From assembly GCA_012271135.1 (NCBI GenBank), contig JAAXGZ010000152.1:18940-82939 (forward strand): 64,000 nt of DNA, read 5' to 3'. The stretch's first letter is position 1; each line of letters starts with the position of its first letter. Positions 1-64,000 of the stretch are shown here, one piece after another. This stretch comes from Caldilineales bacterium. GTDB taxonomy: Bacteria > Chloroflexota > Anaerolineae > Caldilineales > Caldilineaceae. The position numbers and the translations under genes are program-made. A model generated the notes under the pieces. It was not told the DNA's origin. It did not search any database and was given only the letters and a program-made list of their open reading frames with translations.

Positions 1-530
1 ACCGGGTGTGTGCAGAGGAGGCGGGGCGGTGGGCAGCGACGGGCACCGGCAGCACTCTGTAATGGACAGATCCTGAGGAAATTGGCGCATGGCACAACCC
101 CGTCACCCTGGATACCTCAATGCTACTAACCCCGTTTGGCTCTGTCAAACGGCTCGGACCCTCCGTGCGGTGGGGTTCGCAGGGGACAGAGTCCCTGCAA
201 TACCCCTGTTGGCAGGAGGTTGGCGTCATTTTCATATGAAGTTCATATACAACCTTAGGGTACCTGCAGGGACTTGGCCGCCGGCATCCGCCCGGCGGGC
301 CGACCGCCGGGAACCGTGGCTGCATGGGTCCGCGGGCCACTTGCTGTTTGAATGCCGTTTGGCGCATAACCTATACTCACAGGCGGGCAGGCAGGTTACC
401 CTGCCGGGGTGCATGCGTGCCGGCGGAAATCGAACATGTCCCACACTCGGCGCACGGTCCACCGATCCCCGTACAAATCGACTAGGAGACTTGGTTGGCT
501 GAAGCCCGCGGTTTCGCACAAGGAGAATCC
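1..530. other. Gene-free left edge
   Basis: I see no credible gene here. The ORF at 89-502 has low-complexity Arg/Ala/Gly composition and no recognisable domain, so it looks like a chance frame in GC-rich DNA. The end of the stretch (about 480-530) carries the ribosome binding site AAGGAG for the lipoprotein gene that follows and probably its promoter, but I cannot point to a clear -35/-10 pair. Confidence 0.6.
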
Positions 531-1523
531 ATGACAAGAGTTAGATGGCTCCTCTTGCCCATCCTGTTGATGCTCATGCTGTCGGGTTGCGCACCGCGCA
601 TCTTCGGCGGCGATACGGCCGCGGCCGCCGAGACCGGCGGCATGGTGCTGGACCTGCCGTCCATCGTTCTGGACGTCGACAGCACCGGTGCGGTCTCCTC
701 CGAACAAATACCGCTGGACCTGATTCCCGGTCTCGGCGGCATTACCCTGCCCGAAGACATCGTGGCGGCCTTCGCCAGCAACGGCAACCAGTACTTGCAG
801 ATTGAGACCCACCCGAACGGTCTGGTCCTGTTCCTGGACGGCAAGCCCTTCTTCGGTTCCGTGTTCTACGACGACGACGTGTTGAACACCCTGGGGCCGG
901 TGCTGGAAGTCCTGACGGCCAGTCCCGATGATGCCGGCGACGAGGATGCGGCCGCCGAGGAGGAGTCCGAGGAACCGGATCTGGTGGAGTCGATGCTGCC
1001 GGTCCTGCGCAACCTCGGGATGGGTGTCACCCTCCGTCTCCCCGTGGCCGAGGGGACTGCCCGGCGCGACATGCCCAGCATCCGGGGCTACAAGAGAAAG
1101 ACGGCCGCCGACATGGCCAGGATCAAGCGGGAAGAACAGTCCCTCCGCGTCAACGAGGTGCCCATCCAGGTGGCTCCGGACGGGAGCCTGAGCACTTCCA
1201 ACTTCCTGGTCAGCATCATGCTGTCCCAGCTGCCGCCCGGTGTGGGCCTGCCCGAATCGGCCCTGGAGGGTTTGAACGAGCGAGGCATCACCTCATTGAC
1301 CCTGGCCACGCGTCCCGTGGGCCTGACGGTTGGCATCAACGGCAATCAGTTGCCCACCATGCTGTGGGACAGCGGCGAACTGGACAACGTCCTGGCCTGG
1401 GGTTCGGATTCCGGATACCTGGCCGAAAAGGTTCCCGAATTGTCGCCTCAGGTGTTGGGGATCGTTGTGCCTTTCCTGACGGGCAGTCCGTTCAACATCG
1501 AATTGATTCTGCCCAGCGGCTGA
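531..1523 (+). CDS. Secreted lipoprotein with internal duplication, unknown function
   Basis: A 330-residue protein with a classical lipoprotein signal: positively charged start, a Leu/Met-rich hydrophobic core, and the lipobox LSGC at residues about 18-21. The mature protein would be anchored outside the cell membrane. The ATG at 531 is preceded by AAGGAG at 5-base spacing; the upstream TTG at 495 offered by the ORF track would bury the signal peptide and is rejected. Two similar halves can be seen, each running from an Asp/Gly strand through an LPE motif to a pattern of the type T-x-P-x-G-L followed by (D/N)G, separated by an acidic Glu/Asp/Ala linker near residue 140. No enzyme motif is recognised. 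It stands alone, ahead of convergent tRNA genes. Confidence 0.8.
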   Translation: MTRVRWLLLPILLMLMLSGCAPRIFGGDTAAAAETGGMVLDLPSIVLDVDSTGAVSSEQIPLDLIPGLGGITLPEDIVAAFASNGNQYLQIETHPNGLVLFLDGKPFFGSVFYDDDVLNTLGPVLEVLTASPDDAGDEDAAAEEESEEPDLVESMLPVLRNLGMGVTLRLPVAEGTARRDMPSIRGYKRKTAADMARIKREEQSLRVNEVPIQVAPDGSLSTSNFLVSIMLSQLPPGVGLPESALEGLNERGITSLTLATRPVGLTVGINGNQLPTMLWDSGELDNVLAWGSDSGYLAEKVPELSPQVLGIVVPFLTGSPFNIELILPSG

Positions 1524-1556
1524 TGCGGTCTGCACAGCCACGCAACTGAAAAAGAA

Positions 1557-1576
1557 GGGCCGCCGAGAGGCGGCCC
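1557..1576 (-). terminator. Intrinsic terminator for the tRNA cluster, possibly bidirectional
   Basis: A perfect 8-bp stem (GGGCCGCC / GGCGGCCC) with a GAGA loop. Read leftward it is followed by the T-rich tail TTCTTTTTC, the expected end of the three leftward tRNA genes. It lies 33 bases beyond the stop of the rightward lipoprotein gene, so it may serve both sides, although the rightward tail is not T-rich. Confidence 0.75.
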
Positions 1577-1676
1577 TCGTCGTTGAGGGACTGCATGGAT
1601 TGCGTGGCGGCCCGGCCGCCGGTTCCGGATGCCCGGGTGGGAACGGGCAGGATGCGGCCAACCGGAACGGCCGAAG

Positions 1677-1748
1677 TGGATCGGACAGGACTCGAACCTG
1701 TAACCCAGGAGTTATGAGCACCTTGCTCTGCCATTGAGCTACCGATCC
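1677..1748 (-). tRNA. tRNA-Met (anticodon CAT)
   Basis: A 72-base cloverleaf on the minus strand. The acceptor stem GGATCGG pairs with CCGATCC, the D-arm has GCTC/GAGC, the anticodon loop is CTCATAA, and the T-arm is ACAGG-TTCGAGT-CCTGT with discriminator A. The acceptor stem starts with a G-C pair, so this looks like the elongator type; a CAT anticodon could also belong to a tRNA-Ile2 whose wobble C is modified to lysidine. The anticodon stem has one T-T mismatch. CCA is not encoded. Confidence 0.85.
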
Positions 1749-1752
1749 GCAG

Positions 1753-1823
1753 AGCGGGTAGCGGGAATCGAACCCGCATATTCTGCTTGGAAGGCAGACG
1801 CTCTACCATTGAGCTATACCCGC
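1753..1823 (-). tRNA. tRNA-Gly (anticodon TCC)
   Basis: A 71-base cloverleaf on the minus strand with acceptor GCGGGTA/TACCCGC, anticodon stem-loop TCTGC-CTTCCAA-GCAGA and T-arm GCGGG-TTCGATT-CCCGC. The discriminator is T, as is common for bacterial tRNA-Gly. It is four bases from tRNA-Met and probably co-transcribed with it. CCA is not encoded. Confidence 0.93.
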
Positions 1824-1852
1824 ACGATCCGGCCGGGAGAAGCCGGACTTCA

Positions 1853-1929
<77 letters not shown>

Positions 1930-2223
1930 ACGAGAGGACGCCGATTTTACACCACCGCCGCCGGACCGGGAGATTGCGGAGTTGGCGGGGCGTTGTTCCG
2001 GTTTTGCTGATTTTGGTCCGAGCGGCCGGCGGCACGCCAAGAGCAAATGGCGTTCTCCGCCTTGGTGTCGGATCACATCGGTTGCCGCCCGGTACAGGCA
2101 GTTGAGCCCCCGTCTGCGGCCTTCACATCCGTCCGCACACGGTTTCGAAGCCGTGGGCATGTACCATTCAGCCGCCTCGTGCCATTCTTGGACCGTCAGA
2201 ACTCGGTTCCGATTCCAACCGAC

Positions 2224-4710
2224 ATGAACAACCACACGCTCCGGTTGCTGGAATTCGACCGCGTTCGCCGACAGTTGGCCGACCTGTGCCACTACAGCGG
2301 CGGTATCGAACTGGCCCGCAACCTGCAGCCAGGCCGTCGCCTGGCGTCCATTCAGGGGAGGTTGGACCTAACCTGTGAGGCCTACGCCTTTCTGGCAGAA
2401 CAGCCCGCGCCTCCGTTTGGCGGCGTCACGGACGTGGCGGAGCTGTTGTCCAGGGCCACGCGCCGGTCGATTCTGTTGGGTGCCGAGTTGCGGGATATCC
2501 GTATTCTGCTGGAAAGGACCGCCGCGCTGCAGAAGGTGTTTGGCAGTCAGGCGGAGGAGTACCCCGGCTTGGCCGAACTGGCCGCGCGCCTGCAGCCGTG
2601 CCCGCGGCTGGGCGCCGCGATCGCGGAGGCCGTGGACGAGCAGGGATCAATTCAGTCCGGCGCCTCGCCGCTGCTATCCTCCCTGCGCAACCGCATCCGG
2701 ATTGCCCAGGGCCGACTGTCCCGGACCTTGGAGGGGGTGGCCTCCAACGCCCGGTTGGCCCCCTATCTCCAGGAAGCCATCGTTACCCAGCGGCAGGGCC
2801 GTTATGTCGTCCCGGTGAAGGCCGAATACCGCGGCAAGGTGCGGGGTATCGTCCACGACCAGTCGGCCAGCGGCGCCACGGTGTTCGTGGAGCCCTTCCA
2901 GGTCGTGGAGCAGAACAACGAGCTGCGCGTACTGTTGGCCGAGGAGGAGACGGAGATCAGGCGCATTCTGACGGTGCTGACGGCCCAGGTGGCCGAAGCG
3001 GCCGCGGATATCGGCTACAACAACAGTGTGCTGGCCGAGCTGGACTTCACTCTGGCCAAGGGACGGCATGCCTGGGATCTGGAATGCACCGCGCCGGAGC
3101 TGCTGGCACCACCCGAATTCACGGTGCCCTATGCCGGCGAAGCGGAAGGTGAGGTGCAGGGAGCTCCGCCTCTGGGCCATCCCGGAACCTGCATCTGGCT
3201 GCGCAAGGCCCGCCACCCGCTGCTGCCGCGGGACGAGGCGGTGCCCCTGGACTTCGAGCTGGGACCGGAAACGACCCCGGCCGGCCACCGCCCGGCTCAC
3301 GTCGTGGTGATCACGGGTCCCAATACCGGGGGCAAGACCGTGGCCCTCAAGACGGTGGGCCTGTTGCAGTTGATGGCCCAGGCCGGCCTCATGATCCCGG
3401 CCGGTTCGGGCAGTCGCCTGACAGTCCTGCAATCCGTCTGGGCGGACATCGGCGACGAGCAAAGCATCGAGCAGAACCTCAGCACCTTCTCCAGCCACCT
3501 GACGAACATTGTCGGCATCCTTGAGGCTGCTGCCCCGGACAGCCTGGTGATCCTGGACGAGATTGGGGCCGGCACCGATCCGGAGGAAGGCTCGGCCCTG
3601 GCCTTGGCCCTGCTGGACCACCTGCGGCACCGGTCCGTCACCACCCTGGCCTCCACCCACTTCAGCGAAATCAAGCTGTACGCCCACAACACGCGCGGCG
3701 TCTCGAACGCGGCCATGGAGTTTGATGTGGAGTCCCTGCGTCCAACCTACCGGCTCACCATGGGTTTGCCCGGGAAGTCCAACGCCCTGACGATTGCCCG
3801 GCGGCTGGGGCTGGACCAGGATGTGGTCGCCCAGGCGGAAGGTCACGTGCAGGCCGACGCCGCCAGTGCCAACTCCATGTTGGAGGACATCCGCAAGGCG
3901 CGGCAGCAGGCCGTCGAGTCCCGGGCCGAGGCCGCGCGGGAAAGGGATTTGGCGGAACTGGCGCGCAAGGAACTGATGCTGCGCCTTAGTTCTGTCGAGG
4001 AGGATCGACAAGCCGTCCTGGCCGAAACCAAGGCCGAAATGGAGGGCCTGCTGGCGGAAACCCGGCGCGAAATGTCCCGGCTGCGCCGGACGGCCCGCAA
4101 CCAAATGCGGCCGGACAGATTGGGGAAAGGAACCGGGTCCCGATCCACGCCTTCATCCGAGACCGAGAAGGACCTGGCCGCCTTGGCGGCCAAGGTTCCC
4201 GCGGCCGCATCGGTGGGCATGCGGTCGACGTCCCTGAGAGTGCCCGGACAAATCGCCGTGGGTGATACGGTATGGGTGGGCCGTCTGCAAACCACTGCCA
4301 AGGTGACGGCCCTGCTGCCGGACGGCAAGCGGGCCGAGGTTCACGCCGGCGGCATGCGCTTCAAGGCCAAACTGCCGGAACTGGAACTGCGCAGCCGCGC
4401 ACAGGAGGAGGAGCCGAAGCCGGCGGCCGTGATGACAACGAGCAGGACGGCGGTCCGCGATGTGGCGACCGAACTGGACATTAGGGGCGCGCGGGTTGAG
4501 GCCGGGGTGGAAACGGTGAACCAGTACCTGCACGATGCCTGGGAGTGTCAGTTGCCTTGGGTGCGGGTCATTCACGGAAAGGGAACCGGGCAGCTGCGCT
4601 CGGCGATTCGGGATCTGATGCGGCGGCATCCCCACGTGGCCGGCGTGCGGTCCGGCGAGGCCGGCGAAGGCGGCGAGGGTGTAACCGTGGCGACCATCGG
4701 CAAGGACTAG
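2224..4710 (+). CDS. mutS2: Endonuclease MutS2
   Basis: An 828-residue member of the MutS2 family: a DNA-binding ATPase with a nuclease tail, linked in other bacteria to suppression of recombination and to rescue of collided ribosomes. The order is an N-terminal helical MutS core, the ATPase (Walker A GPNTGGKT at 365-372, Walker B LVILDE at 441-446 followed by GAGTDPEEG), a long Glu/Arg-rich coiled coil (about 540-630), and a C-terminal Smr domain with LDIRG (751-755) and HGKGTG (784-789). It lacks the mismatch-recognition domain, as MutS2 does. I start at ATG 2224, where family similarity begins (MNNHTLRLLEF); the ORF track's 59 upstream residues look non-coding and overlap the presumed tRNA promoter region. 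Confidence 0.96.
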   Translation: MNNHTLRLLEFDRVRRQLADLCHYSGGIELARNLQPGRRLASIQGRLDLTCEAYAFLAEQPAPPFGGVTDVAELLSRATRRSILLGAELRDIRILLERTAALQKVFGSQAEEYPGLAELAARLQPCPRLGAAIAEAVDEQGSIQSGASPLLSSLRNRIRIAQGRLSRTLEGVASNARLAPYLQEAIVTQRQGRYVVPVKAEYRGKVRGIVHDQSASGATVFVEPFQVVEQNNELRVLLAEEETEIRRILTVLTAQVAEAAADIGYNNSVLAELDFTLAKGRHAWDLECTAPELLAPPEFTVPYAGEAEGEVQGAPPLGHPGTCIWLRKARHPLLPRDEAVPLDFELGPETTPAGHRPAHVVVITGPNTGGKTVALKTVGLLQLMAQAGLMIPAGSGSRLTVLQSVWADIGDEQSIEQNLSTFSSHLTNIVGILEAAAPDSLVILDEIGAGTDPEEGSALALALLDHLRHRSVTTLASTHFSEIKLYAHNTRGVSNAAMEFDVESLRPTYRLTMGLPGKSNALTIARRLGLDQDVVAQAEGHVQADAASANSMLEDIRKARQQAVESRAEAARERDLAELARKELMLRLSSVEEDRQAVLAETKAEMEGLLAETRREMSRLRRTARNQMRPDRLGKGTGSRSTPSSETEKDLAALAAKVPAAASVGMRSTSLRVPGQIAVGDTVWVGRLQTTAKVTALLPDGKRAEVHAGGMRFKAKLPELELRSRAQEEEPKPAAVMTTSRTAVRDVATELDIRGARVEAGVETVNQYLHDAWECQLPWVRVIHGKGTGQLRSAIRDLMRRHPHVAGVRSGEAGEGGEGVTVATIGKD

Positions 4711-4722
4711 GGGGACGGATCC

Positions 4723-4812
4723 GTGTGGCGACACTTTCTCGGTGACCTGATTCTGTTTCTGGCCATCCTCCTGGCCATCTATGTGGGCGTGGTCCTGCAG
4801 TTCTTTGGCTAA
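4723..4812 (+). CDS. Small single-pass membrane protein, 29 residues
   Basis: This ORF is too short for the supplied track. A GTG at 4723, 7 bases after the purine-rich AGGGGGA, opens a 29-codon frame that reads as Trp-Arg-His plus a polar cap and then one uninterrupted hydrophobic helix (LILFLAILLAIYVGVVLQFF), ending in TAA. It sits 12 bases after mutS2 and just before the HD-domain gene, all rightward, so it would be part of that transcript. The positive-inside, helix-outside shape is what a real single-pass peptide would have, but there is no homology evidence. Confidence 0.45.
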   Translation: MWRHFLGDLILFLAILLAIYVGVVLQFFG

Positions 4813-4831
4813 CCGGCTGGCGGTGCCTGCG

Positions 4832-5503
4832 ATGGAAATGCAAGGACTGCCACTTGATGCGGAGGAGGTGCGTCCGCTCTATGCCGACGCCGATCCGATC
4901 CACGATTTCGACCATGTGATGCGGGTGGCCGCCCTCGGCTGGCACTTGGCCCGGGCGGAGGGGGCCGATCCCGAAATTGTGCGCACGGCTGCCCTCTTGC
5001 ACGATGTGCCCGTCGCCGGGACGGAGAGAGAGGATCACCATGTGGTTGCCGCGGAGCAGGCGTCGGACTTTTTGGTTGGGCGGAGCGTGCCGGCCGCAGC
5101 CATCGATCTGGTCGTGGACTGCATCAAGGGCCATCGCTTCCGTAACCGCGGTGCCGCCCGGAACAGCCTTGAAGCCAAGTGTCTGTACGACGCCGACAAG
5201 ATTGATGTGCTGGGCGCGATTGGCATTGTCCGTGCCTTTGCCTTTGCCGGTCTCCACGGCCATTCGCTGTGGCACTGTGCCACCTTCGCCGCTTCGGAAC
5301 AGGACCTCACTGCAGGGACATGGCCGTCCACGCCGGCCCTTGAGTGGCGAACCAAGCTGGACCGGCTGGTCGATTCAATGCATACGGCCAGCGGCCGCGC
5401 GCTGGCCGCGCAGCGGCACGCTGTTGCCCTGCGGTTTTGCCAATCCCTGCAGGCCGAGTACCTGCAGGCGATGTCACCCGATCCATTGAACCCGCAAGGA
5501 TAG
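4832..5503 (+). CDS. HD-domain phosphohydrolase, uncharacterised
   Basis: A 223-residue soluble protein of the HD superfamily, metal-dependent phosphohydrolases that act on nucleotides or cyclic nucleotides. The metal-binding residues are visible: HDFDH at residues 24-28 and the HD pair in ALLHD at 57-58, followed by a later helix with KGHRFR and a conserved-looking DADK. Substrate cannot be read from the sequence; short stand-alone HD proteins of this shape (YedJ-like) are mostly uncharacterised. The ATG at 4832 is preferred because the upstream codons overlap the 29-residue ORF and lack similarity to the family; the ATG at 4838 is an alternative. moaB follows after 8 bases. Confidence 0.85.
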   Translation: MEMQGLPLDAEEVRPLYADADPIHDFDHVMRVAALGWHLARAEGADPEIVRTAALLHDVPVAGTEREDHHVVAAEQASDFLVGRSVPAAAIDLVVDCIKGHRFRNRGAARNSLEAKCLYDADKIDVLGAIGIVRAFAFAGLHGHSLWHCATFAASEQDLTAGTWPSTPALEWRTKLDRLVDSMHTASGRALAAQRHAVALRFCQSLQAEYLQAMSPDPLNPQG

Positions 5504-5511
5504 GAGCCAAC

Positions 5512-6021
5512 ATGTCGTCGGTCAGTGAGCACAGGACCCGGGCCGAAGGCCTGGGCGCGGTTTCCATAGGTGTCCTGACGGTGAGCGACACGCGCGATCT
5601 GTCGACCGACAAGAGCGGCCAACTGATCCTCGATCTGGTGGCCGAGGCCGGACACAACACGGCGGAGCGTCGGCTGGTGCGGGACGAACCGGACCAGATC
5701 CGGGGCGCCGTCCTAGACCTGTGCGGGGCGGGTCTGGATGCCGTGCTGTCCAGCGGCGGCACCGGCATCGGCGCGCGCGACCAGACCTGCGACGTGGTCC
5801 GGCCTCTCCTGGAGAAGGAACTGCCCGGCTACGGCGAACTGTTCCGGATGCTGAGCTGGGAGGAGGTGGGTTCGGCAGCGATGCTGTCGCGCGCCGTGGC
5901 CGGGACCGTGGGTCGGACGCTGGTGTTCTGCATGCCCGGTTCGTCCAACGCCGTGCGCCTGGCCATGACCCGGCTCATTCTTCCGGAACTCCGCCATCTG
6001 GTGCACGAACTCCATCGTTGA
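5512..6021 (+). CDS. moaB: Molybdenum cofactor biosynthesis protein MoaB
   Basis: A 169-residue cytoplasmic protein of the MoaB/Mog fold, which adenylates molybdopterin before molybdate insertion. Recognisable elements are the N-terminal strand GVLTVSDTR, the SSGGTG nucleotide-binding loop near residue 80, [17 protein letters not shown] and the C-terminal [11 protein letters not shown]. The length matches MoaB rather than the longer MoeA. AGGAG lies 5 bases before the ATG at 5512; the upstream 56 codons in the ORF track overlap the HD gene in another frame and are ignored. The last 47 bases overlap the end of the convergent glycosyltransferase gene. No other cofactor genes are nearby. Confidence 0.93.
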
Positions 6022-6991
6022 GCACCAGCCGCGCGGCGGAACCGTGTGCGGGTCCGTCCACTCCCCAGGTGCGCCGCACAATGTACAGGGGCCGTCCCTT
6101 GACTTCGTCGTAGATGCGGCCCAGGTAGGCGCCGATGATGCCAAGGAAGATGAGCTGGACCCCGCCCAGCAACAGGACGCTGACCAGGGTCGTGGCTTGG
6201 CCGCCCAGGGCGTTGATGCCGCTCACGCGTAGGGCGATGACGGCCAGAATGCCGGCCAGTGCCAGCAGCGCCAGCAGGAATCCCAGATAGGAGGCCATGT
6301 AGAGAGGCTGGTAGCTGAAGCCGGTGACGGCGTCCAGCATGATGCGCAACATGGACCGCAGCGGATACTTGGTTTCCCCGGCGTAGCGTTCGGCGCGGTC
6401 GAAGCGGACCCCCGTCTGCCGGAAGCCCACCCAGCTGCTGAGACCGCGCATGAACCGGTGCCGTTCGCCCATGCCGCAGAGCACGTTCACAACCTGCCGA
6501 TCCAGCAGGCGGAAGTCGCCGGTGTCCAGTGGCAGGTCCACCCGCATCAGGGAACGCATGAGGCGGTAGAAGAGACTGGACGTGGCCTTCTTGAAGAACG
6601 ATTCTCCCTCGCGGCTGCGCCGGGCGGCATAGACCACGTGGTACCCCTCCCGCCACTTGGCGATCAGATCCCGGAGGACCTCCGGCGGATCCTGGAGGTC
6701 CGCATCCATGATGATGACTGCATCGCCGCGTGCGAAGTCCAGGCCGGCCGTAATGGCGATCTGCTGATTGAAGTTGCGGCTCAGGTCCACCACCTTGATC
6801 CTGGGGTCGCGCTGCTGCAGGGAGACCAGAATTTCCAGAGTGCGATCGCGGCTGCCGTCGTTGACGCAAATCAGTTCCCATTCGAGGTCGGGATCCTGAT
6901 CTCCGCCGTTCCAGGTCGCGATCAGCGTTTCACAGAACGTGCGGGCAACCGGTTCCTCGTCGTAGAACGGCACCACAACCGAGATCAGCAT
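5975..6991 (-). CDS. Polyprenyl-phosphate glycosyltransferase, GT2 family (GtrB/DPM1-like)
   Basis: A 338-residue membrane enzyme that would transfer a sugar from a nucleotide donor to undecaprenyl phosphate on the inner face of the membrane. The N-terminal GT-A domain has [10 protein letters not shown] at the start, [10 protein letters not shown], and the metal-binding DADLQDPPE near residue 95. Two C-terminal membrane helices follow (about 225-250 and 262-287), as in bactoprenol glucosyltransferases. I start at ATG 6991, where the family start [10 protein letters not shown] begins. The gene is divergent from the methyltransferase gene and overlaps moaB tail to tail by 47 bases. The acidic last 30 residues are not conserved in the family. 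Confidence 0.92.
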
Positions 6992-7190
6992 GGGGGGACG
7001 GGGGCACGGAAAGACAGGGAAATCCGGCAACGGAAAGCAGCGGCGGGCGGTGCTAACATGGGGGCCATTATCTCAAACCGGTTGGATCCTGCGTCCCCCT
7101 TTCGGCCCACAGTGCTGTCCCCTCCCGGGGCGCGCCACGGCGACAGGCCACAACGGCAGCCGCCGTTCCTGCATTGGCATTTCATCTCCC

Positions 7191-7865
7191 ATGAGTCTCT
7201 CTCGCAGCCTGCTGCGCCTGGCGGGTTTCGCGGGCGGAGCCCTGCTGGGCCTGCGCCTGCACTGGTTCCGACAGCCGCGGCCCTGGCCGCGGCAGCTGGC
7301 GTCCTGGCTGGACAGCGATCTGCGCCGCCGTTGGCTGGATCCGGTTTCCCTGCTGGACCCGATCGGGGTCCAGCCCGGCATGCATGTGCTGGAGGTAGGG
7401 TGCGGCACCGGGGTCGTGACCGAGGAGTTGGCGCGCCGCGTAGGCGAGCAGGGTACCGTGACCGCGCTCGACATCCAGATGGCACTGATTCAGCGTGCCC
7501 GGACGCGCCTTCGGGAGGCCGAGCTGGCGGATCGGGTGCGGTTTCTGTTCGCCGATACGGACGGCGCTCCGCTTGACCCACAGTCCGCGGACCTGATCGT
7601 GCTGGGTTCCGTGCTGGGGGAGATTCCCGATCCCCATCCCATGCTGACGACCCTGTTCGGCGTGGCCAAACCCGGGAGTCGACTTGCCATCTACGAGGAA
7701 CCACTCATGCCGGGCGCGCTGCCCCCTGCCATGGCCCAGATGCACCTGCATGCCGCGGGATTTCGGCGCGGCGGGCACATCCGGCAGCTGACCCACTGGC
7801 TGGGCGTGTACTACCGCGACGGGGATGAGTGGGACCCGAACCTGAAACCGGGGACCATCCTGTGA
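7191..7865 (+). CDS. Class I SAM-dependent methyltransferase
   Basis: A 224-residue protein with the Rossmann-like methyltransferase core: motif I VLEVGCGTG near residue 67, an acidic residue ending strand 2 (TALDIQ), and ADLIVLGSVLGE as motif IV. It matches the UbiE/Methyltransf_11 type, with substrate unknown. An N-terminal hydrophobic stretch (about 7-22) followed by Arg/Trp/Pro-rich sequence suggests a membrane-associated start. ATG 7191 is chosen; the 67 upstream residues in the ORF track have no such features. Its TGA overlaps the GTG of truD by four bases, so the two genes are translationally coupled. Confidence 0.88.
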   Translation: MSLSRSLLRLAGFAGGALLGLRLHWFRQPRPWPRQLASWLDSDLRRRWLDPVSLLDPIGVQPGMHVLEVGCGTGVVTEELARRVGEQGTVTALDIQMALIQRARTRLREAELADRVRFLFADTDGAPLDPQSADLIVLGSVLGEIPDPHPMLTTLFGVAKPGSRLAIYEEPLMPGALPPAMAQMHLHAAGFRRGGHIRQLTHWLGVYYRDGDEWDPNLKPGTIL

Positions 7866-8977
7866 GTGATGAAGTCCGGCCGCGGCGCCTGGAGGAAAGT
7901 GTCGAGTCCCTGACCGGGGCCGATCTGCCCTTTCGCACCCCGGACCTGCCCGGCATCGGCGGCCGCATTCGGGTCCGGCCGGAGGATTTCCGGGTGACGG
8001 AGATCCCGGCCTACGAACCGGCCGGCCGCGGCCCCCACCTGTACGTGTCGGTGACCCGGACCGGCCACACCACGCCGGAGGTGGCGGACCTCTTGGCGCA
8101 GGCGCTCAATGCGGACAAAGGTGCAGTAGGCTATGCCGGCCTCAAGGACAAGCGGGCCTGCACCACGCAGACGTTCAGTGTGCTGGCGTCCAACGGGTTT
8201 GTCCCGGACGAAGAGTGGGTGGCCCGCCGCCTGGCCGCCGAGACCCCCTTGCAGGTCAATTGGATGCGGTGCCACGGCAACAAGCTGCGGACCGGGCATC
8301 TGCGCGGCAACCACTTCGACATCCTGGTTCGGTATCCCGACGCACCACCGGAGGAGGCGGTCGCCCGTGCGCAGGCCATCGCGGACGCCCTGAAGCGGGA
8401 CGGCCTGCCCAACTGGTTTGGTCCCCAGCGCTTCGGCCATGAGGGTCAAAATGTGATCAAGGGCTGGCGCATCGTGCACCGCGGTTGGCGCGCACACCGG
8501 CGCTGGCTACACAAACTCCTGCTGTCCGCCTACCAGTCCTGGCTGTGCAACCGCTACCTGTCCTTGCGCATGCACGAAGGCCTGCTGGATTGCTGTCTGG
8601 TCGGCGATGTGGCCCGCAAGCATGAAACGGGCGGCATGTTCCTGGTGGAGGATGCGGAAGCGGACTCCCGGCGGCAGGTTGCCGGCGAGATTTCCTTCAC
8701 GGCCCCGATGTACGGCCACAAGATGTGGGCGGCCGAAGGCGTTGCCGGCGAACTGGAGGAACGGATCCTGACCGAACAGGAGCTGGTCGGCTTCAATTGG
8801 CGACGGGGTAAAGTAACAGGTACCCGACGCACCGGCCGGCTGGTGCCCTCGGACCTGTCGGTGCGGAGGGAGGCGGACGGCATTCGGCTGTCCTTCTCGC
8901 TGCCGAAGGGCGGCTACGCAACGGCTGTGCTGCGGGAAGTCATGAAGATGGGCAATCCGGACTTGGCTGAGGATTAA
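7862..8977 (+). CDS. truD: tRNA pseudouridine(13) synthase TruD
   Basis: A 371-residue TruD, which converts uridine 13 of tRNA-Glu to pseudouridine. The catalytic aspartate is D96 in GLKDKRACTTQ, preceded by KGAVGYA; the family motifs GNHFDI and PNWFGPQRFG follow. Length fits the family. The start is the GTG at 7862 inside TGTGA, overlapping the methyltransferase stop; the ORF track's ATG at 7829 would lie within that gene. The LON-domain gene follows after 9 bases. Confidence 0.95.
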   Translation: MSDEVRPRRLEESVESLTGADLPFRTPDLPGIGGRIRVRPEDFRVTEIPAYEPAGRGPHLYVSVTRTGHTTPEVADLLAQALNADKGAVGYAGLKDKRACTTQTFSVLASNGFVPDEEWVARRLAAETPLQVNWMRCHGNKLRTGHLRGNHFDILVRYPDAPPEEAVARAQAIADALKRDGLPNWFGPQRFGHEGQNVIKGWRIVHRGWRAHRRWLHKLLLSAYQSWLCNRYLSLRMHEGLLDCCLVGDVARKHETGGMFLVEDAEADSRRQVAGEISFTAPMYGHKMWAAEGVAGELEERILTEQELVGFNWRRGKVTGTRRTGRLVPSDLSVRREADGIRLSFSLPKGGYATAVLREVMKMGNPDLAED

Positions 8978-8986
8978 GCGAGCGTC

Positions 8987-9652
8987 ATGCAAATTCCGCT
9001 CTTTCCGCTCAACACGGTGCTGTTTCCCGGTATGGTGCTGCCGTTGCAGATCTTCGAGCCCCGGTACCTGAAGATGGTGGCCCGTTGCCTGTCGGACGAA
9101 GGCTGCTTCGGCGTGGTGCTCATCCGCGAGGGCGGTGAGGTCGGACCAACGGCCGAGCCGTACGGGGTGGGCACGCTGGCCCGGATCCAGTCCGTGGACA
9201 AGGAACCCGGTGGAACCCTGAACATTGTGGCGGTGGGCGTCCGGCGGTTCCAGATCAACGAGATGCTGGAAGATCAGCCCTGGCCAAGCGCCGACATCAC
9301 GGAGTGGCCGATCGACCCGGGCGAGCCATCCACCGTGGAACGGCTGAGCGACCGGGTCCGGGAGTTGTTCGGGGAGTACCGGACCAATCTCAGCGAGGCG
9401 ACCAACCTGAAGCTGAAGATCAACAGCATCCCGGACGAGCCCGAGGCGTTGGCCTCGCTGGTGGCCATCGCGATGCAAATCGAGCTGCGGGACAAGCAGA
9501 AGGTGATCGAGGCCGAGACCCTCCCCGCCATGCTGGAGGCCGAGGTGGGGCTGCTGGCCCGCGAAAAGATGATTCTGGAGTATGTCAGGGACTCCCAGGA
9601 CCGCCAGAAGCATCTGCGTCTGGGTCCCACCGGTCAGATGTTCCTGAACTGA
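8987..9652 (+). CDS. LON substrate-binding-domain protein (Lon N-terminal-like)
   Basis: A 221-residue protein made almost wholly of the LON/PUA-like domain found at the N terminus of Lon protease. IPLFPLNTVLFPG opens the protein, followed by LQIFEPRYLKMV and a GTLARI strand, with a helical tail. There is no AAA or protease domain, so it is a stand-alone form; such proteins are widespread and poorly characterised. The Leu-Pro-Leu-Phe opening fixes the ATG at 8987. It ends the moaB-side rightward run before tRNA-Val. Confidence 0.92.
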   Translation: MQIPLFPLNTVLFPGMVLPLQIFEPRYLKMVARCLSDEGCFGVVLIREGGEVGPTAEPYGVGTLARIQSVDKEPGGTLNIVAVGVRRFQINEMLEDQPWPSADITEWPIDPGEPSTVERLSDRVRELFGEYRTNLSEATNLKLKINSIPDEPEALASLVAIAMQIELRDKQKVIEAETLPAMLEAEVGLLAREKMILEYVRDSQDRQKHLRLGPTGQMFLN

Positions 9653-9678
9653 CGGGCGTGCTAGACTAGTCGGCCTAC

Positions 9679-9753
<75 letters not shown>

Positions 9754-9839
9754 TTTTCCGACCCGGGACTCCGACGGTGGATTGCGCCGCGTTGGTGTCC
9801 GGTTCCCTTCCCCGCCTTCTTGCCTGTTACAATCCCGGC

Positions 9840-10118
9840 CCAGTTCAGGGTCGGCCTTGGGGTTTGGCCCTCAAAGCGTGGATCGGGCCATGTCCGGCAG
9901 ATCCCGACCGGATGCAGAGAGTTCCCGCCCCGGCTGCAAGCGGGAGTCCGGATCGCCGCCGGATACCACCCGGGAGCGGGACGGGACATCCGGCGCGGCC
10001 GGATTCAACCGTCCCCGGCAGGCTCCGTTACCGGCCGCATGAGCGGCGCCCGTGGGGCGCAAGCCAGGTGGAACCGCGAGCAGTGCATCGTCCCGGCGAC
10101 AACGCACTGCCGTTTTGA
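9840..10118 (+). promoter_or_regulatory. T-box riboswitch leader upstream of thrS
   Basis: The spacer before thrS carries the signature of a T-box, an RNA that binds uncharged tRNA and switches a terminator off. Position 10065-10078 reads CAGGTGGAACCGCG, 12 of 14 matches to the T-box consensus AGGGTGGNACCGCG. It is followed by a terminator stem GCAGTGC/GCACTGC (10080-10110) and the tail CGTTTTG. Upstream, AGAGAG (9916-9921) precedes a hairpin TCCCGC/GCGGGA whose loop contains GGCTG, resembling the distal part of Stem I. An ACC triplet (9965-9967), a threonine codon, is placed where the specifier could be. A possible -10 (TACAAT) is at 9828-9833. The 5' boundary is estimated. Confidence 0.75.
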
Positions 10119-10171
10119 TTCTGCGGATCGTCGGCCGACGGTCCCGAATGTGGATCAGGAGTTTAATCGCG

Positions 10172-12013
10172 GTGAGCAAGCAGCAAGGCACACAGGAAGA
10201 CAGGCTATACCGGATTCGGCACAGCGCGGCCCACGTCATGGCCCAGGCTGTGCGCGAACTGTATCCGGATGCCCGGCTGGCCATCGGACCACCGATTCAG
10301 GACGGCTTCTATTACGACTTCGACCTGGGCATGGAAAAGGGCCGGCCTCGCACCTTCCTGCCGGAGGATTTGGAGGAGATTGAACGGCGCATACGCCGCA
10401 TTATTGGTGGCCAGCATCCGTTTGTATACCGGGAGGTTAACGCCGACGAGGCCCGTGTCCTGTTTGCCGACGAACCCTACAAGCTGGAACTGATCGAGGG
10501 CTTGGTCGAGGGCACGGTGGACGAGTACGGCGAGGAAACCGAAGGCAGCCAAGTCATCTCGACCTACACCCAGGACACTTTCGAGGATCTGTGCCGCGGC
10601 CCCCACGTGGAGCACACGGGCCAAATTCCGATTGAAGGCGTCAAGCTGATGAGCGTGGCCGGCGCTTATTGGCGCGGCGACGAGCACAGGCCCATGCTGC
10701 AGCGGATCTACGGTACCGCCTGGGCGAACGGCAAGCAGTTGAAGCGGCACCTCAAAATGCTGGAGGAGGCCCGCCAGCGGGATCACCGCAAGCTGGGCCG
10801 CGAGCTGTCGCTGTTTGTCTTCGACGAGGAGGTGGGACCCGGCCTGCCCCTATGGCTGCCCAATGGCGAGGTCATCATCAATGAACTGGAACAACTGGCC
10901 CGCGAGATGGAGACGGCGGCTGGCTACCGCCATGTCCGAACCCCCCACCTGACCAAGGAAAGCCTGTTCCAGCGCAGCGGCCATCTGCCGTATTACGCGG
11001 ATTCCATGTATCCGCCCATGGAGATGGAGGGGGTGCGGTACTACATTAAGCCGATGAACTGCCCCATGCACCACAAGATCTACGGCAGCGAGCCCCGCAG
11101 CTACCGGGATTTGCCGTTGCGTCTGGCCGAATACGGCACCTGCTACCGGTACGAGAAGAGCGGTGAGCTGATGGGGCTCATGCGCGTGCGGTCGATGCAG
11201 ATGAACGATGCCCACATCTACTGTTCGGAGGAACAGTTCGCGGCCGAGTTCATGGGCGTGATCGATCTTTATCTGCACTACTTCCGACTGTTCGGCATCG
11301 AGCAGTACCAGATGCGGCTGAGTACCCACCATCCCAAGGGCCTGGGCAAGAAGTACGTGGACAATGCGCGACTGTGGGCGCGCACCGAGGACCTGGTCCG
11401 GCGCACCATGCAGGAGGGGGAGGTGCCGTACGTCGAGGTGGCGGACGAGGCCGCCTTCTACGGACCCAAAATCGACGTGCAGGTTTGGAGTGCCATCGGC
11501 CGCGAGTTCACGCTGGCGACCAACCAGGTCGACTTTGCCGTCCCGACCCGCTTCGATCTGGTGTTTGTCAACTCGGACGGCGTGGAGGAGACACCGCTTT
11601 GCATTCACCGGGCCCCGCTCAGCACGCACGAGCGCATGATTGGGTTCCTGACCGAGCACTACGGCGGCAACTTCCCCCTGTGGCTGGCCCCCGAGCAGGT
11701 ACGCATCGTTCCCATCACCGACGACCATGTGGTGTCCGCCGAAGCCTTTCAGGCGGCCTGCGAGGCCCGCGGCCTGCGGGCGGGAGTCGATGCCTCGTCC
11801 GCGCGCATGAACGCCAAGATCCGTCAGGCGCAGCTTCTGCGCATTCCGGTGATGGCGGTGATTGGGGACCGGGAGGTTGCTGACGATACCGTGTCCCTGC
11901 GGCTGCGCAGCGGCCAGCGGCGGCAGGGCATGCCCCGTGCTGCCTGCCTGGCGCGCGCCACCGACCTGGTGGCCGAACGCAGTGCGGATCTGACGGAACT
12001 GCTGGCCGCGTGA
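10172..12013 (+). CDS. thrS: Threonine--tRNA ligase (TGS-less form)
   Basis: A 613-residue threonyl-tRNA synthetase. The editing domain has HSAAH (17-21) and CRGPH, the HxxxH/CxxxH zinc-like pair that hydrolyses mischarged Ser-tRNA. The class II catalytic core follows with MNCPMH, the motif-2 region TCYRYEKSGELMG and the C-terminal anticodon-binding domain. The usual N-terminal TGS domain is absent: the protein starts about 13 residues before HSAAH. The GTG at 10172 with AGGAG (10157-10161) upstream is the best start; the track's start at 10052 lies inside the T-box. Expression is expected to respond to uncharged tRNA-Thr through that leader. infC follows 126 bases later. Confidence 0.95.
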   Translation: MSKQQGTQEDRLYRIRHSAAHVMAQAVRELYPDARLAIGPPIQDGFYYDFDLGMEKGRPRTFLPEDLEEIERRIRRIIGGQHPFVYREVNADEARVLFADEPYKLELIEGLVEGTVDEYGEETEGSQVISTYTQDTFEDLCRGPHVEHTGQIPIEGVKLMSVAGAYWRGDEHRPMLQRIYGTAWANGKQLKRHLKMLEEARQRDHRKLGRELSLFVFDEEVGPGLPLWLPNGEVIINELEQLAREMETAAGYRHVRTPHLTKESLFQRSGHLPYYADSMYPPMEMEGVRYYIKPMNCPMHHKIYGSEPRSYRDLPLRLAEYGTCYRYEKSGELMGLMRVRSMQMNDAHIYCSEEQFAAEFMGVIDLYLHYFRLFGIEQYQMRLSTHHPKGLGKKYVDNARLWARTEDLVRRTMQEGEVPYVEVADEAAFYGPKIDVQVWSAIGREFTLATNQVDFAVPTRFDLVFVNSDGVEETPLCIHRAPLSTHERMIGFLTEHYGGNFPLWLAPEQVRIVPITDDHVVSAEAFQAACEARGLRAGVDASSARMNAKIRQAQLLRIPVMAVIGDREVADDTVSLRLRSGQRRQGMPRAACLARATDLVAERSADLTELLAA

Positions 12014-12139
12014 CCGGTCCCGGACGGAAACCAAGTTTGAAGTTCGGTCGGTCGGAGTGCTAGAGTATGCTTTGGAATCCGGGCAACGGAGTCCAAGCAG
12101 TGTTGGCCGGAAGCCATGCCTGACAGGGAGTAGAGAGCC

Positions 12140-12733
12140 ATAAGAAGAGGGAGACGCAACAACAACCGACGTCCGCAGATCGTCCTGCCGGACATCCGCG
12201 TGAACGAGCAGATCACCGCGCCTCAGGTGCGGGTGATTGACGATGCCGGCGAACAGATTGGGGTGATCGCCTTGGAAGAGGCGCGCGCCATGGCAACGGG
12301 GCGCCAGTTGGATCTGGTGGAGGTTGCCCGCAACGCCAATCCTCCAGTCTGCCGCATCATGGACCACGGCAAGTACATGTTCGACCGCCAGAAGCGGGAA
12401 CGTGACAAGCGTAAGGTTCAGTCGCGGGTGGAAGTCAAGGAGATCCGTCTCAGTCCGCGCACCGGCGAGCACGACGTGGCTATTGCGGTGGGCAAGATTG
12501 AACGGTTCATCGCGGACGGCTCGCGGGTCAAGGTGCGGGTGCGCTTCCGCGGGCGCGAGCGCTTCAACCAGGAAGTGGGCCGTCAGATGTTGCGCAAGGT
12601 GGCCCAGGAAGTCGCGGATTTCGCCACGGTCGAGTCCGAACCCTCCTCCGAAGGCAATACGCTGATCATGGTTTTGCTGCCGGCAACCCAGAAGAGCAGC
12701 GCGCCGGCCCGCCAGCGGGTGCCGGCCGCGTAG
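12140..12733 (+). CDS. infC: Translation initiation factor IF-3 (probable ATA start)
   Basis: IF-3 binds the 30S subunit, guards start-codon choice and prevents premature 50S joining. The typical N-domain (RVNEQITAPQVRVID) and C-domain (VEVKEIRLSPRTGEHD, KVRVRFRGRE) are present. The ORF track starts at GTG 12200, but that GTG is the Val of the conserved RVNEQI motif. The frame stays open upstream only to a TAG at 12131, and the peptide encoded there (RRGRRNNNRRPQIVLPDI) is the expected IF-3 leader. The only near-start codon available is ATA at 12140, giving 197 residues, with GGGAG 9 bases upstream. infC genes often use rare starts (ATT in E. coli) for autoregulation. rpmI follows by 11 bases. 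Confidence 0.88.
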   Translation: MRRGRRNNNRRPQIVLPDIRVNEQITAPQVRVIDDAGEQIGVIALEEARAMATGRQLDLVEVARNANPPVCRIMDHGKYMFDRQKRERDKRKVQSRVEVKEIRLSPRTGEHDVAIAVGKIERFIADGSRVKVRVRFRGRERFNQEVGRQMLRKVAQEVADFATVESEPSSEGNTLIMVLLPATQKSSAPARQRVPAA

Positions 12734-12744
12734 GGACGAGTGCC

Positions 12745-12954
12745 ATGCCCAAGATGAAGACCCACAAAGCCACCGCCAGCCGCTTCCGGATCACCCGGAA
12801 CGGCAAGGTCATTCGCCGCACCCAAGGCGGAGGCCACCTGCGGCGCAACAAGCATTCCCGCATGCGGCGGATCTACAAGAAGAACGTCGTGGGCAACGTG
12901 AAGAGCATGCGCAAGATGGTTCAGCGCATGGCTCCGGTTGTGGACAACAGCTGA
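12745..12954 (+). CDS. rpmI: 50S ribosomal protein L35
   Basis: A 69-residue, Lys/Arg-rich ribosomal protein opening with the family start MPKMKTHKATASRF. It has the standard place between infC and rplT, an order conserved across bacteria. The tail is slightly longer than in E. coli L35. Confidence 0.97.
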   Translation: MPKMKTHKATASRFRITRNGKVIRRTQGGGHLRRNKHSRMRRIYKKNVVGNVKSMRKMVQRMAPVVDNS

Positions 12955-13009
12955 TCCGCACCGGCCGTCGTCGGTCGCCGGCCGGACCTGCACCAGGAAA
13001 CAGAGACAT

Positions 13010-13366
13010 ATGCCCCGTTCCCGCCCCAAGGTATACGCGCGCAATCGGCACAAGAAGGTGCTCAAGAGCACCAAGGGTCAGTTTGGCGGCCGTTCGCGCC
13101 TGTTTCGCACCGCCAACGAGGCGCGGCTGCATTCGCTGCACTACGCCTATCGCGACCGGCGCACCCGGAAGCGCGATTTCCGTCGCCTGTGGATTACGCG
13201 CATCAATGCCGCGACCCGCATGCACGACATGAACTATGGCCAGTTCATCCACGGCCTGAAGCTGGCCGAGGTTGAAATCGACCGCAAGGTCCTGGCGGAC
13301 ATGGCCGTCCATGACGAAGCCGGGTTCGCCGCCCTGGTTGACGTGGCGAGGGCCCAGTTGGCCTGA
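13010..13366 (+). CDS. rplT: 50S ribosomal protein L20
   Basis: A 118-residue L20, a 23S rRNA-binding protein needed early in 50S assembly. It starts MPRSRPKVYARNRHKK and contains KGQFGGRSR and the central RKRDFRRLWI. The ATG at 13010 is chosen because the family begins there; the track's start lies in the rpmI gene. L20 is a translational repressor of the infC-rpmI-rplT message in several bacteria; whether it is here cannot be read from the sequence. Confidence 0.97.
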   Translation: MPRSRPKVYARNRHKKVLKSTKGQFGGRSRLFRTANEARLHSLHYAYRDRRTRKRDFRRLWITRINAATRMHDMNYGQFIHGLKLAEVEIDRKVLADMAVHDEAGFAALVDVARAQLA

Positions 13367-13430
13367 CCCCCATGCCCCTCGCAGGGGCATCCCGGCCGGG
13401 AGCTTCCCGGCTCTGGGACCGAATCCGGCC

Positions 13431-13453
13431 ACGGCCCTCCACGCGAGGGCCGT
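13431..13453 (+). terminator. Terminator after rplT
   Basis: A perfect 9-bp stem ACGGCCCTC/GAGGGCCGT with a CACGC loop, followed by TGTCTTGG. A second perfect hairpin, ATGCCCCT/AGGGGCAT (13372-13390), sits right after the rplT stop. Together they look like the end of the thrS-infC-rpmI-rplT transcript. Confidence 0.65.
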
Positions 13454-14225
13454 TGTCTTGGGTGTTGAAACCCGGCCCATCCGGTCCAACGCCCGAGCCG
13501 GGCACGCAACGGCACGAACTTCGAGCTTGAAACCGATACGCAGCCGGGTGAAGTTTGGTGGTGTGTTGCACGATCGGCTCTGCGGCCTCTTCCATTCGTT
13601 GCCGGTGTGGGTGCTTCCATGTTTGTATCAGGAGTCTGAACGTGCAACCATGAGTCGGAATCGGCTCCATGTTTGCGCGCAGCGCAAACATGCGATCGTT
13701 GTTTGCAAATAGAAGGGTGAAATCCAAGCAAGGAATCGTTGGTGTGTTATCGTGACCTGTTGTGCAAACAACAGGCCGATGAAATTCCATGTTGGTGGCG
13801 GATGCGAACAGCCCTTCGTTGTCGAATTCAGAAACCAGCCATCTTCAAGCCGTTGACCGGCTTGGCTCCACGTAACCGGTGGCATCGTTCGTGCCCAGAG
13901 ACGGAGCCCAGTCTTCTTTTGGTCAAATCTGGTTTACTGCTTGTACAGGGGTTTCCATTCCAAGTCGTCGCGGATTGTGGCGTCGGCGATTTGGGGACCC
14001 CAAACTGGTTGGCCATGAGGCGAACAACCGATCCGGTTGGCTGGAAACATGGCATGCGATACCGAAGTGGTCCAGCCTGGAGATGGCCGCATACACCGAC
14101 GGACTCAAGCTGTTGACCGGGGTTTGGCCCAGTCGTCGGCATGGTCGACTGCCAGACATGAACTGCAACCAGGCGCCGCTGGCCGTCGGGAGGTGCCAAT
14201 CCATCGGGGCCGGGAAGGCAACAGG
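13454..14225. other. Gene-free spacer with GTTTGC palindromes
   Basis: None of the ORFs in this 770-base stretch has a recognisable domain, and they overlap in several frames. Between about 13620 and 13775 there is a cluster of related motifs: TGTTTGTA, the perfect inverted repeat CATGTTTGCGC-GCA-GCGCAAACATG (13668-13692, 11-bp arms), TTGTTTGCAAA and TTGTGCAAACAAC. These look like operator or protein-binding sites rather than terminators, because no T tract follows. The nearest downstream gene is the Fic gene, more than 450 bases away. Confidence 0.5.
13668..13692. repeat. Perfect 11-bp inverted repeat CATGTTTGCGC / GCGCAAACATG
   Basis: Two exact 11-base arms are separated by GCA. GTTTGC/GCAAAC half-sites recur within 90 bases on the right (TTGTTTGCAAA, then TTGTGCAAACAAC). 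The arrangement suits a dimeric regulator; a simple transcriptional terminator is less likely as there is no T-run on either side. Confidence 0.55.
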
Positions 14226-15380
14226 GTGAACCATTTGACCTCCTCTTTACGGGCCGGGCGATACGAGGAGCAGCCGGAAGGATTTCGGGCGTTCCTGCCC
14301 ACCGATCTTCCACCGAACCCACCGGTTGTCCTGTCCGAAGATCTGTCAATTCGACTGGAGCAAGCGAGCCACGCACTGGGGCGCTTGGACGGCATCATCC
14401 AAACTCTTCCCAATCCGGATAGGTTCGTAATGATGTACGTGCGGAGGGAAGCAGTTCTCTCATCACAGATCGAGGGTACGCAAAGCTCGCTTCTGGACCT
14501 CCTGGCAGCCGAGGCCCGGGTTTCAATTCCGGACACTCCTCACGACGTGTCCGAGGTGCTGAACTACGTCAGGGCGTTGAACCATGGTCTGAGGGCACTG
14601 GGTGATCAGGAGATCTCGGTCCCGCTCCTGTGCGAACTGCATGGCATTCTGCTGCGTGAGACACGAGGTTCTGAACTGTCTCCGGGAAAATTGCGCAACC
14701 AGCAGGTTTGGATTGGCCCAAGACACACTCCGATTGAACATGCATTGTTCGTTCCGCCGCCGGCCCACGCAGTGGCCCGTTCCATGGGCAGTCTTGTGGA
14801 GTACATCAATTCGCCCAAGGACCTGCCGACACTGGTCTGGATTGGGTTGGTGCATGTTCAGTTCGAGACGATTCATCCATTCCTTGACGGCAACGGTCGC
14901 CTGGGCCGCTTGTTGATTACGTTGTTGCTGCAGCGGGAAGGCAAGCTGCAACATCCCGTCTTGTACTTGTCACACTATTTCAAACGTCGTCGGCCGGAAT
15001 ACTACGCACATTTGCAGGATGTACGCGACACAGGTTCCTGGGAGAGCTGGCTCGTATTTCATCTGGACGGGATCGCGGATGTGGCCGACAAGGCAATCAG
15101 GGACGCACGCGCGATTCTTGAACTTCGGGAAACGGACCGCCTGACCATCGCTCGTGAACTGGCACACCAGTCCGGGATCGGTTACAGACTGCTGGACAAC
15201 CTCTTCGAACGACCAGTTGTCACAGTCCGGAATGTGATGGAGATGTTGGAGGTTTCCTATGACGTGTCTCGCAGGTTGATCCTGAAAATGGCCTCGTTGG
15301 GCATCCTGGATGAACTCGGGGATCGCAAGCGCAACAAGGCTTGGTTGTACCGGGACTACTTCAACCTGATCAGCGTTTGA
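14226..15380 (+). CDS. Fic family protein (probable AMP transferase, self-inhibited)
   Basis: A 384-residue Fic protein; such enzymes usually move AMP from ATP onto a Ser, Thr or Tyr of a target protein. The catalytic loop is HPFLDGNGRLGR at 217-228, with the key His217, Asp/Asn and both Arg present. An N-terminal inhibitory motif of the (S/T)xxxE(G/N) type is visible as SSQIEG (79-84), which would block ATP binding until relieved. A winged-helix-like domain follows at the C terminus (VTVRNVMEMLEVSYDV...). This is the common chromosomal arrangement rather than a Doc toxin, and no separate antitoxin gene is seen. The GTG at 14226 is preferred because the family similarity starts just after it; the track's 63 extra residues are unlike Fic. 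Confidence 0.9.
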   Translation: MNHLTSSLRAGRYEEQPEGFRAFLPTDLPPNPPVVLSEDLSIRLEQASHALGRLDGIIQTLPNPDRFVMMYVRREAVLSSQIEGTQSSLLDLLAAEARVSIPDTPHDVSEVLNYVRALNHGLRALGDQEISVPLLCELHGILLRETRGSELSPGKLRNQQVWIGPRHTPIEHALFVPPPAHAVARSMGSLVEYINSPKDLPTLVWIGLVHVQFETIHPFLDGNGRLGRLLITLLLQREGKLQHPVLYLSHYFKRRRPEYYAHLQDVRDTGSWESWLVFHLDGIADVADKAIRDARAILELRETDRLTIARELAHQSGIGYRLLDNLFERPVVTVRNVMEMLEVSYDVSRRLILKMASLGILDELGDRKRNKAWLYRDYFNLISV

Positions 15381-15809
15381 GTACGGGTGGTTCAGGTACC
15401 GCGGCAAGGAGGTGACATTGGCCGGGACATCCAGTTGCACTGGACCATCGGTTCCGTATGTTTGGTTGTATAGCGGTTATGCCTCTCATCCCAGCATCGC
15501 TCCGGGATGGATCGCCACAGGCTTAGGGGTCCACGGCCTGAAGTTGCTCCCAGGCTTCTGCCATATCCTTTGCCAGCTTCGTATTGGATGCCATGCCAGT
15601 GCGCCCATGATTAATATATGAATATTGTATCATTTTTATATCGACCATTCACCCCGTCGGATCGGTTAGCCGATCCGACGGATGCCTTGGCTCCGCATTA
15701 CACAGGGATCCGTTCCTCTGTCCCTCTGCCGGAGCCATTGGGACTTTCGCTGAGGGAATGTTTCAGGACATCGCTGTTGCCGGCTGACACGAATTGAGAA
15801 AGGCTTCCG
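15381..15809. other. Spacer with strong hairpin and AT-rich block
   Basis: I find no gene here. The stretch contains an AT-rich block (15610-15641, TTAATATATGAATATTGTATC and following), unlike the GC-rich surroundings, and a perfect 12-bp hairpin at 15654-15681. It probably holds the end of the Fic transcript and the promoter of the large glycosidase-like gene, whose ribosome binding site GAGAAAGG lies at about 15795. Confidence 0.55.
15654..15681. repeat. Perfect 12-bp hairpin CCGTCGGATCGG / CCGATCCGACGG
   Basis: The arms are exact, with a four-base TTAG loop. No T-run follows immediately on either strand, so it is not a textbook terminator. It lies between an AT-rich block and the large gene at 15810. 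Confidence 0.6.
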
Positions 15810-18218
15810 ATGGACGGCATATCGATAGGGAATGAACACCTGCGCGTGGATGTCAGGCAGATCGAGGGTCTGCAATGGCTGGCGTTTCGGGTCGGGGATG
15901 AAGGCGGCAACTGGATGGACGTAGCCGTGACCGGCGCGCGGGCTCCGGTGTCCATTTGGCAGGCGGAGCGTCGGGCTGTCAGCGAAAGTCCGGAGATGAT
16001 CTGGGCACCGGCCAGCAGCGGAGATTTCCAACGCGACGTCGGCGGCTGGGACAGCGCAGAGGCGGAAGGGGACGAGCTTGTCCTGACCCGCAGGGCGGCA
16101 TCGATCGATGCCAGTCCTCTAATCGAGACCCGTGTCCGACTGGATGGGGAGTGCGGGGTCCATGTCCGGACCCGGATCCGCATTGCGGCTGCGATCAGGC
16201 TAGCCCGGTGCATGCATCATGTCTGGCTGGCACCGGGAGGCCGACTGGAAAGGTTCTGCGAGCCCCTGGACTTCGCTTGGCTGCCGAACCTGCACCGGAG
16301 CGAGGATCACATTTGTGCCGATCACTTCTTCCGCGCACCAACGGTTGTTGCGGTGGCCCGGGGCTGCCACGCGGCCCTGCTCCCAGACCTTGCCCTCATG
16401 GAAGCGGATGCCCCCGTGCCTTTGGCTCTGGACCTGCGGATCGAAGGTACCGGTCTGGAAGCACCGCGCCTCTCCTTCGGCTTCTGCGCCTCGGAGCCGG
16501 AAGGGCACGTGTACTTCCGCAGTGGCCCGGACCTTGCACCGGTACTGGAGAACCGGGTCCTGACCTGCGGCTTTCGCCTGTGGTTCGGACAGGAGGAGAC
16601 CCCCGGACAGGTCGTCGATCGAATCGTGCGGTGGCAGTGGCAGACGTACGGACACCCCCTGCTTAAGGAGCCGGAACCCCAGGTTCTCCCCTTCCGTCAG
16701 TACGGCACGCGCTATGTCTTCCGACACGAGTTGCCGACGAGTATTCGCAAGGTTGAGCGGCGGGGCTTGGAATGCGTTGGCATCGACAACCCTTACCGCC
16801 GCGGTGCCCAATTCCATGCCTGGGAAAACGATCTGCACGTCGGGTATGGCCTCAGGCACTATGCGGGGAGGCTGGACAACACGATGCTGCAGGAGGCAAG
16901 CCAGGGGATCCTCCACTTGTTCTCTGATACCCCGCGTACCGAAGGCGCCTTCCCCTGCATCTTCAACTTCGACGAAGGTGTCTGGGAGGGATCCCTGTTT
17001 TGGACGGCGCGCAGCGCGGATTGGCGCCGTGGGTTCGACACGGCAGCCATGTCCGTGTCGGCCTGGTGGCTGCTGCAGTGGGTACAGGACTTCCCCGACT
17101 TGGACCGAGAGCCGCTGCTGGAGCTTCTCACCGCCTACTGCGACTTTCTGGTTGGCAACCAGCTTGAGTCGGGTGCCATTCCCACCTACTTCGATGCGGA
17201 CCTTAATCCCCTACCACCACTCAAGGAGAGCGCCACCACGGCCATAGCGGGAGCCGTCCTGGCCTCCGCAGCCAACCTGCTGCTGAATCCGCTCTATACC
17301 CGTGCCGCCATGCGGGCCGGCTACTTCATTGCCGAGCAGGCCATTCCGCATCTTCGGTTCGACGACTTTGAGACCTTCTATTCCTGCAGCCCCAAACCCG
17401 TGGATGCCGTGGACTACTGGTCGGGCCTCCCGCCGCATACCAACCTCTCCATCCAATGGGCCTGCGACATGTACCTGGAGTTGTGGAAGCGCACGCGCGA
17501 GGAACTGTGGCTGGAGCACGGAATGCACCTGCTGAACATCCTCTCCCTGTACCAGCAGGTTTGGAATCCCGTGCACCTGCCCGGCCACCTGTTCGGCGGG
17601 TTCGGCGTGATGAACACGGACGGCGAATGGAACGACGGGCGGCAGGCCCGGTTTGTGTCCACGTACGGTGCCTGGTACTTGGCCACGGGGCGCACCGAGT
17701 ACCTGGAACGGGCGGTGGCCGCCTGCCGCGCCTCGTTTGCCTTGATGGACATCCGGGAGAACCACCTGAACAACATCAACACGGTGGAGATGCCGGACCA
17801 TGGCCTGCATCTGGGCTACGCGCCGGAAAACATCCACCACAGCGGCCGCGACACTGGCTATGGGTGGTCCGGCATGAACTGGAGTGCCGCCGGCGGCCTG
17901 GCGGCCAGCGCCTGGCTGGAACGGCATCTGGGTTCCGTCTTCCTTGATGTCTCGCGCCGCGTCGCCCATGGCATTGACGGGATGCGGGCCCAGGTCCTGT
18001 CGTGGACGGAGGAACGCGTGGAGTTGGAACTAGCGTCCGCCCTGCGCGATCTGACGCATCCGTACAACGGTCCCAGGGACATTGTGCTCCTGGCCGGGGG
18101 CTGGCAGTGGATGGACGAGGATCCCGACGATCTTGAGCTGGTGGTCAATGGCGAGGAACTGGGTGTCATCGAGGCCGAATTGCTGCAGGCCGGGCTGTCC
18201 CTGACCCTGGATGGCTGA
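15810..18218 (+). CDS. Large glycosidase-like protein, unknown specificity
   Basis: An 802-residue protein with no signal peptide. The first third looks like beta-sandwich sequence (alternating hydrophobic strands). The remainder is helix-rich with repeated aromatic and Trp/Tyr patches (WENDLHVGYGLRHYAGRLD, FDEGVWEGSLFW, DYWSGLPPHTN), as in (alpha/alpha)6 six-hairpin glycosidases and lyases. I cannot assign a CAZy family or catalytic acid. The ATG at 15810 follows GAGAAAGG. Its stop overlaps the start of the membrane-protein gene by 8 bases (ATGGCTGA), so these two and the CobW gene are surely one operon. Cytoplasmic processing of imported sugars would fit the importers elsewhere in the window, but this is inference. 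Confidence 0.7.
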   Translation: MDGISIGNEHLRVDVRQIEGLQWLAFRVGDEGGNWMDVAVTGARAPVSIWQAERRAVSESPEMIWAPASSGDFQRDVGGWDSAEAEGDELVLTRRAASIDASPLIETRVRLDGECGVHVRTRIRIAAAIRLARCMHHVWLAPGGRLERFCEPLDFAWLPNLHRSEDHICADHFFRAPTVVAVARGCHAALLPDLALMEADAPVPLALDLRIEGTGLEAPRLSFGFCASEPEGHVYFRSGPDLAPVLENRVLTCGFRLWFGQEETPGQVVDRIVRWQWQTYGHPLLKEPEPQVLPFRQYGTRYVFRHELPTSIRKVERRGLECVGIDNPYRRGAQFHAWENDLHVGYGLRHYAGRLDNTMLQEASQGILHLFSDTPRTEGAFPCIFNFDEGVWEGSLFWTARSADWRRGFDTAAMSVSAWWLLQWVQDFPDLDREPLLELLTAYCDFLVGNQLESGAIPTYFDADLNPLPPLKESATTAIAGAVLASAANLLLNPLYTRAAMRAGYFIAEQAIPHLRFDDFETFYSCSPKPVDAVDYWSGLPPHTNLSIQWACDMYLELWKRTREELWLEHGMHLLNILSLYQQVWNPVHLPGHLFGGFGVMNTDGEWNDGRQARFVSTYGAWYLATGRTEYLERAVAACRASFALMDIRENHLNNINTVEMPDHGLHLGYAPENIHHSGRDTGYGWSGMNWSAAGGLAASAWLERHLGSVFLDVSRRVAHGIDGMRAQVLSWTEERVELELASALRDLTHPYNGPRDIVLLAGGWQWMDEDPDDLELVVNGEELGVIEAELLQAGLSLTLDG

Positions 18219-18960
18219 GGTGGATGCCATGGTCGAACCGCTGCGCCTTGATCAGGTGGGATTCGAGGATCAGTCCGCGGTTCGTGTGGCAACGGGACTG
18301 ATCCGAACCGCCGGGTTACGGCTGCCGCTGCACGGACTGCTGCTGGGCGTGGCCGCCGTGCCAGCCTGGTGGGTGATAACCAATTCGGGCCATGTTCCGG
18401 TGGCCTCGCTGCTGGCCTGGTTGCTGACGGTTCCGCTGTGGTCTGCCCTGAGCTACCCCGTCGGGCGGGCCGCCACTGGCCGGGCTACGAATGGCCGCGT
18501 GATCCTGCAGCTCCTGGTGGTCCACTGGCGATCGGCGTTGCTAATCGGCCTGCCTCCGGTGGCGGGGTTTGGCCTGTGGGTGGCGATCGTCAATCTTCAA
18601 AGGACCGAACCGCCGTTGCCGGTTGCCGTGGGGATGGCGGGTCAACTTGGTGTGACCGCGGTGCTGGCGGTCGTGACCGTGCATGCCCTGACGGTTCGGG
18701 TGCTGTTCAACCTGCCGACCGGCCGGTCACTGCGGTACGGACTGGCCTTGGCCCTGCGCTGGCCGTTGGCCACGGTTGGCCTGATTGCCGGCGTCTGGCT
18801 TCTGGTCTTGGCGGCCAGATCCCTAGGAGAGGTGTTCTGGCTGCTATTGCCGGGCTTGACACACCCGTGCGCCGTTGCGGCCACGGTGCTTCTGTGCCGG
18901 CGCGGGCAGCAACTCGAGGTGGAAGCGGAGGCCCACATGTTGCAGGAGGACTTCCAATGA
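18211..18960 (+). CDS. Multi-pass membrane protein, unknown function
   Basis: A 249-residue protein with about six hydrophobic helices (roughly residues 40-60, 65-82, 105-127, 140-165, 182-205 and 210-232) and an acidic N terminus. No motif is recognised. The size and even spacing of helices are loosely like DUF624/YesL proteins, which accompany glycan-use operons, but I cannot confirm that. It overlaps the upstream gene by 8 bases and the downstream CobW gene by 4 (ATGA), indicating translational coupling. Confidence 0.7.
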   Translation: MAEVDAMVEPLRLDQVGFEDQSAVRVATGLIRTAGLRLPLHGLLLGVAAVPAWWVITNSGHVPVASLLAWLLTVPLWSALSYPVGRAATGRATNGRVILQLLVVHWRSALLIGLPPVAGFGLWVAIVNLQRTEPPLPVAVGMAGQLGVTAVLAVVTVHALTVRVLFNLPTGRSLRYGLALALRWPLATVGLIAGVWLLVLAARSLGEVFWLLLPGLTHPCAVAATVLLCRRGQQLEVEAEAHMLQEDFQ

Positions 18961-20027
18961 CCAGATTGGTGTTTCTTGGCGGATTTCTGGGTGCCGGCAA
19001 GACGACGCTTCTGTTGCGTGCGGCCTCGATGTTGCAGGACCGCGGGCTGGAGGCCGGCTTTGTGACCAATGATCAGGGCAGCGACTTGGTGGACACCGCG
19101 CGGGGTGCTTCCGCGAAGCTGCCGGTGGCGGAAGTGGCGGGTGGCTGCTTCTGCTGTCGCTGGTCGGAATTGGCCGGAGCTTTGGAGACGTTGGCGGATC
19201 GAGGACCCGACGTCATCCTTGCGGAACCGGTGGGCAGCTGCACCGACCTGGCCGCCACGGTCCTTCGTCCCCTGCTGGTGCAGGGACCGGCGAACTTGGA
19301 CTTGGCTCCGCTTTCGGTACTGGTGTCAACGAACAACGCCTCGGCCCGCCGGTCGGCCAAGGTCGAATGGCTGCAGGATCAGCAGGTGAGGGAATGCCAC
19401 TGGCTGCTGCTCGGCAAGGCGGACCGCCTGTCGCCGGCGGACCGGGAGGCGCGGCGCGCGGAGTTGGCGGCTCTCTATCCGGGTGTGTCGCGCATCCTTC
19501 CGGTGTCCGGACGCACCGGGGAGGGTGTGGACGACTGGCTTGATCTGGTTCTGGGCAGGCCGGTGGACAATGTCGAAGTCCTGGACATTGACTACCGGAC
19601 GTATGCGGAGGCTGAGGCGGAGCTCGGTTGGCTGAATGCCGCGTGCGAACTGCGCAGTTCGCAGCCGCACAACCCATCCCAAATCGCCGAGACGATGGAG
19701 AGTCGCATGGCGGATCGGCTGGCGGCCGAAGGCGTGGAACTGGCTCACTTCAAACTACTGGTCAGGACGCCGACAGGGGCGCGCGCCGGCAGCCGGGTTT
19801 CCCATGCCGAATCCTGGGAGTGGGATTCGGATGCCCCGCTCTTGCCCGATTCCGGGGGTATGGAACTGGTGGTCAACCTCCGGGCCTTGGGCGCGCCCGA
19901 CGTGCTGTGGGATGCCTTGGTGGAGGCCCTCTCCAATCTGCAGGCGGAGTACAGCATCCGGTGGTACATGACCCGGTGCGAGGCCTTCCGGCCCCTCGCA
20001 CCCAAGCCGGAGATCCGGATCGCCTGA
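18957..20027 (+). CDS. CobW/COG0523 family GTPase (metal chaperone type)
   Basis: A 356-residue G3E-family GTPase. Walker A is GGFLGAGKTT (8-17), the metal-binding motif CxCC is GCFCC (C64, C66, C67), and LAEPVGSCTDL matches the family's switch region. The guanine-specificity motif is degenerate (GKAD in place of NKxD). COG0523 proteins insert or deliver zinc, cobalt or iron to client proteins; which metal is involved here is unknown. The C-terminal half is divergent from classical CobW. The ATG at 18957 overlaps the stop of the membrane-protein gene (ATGA). A metal chaperone coupled to a glycosidase-like gene is unusual and may point to a metal-dependent client. Confidence 0.88.
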   Translation: MTRLVFLGGFLGAGKTTLLLRAASMLQDRGLEAGFVTNDQGSDLVDTARGASAKLPVAEVAGGCFCCRWSELAGALETLADRGPDVILAEPVGSCTDLAATVLRPLLVQGPANLDLAPLSVLVSTNNASARRSAKVEWLQDQQVRECHWLLLGKADRLSPADREARRAELAALYPGVSRILPVSGRTGEGVDDWLDLVLGRPVDNVEVLDIDYRTYAEAEAELGWLNAACELRSSQPHNPSQIAETMESRMADRLAAEGVELAHFKLLVRTPTGARAGSRVSHAESWEWDSDAPLLPDSGGMELVVNLRALGAPDVLWDALVEALSNLQAEYSIRWYMTRCEAFRPLAPKPEIRIA

Positions 20028-20095
20028 TCTTCGGCCTGCCGGCCCGACGGGGGTGTCATCGAGGAGCTTCGGGTCCCAGCGGATCTGCGCCCATA

Positions 20096-21592
20096 TCAGT
20101 GCAAACAGTGCCGATAGGTGTCCATGCGGTCGGTGAGAGCCAGCCGGTCGGTCAGCCTGGCCATCATGTCGGCCTTGACCGACAAGTGTGCGGGGTCGTC
20201 CCAAAGATTCCGCATTTCCAGTGGATCGTTTTCCAAGTCGTAAAGGACGCCGTCGCCGAAGCCGCCGTAGACGCAGACCTTCCAGCGTTCCGTGATCAGC
20301 ATGCGATAGCGGCACATCTCCGTGGAGATGCCGTCCTCGTCATATTCGATTAGTTTGCCTTCCTGCTGCGGCCGCGCCCCGTCCTCGATTACCGGCCGCA
20401 GGGATTCGCCGGGGAGAATGGCGCGGCGGGAGCGATGGCCGCCGCGCAGGTCGAATGCCTCCTGGCCCAGGCCGGCGTAGTCCAGGACCGTGGGGACGAA
20501 GTCCAAGTGGCTGACCGGCTGCGGAATCCGAGCTCCCTTCCGGCCATCCGGAGTGTGCCAGATCAGCGGCACGCGCACCACGGGTTCGTACGGCCAGGGT
20601 CCCTTGAGCAGCAGGTTGTGGGATCCCAGATACTCGCCGTGGTCGGAGAGGAATACCACGATCGTGTTGTCGGTCAGGCCAAGTTCCGTCAGGGCATCGC
20701 GCAGTCGGCCCATGCAGTCGTCGATGTGGGTGATCATGCCGTAGGTTTGGGCAATCGCCTCCCTTAGGATGCCCTCGTCCCAACCCCGGTGCGTGGGGCG
20801 GTCGAACCGTTCCAGGTAGCCACAGGGGTCCTCACTGCAGTCCCAGTTGTCGGGCAGCGATACGGATTCCGGGTCATACATTTCGCTGTACGGCCGCGCC
20901 GCGCAAAAGGGAGCGTGCGGATCGGGGAACGAGGTGACCAGGAAGAAGGGCCGGTCCCCCTGCCGACGCAGGAATTCGATGCTGCGCTCCGTAATCCAGT
21001 CGTTGTAGTGCCATTCGGACGGAACGGGCATGCGCCAGGTCTGGGGACCGGCCGAGGCATAGGCTTTCTCCCGGCTCAGTTCGGCCTTGGTTCCCGATCG
21101 CCTGGCCTCGACGTCGTTTACATAGTCGCCAAAGACATAGTTCACGTGGCCGCCCACGTAGTCGACACTCTGGTAACCGTAGTACGGCAGCGGCAGTTCC
21201 GTGATGTCGTGGCCGTTCCACAGTTCCTGGCTTTCCCACGAGGACGGCTGACCAGCCTCGTCCCGCGCCTCCGTGTTGAAGGGCTGCAGGTGGATTTTGC
21301 CCGCGCAATGGGTTCGATACCCATGTTCGGCCAAGAGGCCGGTGATTGTGGGAATGTTCTCGTCCAGGTTGCAGCCGTTGGTCGTCAGGCCGTGCTGGCG
21401 CGGGGTCAGGCCGGTGTGCAGCGAGGCCCGCGTGGGCGAACACACCGGATTGGTCGGGTAGGCCCGGTTGAAGTTGACACCGTCGGCGGCCAGCCGATCC
21501 AGGTTCGGCGTTCGGACTTCATCGTTGCCGTTCCAACCCAGGCAGAAACTGTTCATCTGGTCGACGATGATGACGAGGAAATTGGGGCGCAT
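20096..21592 (-). CDS. Sulfatase, Cys-type formylglycine (copy A)
   Basis: A 498-residue member of the alkaline-phosphatase/sulfatase superfamily, hydrolysing sulfate esters with a formylglycine made from Cys51 in CSPTR. Metal ligands are visible in VDQMN (D11, Q12) and SDHGEYLGSH; GKIHLQ supplies the Lys-His pair. There is no signal peptide, so it appears cytoplasmic. The ATG at 21592 is where the family begins (MRPNFLVIIVDQ). It is closely similar along its whole length to the sulfatase at 34972-36477, so it is a paralogue; here it stands without an importer. A maturase (FGE or anSME) must be encoded elsewhere. The substrate is unknown. Confidence 0.93.
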   Translation of the reverse strand: MRPNFLVIIVDQMNSFCLGWNGNDEVRTPNLDRLAADGVNFNRAYPTNPVCSPTRASLHTGLTPRQHGLTTNGCNLDENIPTITGLLAEHGYRTHCAGKIHLQPFNTEARDEAGQPSSWESQELWNGHDITELPLPYYGYQSVDYVGGHVNYVFGDYVNDVEARRSGTKAELSREKAYASAGPQTWRMPVPSEWHYNDWITERSIEFLRRQGDRPFFLVTSFPDPHAPFCAARPYSEMYDPESVSLPDNWDCSEDPCGYLERFDRPTHRGWDEGILREAIAQTYGMITHIDDCMGRLRDALTELGLTDNTIVVFLSDHGEYLGSHNLLLKGPWPYEPVVRVPLIWHTPDGRKGARIPQPVSHLDFVPTVLDYAGLGQEAFDLRGGHRSRRAILPGESLRPVIEDGARPQQEGKLIEYDEDGISTEMCRYRMLITERWKVCVYGGFGDGVLYDLENDPLEMRNLWDDPAHLSVKADMMARLTDRLALTDRMDTYRHCLH

Positions 21593-21717
21593 TGGGAACT
21601 CGCTGTGGTTGCAGGTGATCAAGTAGGAGGCATACAGCCGGGGTTGGACGAACCCGGGGAACGCGCGGGCAGGTGCCAAGATGCTGCCGCATGTGTACTC
21701 CTTCGGCCAGCCGCGCT

Positions 21718-22134
21718 TTATGTGCCCCTATCCGGCTCGAAGGGATTCAACACGGGTACGCCGGCACGGTCGAAGTGGCGGACATTGCGGGTGACCACCG
21801 TCAACCCGTGGACGAGGGCGGTAGCGGCGATCATGAGATCGACGTTGTCGTATCCCAGAGATGCCGACAGCTGTCCCCAGCGCTGCGCCACTGCAACATC
21901 CAGGGACAAAACCCGGTCTCCGTACAGGGTGAGCAATCGGAACAACCAGACATCCAACGCGTGGGCGAAGGGAGCATTGTGGCGTTCCTGTTGCGTGATG
22001 CCCCGCCGTATCTCGCCAATGGTAACGGCACTCAGGAACAGTTCCCGGGGCTGGTGCTGCGCCGCCCATCGGGCGACCTGAGGGTGTCTGTCCGGTCTGC
22101 GGAGGGCAGACACTACGTTGGTATCCAGCAACAC
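21718..22134 (-). CDS. vapC: PIN-domain ribonuclease toxin VapC/FitB-like
   Basis: A 138-residue PIN nuclease, the toxin of a type II pair. The acidic site is visible: D4 in LLDTN, the Glu in TIGEIRRG, and the Asp in VDLMIAATAL followed by the family motif TRNVRHF. The GTG at 22134 overlaps the stop of the antitoxin by one base (TAGTG), so translation is coupled. The track's start at 22422 lies inside the antitoxin gene and is wrong. It lies 125 bases upstream of the sulfatase start, on the same strand. Confidence 0.93.
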   Translation of the reverse strand: MLLDTNVVSALRRPDRHPQVARWAAQHQPRELFLSAVTIGEIRRGITQQERHNAPFAHALDVWLFRLLTLYGDRVLSLDVAVAQRWGQLSASLGYDNVDLMIAATALVHGLTVVTRNVRHFDRAGVPVLNPFEPDRGT

Positions 22135-22391
22135 TACAGATCCACCGGGCGGGCATCCAGCGGCCAGCGCTCGAACTCGAAGTCGCCGCCTTTGGGTATG
22201 GCCAACAGGTGTTCCACGAATGTGGGCGTGTCGCTCGGTTCCTGCTTGCAAAGCCGTTCGTACTCTGCCACGGCCAGCACCACAACGGCGGGTTTGCCCC
22301 TGCGCGTCACTTGCTGGGGTTCGCCTGCCAAGGCGGCATCCACCACGGCGCTGAAGCGGTTCTTGGCATCCTGCAATTGCCATGTGGGCAT
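22134..22391 (-). CDS. Phd/YefM-type antitoxin
   Basis: An 85-residue antitoxin. Residues 1-50 form the Phd/YefM DNA-binding fold (MPTWQLQDAKNRFSAVV, then VTRRGKPAVVVLAVAEYERL). The acidic, Phe/Trp-containing tail (FVEHLLAIPKGGDF) would wrap the toxin. It normally represses its own operon. It precedes and overlaps vapC. A decayed copy of the same antitoxin tail lies immediately upstream (22498-22640), so the locus once held two related pairs. Confidence 0.92.
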   Translation of the reverse strand: MPTWQLQDAKNRFSAVVDAALAGEPQQVTRRGKPAVVVLAVAEYERLCKQEPSDTPTFVEHLLAIPKGGDFEFERWPLDARPVDL

Positions 22392-22422
22392 GTGACTTCT
22401 CCTGTCTAGACTGTCTAGCCAA

Positions 22423-22640
22423 TTATGCCACAAACAGCACGGATGAACCGATGAGCCGCCGCACGGCTGAGATGATGGCGGTGACCGACAGGTACATCAG
22501 CGATCGATGTCCCCGGGACTCTGTAGTCTCTGGTTCGGGACGGCAACTCGAAGGCGTCGTTGTCGGGCGCCGGGGGAATGTCGTGCAAGTGGTCCACAAA
22601 GTTGGGCATATGATCCGGTTGGTCTTGGCACAGCAAGTCC
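22423..22640 (-). pseudogene. Remnant of a second Phd-VapC pair
   Basis: Reading leftward, LLCQDQPDHMPNFVDHLHDI aligns with the tail of the intact neighbour (LCKQEPSDTPTFVEHLLAIP). After a likely one-base frameshift the frame ends DIDR-stop, and that TGA overlaps an ATG (TGATG at 22499-22495). The new frame reads MYLSVTAIISAVRR, which resembles the VapC opening LLDTNVVSALRR but lacks the essential Asp, and stops soon after. The antitoxin tail is now fused in frame to a TnpB fragment. This assignment rests on alignment by eye to the neighbouring pair. Confidence 0.6.
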
Positions 22641-23125
22641 GTGGATACGGTATATGTAATATACGCATACCATTTGGGCTTGAATTTCGTCCCTTCCTGT
22701 CGGATGCGAGCCTGTCGGGGTGGGCAATCGGCATAGGGATTGTGGCCTTTGACCCGCAGCCAGCCGGCCTTGAGTACATACAGATGGCTATCTGATACCT
22801 TGACCTCCGAGGGAATGGTGAACCCATCCAGTGTGTGGTACTTACTCTTGAAACGGAGATAGCCCCCACCGGCAAAGAACGCCTGGAAGGCATCCGCCAG
22901 GTATTTGAGGGTGTATTTCACTTCCTTGTGCCCATAGTCCTGTAGCCAAGCATAATCCGATTCATTCCGCAGCGCCGTAACTCACATTCCATCCCGTAGA
23001 ACGATAGATTAGGAGGTTCAAGGCGTGTACCCGCTTGATAGGCCGCATATTCCTGTTGCTTGCGGGCCAGGAAATGGTTCCAGGCAAAGCGGCAGGCCCC
23101 GGCCTGTCCCGCCCAGCCTGTTAGA
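22641..23125 (-). pseudogene. TnpB (IS200/IS605 OrfB) N-terminal fragment, frameshifted
   Basis: Leftward from about 23125, the frame reads CRFAWNHFLARKQQEY and GMECELR. After a shift near 22980 it continues as ALRNESDYAWLQDYGHKEVK, KYLADAFQAFFAGGG, YLRFKSKYHTLDGFTIP and KAGWLRVKGH. This is the N-terminal part of an IS605-type TnpB, the RNA-guided nuclease accessory of these elements. The RuvC-like catalytic half and zinc finger are missing, replaced in frame by an antitoxin tail. It is therefore dead. The base composition here and through 24.4 kb is visibly AT-richer than its surroundings. Confidence 0.7.
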
Positions 23126-23133
23126 ATGGATAT

Positions 23134-24123
23134 TCAAGTAGCGGCAAAGCGACCGGTGACAAATGCCAATCCCTCGCCCACCATCACCGTAGGTGTATGC
23201 CGGAGAAGCAGGAGAACACCGTCGCGGGGGCTGACCACTTCGCTCTGTTCACGCCCGTACACATCCCGTATACAGCCAAGGCGCTGACCGGCCTGGACAT
23301 CAGCCAATAGCTCCGTCTCGCTTTCAAACAGTCCGGCGGACTGGGCCGAGATAAGGTAATCCAGGTTGCCATCACCCCATAGATGGTGGGTAGGTTGCTT
23401 GACGGGACAGGGTACTGGTCTCATCTGTAACATAGACATGATGTTGAGAATGCCCTGTGCATAGACAGTGATGGCTTCACGTCCGGCTCTGCCACCACCC
23501 GGTGTTTCTGTATACAGGCAGGGAATGCCTGCCGCATGAGCTACGGAAATGGTCCGGCCTGGAGGTACCGGTGGGGGATGTCCCCAGATGACGGCTGTTC
23601 CAAACGCCTTTGCCCCCTCCAGGCTCTGCTGGCCTGCAGGGGTATCCTCGTGGATGTAACCCACTAGGGTAGGGATATTGGACTGCGGACCACCACTATG
23701 TAAATCAATATAGAAATCCGCGTGGCGGATCAACTGCCGGTACATTACGTCCGCTATGCGTTCGGTTAATGTACCCGTGGTGGAACCTGGAAAAACCCGA
23801 GCCAGATTGCGTCCATCCACAGGACTGTTGCGGGTATGGGTCTCGAAAGCCGGTACATTGCTTACTGGCACCATGATGATTGTGCCACGCATGTGGTGGG
23901 GATCCAACTGTTGGTAAACACGAGGAATGGCTTGTATCCCTTCCATTTCATTGCCGTGTACACCGGCAGTTACTACCAGGATTGGACTCCGCACCTCACT
24001 GGTTGCATACAGAATGGGAAGTTGCCATGAGCCTCCTCCCGGACGGGGGCCAACGGTGACTTGGGTAAATCCCTTGTATTGTGGAACCAAGTCTGCAAGT
24101 TCAAATTCGAGGTTGGATGTCAT
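23134..24123 (-). CDS. Succinylglutamate desuccinylase/aspartoacylase family hydrolase
   Basis: A 329-residue zinc carboxypeptidase-like (M14, AstE/AspA) enzyme. The zinc ligands are visible in HGNEMEG (His and Glu) and DLHSGG (the later His); PVSNVPAFETHTRNS, with an Asn-Arg pair a little later (GRNLARVFPG), matches the family. The C-terminal part forms a beta-rich domain (VVSPRDGVLLLLR). Such enzymes cleave N-acyl amino acids; the exact substrate is unknown. The gene is intact but lies among mobile debris with lower GC than the rest, suggesting acquisition with it. The start ATG is at 24123. No operon partner is seen. Confidence 0.88.
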   Translation of the reverse strand: MTSNLEFELADLVPQYKGFTQVTVGPRPGGGSWQLPILYATSEVRSPILVVTAGVHGNEMEGIQAIPRVYQQLDPHHMRGTIIMVPVSNVPAFETHTRNSPVDGRNLARVFPGSTTGTLTERIADVMYRQLIRHADFYIDLHSGGPQSNIPTLVGYIHEDTPAGQQSLEGAKAFGTAVIWGHPPPVPPGRTISVAHAAGIPCLYTETPGGGRAGREAITVYAQGILNIMSMLQMRPVPCPVKQPTHHLWGDGNLDYLISAQSAGLFESETELLADVQAGQRLGCIRDVYGREQSEVVSPRDGVLLLLRHTPTVMVGEGLAFVTGRFAAT

Positions 24124-24466
24124 AAAGGCAAAGACTCCGTAACACCAAAGGTTGCTCTGTGTTTTGGGGTTGACTTCAAGTGGAATGCCATAACGGGTTC
24201 GTGAAGTTCAACTGCAAGCAGGCAAAATCCAAGTTACACAGTCCATCATACAGGCAATGCTGATTCTGTGCAAACTGCCAAAGCAGATTCATGTCTGACT
24301 CCACGAATCTCTGGTCTGAAGTGGTGAAATCACGCAAGGCTGCTAAAAATGGACGTCGGATTGTGATTGAGACTTTCCAGGCACTACCTCCAGTTTTTCT
24401 GCACACCTTGCATGTGCCTTTGCAGTTGGGTTCCTTCTTCGTCAGGGCGTTAATTGAGACTATGCT
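24124..24466. other. Spacer before IS630, no clear gene
   Basis: This is AT-richer DNA. The only ORF (24176-24406, minus, 76 codons) has no recognisable domain, no ribosome binding site that I can see and an odd Cys/Leu-rich tail; I do not call it a gene. The stretch may hold the promoter of the leftward hydrolase gene. Confidence 0.45.
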
Positions 24467-25542
24467 CTAGTGTTGTGTCCCGGAAATAGCCGTGCATAAT
24501 CTCTGGATCTTGTGGAGGATGGAGTCGGCGGGGTCCGGGCGCCGGGGTTGCAGGGGTCGGTGAAGCGGCGAATCTTCGCCTTGAGCTGGGTAACGGAGGC
24601 AAAGGAGCCGCGGCGGATGGCCTTCTGCGTGATGATGCGGAACCGGATCTCGACCTGGTTGAGCCAGGAAGAGTAGGCGGGGATGAAGTGGAGATGGCAG
24701 CGGGGCCGGGCGGCCAGCCAACGCTTGACACGGGCGTGCTTGTGGGTGCCGTAGTTGTCGACGACGAGGTGGATGTCGAGGTTCGGGGGCACGTTGGCGT
24801 CGATGTGTCGGAGGAAGCCCGGGAACTCCTGGTGGCGGTGTCGCGGCCTGCACTGGGCGAGGACCCGGCCGGTGGCGATGTCCAGGGCGGCGAAGAGGGT
24901 GGTGGTGCCGTGGCGGAGGTAATCGTGCGTCACGCCTTCGACATAGCCCAGCCCGAGAGGCAGGAGGGGCTGGGTGCGCTCCAGGGCCTGGGTCCGGTTC
25001 TTCCCGTCGACGCGCAGCACCATCGCATGGTCGGGCGGATGGAGATGGAGGCCGACGATGTCGCGGACCGTCTCGACGAAGAAGGGATCGGTGGAGAGCT
25101 GGAAGTGCTTCTGCCGGTGGGGCTGGATGCTGAACGCGGTCCAGATACGCTGAACCGTGGACTTCGACAGCCCGATGACCTCGGCCATGGCACGACAGGT
25201 CCAGTGCGTGCTGCCGTCGGGGGATCGGGTCTCGAGCGTCTTCCGCAACAGCGTCATGACGCTGTCGTCCGGGATGGTGCGCGGCCTTCCCGGCCGGTGT
25301 TCGTCGTACAGGCCCATGAGGCCCTGGGTGCGAAAGCGTTCGCGCCACCGGCCGACCGTCTGGCGGCTGACGCGGAGCCGCGCGGCCACCGTCGTGTTGT
25401 CCAGGCCCTCGGCGCACAGCAGCACGATCCGGGCGCGGCGCACCAGGCCCGCGGGCAGACTGCGCGACCGGACCAGCGACGCGAGTTCCTCACGCGTGTC
25501 CCGGCTGACTTCAAGCAGCTGCAACGGACGTCCCCGGGCCAT
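24460..25542 (-). CDS. IS630 family transposase with altered C terminus
   Basis: A 360-residue DDE transposase. The N-terminal helix-turn-helix (NTTVAARLRVSRQTVGRW) and a second one (SKSTVQRIW) would bind the ends. The catalytic triad is recognisable as D in LRVDGKN, D in LVVDNYGTHKH and E in SWLNQVEIRF. The ATG at 25542 follows AGGAGGAAGG. The frame as given runs past the left end of the element. The expected family ending (ADSILHKIQRLCTAISGTQH, stopping inside the terminal repeat) is present in another frame, so a small deletion or frameshift near 24535 has replaced the tail. Activity is uncertain. Confidence 0.85.
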   Translation of the reverse strand: MARGRPLQLLEVSRDTREELASLVRSRSLPAGLVRRARIVLLCAEGLDNTTVAARLRVSRQTVGRWRERFRTQGLMGLYDEHRPGRPRTIPDDSVMTLLRKTLETRSPDGSTHWTCRAMAEVIGLSKSTVQRIWTAFSIQPHRQKHFQLSTDPFFVETVRDIVGLHLHPPDHAMVLRVDGKNRTQALERTQPLLPLGLGYVEGVTHDYLRHGTTTLFAALDIATGRVLAQCRPRHRHQEFPGFLRHIDANVPPNLDIHLVVDNYGTHKHARVKRWLAARPRCHLHFIPAYSSWLNQVEIRFRIITQKAIRRGSFASVTQLKAKIRRFTDPCNPGARTPPTPSSTRSRDYARLFPGHNTRA

Positions 25543-25623
25543 GGCCCCTTCCTCCTGCGGGCGGATGAGGAGCAAGATGCCTTGTCTTCGTCATTATGTC
25601 CACATACTTAAGGGACGCAACAC
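24470..25623 (-). mobile_element. IS630-family insertion sequence, 1154 bp
   Basis: The ends are imperfect inverted repeats, GTGTTGTGTCCC on the left and GGGACGCAACAC on the right (one mismatch), each flanked by TA (24468-24469 and 25624-25625). TA duplication is the hallmark of IS630/Tc1 transposition. The element holds a single leftward transposase gene. The right end lies at the edge of a degenerate region with a YCII pseudogene. Confidence 0.85.
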
Positions 25624-25626
25624 TAG

Positions 25627-27137
25627 TTACCGTATGGGGTGCAGTCGAGCTCGGAGTTGCGTTTCCGGCGTGCCAACAAGCTCGATCAGTGGCTTGAGGA
25701 CACCATCGCATGTTCTCCCTCCTGAATGTAGGCGACTCCGACCAACTACGGGGCCGGTTCCCAACGGAGTCAACGGTACAAGGACTGCTGTGTGGTTGAT
25801 CAAAGACAGGACCGTAAGCTTTCCACCCCATTCAAAGCGTCAGAAGGAGCACTTCAGCAGAGTGTGTTCGACCGTCACCCAAGCTTTGTCGGAGCCGGTT
25901 CTTTCCGTTTCCTGAGTTCCGACGTCATCGCGCCGTTGAAGTCCAGAACTTCAAACAACGGACGATCTCGGTTTCGCTGGAGCCTGGCATCGGATTTGGG
26001 CAACGCTTCGCCCACTCGATGGTCTCTTCCATGTTCGTTACTTGCCACAGCCAAAAGCCTGCCGCCAATTGCCAGTTGCCGCGAAGGGGCCGTCCGTGAC
26101 CGTGCGGTCCTGGCCATCAAACGCCACTCACTTGCCTTGAGACCTTCGCCAGCCAACAACACGTCTGCTTTGGTGAACTTGCCCATGGCCTCAAGGAGTT
26201 CGGTTGACAGCATCGTTCCTGATTCGCTGTCCCTGGTCGCCTTGAGCAACACCATCCCTTTCATCACCTTGGTCCTCGAATGGTCACGGGCGCGTGTCGC
26301 AGACCGGCACGCGCTTCCATAGTGGCGGAATGCCTGCCCGGATATGACTGCATTGGGCAACACCGCGGCGCGGGCGACATGACGCTCCGGCCAAGCGTGC
26401 GCTCGTCAGTGTACCGCCAGCCACACCACGAGGTGGACATCATCCTCGGTAATCTGCGGCAATGGTTTCGGGGGTTCGTAGGGTTCGAAGCCCAGTTCTT
26501 GATGACGGCCAGGATATTGCGAGCCTGAACTACGGGTTCGATTGAATCGTTCATGGCCTGTCGGAACCTGCGCACCGTTCGTTTAGGGCAGGGCGCGCTC
26601 AACGTGTCCACAGCTCGGTCAATGGCTTCCTGATTCTCCCCGGGTGGAGGGTTGGTGCGCACGATGTCGGCAGCCCTGCACAGTGCTCGGGGAATGTCGG
26701 GCTCGAGGTTGGACTTGTCGGCATGAAATTCCACTTGACGGCAACATCGTCCCGCGCAACCTGCCATGCCTCGTGGGCAAGGTCTGCAGTGTCGTTTGTG
26801 AGTTGCCGCGGTGTATGCCATCCGTTCGCAGGGCGCGCTGCATCCAAGCAGATCAGCGTTTCGTCGGGCAGAAGGGATCGGATGAATCCAGATTCTCCGT
26901 TGCCACAAAGCGGAACAGGGACTGTGAATGATCACCCACGCGGATGCAGAAGGCGCATCCGGCAATTGCCTTCGCCAAAGTCCTGGAAACACGTTCTACC
27001 AGAGCGAAACCGCGTCAGGCAGGAAAAGAACAGATGCAGATTGATTGAGCCGTGTAGCCGCGTAGCGTCTCGGCCCTGAAGCTAGAATTCGAAACCGTCA
27101 TGCGCTTGCGGGCGGACCAAGAAGGCTATACTGACTC
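25627..27137. other. Degenerate stretch between two IS630 elements
   Basis: About 1.5 kb in which the ORFs overlap in all frames with no family resemblance, except for the YCII/DGPF pseudogene on the minus strand at 25895-26264. The longer minus ORF 26264-26992 did not remind me of any family. The pattern of intact transposon ends around decayed genes suggests a graveyard between insertions. Confidence 0.5.
25895..26264 (-). pseudogene. YCII-related (DGPF domain) protein, broken
   Basis: Reading leftward from ATG 26264, MKGMVLLKATRDSESG and LSTELLEAMGKF, then VLLAGEGLKAS, match the opening of DGPF/YCII proteins. The family motif TDGPF then appears in a second frame (DRTVTDGPFA), EETIEWAKRCPNPMPGSSE in a third, and RPLFEVLDF in the first frame again. 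At least three frameshifts and a small deletion make it inactive. These proteins usually sit beside ECF sigma factor genes; none is visible here. Confidence 0.7.
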
Positions 27138-27139
27138 TA

Positions 27140-27781
27140 GTGCACCTTTACGGAAGTGGTTGGGATCAGATGGAGGCCATCTTGCCCCCTCACGGACCCA
27201 AGCAGACGATTCTGGCAGGCAGCCGCGGTTTGACCTTGCAGGCAGCGGACCGCCCGGTCCTGGAACGGTGGGCGCGGTCGCAGGCCCTGTCCCACCGCCA
27301 AGTGCAGCGGGCGCGCATGCTGCTGGGGCTGGCGGAGGGCCGCACGCTGGCGGCCCTGGACCTCGACACCGGCAAGGTGTACTACGCCGACGCCAAGCGG
27401 CATCGGCACCAGGCATGCCTGGCCTTCCTGCGGCAGTGGGCCCGGCGCTTCCCCACGCAGCGGGTGCATCCGGTCCTGGACCACTACTCCCCCCACAAGC
27501 ACCGCAAGGTGAAGAGTGGACGGAAGGCCCACCCCCGCTTCCACTTTCACGTCACCCCCACCGCCTGCGCCTGGCTGAACCCGGTCGAGCACTGGTTCAG
27601 CGCCCTGCAGCGCCAGGGGCTGGCCCGCGGCTCCTTCGCCGACGTGGCCGACCTGCGGGCGACCCTCGGTCGCTACGTGCGCGGCCGCAACCGCCGGGCC
27701 GCGCCTCCGCCGTGGAACACCAGGGCCGATGAACTCCTGGCCCGCATCGCACAGATCCGAAGAACTTGCGGAATGGTGCAC
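27140..27781 (+). mobile_element. Internally deleted IS630-family derivative, 642 bp
   Basis: The ends read GTGCACCTTTACGGAAGT on the left and, reversed, GTGCACCATTCCGCAAGT on the right. They are flanked by TA on both sides (27138-27139, 27782-27783), the IS630 signature. The repeats differ from those of the IS630 at 24470-25623, so this is a separate family. The inside encodes a shortened transposase. The right end lies about 60 bases from the presumed promoter of the first sugar-binding-protein gene. Confidence 0.75.
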
Positions 27782-27784
27782 TAG
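27170..27784 (+). pseudogene. IS630 transposase lacking its middle third
   Basis: The frame is open for about 204 codons from ATG 27170. The beginning (LERWARSQALSHRQVQRARM) is the usual IS630 N terminus. After LAEG it jumps straight to LAALDLDTGKVYYADA, a region normally about 150 residues further on, so the helix-turn-helix and first catalytic Asp are gone. The second Asp (VLDHYSPHKH) and the Glu (WLNPVEHWF) remain. The deletion kept the frame, leaving a clean ORF that ends in the right terminal repeat. It cannot be a working transposase. Confidence 0.75.
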
Positions 27785-27838
27785 GAATGTTTGTCTGCGC
27801 ACGGAAAGTTGTGCGTGTTTTGTCTTCTCAAACAAATT

Positions 27839-27865
27839 TTGACCATTGCATGTCTTTGTTACAAT
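27839..27865 (+). promoter_or_regulatory. Possible promoter of the first CUT1-sulfatase operon
   Basis: TTGACC (27839-27844) and TACAAT (27860-27865) are close to the sigma-70 hexamers, though the 15-base spacer is short. They lie 34 bases before the ATG of the binding-protein gene, in an AT-richer pocket (CAAACAAATTTTGACC) just outside the IS630 derivative. Confidence 0.4.
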
Positions 27866-27898
27866 GCGAATCTCAAAACCGGATAACGGAGGAAGAGC

Positions 27899-29215
27899 AT
27901 GACTGCATCTCGTATTTCCCGGCGCAGGTTTTTTCAAGGTTTGTCTTGGGTGGGAGTTGGCACGGTGGTCGCTGCCTGCACACCCATGCCAGCACCCACG
28001 GTGACCGAGGAGGGAGTTCCCGCCGCCGAAGCCATCCACATTCGCTTTGCGGGATGGGGCAATACGGAGGAGCTGACTCTTTATGAGAACATTGCCGCCG
28101 CCCACATGGAGGAGGACTCAGGCATTGAGATAGAGAACCTGGGATTCCCGGGCTCGGACTATGCCCAAAAACTTTTTTCTTGGATAGCTTCTGGGGATCC
28201 GCCGGAGAACCTCCGTACCGGTACCCAGTACTTCCCCACGCTGTGGGCGGACGGTGTCTTGCTGGCCCTGACGGAGTACTTCAATAGCACGCCGGATCTG
28301 CTGGATGACGCCCAATACATGACGGTACTGTATGACATCTACACGTTGGACAATGAAATGTTCGCCACCGTGATCGGTCCCAATGTCATGGCGGCCTACC
28401 TGAACATGGATATGCTGTCGGAGGCTGGTCTTGAATACCCGGGTGCAGATTGGACCTATGACGATTACGCCGCCATGGCCGTGGCCATGACCGGCGGTGA
28501 AGGTATGGAAAAGACCTTTGGTTCCAGCAACGCCTACTGGTGGATGGTGTGGGAGAGCCAGCTGTGGGCCCGGGGCGGGGATCTCTTCGATGCCATTTAC
28601 AATCCGACTCGCTGCCTGCTGGACAGCGAGGAGATGATCGAGACCTGTCGGTGGTTCCAGGACATGGTACACACCCATGGGGCAGCTCCGACCGCCGGTG
28701 AGGCGGCCGGCTTTGAAGGCGGCTGGAATTCGGGCCGCATCGGCATGGAGATAACCGGTACCTGGGCGGTAAACGCCCGGCGTAAGATTGATGCCTTTGC
28801 CTGGGATCTGGCTCACCTGCCACGGGAAAAGCACCAAGCGTCGGCCCATGCAGCCGGAGGCATCGTGATTCCCAATACAGTCGCACATCCCGACGCAGCC
28901 TGGTCACACGCGGCGTACCATCAGGGAGATCGCGCCCAGGAAATGTATGCACGTGATGGACTGAATGCGCCCATTATGCTGAAGTGGGCTACGTCTCCGG
29001 CGTTCCTGGAACTGGAGGGGGCTCCCCCGCATCACTCAGCCCGCGTGGATGCCATGGCTTACTCCCGAAACAGGGACTTCTACTTTGCTCAGTGGACCGA
29101 GGTGCGCAACAAGGCATTCAATCCCGAGATGGATAAGCTGATGACCGGAGAACAAACGCCAGAAGACACGGCCCTCAACATGGCACAGAAGGCTCAGGAA
29201 ATCCTCGACGCCTGA
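27899..29215 (+). CDS. Sugar ABC transporter substrate-binding lipoprotein (copy 1)
   Basis: A 438-residue family 1 extracellular solute-binding protein. The N terminus carries a twin-arginine signal (SRRRFFQG) and a lipobox (VVAACT), so the folded protein would be exported by Tat and lipid-anchored outside the cytoplasmic membrane. The mature part has the two-lobe pattern IRFAGWGN, ENLGFPGSDYAQKL, LTEYF and the aromatic-rich ligand region NAYWWMVWESQLWARGGDLF. GGAGG-type sequence precedes ATG 27899. It heads the rightward operon, but a terminator-like hairpin follows it, and a second copy comes next. Ligand probably an oligosaccharide, perhaps sulfated, judging from the sulfatase in the operon. 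Confidence 0.93.
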   Translation: MTASRISRRRFFQGLSWVGVGTVVAACTPMPAPTVTEEGVPAAEAIHIRFAGWGNTEELTLYENIAAAHMEEDSGIEIENLGFPGSDYAQKLFSWIASGDPPENLRTGTQYFPTLWADGVLLALTEYFNSTPDLLDDAQYMTVLYDIYTLDNEMFATVIGPNVMAAYLNMDMLSEAGLEYPGADWTYDDYAAMAVAMTGGEGMEKTFGSSNAYWWMVWESQLWARGGDLFDAIYNPTRCLLDSEEMIETCRWFQDMVHTHGAAPTAGEAAGFEGGWNSGRIGMEITGTWAVNARRKIDAFAWDLAHLPREKHQASAHAAGGIVIPNTVAHPDAAWSHAAYHQGDRAQEMYARDGLNAPIMLKWATSPAFLELEGAPPHHSARVDAMAYSRNRDFYFAQWTEVRNKAFNPEMDKLMTGEQTPEDTALNMAQKAQEILDA

Positions 29216-29242
29216 CATCCCACATGCGGGATGTGTGATTGG

Positions 29243-29270
29243 CCTGCCCTGCAATGAGTTGCAGGGCAGG
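29243..29270 (+). terminator. Terminator or attenuator between the two binding-protein genes
   Basis: A perfect 12-bp stem CCTGCCCTGCAA/TTGCAGGGCAGG with a TGAG loop and tail TTCCTTG, 27 bases past the first binding-protein stop. It would stop much of the transcription from the first gene. A TAGAAT box at 29343-29348 could serve a second promoter for copy 2. Confidence 0.7.
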
Positions 29271-29382
29271 TTCCTTGAGGTGCGGCATCCGGTGAGTTCG
29301 TTTCCGGCATCCGGTCTGATTTCTGGGAATATTGTCGTTTGCTAGAATTCAGGTCGCGAGCGCAACACAGTGGAGGCTGGAC

Positions 29383-30699
29383 ATGGTCCGTATGCAACTT
29401 TCCCGGCGCCGGTTCTTGCAAGGTGTGTCTTGGTTGAGTGCAGGCGCCTTGGTGGCCGCCTGTACCGCCCCCATGCCTACTCTGGCAGGCATGGATGAAG
29501 GTGCGGCGGCTGAGCCCGTTCGCATCCGCTTTGCCGGATGGGGCAATACCGAGGAATTGACTCTCTATGAGAATATCGCCGCCGCCCATAGGGAAGAAGA
29601 CCCGGGCATCGAGATTGAAAACCTGGGGTTCCCTTTCTCTGATTACGCCCAGAAGCTGTTTGCTTGGATTGCCTCCGGGGATCCGCCGGAAAATCTGCGC
29701 ACGGGTACGCAGTTCTTCCCGACGCTGTGGGCCGACGACGTGTTGTTGCCGTTGACCGAATACTTCAATGTCGAGGAGAACTTCCTGGATGACAGCCATT
29801 ACATGACGGAGCTGTTCGACATCTACACCATGGATGACGACATGTTTGCAACCGTCATCGGTCCCAACGTGATGGCGGCCTATCTGAACATGGATATGCT
29901 GGAAGCGGCCGGACTGGAGTATCCCGCGGAAACCTGGACCTATGACGATTGGGTTGCCATGGCCCAGGCCATGACGGGTGGTGAGGGCATTGATCGGACA
30001 TTCGGATCCACCAATGCCTACTGGTGGATGGTGTGGCAGGTGCAGCTTTGGGCCAGAGGCGGCGATCTCTTTGATCAGGTATACGACCCAACGACCTGTA
30101 CGCTTGACAGTGAAGCCATGGTGGCCACTTGCCGCTGGCATCAGGATCTGGTGCACACCCACAAGGTAGCCCCCACCGCCGGCGAGGCGGCGGGTTTTGA
30201 AGGCGGGTGGAATTCGGGACGCATCGGTATGGAAGTCACCGGCACGTGGGCCGTGAACGCCCGCCGCAAGATTGACGCGTTCAGCTGGGATCTGGCGCAC
30301 CTCCCCCAAGATATGCACCAGGCCACGTCACATCTGGCAGGCGGCATCGTAATCCCGAAAACCGCCCGGAATCCAGATGCGGCCTGGTCGCACGCGGCCT
30401 ATCACATCAAGGACCGGGCCCAGGAGATGTACGCCATGGATGGCCTGAACGCGCCCATCATGCTGAAGTGGTCCAACTCTCCCACCTTCCTGGAACTGGA
30501 AGGGGCCCCTCCTCGCCACAAGATTCGCGTGGACGCCATGTCGTATTCGCGCAACCGGGACTTCTACTTTGCCCAGTGGACGGAAGTTCGCAACAAGGCC
30601 TTCAATCCAGAAATGGACAAGCTGATGACAGGTGAGCAGACACCGGAAAACACCGCTCGCAACATGGCCCGAAAGGCCCAGGAGATTCTGGACGGTTAA
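29383..30699 (+). CDS. Sugar ABC transporter substrate-binding lipoprotein (copy 2)
   Basis: A 438-residue paralogue of the preceding gene: same length and, by eye, identical at most positions. The mature lobes are nearly the same, while the signal region and several binding-lobe residues differ (for example WQVQLWARGG against WESQLWARGG). It too has a Tat signal (SRRRFLQG) and lipobox (VAACT). TGGAGG six bases before ATG 29383 fixes the start; the track's earlier residues are not signal-like. A strong stem-loop separates it from the permease genes. Two binding proteins for one permease pair could widen the ligand range. Confidence 0.93.
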   Translation: MVRMQLSRRRFLQGVSWLSAGALVAACTAPMPTLAGMDEGAAAEPVRIRFAGWGNTEELTLYENIAAAHREEDPGIEIENLGFPFSDYAQKLFAWIASGDPPENLRTGTQFFPTLWADDVLLPLTEYFNVEENFLDDSHYMTELFDIYTMDDDMFATVIGPNVMAAYLNMDMLEAAGLEYPAETWTYDDWVAMAQAMTGGEGIDRTFGSTNAYWWMVWQVQLWARGGDLFDQVYDPTTCTLDSEAMVATCRWHQDLVHTHKVAPTAGEAAGFEGGWNSGRIGMEVTGTWAVNARRKIDAFSWDLAHLPQDMHQATSHLAGGIVIPKTARNPDAAWSHAAYHIKDRAQEMYAMDGLNAPIMLKWSNSPTFLELEGAPPRHKIRVDAMSYSRNRDFYFAQWTEVRNKAFNPEMDKLMTGEQTPENTARNMARKAQEILDG

Positions 30700-30773
30700 C
30701 ACACGGTACCCAGAATCAACACACTTCCATCTGGAATTTCCTGGCAGACAGCCAAGACAGAAGGGAACTTCGT

Positions 30774-30816
30774 GCGGCAGTTGCCCGGTCTCGACTCCGG
30801 ACCGGGCAACTGCCGC
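30774..30816 (+). repeat. 17-bp intergenic stem-loop between binding-protein and permease genes
   Basis: GCGGCAGTTGCCCGGTC pairs exactly with GACCGGGCAACTGCCGC around a nine-base loop. No T tract follows, so it is more likely to protect the upstream message from 3' exonucleases, or to partly terminate, than to be a full terminator. The same position is occupied by a hairpin in the other three ABC operons of the window. Confidence 0.8.
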
Positions 30817-30846
30817 CAGACTACCTGAAGGCAGGGAAACCGACTT

Positions 30847-31764
30847 GTGATTGGACGTCTTTTGGCTTCCCGGGGCCGGAATCTTACCCGGCGGGAAGCC
30901 CTCGAGTGCTACCTGTTTATTTCCCCGGTATGTATCGGACTTCTGGCTTTCACCATTGGCCCCATATTGGCTTCCCTCTATTTCAGTTTCACGGAATACA
31001 ACATTATCCGGGCACCGAAGTGGGTGGGTCTGGGAAAGTTCCATGACCTGATACAGGATGAACTGTTTTGGCAGTCCCTTAAGGTAACAAGCCTGTATGT
31101 GGTCATGCACCTGCCGCTAAGCCTGGTGCTGGCGTTGGGCATCGCCCTGCTCATGAACCAGAAAGTGCGTGGCATCATATTTTTCCGTACTGTCTATTAC
31201 CTGCCGTCAGTCGTGTCCGGTGTGGCCGTGGCACTGCTGTGGATGTGGATTTTCAATCCCGAATTTGGTATTCTCAACACGCTGCTGGCTTTGGTCAACA
31301 TCCGGGGACCGGCATGGCTCTTTGATGAGCACTGGTCCCTGCCGGCGATTGCCCTCATGAGTTTGTGGGGTGTGGGTGGCAGCATGCTGATCTACTTGGC
31401 GGGCCTGCAGGGCATCCCCAGCGAACTGTACGAGGCCGCGGAGATCGACGGTGCGTCTCGCTGGCGCCGGTTCTGGTTCATTACGTTACCGCTGTTGAGT
31501 ACCGTGATCCTGTTCAACCTGGTGATGGGCCTCATCGCGTCCTTCCAGGAGTTTACGCCGGCCTATGTCATGACCAGCGGAGGGCCGAATTTCTCCACCT
31601 TGTTCTACAACTATTACCTGTACGAGAACGCGTTCGAGTACCTGTACATGGGCTATGCCTCCGCCATGGCCTGGGTCCTGTTGGTGATTGTGCTGATCCT
31701 GACGCTGCTGGTATTCAAGTCCTCGCCCATGTGGGTGTTCTATCAGGAACGACAGAAGGAATAG
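30847..31764 (+). CDS. Sugar ABC transporter permease, MalF/UgpA type
   Basis: A 305-residue inner-membrane protein with six predicted helices. The coupling loop for the ATPase reads EAAEIDGASRWRRFWFITLP (EAA motif) near residue 200. It starts with GTG 30847, and its N terminus (RREALECYLFISPVCIG) is the usual CUT1 opening. The second permease begins three bases after its stop. No ATPase gene is in the operon. It would form the channel together with the next gene. Confidence 0.94.
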   Translation: MIGRLLASRGRNLTRREALECYLFISPVCIGLLAFTIGPILASLYFSFTEYNIIRAPKWVGLGKFHDLIQDELFWQSLKVTSLYVVMHLPLSLVLALGIALLMNQKVRGIIFFRTVYYLPSVVSGVAVALLWMWIFNPEFGILNTLLALVNIRGPAWLFDEHWSLPAIALMSLWGVGGSMLIYLAGLQGIPSELYEAAEIDGASRWRRFWFITLPLLSTVILFNLVMGLIASFQEFTPAYVMTSGGPNFSTLFYNYYLYENAFEYLYMGYASAMAWVLLVIVLILTLLVFKSSPMWVFYQERQKE

Positions 31765-31766
31765 CT

Positions 31767-32627
31767 GTGTCTGTAGCCCAGGGCACGAGCAGGACTACGG
31801 CGCGGCGCCTTGAACATTTCTTAACCTACTTGTTGCTGGTCACCGGGGGGGTGGTCATCTGTATCCCGTTCTTCTGGATGATCTCTACCTCCCTGAAGCA
31901 GCAGATGGATGTCTACCTCTTTCCCCCCCAATGGATCCCCGAGCCAGTGCAGTGGGACAACTATCGACAGGTCATGACCTTCTGGCCCTTTTGGACCTAT
32001 GTCGGCAACAGTGTCTTTGTCAGTGTGGGTTCGATCGTCGGCAAGCTGATTGCCAGTTCGCTGGCGGCCTATGGGTTCGCCCGTTTGCGGGCGCGCGGCC
32101 GGGATGTCATTTTTGTCATTCTGCTCAGTACCATGATGCTGCCCAGTCAGGTGACGCTGATTCCCCAGTTCATCCTGTTCAGCAAGCTGCGCTGGATTGA
32201 CTCGTTCAAGCCGTTGGTGGTACCGGCGTTTTTCTTAGGGCCATTCTACGTTTTCCTGCTGCGTCAGTTCTTTATGACCATCTCCTTTGAACTGGAAGAC
32301 GCGGCGCGCATGGACGGGTGCAATTCGCTGCAGGTCTTCTACCGCGTGATTCTGCCTCTCTCGATGCCGGCACTGGCCATAGTTGCCATCTTTGAATTCC
32401 GGGGACGTTGGAATGATTTCCTGGAACCGCTGATCTTCTTGAATTCGCCGTCCAAAAGAACGCTGGCGCTGGCGCTCCAGTTTTTCCAGGGTTCGGAAGG
32501 TGTGTTGCCTCAGCTGCATCTGCTGATGGCCGCCTCTTTCCTGAGCATGGTACCCCTGTTGGTGTTGTTCACGGTGGCCCAGAAGCGGTTCATCCAAGGC
32601 ATTGTCTTCACGGGGATCAAAGGCTGA
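31767..32627 (+). CDS. Sugar ABC transporter permease, MalG/UgpE type
   Basis: A 286-residue partner permease with six helices and the EAA-type loop LEDAARMDGCNSLQVFYRVI. The ending QKRFIQGIVFTGIKG is characteristic of MalG-type CUT1 permeases. The start is GTG 31767, directly after the MalF-type gene; the ORF track's long upstream extension lies in that gene. Followed by a sulfatase gene after about 100 bases. Confidence 0.94.
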   Translation: MSVAQGTSRTTARRLEHFLTYLLLVTGGVVICIPFFWMISTSLKQQMDVYLFPPQWIPEPVQWDNYRQVMTFWPFWTYVGNSVFVSVGSIVGKLIASSLAAYGFARLRARGRDVIFVILLSTMMLPSQVTLIPQFILFSKLRWIDSFKPLVVPAFFLGPFYVFLLRQFFMTISFELEDAARMDGCNSLQVFYRVILPLSMPALAIVAIFEFRGRWNDFLEPLIFLNSPSKRTLALALQFFQGSEGVLPQLHLLMAASFLSMVPLLVLFTVAQKRFIQGIVFTGIKG

Positions 32628-32731
32628 CCACAGGCGCCAACATTGCCTTTTTCCAGTTATCGTGTGTCCCGACCTCCCTCCTGCACCAGTTGCCGAGTCT
32701 TGTCCACGATTCACTGGAAGCTTCCGTCAAT

Positions 32732-34168
32732 ATGAATGACACCCGACCCAATATTCTTTTTTTCTTCGCGGATCAGTACCGCCATGATGCACTCGGCCTG
32801 AACGACGCGGCTGTGGTACAAACTCCCGGCCTCGATGATCTGGCAGCGCGCGGCATGCGGTTCTCGCATGCCTTTACCCCCACTTCTCTCTGTTCGCCTG
32901 CCCGAGCTTCCCTATTGACAGGACTCTACGCCCATAATCACGGCTTGCTGGCCAACATGGGCAATTTCAATGGGGTCTTCGATCGGCAGCTGTTGGACCA
33001 CGTGGGTTACCCCCAGTTGCTGGGACGCAACGACTACGATGTGCACCATGTGGGCAAGTGGCACCTGCCTGCCGATGACAACCCGATCCATTGGGGGTTT
33101 CAGTCCTTTGCATCGGACTCGCACTACGCTGCGGAAAAAAGGAATCTGGGGCTGGAAGCGGATCGGGCCAAGGAAGTGCAACGGTTGGAATGGGGTGGCT
33201 CGGCACCGTTCTGTGGTCGTTCCCAACTTCCAGCCGAGCAATTGCAGGAGGCGTGGGCAGCGGACAGGACCATTGCCTTGCTGGAAGAGCAGGCGACCCG
33301 GGATCAGCCGTTCATGATCTGCACCTCCTTCTTCGGCCCCCATTTCCCCTACAGTGTGCCCGCCCCCTACGACACCATGTATGACCCGGATTCAGTGGGA
33401 CGCTGGGGCAATTTCGAGGAAACTTTCGCTGGTAAGCCGCTCATTCAGCAAAAGGAGATGTTGCGCTGGAACGCCAGTCACTTGACCTGGGCTGACTGGC
33501 AGCGGGTGATCGCCCATTACTGGGGCTATTGTACGTTTATCGATGCTCAGATCCAAAGCGTGCTGGAGCGACTGGAGGCACTGGAACTGGCTTCGAATAC
33601 CATCGTGGTTTTCGCCAGTGACCACGGCGACATGTTGGGCAGTCACCGGCTGTTCAACAAAGGTATGTATATGTATGATGAGACGTACCGCATCCCGTTG
33701 ATTATTCATTGGCCGGGAGTGACTGAAGGCGGATCACACTGCGATGCCTTTGTCAATCTGGTCGATCTGATGCCTACGTTGCTGGAGTGGGGAGGCGCAG
33801 AGGAACCCGCCGAGTTGGATGGTCGTTCCCTGGTTCCTCTGCTGCACGGTGCGACTCCGGCGGATTGGCCCGATGATGTGTATGCGGAATTCCATGGGTA
33901 TGAGTCCGCCCTGTTCACCCAGCGTATGGTACGCACCCGGAACTGGAAGTACATATACAATCCGGGTGCCGAGGACGAACTGTATGATGTGGCCAGTGAT
34001 CCGGGTGAATTGCGCAATTTGGCTGAAGACCTCGGATATAAGCATGTGCTCCGGCGCATGAAGGATCGTCTGGTTGCTTGGCTGAACCGCACTCGAGACG
34101 ACATAGGTTCAGAAGACAGCTGGAAGGGTTCTCCCTACGATCTGTATATTACGCAGAGAGAACGATAA
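32732..34168 (+). CDS. Sulfatase, Cys-type formylglycine (distinct subfamily)
   Basis: A 478-residue sulfatase with formylglycine motif CSPAR (C54), metal-site sequences FFADQYRHDA and SDHGDMLGSH, and GKWHLP. No signal peptide is visible, so it is probably cytoplasmic, acting on sugars brought in by the importer just upstream. It is clearly less similar to the other two sulfatases here than they are to each other. ATG 32732 fits the family start (RPNILFFFADQ). It closes the rightward operon; a terminator follows at 34215. Confidence 0.93.
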   Translation: MNDTRPNILFFFADQYRHDALGLNDAAVVQTPGLDDLAARGMRFSHAFTPTSLCSPARASLLTGLYAHNHGLLANMGNFNGVFDRQLLDHVGYPQLLGRNDYDVHHVGKWHLPADDNPIHWGFQSFASDSHYAAEKRNLGLEADRAKEVQRLEWGGSAPFCGRSQLPAEQLQEAWAADRTIALLEEQATRDQPFMICTSFFGPHFPYSVPAPYDTMYDPDSVGRWGNFEETFAGKPLIQQKEMLRWNASHLTWADWQRVIAHYWGYCTFIDAQIQSVLERLEALELASNTIVVFASDHGDMLGSHRLFNKGMYMYDETYRIPLIIHWPGVTEGGSHCDAFVNLVDLMPTLLEWGGAEEPAELDGRSLVPLLHGATPADWPDDVYAEFHGYESALFTQRMVRTRNWKYIYNPGAEDELYDVASDPGELRNLAEDLGYKHVLRRMKDRLVAWLNRTRDDIGSEDSWKGSPYDLYITQRER

Positions 34169-34214
34169 GGGAACACAAAGGCTCTTGTTCCTTCAGTGGC
34201 GTTTGATGCCCTGG

Positions 34215-34231
34215 CGTTGCCAAGGGCAACG
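34215..34231 (+). terminator. Terminator at the end of the rightward CUT1-sulfatase operon
   Basis: CGTTGCC/GGCAACG with an AAG loop, followed by ATTGTCTCTTGG, 46 bases past the sulfatase stop. Position and T-rich tail suit an intrinsic terminator. Confidence 0.6.
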
Positions 34232-34971
34232 ATTGTCTCTTGGGCCGCAGTCCACCCGGAAGACCTGTACTTTGGCTGTCAAGTCGATTGGTTGGATTGC
34301 CGTATTGCAATTGCCCTTGGCTCTGTCAGAGTTGCAGGCAGGCTCCCCAAATTCGACGCTCCTGTTGTCAACTGCCTGCCGCAGCGTGCGAACGGCATGC
34401 CAATGGGAGGTCAAGTGTGCATCAAAACGCCGTTGATGTTCCTTGTGATGTTCAAACCGACGACGAGAATCGCTGGCGGGGGTGACCCGGTGTCATCCGT
34501 TGGTCTTGCGGGAGAGTCGTTTTTGGTCCTCGGCGCAGGCGAAAAGCGGCAGCCGAAAAAGGACGGTGATGGCATGTTCGTACGCGTCTTTGAGGTTCCG
34601 GGACTTGTGCTCCATCGGCTGTCGATGCCGACGTTGGCAACTTCACGTTGTTCGCCGATCCTGGTTGGAGATCGTTTGTGTACCACCTTGGCCTGAACCA
34701 GAGCCATGGCACCGTGCCGGCGCAACGCACGTGCGCTTGTACGGCTGTATGTTCCTTCCACTCGTCGCGTCGATGAGCAAAAGCTGTACCGGGAGACTCT
34801 GCCTGCCTAATACGGGTTGGTGGAGGTTGGTGGAACGCCGACAGGGTCGGAAAACCGGATTCTCATGGTCGGCCGCAAGAAAAAACGGCTGCTTCCCACC
34901 TGTGTCGTTCCCAGTGACCCGTGCGCTGCTTTGGAAGTGGTGGCAGTTCGCAGCGTCTCCAAACAGGCCTC
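34232..34971. other. Spacer between convergent operons, no clear gene
   Basis: About 740 bases between two tail-to-tail operons. ORFs 34196-34696 (plus) and 34411-34761 (minus) overlap each other and show no family resemblance. Nothing else is recognised. Confidence 0.5.
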
Positions 34972-36477
34972 TCAGGCACCGCAGTAGCGGTAGTTGTCCA
35001 TCCTGTCGGTCAGGGCAAGACGATCACCCAGTTTCGCCAGCATCTCGGCCTTCACCTGGAGGTGTCCGGGATCGTCCCAGAGGTTCTGCATTTCCAACGG
35101 ATCGTTTTCGAGGTCGTAGAGCACGCCTTCCCCGAAACCGCCATAGATGCAGATCTTCCAGCGTTCCGTGATCAGCATGCGGTAGCGGCACATCTCCTGC
35201 GACACGCCGTCCTCGTCGAACTCCATCAGCTTGCCGTCCTGCTGCGGCCGGGCTCCCGTGTCGATGACGGGCCTCAGTGATTCGCCGGGCAGGATCGCGC
35301 GTTGTGCCTGTTGGCCTCCCCGCAGGTCGAAATCCTGCTGGTCCAGGCCTGCGTAGTCGAGGACCGTCGGCACGAAGTCCAAATGGCTGACCGGCTGTGA
35401 CACCCCCATGCCCTGCTGTCCTCCGGGCGCGCGCCAGATCAAGGGCACGCGCACAACGGGTTCGTACGGCCAGGGGCCCTTGAACAACAGGTGGTGCGAC
35501 CCCAGGTAGTCGCCGTGGTCGGAGAGGAATACGACGATGGTGTTCTTGGTCAACCCGCATTCGTCCAACGCACTGAGCAACCGTCCCACGCAGTCGTCGA
35601 TGTGGGTGATCATGCCGTAGGTCTGGGCAATGGATTCCCTCAAGACAGCCTCATCCCAGTTGCGGTGCATGTTTCGGTCACCCATGTCAAACCGCTCCAG
35701 GTAGCCGCACGGATCCTCGAGGTGGTTCCAGTTGTCGGGCAGCGAGACGGCTGCGGGGTCGTACATCTCGCTGTAGGGTTTGGCGGCGCAGAAGGGATGG
35801 TGCGGGTCCGGGAAGGAGGTCACAAGAAAGAAAGGCTGGTCTTCCTGCGCAGACAGGAAGTCGATGCTGCGCTCGGTGATCCAGTCGTTGTAGTGCCATT
35901 CGGGCGGGATGGGCATGCGCCAGGTCTGCGGGCCCGCGGAGTAATAGGCCTTCTCCCGGCTCAGTTCGGCCTTGGTGCCGGGCCGCTTGGCCTCCACGTC
36001 GTTTACGTAGTCCCCGTTGACGTAGTTCACGTGCCCGCCCACGTAGTCCACGCTTTCGTAGCCGTAGAACGGCAGCGGCAGTTCCTTGATGGTGCCGTCG
36101 TTCCACAGGTCCCGGCTTTCCCAAGTGGCCGGCTGGCCGTCGTCGTCCCGCGCATCGGTGCTAAAGGGTTGCAGGTGAATCTTGCCGACACAATGGGTCC
36201 GATAGCCGTTCGCAGCCAGCACACCGGTCACGGTGGGAATGTTTTCGTCCAGGTTACAGCCATTGGTGGTCAGGCCGTGCTGGCGCGGGGTCAGGCCAGT
36301 GTGCAGTGTCGCCCGCGAGGGTTGGCAGACCGGGTTGGAGGGGTAGGCCCGATTGAAATTGACTCCCTCTGCGGCCAGCCTGTCCAGATTGGGCGTCCGG
36401 ACTTCATCGTTGCCATTCCAGCCCAGGCTGAAACTGTTCATCTGGTCGACGATGACGACAAGGAAGTTGGGCTGCAT
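34972..36477 (-). CDS. Sulfatase, Cys-type formylglycine (copy B)
   Basis: A 501-residue sulfatase. Cys51 in CQPSR is the formylglycine site; VDQMN, GKIHLQ and SDHGDYLGSH supply metal and catalytic residues. It aligns end to end with the sulfatase at 20096-21592, with only short insertions (such as the MGDRN segment in the middle). No signal peptide is seen. It begins 8 bases after the MalG-type permease stop, so it is the last gene of the leftward operon and most likely desulfates the imported sugar in the cytoplasm. Confidence 0.93.
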   Translation of the reverse strand: MQPNFLVVIVDQMNSFSLGWNGNDEVRTPNLDRLAAEGVNFNRAYPSNPVCQPSRATLHTGLTPRQHGLTTNGCNLDENIPTVTGVLAANGYRTHCVGKIHLQPFSTDARDDDGQPATWESRDLWNDGTIKELPLPFYGYESVDYVGGHVNYVNGDYVNDVEAKRPGTKAELSREKAYYSAGPQTWRMPIPPEWHYNDWITERSIDFLSAQEDQPFFLVTSFPDPHHPFCAAKPYSEMYDPAAVSLPDNWNHLEDPCGYLERFDMGDRNMHRNWDEAVLRESIAQTYGMITHIDDCVGRLLSALDECGLTKNTIVVFLSDHGDYLGSHHLLFKGPWPYEPVVRVPLIWRAPGGQQGMGVSQPVSHLDFVPTVLDYAGLDQQDFDLRGGQQAQRAILPGESLRPVIDTGARPQQDGKLMEFDEDGVSQEMCRYRMLITERWKICIYGGFGEGVLYDLENDPLEMQNLWDDPGHLQVKAEMLAKLGDRLALTDRMDNYRYCGA

Positions 36478-36485
36478 CGGATTCG

Positions 36486-37337
36486 CTATCCCTTTAGGCC
36501 GGTAAGGGCTATGCCCCGGATGATCTGCCGCTGGAACAGCAGGAAGGCGATCACCACCGGAAAGACGGCGATGAAGGCGCCGGCGTTCTGGACGGCGAAG
36601 TTGCGCTCGTATTCCGCCGCGAACGTGGCCAGGCCGACCGCCAGCGTGTACTTGGCGGTGTTGGTCAGGACCACCAGGGGCCAGAGCAGGTTGTCCCAGT
36701 TGGCCAGGAACTGGATGATGCCCAGGGCCGCCAGCGACGACGGCACCAGCGGCAATGCCACGAACACGAACAGGCGCGGCTCGCTGGCGCCGTCGATGCG
36801 TCCGGCGTCCAGCAGCTCGTTGGGCACACTGTGCATGAACTGGCGCATCAGGAAGATTCCGTAGGGGGTCACCACGGCCGGAACGATGATGGAGGCGTAG
36901 GTGTTGAGCAGGTTGGCCCAGAGCACCACTTGGTAGTGGGGAATCAGCAGCATGGGGCCCGGGATCATCATCGTGGCGATGATCACGTAGAACATCGGTT
37001 CCTTGAAGCGGAAGTCGTACTTGTTCCAGACGAAGCCCAGGTAGGCGGAGGTGAGCACGCTGAGCGGCGTGGCCACGCCGGTGACCAGCAGGCTGTTCAT
37101 GAAGTAGCGGCCGAACTTGATCTTCGTCCAGGCTGCAATCAGAGGTTCCAGCGTGAAGGTCTTGGGCAGGAAGGAGGGCGGATACTGGCTGATTTCCGCC
37201 TCCGCCTTGAAGGTGGACATCCCCATCCAGAGGACGGGGAAGAGCATGGCGAAGGCCCCGATGAACAAGAGCAGGTACAGGAGCACCGCCCCGGGATCGA
37301 TGCGCAGGCGGATGCGCCGGGCAGTGGCGGTGGTCAT
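36486..37337 (-). CDS. Sugar ABC transporter permease, MalG type
   Basis: A 283-residue membrane protein with six helices, coupling loop LLDAGRIDGASEPRLFVFV and the family ending QRQIIRGIALTGLKG. It follows the MalF-type gene by 7 bases and precedes the sulfatase by 8, so it is within one transcript. ATG 37337 starts a short Arg-rich cytoplasmic segment before helix 1. Confidence 0.94.
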   Translation of the reverse strand: MTTATARRIRLRIDPGAVLLYLLLFIGAFAMLFPVLWMGMSTFKAEAEISQYPPSFLPKTFTLEPLIAAWTKIKFGRYFMNSLLVTGVATPLSVLTSAYLGFVWNKYDFRFKEPMFYVIIATMMIPGPMLLIPHYQVVLWANLLNTYASIIVPAVVTPYGIFLMRQFMHSVPNELLDAGRIDGASEPRLFVFVALPLVPSSLAALGIIQFLANWDNLLWPLVVLTNTAKYTLAVGLATFAAEYERNFAVQNAGAFIAVFPVVIAFLLFQRQIIRGIALTGLKG

Positions 37338-37344
37338 GGTCCGG

Positions 37345-38298
37345 TCAGGCTCCGATATCCCATGAACTGCGCAGGAAGCGCAACTGCACGAAGGTCATCA
37401 ACATGATGATGCCGAACAGGATGAAGGAGATGGCCGCGCCGTAGCCGAACCGGAACAGCTGGAAGGTCTTCTCGTACAGGAGCAGCACCACCGTCGTGGT
37501 GGAGAAGAGAGGGCCGCCCGCAGTCATCACATACATGGGCACGAACACCTGCAGGCTGTTGATCACCCCGACCACCACCACGAAGGAGAGGGCCGGCATC
37601 AACAGTGGCAGGGTGATGCGGAAGAAGCTGGCCCGTGCCCCGGCCCCGTCGATTTGGGCCGCCTCGTAGTAGGTTTGCGGAATGTTCTGCAGGCCCGCCA
37701 GCAGGATGATCATGCGCACCCCCAGGAACTTCCAGAAGCCGAACAGAATCAGGCTGTTCATGGCGTGCTGGGGGCGCGTGAGCCAGCCGATCTCCGGCGG
37801 CGGAGGCAGGTTCAGGAAGTCCGCCGTGGCGAAGATGGAGGTGTTCAGGATGCCGAACCGGGGCTGGTAGATGAACTCCCACACCAGGGCCACGGCTACC
37901 ATGCCGGTTACCGTGGGCATGAAGTAGCTGGCCCGCAAGAAGGCCTGGAACCGCTTGACCGAGTTGATCATGACGGCGACCAGGAGACAAATGACGGTGC
38001 CCAGGACCACATTGCCGAAGGCAAACTCGAACGAGTTGCCCATGGCCAGCCAGAAACGCTGGTCCTTAAACAGAGCCTCGGCATAGTTGTCCAGGCCCAG
38101 GAATTCCTGGGTTGGACGCAGCGGCTGCCAGTCGAAGAAGCTGTAGATGAACGTGTAGATGAAGGGGAATACGGTCCAGATCAGGAAATACGCGGCGGCC
38201 AGCACAATGGCGCCGGCAATCATGGCGTTCTGGCCTGCCAGCCGAATGCGATGGGGGCTTGCGGCCTCAGGCCGCAGCAAGCGTGAAAGGAAGGCCAT
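37345..38298 (-). CDS. Sugar ABC transporter permease, MalF type
   Basis: A 317-residue membrane protein with six helices; the EAA loop is YYEAAQIDGAGARASFFRIT. The ATG at 38298 (MAFLSRLLRP) is the true start. The ORF track's 750-residue version includes a different frame through the binding-protein gene and should be ignored. Upstream lies a 10-bp hairpin and the binding-protein gene. No ATPase in the operon. Confidence 0.94.
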   Translation of the reverse strand: MAFLSRLLRPEAASPHRIRLAGQNAMIAGAIVLAAAYFLIWTVFPFIYTFIYSFFDWQPLRPTQEFLGLDNYAEALFKDQRFWLAMGNSFEFAFGNVVLGTVICLLVAVMINSVKRFQAFLRASYFMPTVTGMVAVALVWEFIYQPRFGILNTSIFATADFLNLPPPPEIGWLTRPQHAMNSLILFGFWKFLGVRMIILLAGLQNIPQTYYEAAQIDGAGARASFFRITLPLLMPALSFVVVVGVINSLQVFVPMYVMTAGGPLFSTTTVVLLLYEKTFQLFRFGYGAAISFILFGIIMLMTFVQLRFLRSSWDIGA

Positions 38299-38320
38299 GG
38301 GATTTCTTGCGGTTTCTGGA

Positions 38321-38355
38321 CGGGAAGGCAACCGGGAGCACCGGCTGCCTTCCCG
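38321..38355 (-). repeat. Intergenic stem-loop between binding-protein and permease genes
   Basis: CGGGAAGGCA pairs exactly with TGCCTTCCCG, and an inner CCGG/CCGG extends it. It sits 15 bases past the binding-protein stop and 23 before the permease start, the counterpart of the 30774-30816 hairpin in the facing operon. Confidence 0.7.
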
Positions 38356-38369
38356 TGTCCATGTGCAAA

Positions 38370-39854
38370 CTACGGCTGGTCCGGAATCATCAGGTTGGCG
38401 TGCTTGTAGTTGCGCTCGATGATGTTCCAGTCCTCCCGCTGGGCCAGTTCGGCGTCGATGAACTGCTCCGCCTGTGCCATGGCATCGTCGATTTCCGTAC
38501 CGCCCACGAGAATTGGGCCAATCAAGGCATCGTTGATGCCGACGTTGTAGACCGCCGGGGTGTCGTTCACAATCCCCCACTCCACGGCTCCCGAAATCAC
38601 GTTGGCCACCTGGTCCTCCTGGACTTCGGGCAGATCGATCAGCTTGTTGTAGGGCGGAATGAAGCCGTTGCGCAGGGCCACGGTGTGCGCGACCCGATGG
38701 TCGCTGCTGTACAGGAAGTGCCAGAAGTCCCATGCCACGGCCTTCTCGGCTTCGGGCGCGAAGGGATTCACGACGGCTTCCACGGCAAACCGGATGTTGC
38801 CGTAGGCGGGTTGGAAGGTGCCGTCGAACGTCGGGATGGGGGCGGCGAACCACTCCAAATCGGGGTTGTTGCGGCGCAGGACCGAAGTGACCCAGGAGAA
38901 GTCGGCGATGATGGCCGCGGTCTCCGACGTGAAGGAATCCAGCCGACTGGGCATCTCCGGATCCACGACGCGGTCCACCTCGTGCAGGTCCTTGATGAAC
39001 TGCAGGGCGTTGCGGCTCTCCTGGTTGTTGATTTGAGTCCGCTTGCCGTCCTGAGTGAACAGGTATCGTCCCTGCTGGTAGCAGCCGTTCTTGTGGAAAG
39101 TGGGCCAGTCGGCCTGGAATCCGGCCCGCACGATTCGATCCTGGCTGTCGTACCGGGTCAGCGCCTTGGCGACCGTGCGCAGGTCGGACCACGACTTGGG
39201 CGGTTCGTCCACCGAGAAGCCTTCCTCTTCCCACAGACGCGTGTTGATGTACATGACGGGCATCATGGTGCCCATCGGGAGGAAGTGGCGGCTGCCCGGT
39301 GTGCCGGTGGGGCAGTCCATGGCACCTTCGGAGAACGCGACCCAGTTGTCGTCCAGGAACTTGCGGTTGGCCACGTGCTCCGGCATCGGATCCATCAAGC
39401 CACCGTCGCAGAACTCGGTCAGCTGTGACGTGTGCATGTGCCAGAGGGCCGGTCCCTGGCCCGCGGGCACGTTGACCGTGAGCTTGGTCCAGTACTCGCC
39501 CCAGGACTGGTTGGACACGTTGATGGTGACGTTGGGATACAGCTTCATGTATTCCTCGGCCCAGCCCAGTTCGTACTCGTACCGATCGAGGGCCCACTCC
39601 CAGTATTCGAGCGTGATCGGTTCCCCGTGGTTGATGCTGTCCTTCTGGACATAGGGGATGCCGGTGGCGGCATTGGACAGGTCGAAGACGTTGTCGGGGA
39701 CCTCAATCGTGCCGATTTCCACCACAGGGCCCATGTCGGACGGCATGTCGCCGTCTGCCTGGCCGGCGGGTGCACACGCGGCAACAGCGGCAGTGGCAGC
39801 CATGCCTGCGCCAAGACGTAGGAAGGACCTTCGGGTCAATCGCGTGTCATGCAT
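38370..39854 (-). CDS. Sugar ABC transporter substrate-binding lipoprotein
   Basis: A 494-residue family 1 binding protein with Tat signal TRRSFLRLG and lipobox VAACA. Mature regions: ITLEYWEWALDRYEYELGWAEEY, then TINVSNQSWGEYW and the hinge-region pattern MMPVMYINTRLWEEEG. ATG 39854 follows CAGGAG. It is only distantly similar to the two copies at 27.9-30.7 kb, so the two operons probably bring in different ligands even though the last gene in both is a sulfatase. A TATACT box at 39915-39920 (minus) is a possible -10. Confidence 0.93.
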   Translation of the reverse strand: MHDTRLTRRSFLRLGAGMAATAAVAACAPAGQADGDMPSDMGPVVEIGTIEVPDNVFDLSNAATGIPYVQKDSINHGEPITLEYWEWALDRYEYELGWAEEYMKLYPNVTINVSNQSWGEYWTKLTVNVPAGQGPALWHMHTSQLTEFCDGGLMDPMPEHVANRKFLDDNWVAFSEGAMDCPTGTPGSRHFLPMGTMMPVMYINTRLWEEEGFSVDEPPKSWSDLRTVAKALTRYDSQDRIVRAGFQADWPTFHKNGCYQQGRYLFTQDGKRTQINNQESRNALQFIKDLHEVDRVVDPEMPSRLDSFTSETAAIIADFSWVTSVLRRNNPDLEWFAAPIPTFDGTFQPAYGNIRFAVEAVVNPFAPEAEKAVAWDFWHFLYSSDHRVAHTVALRNGFIPPYNKLIDLPEVQEDQVANVISGAVEWGIVNDTPAVYNVGINDALIGPILVGGTEIDDAMAQAEQFIDAELAQREDWNIIERNYKHANLMIPDQP

Positions 39855-40661
39855 ACGACACTCCTGTTTTGAATGGATAGAAGTGGCGTGATCTGCGCCA
39901 CGTTGCCTAGGGCAAGTATATCCAGTCCGGCCAACCGCCTTCTTTCGGTGGTTCTCGAGACCAGGAAGCCGCGATCCGACAAGGCTTGGGTTCCGACTGT
40001 GGGCTACGTGGTTGACAAGGTCGGGCCGACGGGTGCTTGTGCCGAAGTGGTTGTTGCCGGATCACCACAAGTCGGCTGTACTGCTCCCAAAGGGAGTAAT
40101 CGCGAAGACGATCGAAGACTTCACAACGGGATCGCACCACGAAGCATTTCCGGCAGATGCCTCAACCCCCTGTAGGCCCGACTGCTCGGACCGTGCCGTA
40201 CGTATCCGATGGTATGGCATGCCCTGTCCGCAGCGTTGAATCGCGGACATGTACAGGTTTCGGCAGACTGGAGATGCCGCAAAGGAGGCGACCGTGTCGG
40301 AAACGGCAGTCCGGGACATGGGGAAAAGCCCGGTATGGGGATCCTGTTCTGACCAGACGACCGGGACGGACCGGCGTTGCGCTGCCTTTCCGATTCAGGG
40401 CATCGGCTGCCGCAGGTGTTCAATGGAGGCGGCAAACGAACCACGTGCTGCGCATGGGACGAGATGTATGCCGGGGATGGAGTGGAGGTACTCCCGCGGA
40501 GGGCAGACAATCGGGTTGACGGGCGTGGGGCAAACCATTCGGCCCTGCTGTCTTTCGGGCTGCGGCTCGGGGGACGCCTAAAGGTCAGAGACCCCCCAAG
40601 TGGAAATGTCAAATGGCCCGTGTCCGATTCGAATCGATGGCGGATCGGGCCGGTGCCGCGC
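39855..40661. other. Spacer between two leftward sugar-import operons
   Basis: About 800 bases without a convincing gene; the ORFs here (for example 40121-40714 minus) lack family resemblance and run into the neighbouring permease. It holds the promoter of the operon to its left and the terminator (40615-40651) of the operon to its right. Confidence 0.55.
40615..40651 (-). terminator. Terminator of the third sugar-import operon
   Basis: Read leftward: GGCCCG-A-TCCG...CGGA-CA-CGGGCC, with a self-complementary CGATTCGAATCG top, followed by ATTTGACATTTCC. It starts about 10 bases beyond the last permease stop. The stem has a small bulge, so strength is uncertain. Confidence 0.55.
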
Positions 40662-41516
40662 TCAGCCCTTAACTCCCGTAAATACAATGCCTTGAATAAA
40701 ATACTTCTGGGCAAAGAAAAAAATAAGTACCACTGGCAGCATCGCCACCAGTGACGCCGCCATCAGCAGGTGCCACTCCGTGTAGTTCTGATCCTGAAAT
40801 GAGCGCAGGCCCAGGGCAATGGTGTACTTGTCGCGGGAGTGCAGGTAGATCAACGGGCCGAAGAAGTCGTTCCAGGATCCGTTGAACATGAAGATTGCCA
40901 CCGCTGCCAGGGCCGGCTTGGACAAAGGCAGTACGACGCGCCAGTAGATGCCGAAGTTGGACGCGCCGTCGATGCGGGCGGCATCGTCCAGATCCAGCGG
41001 TATCGACATGAAGAACTGGCGCAGCAGAAAGGTCAGGAACGGTCCCCCCAGCCAGTTTGGCAGCACCAGCGGCACAATGGTGTCGATCAGCTCCATGTGC
41101 TTGAAGACCACGAACTGGGGAATCATCGTCACCTGGGGCGGTAGCATCATGGTGGCCAGCATGATCAGGAACATGGCTTCCCGGCCACGCCAGCGCAGGC
41201 GGGCAAAGGCAAAGGCCACCAGCGAACAGGACACGATTTTGCCCACGACATCCAGCAGGGTGATGACCACCGTGTTCCACACGTACTTGCCAAAGGGCAC
41301 CAGCCGAAAGATGTCGGCATAGTTCTCCCAGTGGAACGTCCGGGGAATCCATTCCGGGGGCAGGGACATGACGGTCCCCAGACTCTTGAGCGAGGTGGAC
41401 AGCATCCAGGCCAACGGGATCATGAGGAAAAATCCCCCGGCCACCAGGACGAGGTGCGACAACGCGGTCTCCCATGTGGGAAGCCGCGGTCGGTTGTCAT
41501 GTGCCGAAACGGTCAT
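40662..41516 (-). CDS. Sugar ABC transporter permease, MalG type
   Basis: A 284-residue permease with six helices, EAA-type loop LDDAARIDGASNFGIYWRVV and the ending QKYFIQGIVFTGVKG. It is closely related to the MalG-type gene at 31767-32627 (the openings and tails match well by eye). It begins 9 bases after the MalF-type gene. ATG 41516. Confidence 0.94.
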   Translation of the reverse strand: MTVSAHDNRPRLPTWETALSHLVLVAGGFFLMIPLAWMLSTSLKSLGTVMSLPPEWIPRTFHWENYADIFRLVPFGKYVWNTVVITLLDVVGKIVSCSLVAFAFARLRWRGREAMFLIMLATMMLPPQVTMIPQFVVFKHMELIDTIVPLVLPNWLGGPFLTFLLRQFFMSIPLDLDDAARIDGASNFGIYWRVVLPLSKPALAAVAIFMFNGSWNDFFGPLIYLHSRDKYTIALGLRSFQDQNYTEWHLLMAASLVAMLPVVLIFFFAQKYFIQGIVFTGVKG

Positions 41517-41525
41517 CGCGGGGCT

Positions 41526-42434
41526 TCAGCGCGACTTCAGCTCACCGGCGTAGAACACCCAGAAGCCCGAGGAGCGGTATACCAGCAGGGTCAGGACCAG
41601 GATGTAGCCAAACAAAATCCAGGCCAGCACGGAGGCATAGCCCATCTTGAAGAACTGGAAGGCGTTCCGGTACAGGTACAGCACGATGAACAACGTGGCT
41701 TCGTGGGGCCCCCCGTTCGTCATGATGAGGGCCTGGGTAAAGATTTGCAGGGCCGTGATGATGCCGATGACCAGGTTGTAGAACAGCACCGGCGTAATCA
41801 TGGGCAGCGTGATGTGCCAGAAGGCGGCCCCGCGTCCCGCCCCGTCCACGCGCACCGCTTCATACAGTTCGGACGGCACCCCCTGCAGACCCGCCAGGTA
41901 GATGACGATGCCTCCCCCCACATGCCAGAGGGACATGCCGATCATCGACGTGAGAGCCCAGTCCTTGTCGCCCAGCCATCCGGGGCCGACAATGTCGAAA
42001 CGGGCGAGAAAGGAGTTGATGAGGCCGAAGTTCGGGGCGTAGATCCAGCGCCACAGCAACGCCACCGCCACACCTGACAGCACCGATGGCAGGTAGTACA
42101 CGGTGCGGTAGAACTGGAGCCCCCGGATCCGGGTGTTGAGCAGCAGCGCCACGCACAGGCCCAGCAGAATCTGCAGTGGCACGCTGACCACCGCATAGAT
42201 GGAGGTGACCTTGAGGGCCTGTCCCACCTTGGGATCGTCGGTCAGGGCCTTGTCGAAGTTGGCCCAGCCCACCCACTTGGGCTGGGTGAGCACATCGTAT
42301 TCCGTGAAGGCAAAGAAGGCGGATGCGATCATGGGCCCTACCGTGAAGAGCAGGAATCCCAGGAGCCAGGGCGACGCGAACAGCCAGCCATCCCGCTCCT
42401 CGCGTCGCCTCATCGGGCTGGATGGCGGGATCAT
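41526..42434 (-). CDS. Sugar ABC transporter permease, MalF type
   Basis: A permease of about 302 residues with six helices; the coupling loop is YEAVRVDGAGRGAAFWHITL, with Val replacing the usual second Ala-Glu. The track starts at GTG 42470, but that codon lies inside a 12-bp hairpin and is unlikely; ATG 42434 or ATG 42413 (MRRREERDG, the usual CUT1 opening) is better. I give 42434. It is clearly similar to the MalF-type gene at 30847-31764. Confidence 0.9.
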   Translation of the reverse strand: MIPPSSPMRRREERDGWLFASPWLLGFLLFTVGPMIASAFFAFTEYDVLTQPKWVGWANFDKALTDDPKVGQALKVTSIYAVVSVPLQILLGLCVALLLNTRIRGLQFYRTVYYLPSVLSGVAVALLWRWIYAPNFGLINSFLARFDIVGPGWLGDKDWALTSMIGMSLWHVGGGIVIYLAGLQGVPSELYEAVRVDGAGRGAAFWHITLPMITPVLFYNLVIGIITALQIFTQALIMTNGGPHEATLFIVLYLYRNAFQFFKMGYASVLAWILFGYILVLTLLVYRSSGFWVFYAGELKSR

Positions 42435-42458
42435 GGATGGCAGGTCATGTGGAGCAAA

Positions 42459-42489
42459 GAGTGGCCGCACAATCGTTGTGCGGCCACTC
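42459..42489 (-). repeat. Intergenic stem-loop between binding-protein and permease genes
   Basis: GAGTGGCCGCAC pairs exactly with GTGCGGCCACTC (12 bp) around AATCGTT. It is between the binding-protein stop (42525) and the permease start, the same place as in the other three ABC operons here. Confidence 0.8.
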
Positions 42490-42524
42490 CTCCCGCGCAG
42501 GGCATGGATGGATGCGGAACGGGG

Positions 42525-43850
42525 TCAGCCGATGATCCCGTTGATTTCCGCAGTCAGGTCGGTAGCCAGTTGGGCGGCGGGTTTGGAGCCGTCCCACAGG
42601 GAATCCAGGCCGGTGGTAATCGCCTGCACGATTTCGGATTCATTGGGATGCGCCGGCCAGGCACGGCCCTCGCCCCGGAGCAGCATCTCGGGGAAGACAT
42701 TGTTGACGGCGTGGCTGTTGCACCGTTCGCATTCGTAGTTCTTGTACCAGTCCTGCTCCACCAGTGACTTGCGGGACGGATGGGCGTACCCCCGGCTGAT
42801 GCGCAGGCGCTGCCCTTCGGGGCTGCAAATCCAGGCGGCCAGGAGATAGGCTTCGTCGGGCACCTCGGAACCGGACCAGATTGAAGTCCAACCGATCAGC
42901 AGGCGGGTCAGGCGACTGCCGTTGTTGCTGAGGGGCAGCGGGGCAGCGTCAAACTGGAAATCCTCGATGGAACGCAGGCCACCCAGACAGCCGCGCACAC
43001 ACCAGAAGGAACCGAGCGTTCCGGACGTGAAGCGATCGAACATGCCGAGCTCGCTCAGGGCTTCGGGTCCGGGAGCGCTGCCGTCGTCGACCACCAGGCC
43101 CTGCATCCATTCCAGGGCCTCAATGGCTTCGTCGCTGTCCAGCAGGCACTGCGTACCGTCCTCGTTGAGGATTTCGCCCCCGTTGCTCCAGATGGTGCCC
43201 AGCCAATTGGGATGGCCGATGCCGTAGTGTGTGGTAATGGAACCGTCGACCTGGGTCAATGCGGTTCCCGCGGCCGACATGTCGGACCAGGTGGTGTCCC
43301 AGTCGGGGTAGGGCAACCCGGCTTCGTCATACAGATCGGCGTTGTACCAAATGCCTTCCGGCGCGCCGTCGTTGGGCAGGGCCAGGAGCTGTCCCTTGAT
43401 GATGCAGGCGTTGACATGGGCATCGAAGAAATCGTCGAAGACGGTCTCGTCGGGATGCTGCGCCACATAGTCGTCCAGCGGGACGTAGACATCCTTTTCC
43501 GCCAGCGAACCGAAATATCCAAACAGGGTCTTGAAGGTGTCCGGAGCCGTGCCACCGGACAGCATGGTCAACAGCTTGTCGTTGTAGGCCTGGCCGTAGC
43601 CCGTTCCTGCCGGCGTGTACTGGCCGTCAATCTCGGGATACCGGTTGTTGAATTCCTCGAACACCGGTGCGAAGTCGGCATCTTCATTGGTGCTTCCGGG
43701 CACCATGAAGGTTACGGTGACGGGTTCGGGCATGGCCGCTTCTTCTGCGGACGGTGCCGCGACCGGTACGCAGGCCGCAAGCAGGCCGGTGGACACACCC
43801 AGCCCAGTCATCTGCAGAAATGTGCGACGCGTAAATTTACCTTTGCTCAT
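42525..43850 (-). CDS. Sugar ABC transporter substrate-binding lipoprotein
   Basis: A 441-residue family 1 binding protein with Tat signal TRRTFLQMTG and lipobox LLAAC. Mature parts include VTFMVPGSTNEDADF, PDTFKTLFGYFGSL and GIWYNADLYDEAGLPYPDWD, the typical CUT1 binding-protein hinge. The ATG at 43850 is the signal-peptide start; the track's 40 upstream residues are not signal-like. No sulfatase or hydrolase follows in this operon, unlike the two to the left. Confidence 0.93.
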   Translation of the reverse strand: MSKGKFTRRTFLQMTGLGVSTGLLAACVPVAAPSAEEAAMPEPVTVTFMVPGSTNEDADFAPVFEEFNNRYPEIDGQYTPAGTGYGQAYNDKLLTMLSGGTAPDTFKTLFGYFGSLAEKDVYVPLDDYVAQHPDETVFDDFFDAHVNACIIKGQLLALPNDGAPEGIWYNADLYDEAGLPYPDWDTTWSDMSAAGTALTQVDGSITTHYGIGHPNWLGTIWSNGGEILNEDGTQCLLDSDEAIEALEWMQGLVVDDGSAPGPEALSELGMFDRFTSGTLGSFWCVRGCLGGLRSIEDFQFDAAPLPLSNNGSRLTRLLIGWTSIWSGSEVPDEAYLLAAWICSPEGQRLRISRGYAHPSRKSLVEQDWYKNYECERCNSHAVNNVFPEMLLRGEGRAWPAHPNESEIVQAITTGLDSLWDGSKPAAQLATDLTAEINGIIG

Positions 43851-43933
43851 GTCATTGTCTCCAGTTTGGCGGCGAACCATGGACAGAGCCCGATTGACCA
43901 GGAGCAAGGCACACCTCGCAGTGGGCAGCCGAG

Positions 43934-43958
43934 CGGGGTTGAATTCTACCCAACCCCG
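43934..43958 (-). repeat. Hairpin between ggt and the binding-protein operon
   Basis: CGGGGTTG/CAACCCCG with a nine-base loop, located 78 bases after the gamma-glutamyltransferase stop and about 85 bases ahead of the binding-protein start. It may end the ggt transcript, but there is no T tail, so the role is uncertain. Confidence 0.45.
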
Positions 43959-44035
43959 GGAATCGGCCAATCGCGTCAGTCAGGGCTCACTACGGTGCGT
44001 CCGACGGCCGGTTCCCGAGTGTAGTTGGCCAGCGT

Positions 44036-45766
44036 TCACCATCCGGCTGCGTAGGCCGTGGTCCGTGGGTCTGCGCCTCCGGTGAGAATGCCCGACTCGG
44101 AATCCACGGTGATGGCACACACGCGGCTGACCATTCCGCTCCAATCACCATCTTCTTCCAATAGGTGTCCCCGGTCCCGCAGGGTGGATCTGGCCTCTTC
44201 CGCAATCCGCGTCTCCACGGTCACCACGCCTTCGCGCGTGATGTGGGGCCAAAACGAATTTGGGAAGCTGTGGGTGATGACCCGCGGGGCTTCAATGGCG
44301 GATTGCGGATCCATGCCGAATTCAACGATGTTGAGAAAGACCTGGAGCATGCCCTGCACCTGGGCGTCGCCACCGGGACATCCAAAGGGCATGTAGGGTC
44401 GGCCGTTGCGCAGTACCAAGGCCGGATTGGGGGTTAGGCGAGGACGTTTGCCCGGCATGAGGGACGAAGCGTGATCGGGGTCCAACCAACTCTGGGTGCC
44501 CCTGTGGGATATCGGGAAGCCTAGTCCCGGCACCACCGCAGCCCCTCCGACGCCGTCGGAGGGAGTGGCGGAAAAGGCATTGCCCTGTCCGTCCACTACA
44601 CAGAGATAGGTGGTGTCGCTCTCCCAAGGTAGATTTCTGTCCGCACTGGAGTTTCCTGACGAAGCCTCCCGGGCAGGGGCATCCTGCTTGTCGGGTTCGA
44701 AGAGCCAGGGATCGCCGCACGGCGGCATGGAAGGCGCCGCTTGGCGGGGATCAATCCGTTGCCGGCGCATGTCGGCGTATTCAGCATGCAACAGTCCCTG
44801 CATGGGCACGTTCACGAAGCCGGGATCGCCAAAATAGGCATCGCGGTCGGCAAAGGCCAGCTTGAGTGTTTCCAGCAGAACATGCAGATAGTCCCCGGAG
44901 TTGTGCCCCATCGCCCTGAGTTCCAGGCCTTCCAGCACGTTCAGGGCCATCAGGAGTGAAGGACCTTGACACCAGGGTCCGCAACTGTTGACTTCCAGAT
45001 CCCGATAGCGGATGGTTTCGGGTGCTTCCACCAACACTGTGAAGTCCGCCAAATCCTCATAGGTCAGCAGGCTTCCCTGCCGTTGGTGAAACTCGGCAAT
45101 CTCCCGCGCGATATCTCCCTTGTAAATCAGATCGCGAGCCGCGCGGATGCCCTTTGTGCGAGCACCGGCTTGGTTGTGCTCCGCATCGATCATGCGCTGG
45201 AACGTATTGGCCAAATCAGGTTGCGGGAACAGTTGGCCTACCGGCACGGGCTCCCCTACCGGTAGGAATGTGGACGCCGTTGTGGCATAGGTGCGGAAGG
45301 AAGGGCCCTGGAGCGCCTTGTGGAACCGTTCATCCACCGGCCTGCCATCCTGGGCCAACTCCAGGGCTGGTTGCACCACCTCCTCGAAGGTCATGGTTCC
45401 CCACCGGGCCAGGGCACTCAGCCAGGCATCCGGAGCCGCGGGCGTTACCGTCCGCGGCAGGCCTTCGGGCATGTCGCCGTCGTGGTGTTCCATGAAGTGC
45501 TGAATGCTGGCGGCCTTGGGCCAGCGGCCCAGACCACTGATCGTTTCCACGGGCTTGCCATTGCCGGGGCCGAACATGATGGGTGCTACGCCGCCGAAGT
45601 TCGCCGATTCCGGCACAACCACATTGAGGCACAGGCCGGCGGCCACGCCGGCATCGGCAGCATTGCCCCCTTGCTCCAGAATCCGCAGGCCAGCCATGGT
45701 GGCCAGATTGTGATCGGTGGAGATGAGGTGGCCTCTGCTGCGGAACGGGGGACGTGTGGTTTCCAT
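44036..45766 (-). CDS. ggt: Gamma-glutamyltransferase family protein
   Basis: A 576-residue Ntn-hydrolase of the GGT family, which is made as one chain and cleaves itself before a catalytic Thr. That Thr is in SDTTYLCVVDGQGNAFS, after the poorly conserved linker; the small subunit then has the usual PNPALVLRNGRPYMPFGCPGGDAQVQ. The N-terminal ISTDHNLATMAGLRILEQGGNAADA is also typical. No signal peptide is seen, whereas E. coli GGT is periplasmic. The natural substrate could be glutathione or other gamma-glutamyl compounds. ATG 45766 is used; GTG 45775 is an alternative. It is divergent from the binding-protein gene at 46065. Confidence 0.93.
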   Translation of the reverse strand: METTRPPFRSRGHLISTDHNLATMAGLRILEQGGNAADAGVAAGLCLNVVVPESANFGGVAPIMFGPGNGKPVETISGLGRWPKAASIQHFMEHHDGDMPEGLPRTVTPAAPDAWLSALARWGTMTFEEVVQPALELAQDGRPVDERFHKALQGPSFRTYATTASTFLPVGEPVPVGQLFPQPDLANTFQRMIDAEHNQAGARTKGIRAARDLIYKGDIAREIAEFHQRQGSLLTYEDLADFTVLVEAPETIRYRDLEVNSCGPWCQGPSLLMALNVLEGLELRAMGHNSGDYLHVLLETLKLAFADRDAYFGDPGFVNVPMQGLLHAEYADMRRQRIDPRQAAPSMPPCGDPWLFEPDKQDAPAREASSGNSSADRNLPWESDTTYLCVVDGQGNAFSATPSDGVGGAAVVPGLGFPISHRGTQSWLDPDHASSLMPGKRPRLTPNPALVLRNGRPYMPFGCPGGDAQVQGMLQVFLNIVEFGMDPQSAIEAPRVITHSFPNSFWPHITREGVVTVETRIAEEARSTLRDRGHLLEEDGDWSGMVSRVCAITVDSESGILTGGADPRTTAYAAGW

Positions 45767-46064
45767 GGGCTTCACATTGGCTTGCTTCGCTTGTTAATAC
45801 GGAGACAGTGTAGAGGGCTCCGGAACCTGTCTGGAACCGAACGCAGAGCACGGCTTGGACCGTGTTCCCGGTCGGCATCCTGCTCGCGGGTGGATTCCCG
45901 TTGGTCAATGGTCGATTTGAGGCCGACTTCGCTTGCCAAACAGTCCATGTGGCACTTTTTTTGAAGTATGTCCCAAGCTTGTGCCTCAGTCTCTCCGTGC
46001 GGCAGTATTGGGTATCGTGGAAGGTTTCCGAATTCGGCCCTGCAAGGATCCTGGGAAGAACAAA

Positions 46065-46982
46065 ATGGCTCTCACAACAAAACTCATCCGGCTGGTTTTG
46101 ACGGCCAGTCTGCTGTTGGTTGCCTGTTCGTGCACGTTGGTGGTTCCCCCGCCGACGGGCACCCCCACCGCCCTGAAACTTGGGTTGCTGCTCAATTACA
46201 CGGGCTCGCCGGAAGCGTCCGCGGATCGGGAACGGGCCTTCAACCTAGCGATCAGCCACGCCAACGCCGGTGGCGGTGTGCTTGGACAATCGGTGACCGG
46301 GATCACGGCGGATGCCACCTCCGATCCACAGGCTGCCGTGGCTGCCGCTCGCCACCTGATCGAGGTTGAGGGTGTCCATGCCATCGTCGGCCCAAACGCC
46401 AGCGCGGCCGCGTTGCCGATCGCGGAAACCGTGGCTGGCCCAGCAGGTATCCCGGTGATCAGTCCCTCCGCCACCTCGCCCCAACTCTCGACGGTTTCCG
46501 ACAACGATTTCTTCTTCCGTACGGCTCTCTCCGACGCCATCCAGGGGCTGGTCCTGGCCTCGCTGACCCGGGAGCGCGGGTTCGACAGTGTCGGGTTCAT
46601 TTACGTCGATGACGCCTACGGGCAGGGACTGGCTGTTGCCTTTGCCCGAGTGTGGGACGGAAGGTTGCGGTCCGTTGCCTTGGACGTGAACCAGACAACC
46701 CATCTCGAGGCGTTGCGGGAGAGTGCCGGGAGCGATGCCCAAGCACTGGTGGTAGTAGCGCATGAGGATCAAGCCCTGGCCCTCATCCGGACGGCTCTGG
46801 ACGAGAGCCTCTTTGATCAATTCGTCTTTGGCGACGCAGCCAAGCGCTTGCGTCTGGTACAAGAGATCGGGGGAGCCCACTTGGGCGGCATGTATGGCAC
46901 TGCCGGGGCGTCGGCTCCTGACAATGACGCGACCCCGGAATGGGAAGCCGCCTTCATCATCGGTTCAGCCAGTGAGGGGTGA
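46065..46982 (+). CDS. Branched-chain amino acid-type ABC binding lipoprotein, C-terminally short
   Basis: A 305-residue type I periplasmic binding protein (Peripla_BP_6, LivK-like). The signal ends in a lipobox-like LVACSC; the mature lobes show LKLGLLLNYTGSPEASAD, HAIVGPNASAAALPIAE, PVISPSATSPQLS and VGFIYVDDAYGQGLA. Full-length relatives are about 380-420 residues; this one stops at PEWEAAFIIGSASEG, just where the last lobe-spanning helices should follow. It is probably a truncated or dying gene. No permease or ATPase genes accompany it. The ATG at 46065 is chosen as the signal-peptide start. Confidence 0.8.
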   Translation: MALTTKLIRLVLTASLLLVACSCTLVVPPPTGTPTALKLGLLLNYTGSPEASADRERAFNLAISHANAGGGVLGQSVTGITADATSDPQAAVAAARHLIEVEGVHAIVGPNASAAALPIAETVAGPAGIPVISPSATSPQLSTVSDNDFFFRTALSDAIQGLVLASLTRERGFDSVGFIYVDDAYGQGLAVAFARVWDGRLRSVALDVNQTTHLEALRESAGSDAQALVVVAHEDQALALIRTALDESLFDQFVFGDAAKRLRLVQEIGGAHLGGMYGTAGASAPDNDATPEWEAAFIIGSASEG

Positions 46983-47074
46983 CAAGATCACCGGGCCGGG
47001 TTCCGGATGCACCTTGGTCAATCCTCGGACAGCATGCCGGCGGATATCCGCCGACGGCGCAACAGCCTCGGGTT

Positions 47075-48226
47075 CTACCGCCGGGCGGTCCGGCGGGGAC
47101 GAGGGTCGACGGGAGGGGAATCGGTCTTCAGCCACGACACGCGCAACACATATCGGTGGCAGCCTTCCACAAAGAGCAGCATGCCGCCTCCCACCGCGAG
47201 GGCCATGGAGGCATTGAAGGGCAGCCATATGCTCAGGAGGCCCGTGGCGCACACCAGCACCGTGCTGCCTGTTCGCAGACCCACGCCGGACAGGACAGCC
47301 AGCAAGGATACCCCGGCCACCACCGCCAGGGATTGCGCGGGCAGGCCATCCAAGGGAACCACCGGCTCGACCAGCATGGTCATGCCACCCAGCACCGTCA
47401 CGGGGCGCAGCGAAACCGGGAGCCAGCTGCGAATCACATAACGAGCCCGTTGCCAGCGTTGGTTGAAGGTGCCGTCGGTTGTCCAGGTACCGGTCATCCA
47501 AAGCCAGTCGCGGCCAAAACCGGCTGCGACCAGCAGGGCCACAATCCAGGCACCCAGCTCGATCAGCTGCCTGTCGGTGCCCGGCCAGACACATCCCACC
47601 ATCAGGATGCTTTGCCAGGCCGCGGCCCGGCGGCGGCTGTCGCTGGCCGGCCAGGGATGGTTGGTCAGGCCGTTGCGCACACGCAGTGCCTGTCCCGCCA
47701 CGAACAGCGGCCTCAGCAGGGCCACCCCCAAGTACCAGGGTGGCAGCAGGTGCCACAGGGCACCGAGCAGGGAAACCACGAACAGGCCCGCACTGTCCGT
47801 CTCGATGTCCAGCCGTTCGCCCAGCAGGGACACCTTGTTGGTGCGCCGGGCCAGCCAACCATCCGTTAGATCCAGCAGCATGAACACGACCACGAGCAAC
47901 GTCGCCGCGGCCCGAGCCTGCGGCCATGCCCCGTTGACAAACGGCGGGATCAGGCCCGCCAGCAACGCCAGGACCAGGCCGCGCAGAACGGACATGGTGT
48001 TCCCAGGCCCCAGTCCCGTAAACGGTGCATCGGGCTGCCCCACCGGATGGTTGGCGTCCAGGTTGAACCACAGAATCGCCAGGATGGCTGTGAGGACGCC
48101 TGCGGCCACTACGGCACGCAGCCACAGGCCCGAGCCGTCCATGGTCCCGAGATAGGCGGTTCCGGCGGCGATCGCGGAGAGGCCGGCGACAAATAGGACC
48201 AGGGCCTGCTGGCGCGATGTATTCAT
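47075..48226 (-). CDS. CDP-alcohol phosphatidyltransferase family membrane protein
   Basis: A 383-residue integral membrane protein. The CDP-OH-P motif D-G-x2-A-R-x8-G-x3-D-x3-D is complete: D122-G123, A126-R127, G136, D140, D144. The enzyme would transfer a phospholipid head group between CDP-alcohol and an alcohol acceptor. About ten hydrophobic helices are seen, including a C-terminal extension beyond the roughly 200-residue core; the exact lipid is unknown. A 12-bp hairpin directly abuts the ATG at 48226, leaving no room for a normal ribosome binding site, so the start may be a little downstream or regulated by that structure. Confidence 0.85.
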   Translation of the reverse strand: MNTSRQQALVLFVAGLSAIAAGTAYLGTMDGSGLWLRAVVAAGVLTAILAILWFNLDANHPVGQPDAPFTGLGPGNTMSVLRGLVLALLAGLIPPFVNGAWPQARAAATLLVVVFMLLDLTDGWLARRTNKVSLLGERLDIETDSAGLFVVSLLGALWHLLPPWYLGVALLRPLFVAGQALRVRNGLTNHPWPASDSRRRAAAWQSILMVGCVWPGTDRQLIELGAWIVALLVAAGFGRDWLWMTGTWTTDGTFNQRWQRARYVIRSWLPVSLRPVTVLGGMTMLVEPVVPLDGLPAQSLAVVAGVSLLAVLSGVGLRTGSTVLVCATGLLSIWLPFNASMALAVGGGMLLFVEGCHRYVLRVSWLKTDSPPVDPRPRRTARR

Positions 48227-48258
48227 GCCGCAGGCCGGTCGGCCGTCCGGCCTGCGGC
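48227..48258 (-). terminator. 12-bp hairpin at the end of the DUF3298-like gene, abutting the next start codon
   Basis: GCCGCAGGCCGG pairs exactly with CCGGCCTGCGGC around an eight-base loop. It lies 20 bases past the upstream stop and touches the ATG of the CDP-alcohol phosphotransferase gene. No T tail follows, so it may be a terminator of the upstream gene, a translational switch for the downstream one, or both. Confidence 0.5.
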
Positions 48259-48278
48259 ACTGGTCGGCCTTGGTCTTC

Positions 48279-49667
48279 TCATCTGGGATCTTGCAGCGGT
48301 ATCTGTACCCAGACTTCCTGTACGCCGTCTACCCACGGGGCTATTACATAGGGCTCCAAGGTGATCAGAAGCCAAAGCTGGCCGTGTCGGTGGACCGGGT
48401 TCCAGCCGGAGATGTCATCCAGGCTTTGCAACCCGTTGTCCACCCACTGAAGGGCCATGGCGCGATCCTGTTCCGGGTCGAGGGCCGCGGTGCGATGCTC
48501 CTTGGCGGCCTGCACGATCAGTGCCAGCGCCTCGTCCTCGGACACTGCCAGCAGGTCGGTCAAGGCAACCGGGTTTCCGGAGCCGGTGAATGTCCAAGTG
48601 TCAATGGACAGGTTGCCGTGAGCGCCACCGGTGTAGAACCAGAGAATCAAGCGGCCGCTGTGCAGGCCATAGGGTGCCCAGTACAGGTCGCTAGCTGCGG
48701 TCATCAGTTGCCAGGGCAACAGGGCGGTAAATGGCATTTCCCGTGCGAACTCCACGGCGGAGGCTTGTATGGCCTGGATTTGGTTGTCGATCGCGGTTTG
48801 GCCGGCCTGGGCCAATGACGGAATCAACGCCAGCAGGCCGGTGGTTGCCTCGGACTGAAAGACCAAGTCGGGATCCGGGTCCGTCGGCGGAAGGTTGGGG
48901 ACAAAGTGCAGGCTGTTCAATAGATCGGACAGATCCTCTGTGGGGATGGGCGTGCTGGAGAAGAACGCCAGAATGGGTATCCCGCCTAGTTCGCGCAGAG
49001 CAGGGGTGGGTTCGACCACCAGGTAGCGGTTGTTGGCGAAGCTCCCGTCGAGATCCAGCAGACTCCGGGCCTGGCTGCCCGACAGCAGCCAGGCCTGCTG
49101 TTGCGGTGCGGCGCCTCCCTCCAGCCAGGGGATGTTCCTTGTAGTCAGTGTGACTGCCTCCCAGGAATCGGAGTGCAACGCCACGTGCGCGCCGAAGGCG
49201 TCAAAATCGACGGCGTTGTCTACCCACATTGCCACGGCGAATAGATTGCCCTTGCCTGCATCGCGGAAACCCACAGCCGCGAATTCCCGCTGCCATGCCA
49301 GACTGCCTGATCCCTGCCACACCGGACTGTCCCCGACCACGAAGTCGTCAAAGCGCCCGGCCTTGAAACTGGTAGCATAGACCTGCAACTGAGCCAGTTG
49401 AATGTTCGACAGGTCGGACATCGGCTTCCAGCTGTCGCTGGCTAGGTCGAAGACGTGCCATGGCTCCGCGATGCACGTCCAGGCATGGGCGCGCGTGGTC
49501 AGTTGTTCGAGGACGGATTGTTCATTCTGACAGGCCAGTTCCTGGGCCTGCACCGTCCCTGGAAGGACGACCAGTCCAAACAGGCACACCAGTGTCACCG
49601 CGGCCAGGGCTCTTGGACTCCAGTTGCCGCGCCGGCCGGGAAGGCTCGCGCGTTGGGTATTGGCCAT
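48279..49667 (-). CDS. Secreted protein with DUF3298-like C-terminal domain
   Basis: A 462-residue protein with an export signal (hydrophobic residues about 19-42, cleavage near VQAQE). The middle (to about residue 290) has no recognised domain. The C-terminal region FYTGGAHGNLSIDTWTFTGSG followed by DLLAVSEDEALALI matches the DUF3298/RsiV-like domain, which binds ligands such as lysozyme in known cases; the function here is unknown. The ATG at 49667 is the start of the signal peptide. The ThDP enzyme gene lies upstream, 160 bases away. Confidence 0.75.
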   Translation of the reverse strand: MANTQRASLPGRRGNWSPRALAAVTLVCLFGLVVLPGTVQAQELACQNEQSVLEQLTTRAHAWTCIAEPWHVFDLASDSWKPMSDLSNIQLAQLQVYATSFKAGRFDDFVVGDSPVWQGSGSLAWQREFAAVGFRDAGKGNLFAVAMWVDNAVDFDAFGAHVALHSDSWEAVTLTTRNIPWLEGGAAPQQQAWLLSGSQARSLLDLDGSFANNRYLVVEPTPALRELGGIPILAFFSSTPIPTEDLSDLLNSLHFVPNLPPTDPDPDLVFQSEATTGLLALIPSLAQAGQTAIDNQIQAIQASAVEFAREMPFTALLPWQLMTAASDLYWAPYGLHSGRLILWFYTGGAHGNLSIDTWTFTGSGNPVALTDLLAVSEDEALALIVQAAKEHRTAALDPEQDRAMALQWVDNGLQSLDDISGWNPVHRHGQLWLLITLEPYVIAPWVDGVQEVWVQIPLQDPR

Positions 49668-49827
49668 CAGCGGCCTCCTCGGAAACTTATGGTGTGATCG
49701 CACTGTCCGCATCCGACAGGTAGGTGTATCAAGCGCACCGGCCGCGGACAGTGTTGGTATCCGTTTCGACTCCGTGTGGCGGAGCCGGACCATTCACCTT
49801 CGGTGCGGGGATGGCGGCCCTGGCCAG

Positions 49828-51453
49828 TCAGCGCACCAGGGAGAACTGCCGTTCCTCGCAGGTGATGCACTCCACCAGAGCGGTCCGTCCTGCGGCATTC
49901 TGCTCCACCGCATCCTTGATGGCGGGGATAATATCAGCCGGATCGGTTACCTTCACGGACCAGGCACCCAGGGATGCGGCCAGGTTGGCGTATTCCCCCG
50001 ACAGGAACTTGGTTCCGTACTTCTCGGTTGCGACCGGCAGGTGCTTCTCGTATCCGCCCATGGCCGAGTTGTTGATCAACAGCGTCAGGATCGGCACCTT
50101 GGAGCGCACGGAGGTCTCGATGTCCATGCCGCACATGCCCATGGCGGCATCGCCAACAAAATTCACCACCAGCTTCTCCGGGGCGGCCAGCTTGGCGCCG
50201 ATGGCCAGGCCCAGCGAATAGCCCAGTTGGGTCGACTTGCCCCAGCCGATGTAGGTGTTGGGCTTGCAGGTCATGTAGAAGGGGGAAATCTGGTCGCGCG
50301 GGTTGCCGGAGTCGGCGGTCACGATCGTGTTGGACACGTCCACGGCCTGCTGCAGGTCATGGATGACCCGGTAGGGATTGATCGGTGTTTCGTCGGAGTT
50401 CAGCTTCGGTCCCCATTCCTCTTCCCAGGCACTACGCAGTTCCCTGACTTTGCCGGCCGAGTCCTTCTCCGTCGCGGTGCCGCGGGCCTTGATCGCCGCC
50501 AGTAGGGCCTGCAGGACCAGTTTGGCATCGCCCATCAGTGCTTGGTCCAGAACCAGGTCCTTGTTCAGGTCCCGTTCGTCCAGGGCGGCGTGGATCACCG
50601 TCTTGCCGGGTGGAATCGGGGTGCTCAGAAACATGCGGGTGAAGCTGGTGCCGACACCGAACAGGCAGTCCGCTTGTGCCAGCATGTGCTTTACCTGGGC
50701 CGGGCCGGTGTAAGTGCCGCAGCCCAGCGACAGCGGATGATCTTCGGGGAAGCTGCTCTTGCCCGGCAAGGTGGTCATGACCGGGGCCTGGAGTAGTTCG
50801 GCCAGTTCCACCAGCTCGTCGGTGGCCTCGGCATAGAGAACACCCTGACCCGACTGGATGACCGGCCGCTGTGCTGCCAGCAACAGTTCGGCCGCCCGGT
50901 CCACATCGGCCGGATCGGGGCCGTAGCGCACTGGTCGCACGGGTTCGTAGTCCACACTGTCGCCGAACTCGGCGGAACCCACGTCGGATGGCAGTTCCAG
51001 CATTACGGGGCCGGGCGTGCCGGACCGGAGCATCTGGTAGGCCCTGCGCAGCATTTCGGGCGCGCGTTCTGGGGTGTTGATGCAGGCCACCCACTTCGTC
51101 ACGTGCTGGTAGTTGCGGCTGGCGTCGAACTCCGGCGGCACATCGGTTCGGGAGACACCGCCCTGTCCGGGCAGAATCAGGACCGGCACGGAGTCGGCAT
51201 AGGCTTGTGCCACGCCGGCGAAGGCGTTCTCGATTCCCGGTCCGGCCTGCATGCAGCACACGCCGATGCGGTTGCCGTTGTGGATCCGGGAGAAGCCGTC
51301 GGCGATGTTGATGACGGTGCGTTCGGTGCGCGCCAGAATCGGGCGTATGTCGCCTGCCGCCGCGTAATCGATCAGCGGATTGGCGGGAAAGCAGCTGAGG
51401 AACTCCGTGCCCTCGCGCTTGAGGATTTCAACGACAGCTTGATAGACGTTCAT
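49828..51453 (-). CDS. Thiamine diphosphate-dependent enzyme, acetolactate synthase-like
   Basis: A 541-residue ThDP enzyme with the three-domain order Pyr (1-180), central (about 190-320) and PP (about 365-541). The catalytic-Glu position is filled in LARTERTVINIADGFSR. The ThDP-binding loop in the last domain is GDAAMGMCGMDIETSVRSK...NN, with Ala in place of the usual second Gly (GDG). It is annotated by resemblance to acetolactate synthase, benzoylformate decarboxylase and oxalyl-CoA decarboxylase, but the reaction cannot be told from the sequence, and no acetolactate small subunit is nearby. ATG 51453 is the start; the track's GTG is 6 bases upstream. Confidence 0.88.
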   Translation of the reverse strand: MNVYQAVVEILKREGTEFLSCFPANPLIDYAAAGDIRPILARTERTVINIADGFSRIHNGNRIGVCCMQAGPGIENAFAGVAQAYADSVPVLILPGQGGVSRTDVPPEFDASRNYQHVTKWVACINTPERAPEMLRRAYQMLRSGTPGPVMLELPSDVGSAEFGDSVDYEPVRPVRYGPDPADVDRAAELLLAAQRPVIQSGQGVLYAEATDELVELAELLQAPVMTTLPGKSSFPEDHPLSLGCGTYTGPAQVKHMLAQADCLFGVGTSFTRMFLSTPIPPGKTVIHAALDERDLNKDLVLDQALMGDAKLVLQALLAAIKARGTATEKDSAGKVRELRSAWEEEWGPKLNSDETPINPYRVIHDLQQAVDVSNTIVTADSGNPRDQISPFYMTCKPNTYIGWGKSTQLGYSLGLAIGAKLAAPEKLVVNFVGDAAMGMCGMDIETSVRSKVPILTLLINNSAMGGYEKHLPVATEKYGTKFLSGEYANLAASLGAWSVKVTDPADIIPAIKDAVEQNAAGRTALVECITCEERQFSLVR

Positions 51454-51666
51454 AGGCACCGCTGATCAATGGCAGGTTGGGGCGGAAGGGCGGACATCAC
51501 AGGGCGGAGGCAGGCCATGGTCCTGGAGAGGTGTCACGCAACCTGCCCCGTACGTCCGGCGTAAGTATATTGTAGGTTCAGCCGTTGGCTTCCGCCTGTT
51601 GAAGTCGGGGGCGGCCATGCGGTCCAGGCCGACCGGGCATACGAGCAAACTACCCATCTGAGATAC

Positions 51667-51870
51667 ATGGACGAATCCCTCCTTTCCTGCAGCGGCTGCT
51701 TCGTGGCCCTGCTCCTTGCTTTCGTGGTGCTCGTCGCTTTCGGCGCGTTCCTGGGCATCCTCGGCGGGGTGATTTCCGCCGTGTTCGGTTTGTTTGCCGC
51801 CATCCCGGGTTGGCTCTGGCTGGTGATTCTTGTGGTTGCAATAGTTGCCATGTGGCAGCGTCGGAATTGA
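51667..51870 (+). CDS. Small two-helix membrane protein
   Basis: A 67-residue ORF with two hydrophobic helices (about 10-45 with Gly-rich break, and 47-62) and an Arg/Asn tail; it begins MDESLLSCSGC. No homologue is recognised and there is no strong ribosome binding site. The pattern is good enough for a real membrane peptide, but a chance hydrophobic frame is possible. It is divergent from the ThDP enzyme gene. Confidence 0.5.
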   Translation: MDESLLSCSGCFVALLLAFVVLVAFGAFLGILGGVISAVFGLFAAIPGWLWLVILVVAIVAMWQRRN

Positions 51871-52284
51871 TGATGCGGTTGGACGGCGCGGATCGTTCCT
51901 TCGAAGTACCCAAATTCTGCGGAGGCCGGGGATGGCCTCGACATCGAACAAATCGCAAGGGTCGCAGGTACCCGGCACTGCCCCATTCTGGGGGGCGGCC
52001 TGGAGACGGCAATCGAGGACTTGGCCTCTACCACGTCGCAATCGGAACCTGACCCTCGCGCGGCTTTCCCCGTTGCATCTTGTTCGCTGTGTAGAGGCCG
52101 AAGTCCGACTCTCAAACTCTCTGGCTCAGAACCCCTTTGGCCTGAGTGTGCTGTCGACGCTGTTCAGCAGATTTCCGATCCCCCCGCATCCGTAGCAGGT
52201 CGCCGTAGCATCGCTTAACGGCTGATGTTGGCTTCGTTCCGGCCCTATGAGTGAGGCCACCCCTGTCTCGGTACAGGTATTGAA
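51871..52284. other. Spacer without clear gene
   Basis: About 410 bases in which I see no gene, RNA or strong hairpin. The leftward vapC stop is at its right edge. Confidence 0.5.
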
Positions 52285-52686
52285 TCACCCCATGCGAACG
52301 TACTGTACGACTACGCCCAGACCCGGCGCTCGTGAAAGCCTCCCGTCGGCAGTCATCAGAGGGAGACCGTGAGTGTGTGCAACTGCGACGTAGAAGGCAT
52401 CGTAGACGCTGATATTCCGGCGGTATTGCCAAGCCAAAGGGGCCAGGGATTGGTGCGAGACGCGATCCACCGGCCAATGGACCAGGTCTTCGACCACCAT
52501 CTGCGCCCGCGTTTCTTCAAGCTGCCCATTCAGCACCGCCCGCCGCAGCACCGACAGCACTTCCGCGTCCATCAATTCGGGTGCCACCAACGAGGAGTCC
52601 TCGATGGTGGCAGCCACCGTCAGACCAAGGGGCGTCCTCAGAAGATACTCGACAGCGACCGAAGCGTCGACAACATACTGGCTCAT
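52285..52686 (-). CDS. vapC: PIN-domain toxin VapC-like
   Basis: A 133-residue PIN nuclease. Acidic residues are seen in YVVDASVAVEYLL (Asp), LMDAEVLSVLRR (Glu/Asp) and SVYDAFYVAVAHTHGLPLMTAD, the last being the usual VapC ending. It would cleave RNA, in known cases often tRNA or rRNA. ATG 52686 overlaps the antitoxin stop by four bases (ATGA), so translation is coupled. It belongs to a different VapC group from the 21.7-kb toxin. Confidence 0.93.
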   Translation of the reverse strand: MSQYVVDASVAVEYLLRTPLGLTVAATIEDSSLVAPELMDAEVLSVLRRAVLNGQLEETRAQMVVEDLVHWPVDRVSHQSLAPLAWQYRRNISVYDAFYVAVAHTHGLPLMTADGRLSRAPGLGVVVQYVRMG

Positions 52687-52916
52687 CCAGTATCCTGCTC
52701 GCGGATGGAGCGTTCTTCCATGAGCAGTGCCGACGCTTCCCCACCCAGATTGGTCTTGGGGCGCTGGGCCAAACGTTTCCGCCAGTCCTGCCTGGCCAAC
52801 TCCCGCTCGACGGCAGCAAGTACGATGGCGCTTATGGAACAGCGGTTCTCACGGGCGTGAAGGCGCAGACGCTCATGAAGGTCGTCAGGTATATTCTTTA
52901 CTTGTAGATTGCCCAT
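52683..52916 (-). CDS. vapB: FitA-like ribbon-helix-helix antitoxin
   Basis: A 77-residue antitoxin. MGNLQVKNIPDDLHERLRLHA followed by SISAIVLAAVERELARQ is the FitA/Arc-type ribbon-helix-helix DNA-binding fold; the remaining tail would bind the toxin. The ATG at 52916 is preferred over the track's 52943 because the family begins there. It overlaps the vapC start. It should repress its own promoter, just right of 52916. Confidence 0.93.
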   Translation of the reverse strand: MGNLQVKNIPDDLHERLRLHARENRCSISAIVLAAVERELARQDWRKRLAQRPKTNLGGEASALLMEERSIREQDTG

Positions 52917-53035
52917 GTCATGAATATTGCATGATTGGAGCATGAACTACCAAACCGTTGGGGTGTTACAACTTGGTTTCAGCTTGGTTGGCCTCGGCCC
53001 GAGTCCGTTATATGGGTATCGCCAAGTCGGGACAG

Positions 53036-55636
53036 CTATGTCATGTGTAGCCGCAGCAGGAGATCCTGAAACTGGATCTCCATGCTCTCGGCGTTGAGTG
53101 GGGTGGCTGTGTAGGGATTGTCGATGTGGGGGTAGCCCGACAGCGGAACCTCTTCACCGTTCTTCAGGAGCGGGCCGGTCCAGCCAAACTCATAGCGGTC
53201 GCCGCGCAGGCTCTCGAAGCGGACATCCAGCCCCTCTACCTCCAGCGGCAGCTCCAGTACGCGGGCGCGGAAGTCCCTGAACTCGCCGTCCTGTTCGCGG
53301 CGGCCCATCTGCAGCGTCCACACCACCTGGGAGCCTGCCGCCCGTAGGTCCTGTCGGGTCGTCGGGCCGGTTTGTGCCATGCGCAGCGGGGCCGACGCCG
53401 TTAGTGCCAGATAGCCGTTGCCCTTCATGCCGAAGGCCCAGTTCCGCTGGATGTAGTAGGCGTCGAAGGCCTGGGCCGGAAAATGGGCGTGCGTGAAGCC
53501 CATCCAGTCGTCCTCGCCCAGATCGTGCAGGGCGAAGAGTACGTCCCTGTCCTGCGCCACTCTGGGCAGCCGCACATGGCCGTGCCAGTAGTTGGGACGG
53601 TGGGAGCCGTCCTCGCTGGTCAGCGGCGGATGCGTGACGAAGACCACGGCCTCCGGGGACAGGGTGGCCTGCCAGATGTGCTCCTGCACGCCCGGTTCGC
53701 CGGGCCGGTGGTCCTGGGCGGCTGCCAGCATATAGTCGGGAGTGCGGTAGGTGGCCTTGTTGACTTCCCAGGCACCGGACTCGCGATCCAGTTCCGGCTC
53801 AAGTTCCCCGGCATGCCGCTCCCGGCTCCAGATTTCCGCTGCCGGATCGCGGGCGATGGCCTCGATTACGGGCGGCAGGCGGTAGTTGACGGCACAGGCC
53901 AGCGAAACGGTGCCCAGCACGTGGTCGTTGTGCATGCCCATGCCCCACAGCATGCGCCCCAGGCCCGATGTGGGCTCGCGGTAGGCGGCCTTGAGATAGG
54001 GGGCGTAGCTGCGCCCGTGGGTGGAACCGAACACACCGCGGTAGGAGTTGACCGCCATGCAGAAGAACAGCTTGTCGAGCACCACCACGGCCATTTCGTG
54101 GACCGTTTCGTCTTCCGCCAGGTCGGCCAGGTGCGTGAGCGCCAGGACATCCTCTTCGAAGTAGGTGTTGGAGTCCCACTCGCGGAAGCCGCCGGCGGCC
54201 CGCTTGCGCAGCCAGGCCAAGGCGCGTCGCTCGCCCAGGTCCTTGTGTTCGGCACCGGTCAGGCCGCTGTTGCCGAAGCGGTGGCGGGGATAGAGCTGGC
54301 CAGCCAGGACTTCGCAGGTGTGGAACAGGATCTGGTGGTTCTCGGTCCAGAAGCACATGGCGTCCTGCCCCGGTTCGTCCATCCAGTAGCGGAAGCCCAG
54401 GATCACGTCCCGCAGTTTGGTGCGGAGATCCGCCGGGAAATCCGATTCATCCCCCCAGCGATGGAGACAGCCCAGGATGCCGGTCAGGTGGAAGTCGCTG
54501 CAGTCGGACCGGCCGGAGATCTCGGCGGCCGTTGTGCGGAACTGCTCCCAGTCCACTTTGTCCCACTGACCCAGTTCCAGGCGGGCCATTTCGTGGAAGA
54601 CGGTACCCTTTTCCGCTGCTGCATGGCGCAGTGCTTCCTCGCGCCGTTGGCTCCAGGTGCCGAAGTGCCGGTCCGAATAGGCCACGTTGCCGTTGAGCCA
54701 GGCCGGGAACCGGCGAAAGTGCCGCCGGTTGTGCGTGTAGTACTCCACCAGTGGGGGCAGCACCAGAATCTCGTACTCGTCCTGGGGGTACTGGTAGGTG
54801 TTGCCCAGGGTCATGAAAGGCAGCTTGCGGCCTTGGGTCTGCTGCTCGGAGTAGATGCGCCCGTCGATCCGTTGCAGGCGGACCACGAGTTCGCGTTCCA
54901 GCGGTTTGGTTTCCGGCCAGTGCAGTGTCACCGGGGACGCGCGGTCGAAGGCGCTCCGGTTCAGGTAGGCATCATCCAGGACCTCGGAGAACTCCCGGTG
55001 TTCCTTGGCCCACCGGGAATCCGCCGACACAAACCAGGCGGCTGCCGGCGGTTCCGGCAACTGCAGGGCCATGACCATGGGGGAGGCCCGCAGCGCAATC
55101 GCGGTGAACCGCACCAGAAGTTCGACTTGGCCGGCCGGCAGGTCCAGGCGGCCGGTCGTCGTGACCGGTGCCTGCAGGGAGAAGTGGTCCACTTGCCAGG
55201 TGTGGCTGCCGTTGACCCAGACGTCCGCCGGTCCGTTCGACGTAAGCCGGACCTCTCCCGACCAGTCCTCCTTCAGTTCCGCATGGGTGATGGCCCAGCA
55301 GTGAACCGAGTGCGGCGTGTGGGCAAAAGCGGTGCCGTAGAGGAAACGGTCTTCCCGTACCCGGACTACCTGCCAGCGCAGGGGCTTGTCGTCCGGAAAG
55401 GGACTGGCGAACTCCACAAAGGGCCCCCGGATGCCGGGGTTCGTGCTGTGCAGCCGGGTCGCAGCGGCCCGGCGGAACTCGGCTTCCGGCTTGCCGGAAG
55501 CCATCGAATCGGACAGCTTCTGCAGGCGGGGACCGCAGAACAGCCATTCCCGGATGAAGCCGCGCTCGTCCGGCCCCAGGGCCGGCAGTAGGGTCCTGGT
55601 CGCCGGTTCCGCCGCTCGGCCCGGATCAGTCGTCAT
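53036..55636 (-). CDS. Large (866 residues) glycosidase/lyase-like protein, unknown specificity
   Basis: A very long protein without a signal peptide. The order suggested by composition: an N-terminal beta-rich region (about 60-190, including GEVRLTSNGPADVWVNGS, as in jelly-roll carbohydrate-binding folds), a long helical region (about 290-660) with Trp/His/Tyr clusters like WDSNTYFEEDVLALTHLADL and YRGVFGSTHGRSY, as in (alpha/alpha) toroid lyases and glycosidases, and a C-terminal beta-rich region. I cannot name a family. The ATG at 55636 overlaps the ATPase stop by 11 bases, so it is the last gene of the oligopeptide-type ABC operon. The track's 27 upstream residues lie in the ATPase gene. 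Confidence 0.75.
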   Translation of the reverse strand: MTTDPGRAAEPATRTLLPALGPDERGFIREWLFCGPRLQKLSDSMASGKPEAEFRRAAATRLHSTNPGIRGPFVEFASPFPDDKPLRWQVVRVREDRFLYGTAFAHTPHSVHCWAITHAELKEDWSGEVRLTSNGPADVWVNGSHTWQVDHFSLQAPVTTTGRLDLPAGQVELLVRFTAIALRASPMVMALQLPEPPAAAWFVSADSRWAKEHREFSEVLDDAYLNRSAFDRASPVTLHWPETKPLERELVVRLQRIDGRIYSEQQTQGRKLPFMTLGNTYQYPQDEYEILVLPPLVEYYTHNRRHFRRFPAWLNGNVAYSDRHFGTWSQRREEALRHAAAEKGTVFHEMARLELGQWDKVDWEQFRTTAAEISGRSDCSDFHLTGILGCLHRWGDESDFPADLRTKLRDVILGFRYWMDEPGQDAMCFWTENHQILFHTCEVLAGQLYPRHRFGNSGLTGAEHKDLGERRALAWLRKRAAGGFREWDSNTYFEEDVLALTHLADLAEDETVHEMAVVVLDKLFFCMAVNSYRGVFGSTHGRSYAPYLKAAYREPTSGLGRMLWGMGMHNDHVLGTVSLACAVNYRLPPVIEAIARDPAAEIWSRERHAGELEPELDRESGAWEVNKATYRTPDYMLAAAQDHRPGEPGVQEHIWQATLSPEAVVFVTHPPLTSEDGSHRPNYWHGHVRLPRVAQDRDVLFALHDLGEDDWMGFTHAHFPAQAFDAYYIQRNWAFGMKGNGYLALTASAPLRMAQTGPTTRQDLRAAGSQVVWTLQMGRREQDGEFRDFRARVLELPLEVEGLDVRFESLRGDRYEFGWTGPLLKNGEEVPLSGYPHIDNPYTATPLNAESMEIQFQDLLLRLHMT

Positions 55637-56690
55637 AGAGGACGCAGCGGACCTTGTGGTCTCCCGGCAGCGTGTGCAGGGTCGGATTGTCCGTGTCGCA
55701 TACCCCCCGCACGGCATCGTGGCAGCGCGGGTGGTAGGGACAGCCCTTGGGGATCGAGTAGGGATCGGGAACGACCCCGTGAATGGCGGTCAGGCGGCTG
55801 GTCAGGCCCTCTACGGACTTCCGGCCCAGCTTGGGAATGGAGTGCAGCAGCGACCGCGTGTAGGGATGTTTGGGGTCGTAGAAGATTGAGTTGACATCGG
55901 CCATTTCGACCACTTCGCCCAGGTACATGACCACGACGTAGTCCACCATCTGGGCGATCACTCCCAGGTCGTGGGTGATGAAGATGATGGCCATCCCGAA
56001 CTCTTCCTGGAGTTCCTGCATCAGGGCCAGGATTTGGGCTTGGGTGGTGACGTCCAGGGCGGTGGTTGGCTCGTCGGCGATCAGCAGGCTGGGCTGGCAC
56101 GACAGGGCCATGGCTATCATCACGCGCTGCCGCATGCCGCCGGACAGCTCGTGGGGATAGCGCTTGAGGACTCCCTCCGGCTGGGGTAGGTTGACCCGCC
56201 GCAGCATCTCGACCGTGATCTCCGTGGCCTCCTCTTGCGAACAGTCCCGGTGCAGCGAGATGGCCTCGATGATTTGGGCTCCGATCGTGTGGACCGGGCT
56301 CAACGAGGTCATGGGTTCCTGGAAGACCATGGAAATGTCGCCGCCGCGTATGGACCGGGCCAGCGAGCCCTTGGGATCAATCTGGGCCATGTCCACGGTT
56401 TCGCCAGGCCGGTCCGCGGTCGGAGTGCGGTGGAAGAGGATCTCGCCTTGCACGATGCGGCCGGGCGAAGGCACGATCGACAGGATCGATCGGGCCGTTA
56501 CGGACTTGCCACAGCCCGATTCGCCCACCAGACCGATGGTCTGGCCGCGATTGACGGTGAAATCCACACCTTCCAGCGCGTGTACGACACCCTGGTCCAT
56601 GAAGAAGTGGGTCTTGAGGTCCCGGATCTCCAACAGGGCCTCGTCGGTGTCAATTGAAGTCGGGGCGTGGCCGTTGCTTGCCTGGTCCAT
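55626..56690 (-). CDS. Oligopeptide/dipeptide ABC transporter ATP-binding protein, DppD/OppD type
   Basis: A 354-residue ATPase with Walker [10 protein letters not shown]-loop [10 protein letters not shown], signature LSGGMRQR, Walker [13 protein letters not shown] and the His-switch ITHDLGV. The tail ([16 protein letters not shown]) has the Cys-rich, oligopeptide-transporter-type C-terminal domain found in the OppD/DppD group. No second ATPase (DppF) is present in the operon. The start is ATG 56690; the track's ATG 56735 would overlap the permease gene. It couples import by the two permeases upstream. Confidence 0.94.
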
Positions 56691-56712
56691 GGTCGGGTGT
56701 GAGGGCTGTCGG

Positions 56713-57909
56713 TCAGGCGTACGGGTCGGCGGCATCGCGGATGCCGTCGCCCAGGAAGTTGAAGGCTAGGACGGAAAGCACCACGGCGGCACCGGGCAAC
56801 AGAAGCCAGGGGGCCAGGGCGACCGAGCGCAGGTTCTGGGCCTCCTGGAGCAGCACGCCCCAGGAGATGGCCGGGGCGCGCAGGCCGAGACCGATGAAAC
56901 TCAATCCGGTTTCGGACAGGATCATGCCCGGCACGGCCAAGGTCAGCGAGGCGATGATGTGGCTCATGAAGGACGGCATCATGTGGCGCAGGATGATGCG
57001 GATCTCGCTGGAGCCGGAGAAACGAGCCGCCATCACGAAGTCCTCTTCGCGCAGGGAGAGGAAGCGGCCGCGCACCACCCGGGCCAAACCCGTCCAGCCG
57101 ACGAAGGCCAGCAACACGGTCACCATGAAGTACCGGACGATGATGTCCATGTCGATCGGCAGGGCGGCCGCCAAGGCCATGATCAGGGGAATCTCCGGGA
57201 TGGAGCGGATGAATTCGATCAGCCGCTGGATGGCATTGTCCAGGGTGCCGCCGTAGTAGCCGGAGATGCCACCCAGGATGAGGCCTAGTACCAGGGAGAT
57301 GATGACGCTGACCAGGCCGATGGTCAGCGAGACGCGGGCTCCGTAGACAATCCGGCTGAACAGATCACGGCCGAGGCGATCCGTGCCCAGGATGAACAGA
57401 CCCTGTCCCTGCACCACTCCGAGCGACCGTTCCTCGATGAGGGCGTCAATGCCGAACAGGTGTCGGTCGGTGCTCCACAGGCTCCAGGCCTCGTACTCCT
57501 CGGTGCGCACGAAGAAGCGGATCGGATACACGACCTCCTTGTCCTCCGTATAGATTCTCCTCGCGGTTTCCAAATCCATCTTAGTATTGACACCGTAGAT
57601 GAACGGGCGCTGCAACCGTCCATCGTGCACCCACCGAATGCGGCTGGGCGTGGACAGCTGATATTGGATGAAGCTGGTTTCCGGCAGGTAGGGTGCCACC
57701 CATTCGCACAAGGCGGCGATGAAGTAGAGGATGATGAACAGGATGCCGGAGATGACCGCCATGCGGTGCTTGATAAAGCGCCACCACATCAACTGCAGGT
57801 AGGACGCCACAAACAGCTTTTCGTCCTCGGCGACCGCCTCTTCCAAAGCGGGTGGCCCCTGGGGAATGTCCGGGGTGCGGTCGATCCAGGCGATCTCTTG
57901 TTGGGGCAC
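56713..57909 (-). CDS. Oligopeptide-type ABC permease, DppC type, with enlarged loop
   Basis: A 398-residue inner-membrane permease. The DppC core motif GTDRLGRDLFSRIVYG (175-190) and the ATPase-contact sequence EEDFVMAARFSGSSEIRII (288-306) are clear. Between helix 1 (about 51-70) and GTDRLGRD there are about 105 residues, roughly 65 more than usual; this periplasmic insertion contains IYTEDKEVVYPIRFFVRTEEYE. The ORF track's longer version is in the wrong frame upstream. GTG 57909 is the most likely start, a short cytoplasmic acidic segment preceding helix 1. Confidence 0.88.
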   Translation of the reverse strand: MPQQEIAWIDRTPDIPQGPPALEEAVAEDEKLFVASYLQLMWWRFIKHRMAVISGILFIILYFIAALCEWVAPYLPETSFIQYQLSTPSRIRWVHDGRLQRPFIYGVNTKMDLETARRIYTEDKEVVYPIRFFVRTEEYEAWSLWSTDRHLFGIDALIEERSLGVVQGQGLFILGTDRLGRDLFSRIVYGARVSLTIGLVSVIISLVLGLILGGISGYYGGTLDNAIQRLIEFIRSIPEIPLIMALAAALPIDMDIIVRYFMVTVLLAFVGWTGLARVVRGRFLSLREEDFVMAARFSGSSEIRIILRHMMPSFMSHIIASLTLAVPGMILSETGLSFIGLGLRAPAISWGVLLQEAQNLRSVALAPWLLLPGAAVVLSVLAFNFLGDGIRDAADPYA

Positions 57910-57956
57910 GGAACTGGGAGCGGGTTGGCGTTGGCAGGGAACCGGTAGTCGTCGGT

Positions 57957-58946
57957 CTACTGTTCGAGTCTGATGCGCGGGTCGACAATGGCCAGCAGCA
58001 CGTCGGAAATGAGCGTGCCGATGATGGTCAGGGTGCTCAGCATGAATAGGAAGGTGCCGGCCAGGTACATGTCCTGGGCGGTCAAGGAACGCAGCAGCAT
58101 GGGCCCGGTGGTCTGCAGGCTCAGGACCATGGCCACCAGTGTCGTGCCGGAGATGAGCGAGGCCAGGGACCAGCCCACCGTGCTGAAGAAGGGGTTCATG
58201 GCCACCCGCACCGGATACTTCCAGATAAGCTTGGTCTCCTTGACACCCTTGGCCCGCGCCGTTTCGACGTAGGGCTTGTTCAACTCGTCCAGCAGGTTGG
58301 CGCGCGTGATGCGGATGTTGCCGGCCGTGCTGGAGACGGCAACGATGAACATGGGCACCCAGATGTGGGCAAGCATGTCCATGATCTTGGCCCAGCTCCA
58401 GGGGGCCAGCATGTACTCCTCGGAAAAGAGACCGCCCACATTCATGTTCAGCTGCGAGTGGGCGAGATAGAGGATGATCAACGCCAGCAGGAAGCCGGGG
58501 ACGCCCAGTCCGATGAAACTGAACGCGGTCATGCTGTAGTCGAGGATCGAGTATTGGTTGGTGGCTGAATAGACCCCGATCGGAATGGCTATGAACCAGC
58601 TCACCAGGAGCGCGGACATGGAAAGGACGACCGTGAGGGCCAGCCGTTCCCAAATCAACTCCGCCACAGGCTTCTGCCATTCCATGGACTGTCCCCAGTC
58701 CCCCTTGGTCGCGATGCCCTTGATCCACTTCCAGTATTGGACGTAGATCGGCTGACCTAGTCCGTAGCGTTGGGCTAGGGCTTCCAGTTCTTCCTCGTCC
58801 ACCAAATCCCCTTCCTGGGCCAACTGGGCCGCATAGGAGGTGAGGAAGTCACCGGGTGGCAGCTGAATGATGGCAAAGGAGAGGATCGAGATGGCGGCCA
58901 GCGTCGGAATCATGAACAGAATCCGACGGATGATGTACAGCAGCAT
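57957..58946 (-). CDS. Oligopeptide-type ABC permease, DppB type
   Basis: A 329-residue membrane protein with six helices. The N-terminal YIIRRILFMIPTLAAISILSF and the coupling sequence YVETARAKGVKETKLIWKYPV are DppB hallmarks. It carries a somewhat extended periplasmic loop after helix 1 (EGDLVDEEELEALAQRYGL). It pairs with the DppC gene 47 bases downstream. A complex stem-loop (59001-59050) separates it from the binding-protein gene. Confidence 0.95.
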   Translation of the reverse strand: MLLYIIRRILFMIPTLAAISILSFAIIQLPPGDFLTSYAAQLAQEGDLVDEEELEALAQRYGLGQPIYVQYWKWIKGIATKGDWGQSMEWQKPVAELIWERLALTVVLSMSALLVSWFIAIPIGVYSATNQYSILDYSMTAFSFIGLGVPGFLLALIILYLAHSQLNMNVGGLFSEEYMLAPWSWAKIMDMLAHIWVPMFIVAVSSTAGNIRITRANLLDELNKPYVETARAKGVKETKLIWKYPVRVAMNPFFSTVGWSLASLISGTTLVAMVLSLQTTGPMLLRSLTAQDMYLAGTFLFMLSTLTIIGTLISDVLLAIVDPRIRLEQ

Positions 58947-59000
58947 GTCGAATCGGGCTTAGCAACTCCGGTCCACAGGCGGCCGGAAACCACAAATCAT

Positions 59001-59050
59001 GGCCGGACGGCAGGGACCCGCTGTGGTGCAGGTCCCCACCGTCGTCGGCC
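59001..59050 (-). repeat. Intergenic stem-loop between binding-protein and permease genes
   Basis: Three paired segments, GGCCG/CGGCC, CGG/CCG and GGGACC/GGTCCC, separated by small internal loops, form a long interrupted hairpin between the binding-protein stop (59075) and the permease start (58946). It is the fourth example of this arrangement in the window, though less perfect than the others. Confidence 0.55.
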
Positions 59051-59074
59051 GGCTATGCAATCGCGGGCGGGGGC

Positions 59075-61096
59075 TTAGGAGTGGTCCGCCGGATTGTCCC
59101 AGTAGTAGGTTTCGGTGTGAAGCAGATGCTCGTCACCGGTGGTGTCGTCCAGCGGGAAGCCTTCCAGGTAGCCCATGAAGCCGTTCTTCACGATCACGAG
59201 CTTGGGAGCCTCGCCCAGATAGCCAATCATCGGCAGCTCCTCGGCCCAGATGTCCAGGACCTGCGTGAAGAGCTCGTTGCGTCGGGCATCGGAGGGCTCG
59301 ACGTTGATCTGGTCCATGATTTCCCAGATGTCCCAAATCCAGTGGCCTGCCGGCGGCTCCTCGGAGTTGGGATCAACCCCGTCGGTGTTGCGGTACAGGC
59401 CCCAGGCCACACCCCAAGGGCGGTCAATCATCGTGCCTTCGAAGATCCAGGGAGCCACGATGGGCAGGACCGTGCGGTCACCACCCCAGAAGGCCGCCTC
59501 AATCTCGTTGGCCCGGAAGTGTTCCGTATAGAGGGAGCGTTCGAAGTACTGGTACGTGGCGGTGATGCCTACTTCCGCAAAGTACTTGACGATTTGCAGG
59601 ATGGCATCCTCGCCCTGCGTACCGGGTGAGGCCGTGCCTTCGACGATGAAGCTGAGGACTTCGTCTGTGCCGGGCCAGAGGCGCTGACCAGCATCGTTCT
59701 TTTCGCTGTAGCCGGCTGCGTCGAGAAGCTGGTTGGCCATGTCCGGGTCATACTCGATGTAGGCGCTGGCCTGGGCCATGTTCGCCTGCGGCGAGCTGTT
59801 AAGCGGGCTGTACTGACGCGGGGTCAGGAGACCGTCGAAGACCAGCTCGTTGAGCGTGACGCGGTCGACCGCCACCGACAGGGCCTTGCGGACGTCGGAG
59901 TTCTGGAAGAGTTCGCGCAGGCGCGGATTCTTGGTGGTCTGGTTCAGCTGGATGGCCGTGTGGCCGGAGGCGTAACCCAGGTAGACGGAGTAGTCCCCGC
60001 TCTCCTCGTTTTCCTTGAACAGGGTGAAGCTGTCGAGGGAGACGTGGCGGCCCTGGAAGTCGATCTCGCCGTTGATGATGCGCAGCTCGAAGACGTCGGG
60101 CGTCTCGAAGAGGCGGTGGTTGACGTGATCGATGTAGGGCAGTTGCTGGCCGCCGGAATCCACGAACGGGAAGTACGGGTTGCGCTCCATGACGAAGAGC
60201 TCGTTGGACAGCTCGTTGGCGGCCTTCCACGGGCCTAGGGAGGGCAGGTCCGGGTTGAGGTACCACCAGCGGCGGTCCTCGTAGTACTCGTTCCAAGCGT
60301 TGAAGCCGGCCTCCTCGGTGGCGGCCTGCAACCCGTCCTGGTCGTCGGTCAATTCCATGTGGAACTGCGACAGGTAGTGCCCCGGCAGGTAGATGCGGCG
60401 TGTGGTGCGCAGGGTTTCGTAGATGAACAGCGGCTTGGGTTCGTTGAACGTGTAGGTCGCGCTGTAGTCGTCCCCGGCGCTCAGGCCCATCGTCTCACCG
60501 CCCGACTGCCAGCGCGGGTGGACGGAGGGGTTGATGTCCGTGTTGAGGAGATCGTTCTCGTACCACCAGAGGAGGTCGGCCGAGGTGAACGGAGCGCCGT
60601 CGGACCACTTGGCGCCTTCGCGCAGGTTGAAGGTCCAGGCGGTGGCATCCTCGTTGATCTCCCAGGACTCGGCCAGGCGGGGTTGGACGTTCAGGTCCTG
60701 GTCGTACCAGCCAAGACCGCGGTCCTGCATTTTGGTGGGCCCCCACCGGTCGGATACGCCCCTAAAGCCGCGGCGCATCACGCCGCCGTAGTTGCCGTTG
60801 GAACCGCCAGCGTTGGGCAGCACGCCCGGCGTGCTGGGCAGACGCTCGTCGACGGGCGGCAGGGCGCCGGAGGAGACCATGTCGGCCAGCATCGGTGCTT
60901 CCTTGTAGGTGCCCGTGTCCATGGCTTCCTCTGCAGCCGGGGCCGCGGGGGCCTCTGCAGCCGGGGCGGCTTCCTCGGCTGCCGGTTCGCCACCGCCACC
61001 GCAGGCGACAACTACCGCGCCGGCTGTGGTTACCGCCGACACGCGCATGAACTCACGGCGCGAAAAAGCGTGAGTCCTAGTCCGTTTCCGGGTCAT
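59075..61096 (-). CDS. Oligopeptide-type ABC substrate-binding lipoprotein, DppA-like
   Basis: A 673-residue family 5 binding protein with Tat signal SRREFMRVS, lipobox VVACG and an Ala/Glu-rich linker of about 30 residues. The mature part has RLAESWEINEDATAWTF, LREGAKWSDGAPFTSADLLWW and DVRKALSVAVDRVTLNELVF, the SBP_bac_5 signature. Family 5 proteins bind peptides, nickel, opines or oligosaccharides; the ligand here is unknown, although the glycosidase-like last gene of the operon would fit a carbohydrate. The ATG at 61096 follows AAGGAG. Confidence 0.95.
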   Translation of the reverse strand: MTRKRTRTHAFSRREFMRVSAVTTAGAVVVACGGGGEPAAEEAAPAAEAPAAPAAEEAMDTGTYKEAPMLADMVSSGALPPVDERLPSTPGVLPNAGGSNGNYGGVMRRGFRGVSDRWGPTKMQDRGLGWYDQDLNVQPRLAESWEINEDATAWTFNLREGAKWSDGAPFTSADLLWWYENDLLNTDINPSVHPRWQSGGETMGLSAGDDYSATYTFNEPKPLFIYETLRTTRRIYLPGHYLSQFHMELTDDQDGLQAATEEAGFNAWNEYYEDRRWWYLNPDLPSLGPWKAANELSNELFVMERNPYFPFVDSGGQQLPYIDHVNHRLFETPDVFELRIINGEIDFQGRHVSLDSFTLFKENEESGDYSVYLGYASGHTAIQLNQTTKNPRLRELFQNSDVRKALSVAVDRVTLNELVFDGLLTPRQYSPLNSSPQANMAQASAYIEYDPDMANQLLDAAGYSEKNDAGQRLWPGTDEVLSFIVEGTASPGTQGEDAILQIVKYFAEVGITATYQYFERSLYTEHFRANEIEAAFWGGDRTVLPIVAPWIFEGTMIDRPWGVAWGLYRNTDGVDPNSEEPPAGHWIWDIWEIMDQINVEPSDARRNELFTQVLDIWAEELPMIGYLGEAPKLVIVKNGFMGYLEGFPLDDTTGDEHLLHTETYYWDNPADHS

Positions 61097-61283
61097 GGAA
61101 ACATCTCCTTGGATTGGATTGAGAACGTAGGTTCGGCTGGAGGCAGCCAAGACCGCGACCCGCGCTCCACGCGCACAGGATCGTCGGGCCGTTTAGTATA
61201 CACGGTTGGCGCTGATCGAAGCCGACTGCCGCCATTGGAAACGCGTCCCGGCTGCGACAGGATCCGGCCAGCCACCGCCGGCT

Positions 61284-62408
61284 TCAGTCCCAGTCCAGCG
61301 AACCGCCGGTCTTGTAGTCCGTGACCCGCGTCTCGAAGAAGTTCTTCTCCTTCTGCAGGTCGATGATCTCGGACATCCAGGGGAAGGGGTTGGCTGGCTG
61401 CGGGAACAGTGGGGCCATGCCCAGCTGCTGGCAGCGTCGGTTCACAATGAAGTGCATGTAGGTTTCGCACTGCTGCGCGTTCAGGCCCAGGAAGCCGTTG
61501 GGCATGGTGTCCCGGCTGTAGCCGATCTCCAGCTCGCAGGCCTCGAGGAACATCTGCCGGACTTCGCGCTGGAAGTCCGGGGTCCACAGGTGGGGGTTCT
61601 CGATCTTGATTTGGTTGATGACGTCGATGCCGAAGTTGAGGTGTACCGATTCGTCCCGCAGAATGTACTGGTACATCTCGGCCACGCCGATCATCTTGTT
61701 GCGCCGGCCCAGCGACAGGATTTGGGCGAACCCAGTGTAGAACCACATGCCCTCGAAGATGACGTAGAAGGCGATCAAGTCGCGCAGGAACGACTGGTCG
61801 GCCGCCGGCGTGCCGGTGCGGAAGTCCGGGTCGGCGAAGGTCTGGGTGTACTGCAGGGCCCAGGCCGCCTTGTCCGTGATGGAGGGAATCTCCCGGTACA
61901 TGTTGAAGAGTTCGCCTTCGTCGAGGCCCAGGCTCTCGCAGATGTACTGGAACGTGTGGGTGTGGATGGCCTCCTCGAACGCCTGCCGCAGCAGATACTG
62001 CCGGCACTCGGGATTCGTCAGGTGACGGTAGATGGCCAGGACGATGTTGTTGGCCACCAGTGATTCGGAGGTGGCGAAGAAGCCCAGGTTGCGGCTTACC
62101 ATGAGCCGTTCGTCGGCGGTCAGACCCGAGGCCGACTTCCAGAGCGCAATGTCCGCCTGCATTGCCACTTCCGTGGGCATCCAGTGGTTGTTGCAGCCGG
62201 CCAGGTACTTCTCCCAGGCCCACTGGTACTTAAGGGGGAGCAGCTGGTTGACATCGGCCTGGGCGTTGATCATGGCCTTTTCGCTGACCATGACGCGCCC
62301 GGCTCCGCGATCGATACGGCCCAGGCCGGAGCCGTCCGCCGTGTCGGCGGGCGGGGACATGGTCGGGACGGATATCGTGGGTGTCGGAGAGTTCCAGTTG
62401 AGGGTCAT
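61284..62408 (-). CDS. nrdB: Ribonucleotide reductase small subunit, class Ic-like (Mn/Fe type)
   Basis: A 374-residue NrdB. The metal ligands are Glu115, Glu146, His149, Glu219, Glu253 and His256. The position that holds the radical Tyr in class Ia (EAIHTHTF) is Phe153, and the first ligand is Glu instead of Asp. Every one of these residues falls at a constant offset of 26 from the Chlamydia trachomatis class Ic protein (Glu89, Glu120, His123, Phe127, Glu193, Glu227, His230), so a Mn/Fe cofactor without a tyrosyl radical is expected. It has the C-terminal tail that binds the large subunit, but nrdA is not in the window. The start is ATG 62408; upstream residues in the track are low-complexity. 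Confidence 0.95.
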
Positions 62409-62477
62409 TGGTGGGTGGGGTTTGGTGAGGGGGGTAACTGGATGGGAAAGCACTGGCGCAGCGGGATCGGGCGACTG

Positions 62478-63515
62478 TCAGTCCGCCCAGTTCAGAATCA
62501 GGCCCAGGGTCTCCGGGTTCCACGCGGTCAGTTCGGCGTATGCGGCCGGCGCGTCCTCCCAGGCGAAGCGGTGGGTAACCAAACCGGCAACCTGGAGTCT
62601 GCCACTGGCCAGGCAGCGCAGGACCAGGCGGTGGTCGTCCGCCAGCGTCCAGTAACCGGGGGCGCTGTCGGCGGCGGGCCGGACGGAATTGTGCGCGCCG
62701 ATCAGGGTCAGTCCCGTCTTGTGGACGTCCCGGTAGAAGTTGACGTCCGGCGTGTTGCCCCGCGTACTGCCCAGCAGCACCAGACGGCCCTGGCGGCCGA
62801 TGACATCAAAGGCTGCCGTCACGGCGGCGGGGTGTCCGGTGGCATCCACCACCACCTGCGGTTTGCCACCGTCACAGAGGGCCGCGATTCGGTCCAGGTA
62901 GTCGCCCTGCATTTGCAGGGCCGCATCGGCGCCCAGCTCCCGGGCAAGTTCAAGTCGGGTGTCGTCCACATCCAACGTCAAGGCAGGCACCGCGCCGTTG
63001 AGCTTGGCCCACTGCATGGCCAGGAGGCCGATGATGCCCGCGCCCAGCGTGGCGACGCCTTCGCCCAGCTCGATGCGGGCCTTGCGCACTCCCTGCAGGG
63101 CAATGGCGGCCATGAAGAAGAAACAGGCCTGTTCGCTGGCGAGATCGTCCGGTACGGGCGTGCAATGCTGCGGCTGCACGGCCGCAATCCGCTGATGTTC
63201 AACGGGCACGGCCAGCCGGTCCCCCTCCGCCCAGCCGGAGACCTCGGCGCCAACCTCGACCACTTCCGCCACCATGCTGTAGCCGGCTCCCATCGGATAG
63301 TTTCGGGCGGTGTTTTCGAGGCCCAGCAGGAAGGCTCGTTCGGTGCCGGGGCTGATCAGCGAAGCGACGGCCCGAACCAACAGTTGGTTCGGTGCGCAGA
63401 CGGGTAGATCGGAGTGGACGAGTTCGGCGACACCGGGTGCGGTGAACCGGACCTGGGTGTTCAAGGCTCGGGTAGGGGGATGCGGGTTCGGGATGCGCAC
63501 AGCACCCGGGGCCAT
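62478..63515 (-). CDS. Medium-chain dehydrogenase/reductase, zinc-type alcohol dehydrogenase-like
   Basis: A 345-residue MDR-family oxidoreductase. The GroES-like N-terminal half is followed by a Rossmann nucleotide-binding domain with GVATLGAGIIGLLAMQWAK (GxGxxG). Other family marks are SPGTERAFLLG and PMGAGYSMVAEVVEVG. The catalytic-zinc Cys/His set of alcohol dehydrogenases is not obvious, and it resembles the sugar- or bacteriochlorophyllide-type dehydrogenases of this family (PFxxPGTE group). Substrate unknown. The ATG at 63515 follows a hydrophilic leader; TTG 63533 is an alternative. nrdB is 69 bases downstream and probably in the same transcript. Confidence 0.85.
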   Translation of the reverse strand: MAPGAVRIPNPHPPTRALNTQVRFTAPGVAELVHSDLPVCAPNQLLVRAVASLISPGTERAFLLGLENTARNYPMGAGYSMVAEVVEVGAEVSGWAEGDRLAVPVEHQRIAAVQPQHCTPVPDDLASEQACFFFMAAIALQGVRKARIELGEGVATLGAGIIGLLAMQWAKLNGAVPALTLDVDDTRLELARELGADAALQMQGDYLDRIAALCDGGKPQVVVDATGHPAAVTAAFDVIGRQGRLVLLGSTRGNTPDVNFYRDVHKTGLTLIGAHNSVRPAADSAPGYWTLADDHRLVLRCLASGRLQVAGLVTHRFAWEDAPAAYAELTAWNPETLGLILNWAD

Positions 63516-63670
63516 GACGCAAACCGGGCACAATCAAAGCACTATATCGTAACCAGATTCGCGCTGAACGCCGACGTTTTTGGAGAGGCAGGCACTGTTT
63601 CAATCTCGTTGATATGGGTGGCGGTCCGTCCTGGGCCTATCCTCCGTACCCGTGGGCTTCCTGCGTCGCT

Positions 63671-64000
63671 TCAGGCCATGCTGCGGGCCATCAGGCGCAC
63701 GAAGTTGAGGGCGCCGGCCTCGGTCTTCAGCCCCCGTGCCAGGCGGGCCCGGGGCTTGAAGCGGCCAAACCAGCCCTCGAGCCGGTTGGTGGAGGCGGGC
63801 ACCTTGGGGTTCCCCTGGCTACGCACCCGTTCGTGCCAGCGTTCCACGAGGTGCCACAGCAGCTTGCGCACCTCCGGCCGCAGGCGCACGCGGCCCTGCA
63901 TCACCGCTTCCCAGAGCGCCAGCAGGACGGGCCCCGCCTCCGGTGGTCGCTCCCGGGCCAGGCGTTGCAGGATCGGCAGCAGGACCCGGTCCAGTAACCG
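63671..64000 (-). CDS. DDE-type transposase, C-terminal part (runs off the edge)
   Basis: The leftward frame is open from the window edge to TGA at 63671, about 109 residues: RLLDRVLLPILQRLARER and then NRLEGWFGRFKPRARLARG, KTEAGALNFVRLMARS. The last region, with Glu in NRLEGWF, is the usual third catalytic residue and tail of DDE transposases; the exact IS family cannot be fixed from the fragment. The ORF track begins only at 63904 because it needs a start codon, but the true gene extends beyond 64000. Confidence 0.7.
   Translation of the reverse strand, partial: RLLDRVLLPILQRLARERPPEAGPVLLALWEAVMQGRVRLRPEVRKLLWHLVERWHERVRSQGNPKVPASTNRLEGWFGRFKPRARLARGLKTEAGALNFVRLMARSMA

Follow-up and report, generated by a model that had tools for sequence, protein, structure and literature searches.

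The window analysed here, a stretch of 64,000 nucleotides from a member of the Caldilineaceae, carries an overlapping set of three genes that ends in a COG0523 (CobW/G3E) GTPase, and orthologs of this GTPase adjoin genes for GH116 glycosidases, directly or one gene off, in four Chloroflexota genera of four families. This neighbourhood suggests that an enzyme of sugar degradation is matured or fitted out with the help of the GTPase. In the genus of the window the place of GH116 may have been taken by an unclassified 802-aa protein, predicted to contain an (alpha/alpha)6 barrel, that lies beside the GTPase gene in all four species (4/4), including those in which the membrane gene between the two has been lost.

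Organization and distribution of the three genes

The three open reading frames (Table 1) show the overlaps of 8 and 4 bases originally noted, and their conservation indicates that they are real genes, the orthologs in sister species being 90-96% identical. The gene for the 802-aa protein (dN/dS 0.14-0.19) and the GTPase gene (0.12-0.15) are under purifying selection, and the value for the membrane gene is 0.36 (one pair). The additional claim that this is the tightest coupling in the window is unproven, since other mechanically called pairs overlap equally or more (e.g. 52285-52686/52683-52943); overlaps of 4 bases (ATGA) are ordinary. The convergent sulfatase gene probably lies outside the operon; its order is kept in the sister species G002, where it is 97% identical.

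Table 1. Features of the three-gene locus and its convergent neighbour (positions in the window).
Feature	Position	Strand	Basis or remark
802-aa protein, unclassified family	15810..18218	+	ORF
Barrel part of 802-aa protein (residues ~330-720), predicted (alpha/alpha)6, sugar-epimerase/GH76/GH127/GH88-105 type	16797-17969	+	AlphaFold2, Foldseek
249-aa membrane protein	18211..18960	+	6 predicted TM segments; 8-base overlap with upstream gene
356-aa COG0523 (CobW/G3E) GTPase, GH116-associated branch	18957..20027	+	PF02492; 4-base overlap with upstream gene
Walker A, GGFLGAGKTT (residues 8-17)	18978..19007	+	Sequence; conserved
CxCC, as CFCC (C64, F65, C66, C67)	19146..19157	+	Sequence; conserved in subfamily
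Subfamily signature EPVGSCTD, starting at Walker B Glu90; Cys95 invariant	19224..19247	+	Alignment
G4 motif GKAD in place of NKxD (residues 153-156)	19413..19424	+	First residue (N) varies among relatives; K and D do not
Sulfatase, convergent neighbour	20096..21679	-	PF00884, 2.4e-50

The trio is an arrangement at the level of the genus, two of whose four species have it whole; the remaining two have lost the membrane gene by deletion, of which relic ends are left. Beyond the genus, none of the 400 Chloroflexota genomes sampled yielded the trio. What does recur is the GTPase gene beside GH116, accompanied by genes for sugar ABC transport and for a membrane protein of YesL type. The literature searched holds no description of the 802-aa/membrane/GTPase arrangement, in keeping with its having been called non-standard.

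The six TM segments predicted for the 249-aa protein agree with its description as a membrane protein. It is unmatched by the PF04854 (DUF624/YesL) profile; its relative L068_6 (34% identity, 1e-12) reaches PF04854 at E 0.011, a weak match below threshold (16.3 bits vs a cut-off of 24.2). On this sequence evidence the protein is probably a distant DUF624/YesL-like one, resembling the YesL proteins of sugar operons in size, in its predicted TM segments and in the placement of its relatives after ABC permeases: 54% paralogs sit downstream of sugar ABC permeases. The paralog of the own genome follows a sugar ABC operon and precedes a GTPase pseudogene (contig C84), which argues that the membrane gene and the GTPase gene were once neighbours in such an operon.

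In this regard, the membrane gene and the GTPase gene could both be decaying left-overs of a sugar ABC operon, with no joint function with the 802-aa gene. The weaker selection on the membrane gene and its deletion in two species, the pseudogene state of the GTPase paralog on contig C84 and the fast evolution of the GTPase lineage of the window, with three near-invariant residues lost, are in line with such a relic. The window GTPase, however, retains the P-loop, CxCC, Walker B and Cys95 in three species at the low dN/dS given above, and the 802-aa gene is equally constrained, so that we consider this explanation quite unlikely.

Predicted fold of the 802-aa protein

No Pfam family matched the 802-aa protein. 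Its whole-protein AlphaFold2 model has a pLDDT of 41, its structural matches being a hint only, and the barrel was refolded alone. The barrel-only model (pTM 0.73, pLDDT 62) displays six helical hairpins, and its best Foldseek matches are all (alpha/alpha)6 sugar enzymes, with AGE-type isomerases/epimerases and GH76 enzymes at E 1e-4 to 1e-2, TM about 0.5 and 7-16% identity. The model thus predicts an (alpha/alpha)6-barrel domain of sugar-enzyme type behind a beta-rich N-terminal half, and the original prediction of a carbohydrate-type enzyme agrees with this fold.

A distant homolog, L066_4 (28-31%), matches PF07470 (GH88) at 1.4e-5, just below the cut-off, and a PDB search with the profile of the 802-aa protein returned GH105 at E 0.016; the same search with the single sequence gave no match, and no homologs were found on the plasmids searched. 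Compared with AGE-superfamily enzymes, GH76, GH127 and GH88/105, with which it has the predicted barrel in common, the protein carries an extra N-terminal half and no family signature. An assignment to GH127 was rejected as the Glu and three-Cys zinc site is absent, only one Cys (C526) being common with the distant homolog. Likewise, membership of GH116 was discarded, with neither PF12215 nor PF04685 present and a profile-vs-profile probability of 0.8%.

A GTPase subfamily beside GH116 genes

The match to PF02492 (cobW; 7.5e-19, above cut-off), together with Walker A and the Walker B glutamate, establishes the predicted COG0523 identity of the GTPase, and the CxCC and GKAD motifs are present as claimed. 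Metal delivery is a role that it would inherit from the family name. The protein shares with the COG0523/CobW G3E GTPases, as treated by Haas et al. (2009; PMC2770081), the P-loop, the Walker B glutamate, CxCC, the size and a C-terminal domain past the GTPase part, as well as the tendency of each subgroup to cluster with its own client gene. It differs from them by the EPVGSCTD motif with its extra Cys, the variable first residue of NKxD and the lack of a His-rich stretch; the main text of that paper leaves glycosidase or sugar-transport neighbourhoods unmentioned.

The signature E-[PAS]-V-G-S-C-[TA]-D, with an extra invariant Cys and with E90 invariant in the alignment, defines a distinct COG0523 subfamily; the outgroup has ETSG-VSDP at this site, without Cys. 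The K and D of the G4 motif are invariant in 44/44 subfamily members and near relatives in the same family carry SKSD or TKTD, several relatives having S, T or G for the N, so GKAD appears to be a tolerated substitution rather than a sign of decay. Full-length orthologs in sister genera are 41-45% identical. The window GTPase has lost D124, Y138 and K277, nearly invariant elsewhere, and the tree groups it with the GH116-linked sequences of g7 in a clade of Caldilineaceae (96/95), on a long stem (1.54) such as would be expected following a partner change. Other assignments were set aside: CobW proper of cobalamin synthesis (TIGR02475, 27.7 bits vs an equivalog cut-off of 332.1) and the CobW-related selenoprotein model NF041053, the best NCBIfam match but, at 42.8 bits, far below its cut-off of 180. 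Loss of a C-terminal His/Cys motif is not specific to the genus, as the motif is missing in other branches as well.

GH116 is the commonest recurring partner in the branch of the window GTPase. The linked lineages are g7 Caldilineaceae (five genomes), G217, G640 and g99; with 0-3 GH116 genes per genome, the chance of linkage in 4 of 11 lineages is roughly 4e-7, as a post hoc estimate. Often these loci also encode sugar ABC transport, a membrane protein resembling DUF624 or an isomerase of FucI type (the last in G640 and G217), and further an FGGY kinase, LacI or DUF2961/GH172, not every one of them per locus. The GH116 proteins of g7 and of the own genome match the exo-beta-D-arabinofuranosidase ExoMA2 at 2.5e-127 and 4e-137, respectively, with the remaining GH116 structures at 1e-8 to 1e-15, and the latter protein retains both Araf-specific residues named for these enzymes (PMC10509167). 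From these similarities, the Chloroflexota GH116 partners are probably, at least in part, of the exo-beta-D-arabinofuranosidase type. In Microbacterium arabinogalactanolyticum, the locus for D-arabinan use (ExoMA1/ExoMA2) is similar to some of the related loci, with GH116 subfamily 4, GH172, a sugar ABC transporter, an isomerase and a kinase; in contrast, no CobW/GTP protein is mentioned for that locus (PMC10509167) and the window operon itself lacks GH116.

The GTPase has sister branches that keep other company. Branch B, probably subfamily 13 of Haas et al. (2009; PMC2770081), the group linked to corrinoid methyltransferases with URO-D/MtaA-type and B12-binding partners, stands beside URO-D and thioredoxin-domain genes, often with B12-binding proteins, in most Anaerolineae loci, and mostly has CFCC[NSHG][YF] vs CFCCR[FW] in the branch of the window, whose partners are sugar enzymes. 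Branch C is found in arsinothricin clusters; the plasmid GTP-binding protein of these clusters in Priestia, Alicyclobacillus, Pantoea and Enterobacter is a full-length homolog (31-36%) with the same signature, but forms a separate clade and is partnered by ArsM, a radical SAM protein with an RCCLKC tail and an ATP-grasp protein. By analogy, the window GTPase could be a corrinoid or radical-enzyme helper with a secondary sugar neighbourhood, yet the neighbours of the GH116-linked members and of the window genes include no recognised corrinoid, URO-D or radical SAM gene, and we regard such a role as very improbable.

Possible roles of the GTPase in sugar use

We tentatively propose, as a plausible reading that falls somewhat short of probable, that the locus is a small carbohydrate-utilization operon in which the GTPase would serve the sugar enzyme next to it as a dedicated chaperone or metal insertase driven by GTP, its candidate metal ligands being Cys64/66/67 and Cys95. 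The GH116 partner would have been exchanged in this genus for the 802-aa protein, and the YesL-like protein would be a transporter accessory that came along from an ABC operon and can be dispensed with. The substrate may be D-arabinofuranosides or related oligosaccharides. In favour of this proposal, the 802-aa gene and the GTPase gene remain paired after deletion of the membrane gene, both at low dN/dS. Against it count the lack of a detectable profile relation of the 802-aa protein to GH116 and of the GH127 zinc site, an 802-aa homolog in G014 with no GTPase adjoining, GTPases without adjoining GH116 in G014, G017, G455 and G356, the different partners of the sister branches and the residues lost from the window GTPase. 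In addition, the sugar epimerases and GH76 enzymes that the barrel resembles are mostly not known to depend on a metal. The ExoMA2 paper makes no mention of calcium or zinc (PMC10509167), and both points leave the requirement for a metallochaperone without explanation.

The adjacency could instead reflect co-regulation with sugar use, the GTPase being a factor of metal homeostasis, general or induced by sugar, that in truth serves a different enzyme, for instance an isomerase of FucI type dependent on Mn, or else the convergent sulfatase. L-fucose isomerases use Mn2+, and a FucI-type enzyme shares the locus in the two lineages named above; however, FucI was matched in none of the four species that make up the genus of the window, nor in G009, and was rejected as the universal client. 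In G356, as in the window genus, a sulfatase gene converges on that of the GTPase, but the two sulfatases are only 29% identical and lie on the strand opposite to the GTPase, and the link was judged weak. While the other partners of the subfamily elsewhere would suit this alternative, the predominance of GH116 in the branch does not, and we hold it to be possible but doubtful.

A broader form of our proposal, in which this COG0523 branch is a dedicated maturation factor of intracellular glycosidases, a GTP-driven insertase (CxCC and Cys95) that loads a metal into GH116-type enzymes, or folds them, and does the same for a new (alpha/alpha)6-barrel family in this genus, seems unlikely, if less so than the relic; we are aware of no earlier case of glycoside hydrolases being matured by such a system. 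If true, these enzymes would have a metal site, or a need for help in folding, that has gone unrecognised.

To our knowledge, the clients of most COG0523 subgroups are not known. A subgroup that repeatedly adjoins one glycosidase family in four bacterial families names a testable client, and raises the question of whether GH116 exo-arabinofuranosidases and similar barrels require a metal or help with folding that has been missed with recombinant protein. Together, our findings also point to an unstudied use of D-arabinan or D-arabinose in Chloroflexota and, through the predicted fold of the 802-aa protein, to what may be a new family of barrel proteins.

The three genes and their conservation

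The positions, strand and overlaps of the three open reading frames (see the table) were confirmed from the sequence, and the CxCC and GKAD motifs ascribed to the CobW-type (COG0523) GTPase are present; that the trio is the tightest coupling in the window, as the original prediction held, is not established. The window lies on contig C73 of a draft genome (G000), the closest named relatives of which are metagenome bins of the Caldilineaceae. A sulfatase, distant and with 29% identity to that of the window, also lies convergent to the GTPase gene in genome G356.

Features of the operon, its surroundings and two related loci
Feature	Location	Strand	Remarks
802-aa ORF	window 15810-18218	+	overlaps next ORF by 8 bases
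249-aa ORF (membrane protein)	window 18211-18960	+	overlaps GTPase ORF by 4 bases
356-aa ORF (GTPase)	window 18957-20027	+	third in order
Fic/DOC family protein	window 14037-15380	+	PF02661, PF13784; directly upstream of operon
Sulfatase	window 20096-21679	-	convergent to GTPase; same order in sister species G002
Overlapping short genes	window 21718-22433	-	resemble PIN-domain toxin and antitoxin (by eye)
GTPase pseudogene	L058:1-700 (contig C84 of window genome G000)		CxCC lost, internal stop
Cpn60-like chaperonin	L087:7371-8978 (genome G217)		PF00118 4.5e-33; between GTPase and GH116

The 802-aa gene and the GTPase gene are adjacent in the sister species G001, G002 and G003, with 92-93% and 93-96% identity to the window genes, respectively, the GTPase of G003 being cut by a contig end. 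Among the four species, only the window genome and G003 carry the membrane gene; in G001 and G002 the outer genes are separated by about 170 and 34 bases, gaps that contain relic membrane-gene ends whose breakpoints differ between the two. The dN/dS values are 0.14-0.19 for the 802-aa gene, 0.12-0.15 for the GTPase and 0.36 (one pair) for the membrane gene. Outside the genus, the 802-aa protein is represented only by a 28-31% homolog in genome G014 and a fragment in G007, with no homologs among 400 genomes sampled from the whole phylum and none on plasmids. The trio, which the original prediction had proposed looking for in other Chloroflexota, is therefore a genus-level arrangement whose firm core is the two outer genes.

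Features of the 802-aa protein and of the GTPase

The 802-aa protein has no match by Pfam or by PDB sequence search, and a distant homolog shows a weak GH88 match (1.4e-5, just under the cut-off). The whole-protein model is poor; residues 330-720 alone are predicted to form six helical hairpins (pTM 0.73), a model for which Foldseek retrieved AGE-fold sugar isomerases/epimerases and GH76 proteins at 1e-4 to 1e-2. We describe the 802-aa protein as unclassified, with a predicted (alpha/alpha)6-barrel domain of carbohydrate-enzyme kind; it is probably cytoplasmic, as no signal peptide is apparent. Profile comparison indicates that it is not a GH116 protein, and it is without the zinc-cysteine site of GH127, a zinc-coordinated cysteine being a feature of GH127/146 (PMC10728902).

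In the GTPase, Pfam recognises only the CobW nucleotide-binding domain and finds no match in the C-terminal part. Across the 44 subfamily members examined, the G4 motif (the NKxD position) never lacks its K and D, while N, S, T or G may stand in first place; GKAD is therefore, judging from the alignment, a tolerated substitution rather than a sign of decay. Nearly all members share the signature E-[PAS]-V-G-S-C-[TA]-D, with the exceptions EADGTCAD (Leptolinea) and ESVGSCVD (two genomes); two other COG0523 proteins, used as outgroup, have ETSG-VSDP at this position. No member of the subfamily lacks Cys95, which makes this residue a candidate extra metal ligand. Full-length orthologs (41-45% identity) occur in other Caldilineaceae and full-length homologs (31-36%) on plasmids of Priestia, Alicyclobacillus, Pantoea, Enterobacter and Klebsiella; relatives were found in 13 of 400 genomes of the phylum (at 1e-30) and in 31 of 396 genomes of the class (at 1e-40).

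GH116 neighbourhoods of related GTPases

In five genomes of genus g7, an 872-aa GH116 protein (PF12215 6.3e-55, PF04685 6.8e-37) is directly followed by the GTPase, and the two overlap by 4 bases wherever the start is unambiguous. Upstream, two of these genomes (L053, L054) have genes for a solute-binding protein of a sugar ABC transporter, for two permeases and for a relative of the window membrane protein. The order in G217 is GH116, Cpn60-like chaperonin, GTPase and ABC genes, with LacI, a FucI-type isomerase (PF02952 5.1e-37) and an FGGY kinase nearby, and that in genome G640 is permease, membrane protein, GH116, FucI-like isomerase, GTPase and DUF2961 (GH172). In genus g99, the GTPase precedes a 1003-aa GH116 protein, accompanied by GH29 and GH42 genes. 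Each of the 30 genomes scanned has 0-3 GH116 genes; that the two genes should be neighbours in 4 of 11 lineages at genus level therefore has a rough, post hoc chance probability of 4e-7, contig ends hiding the neighbour in g3 and g150.

The window membrane protein has six hydrophobic segments. In the same genome, L068_6, with 34% identity to it and a weak DUF624 match (E 0.011), is flanked by a sugar permease and GH116. A 54% paralog follows a sugar ABC operon on contig C84 and is itself followed by the GTPase pseudogene, which suggests an operon of this type as the source of the membrane gene and the GTPase at the window locus.

For the g7 GH116 and for the one encoded on contig C64 of the window genome, the best match is ExoMA2, an exo-beta-D-arabinofuranosidase from a Microbacterium D-arabinan locus, at 2.5e-127 and 4e-137, respectively; other GH116 structures reach only 1e-8 to 1e-15. 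By our reading of the alignment (chain numbering shifted by four), the C64 protein retains His446 and Arg483, which distinguish Araf from glucose recognition (PMC10509167). The Microbacterium locus comprises GH183, GH172, GH116, an ABC transporter, an isomerase and a kinase, and the text of that paper mentions no GTP or CobW protein. Each of the 17 genomes checked, that of the window among them, has DUF2961 (GH172-type) genes, in most cases away from the GTPase. It is therefore reasonable to propose a role in D-arabinan use for the related loci; for the window operon we only infer it.

Sister branches and possible clients

In a maximum-likelihood tree of 46 sequences, the window GTPase falls inside a Caldilineaceae clade (96/95) with the g7 sequences, on a long genus stem (1.54 changes per column), and URO-D-linked (100/100) and arsinothricin-linked (99/93) branches form separate clades. 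In many Anaerolineae (L091, L094, L126-L139), the GTPase adjoins a URO-D protein that ends in a thioredoxin domain, frequently accompanied by a B12-binding protein; these GTPases are probably the corrinoid-linked subfamily 13. The arsinothricin-type clusters L098-L102, on plasmids of Priestia, Alicyclobacillus, Pantoea and Enterobacter, all contain a COG0523 GTPase of the subfamily to which the window GTPase belongs, beside ArsM, a radical SAM protein with an RCCLKC tail, an ATP-grasp protein and an aquaporin or MFS transporter; the arsinothricin gene-cluster paper (PMC8552651) mentions no GTP-binding or CobW protein. The combination of a COG0523 GTPase with a glycoside hydrolase was not found in the literature searched, apart from a single mention of CobW in each of two papers that also name glycoside hydrolases and operons. 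Haas et al. (PMC2770081) describe no sugar or glycosidase neighbourhood in their main text, 10 of their 15 subgroups being described only in the supplement.

G3E proteins use GTP to insert a metal or cofactor into a client protein, which differs from subgroup to subgroup (PMC2770081). In the simplest account, each GTPase branch would serve its own genomic neighbour, the putative clients being URO-D/corrinoid proteins, the enzymes of arsinothricin clusters, GH116 and, in the window genus, the 802-aa protein. This account is weak in one respect: neither GH116 nor the barrel enzymes that the 802-aa protein resembles are known to us to require a metal. The GTPase might help in folding, as the Cpn60-like gene in G217 brings to mind, or insert an overlooked metal.
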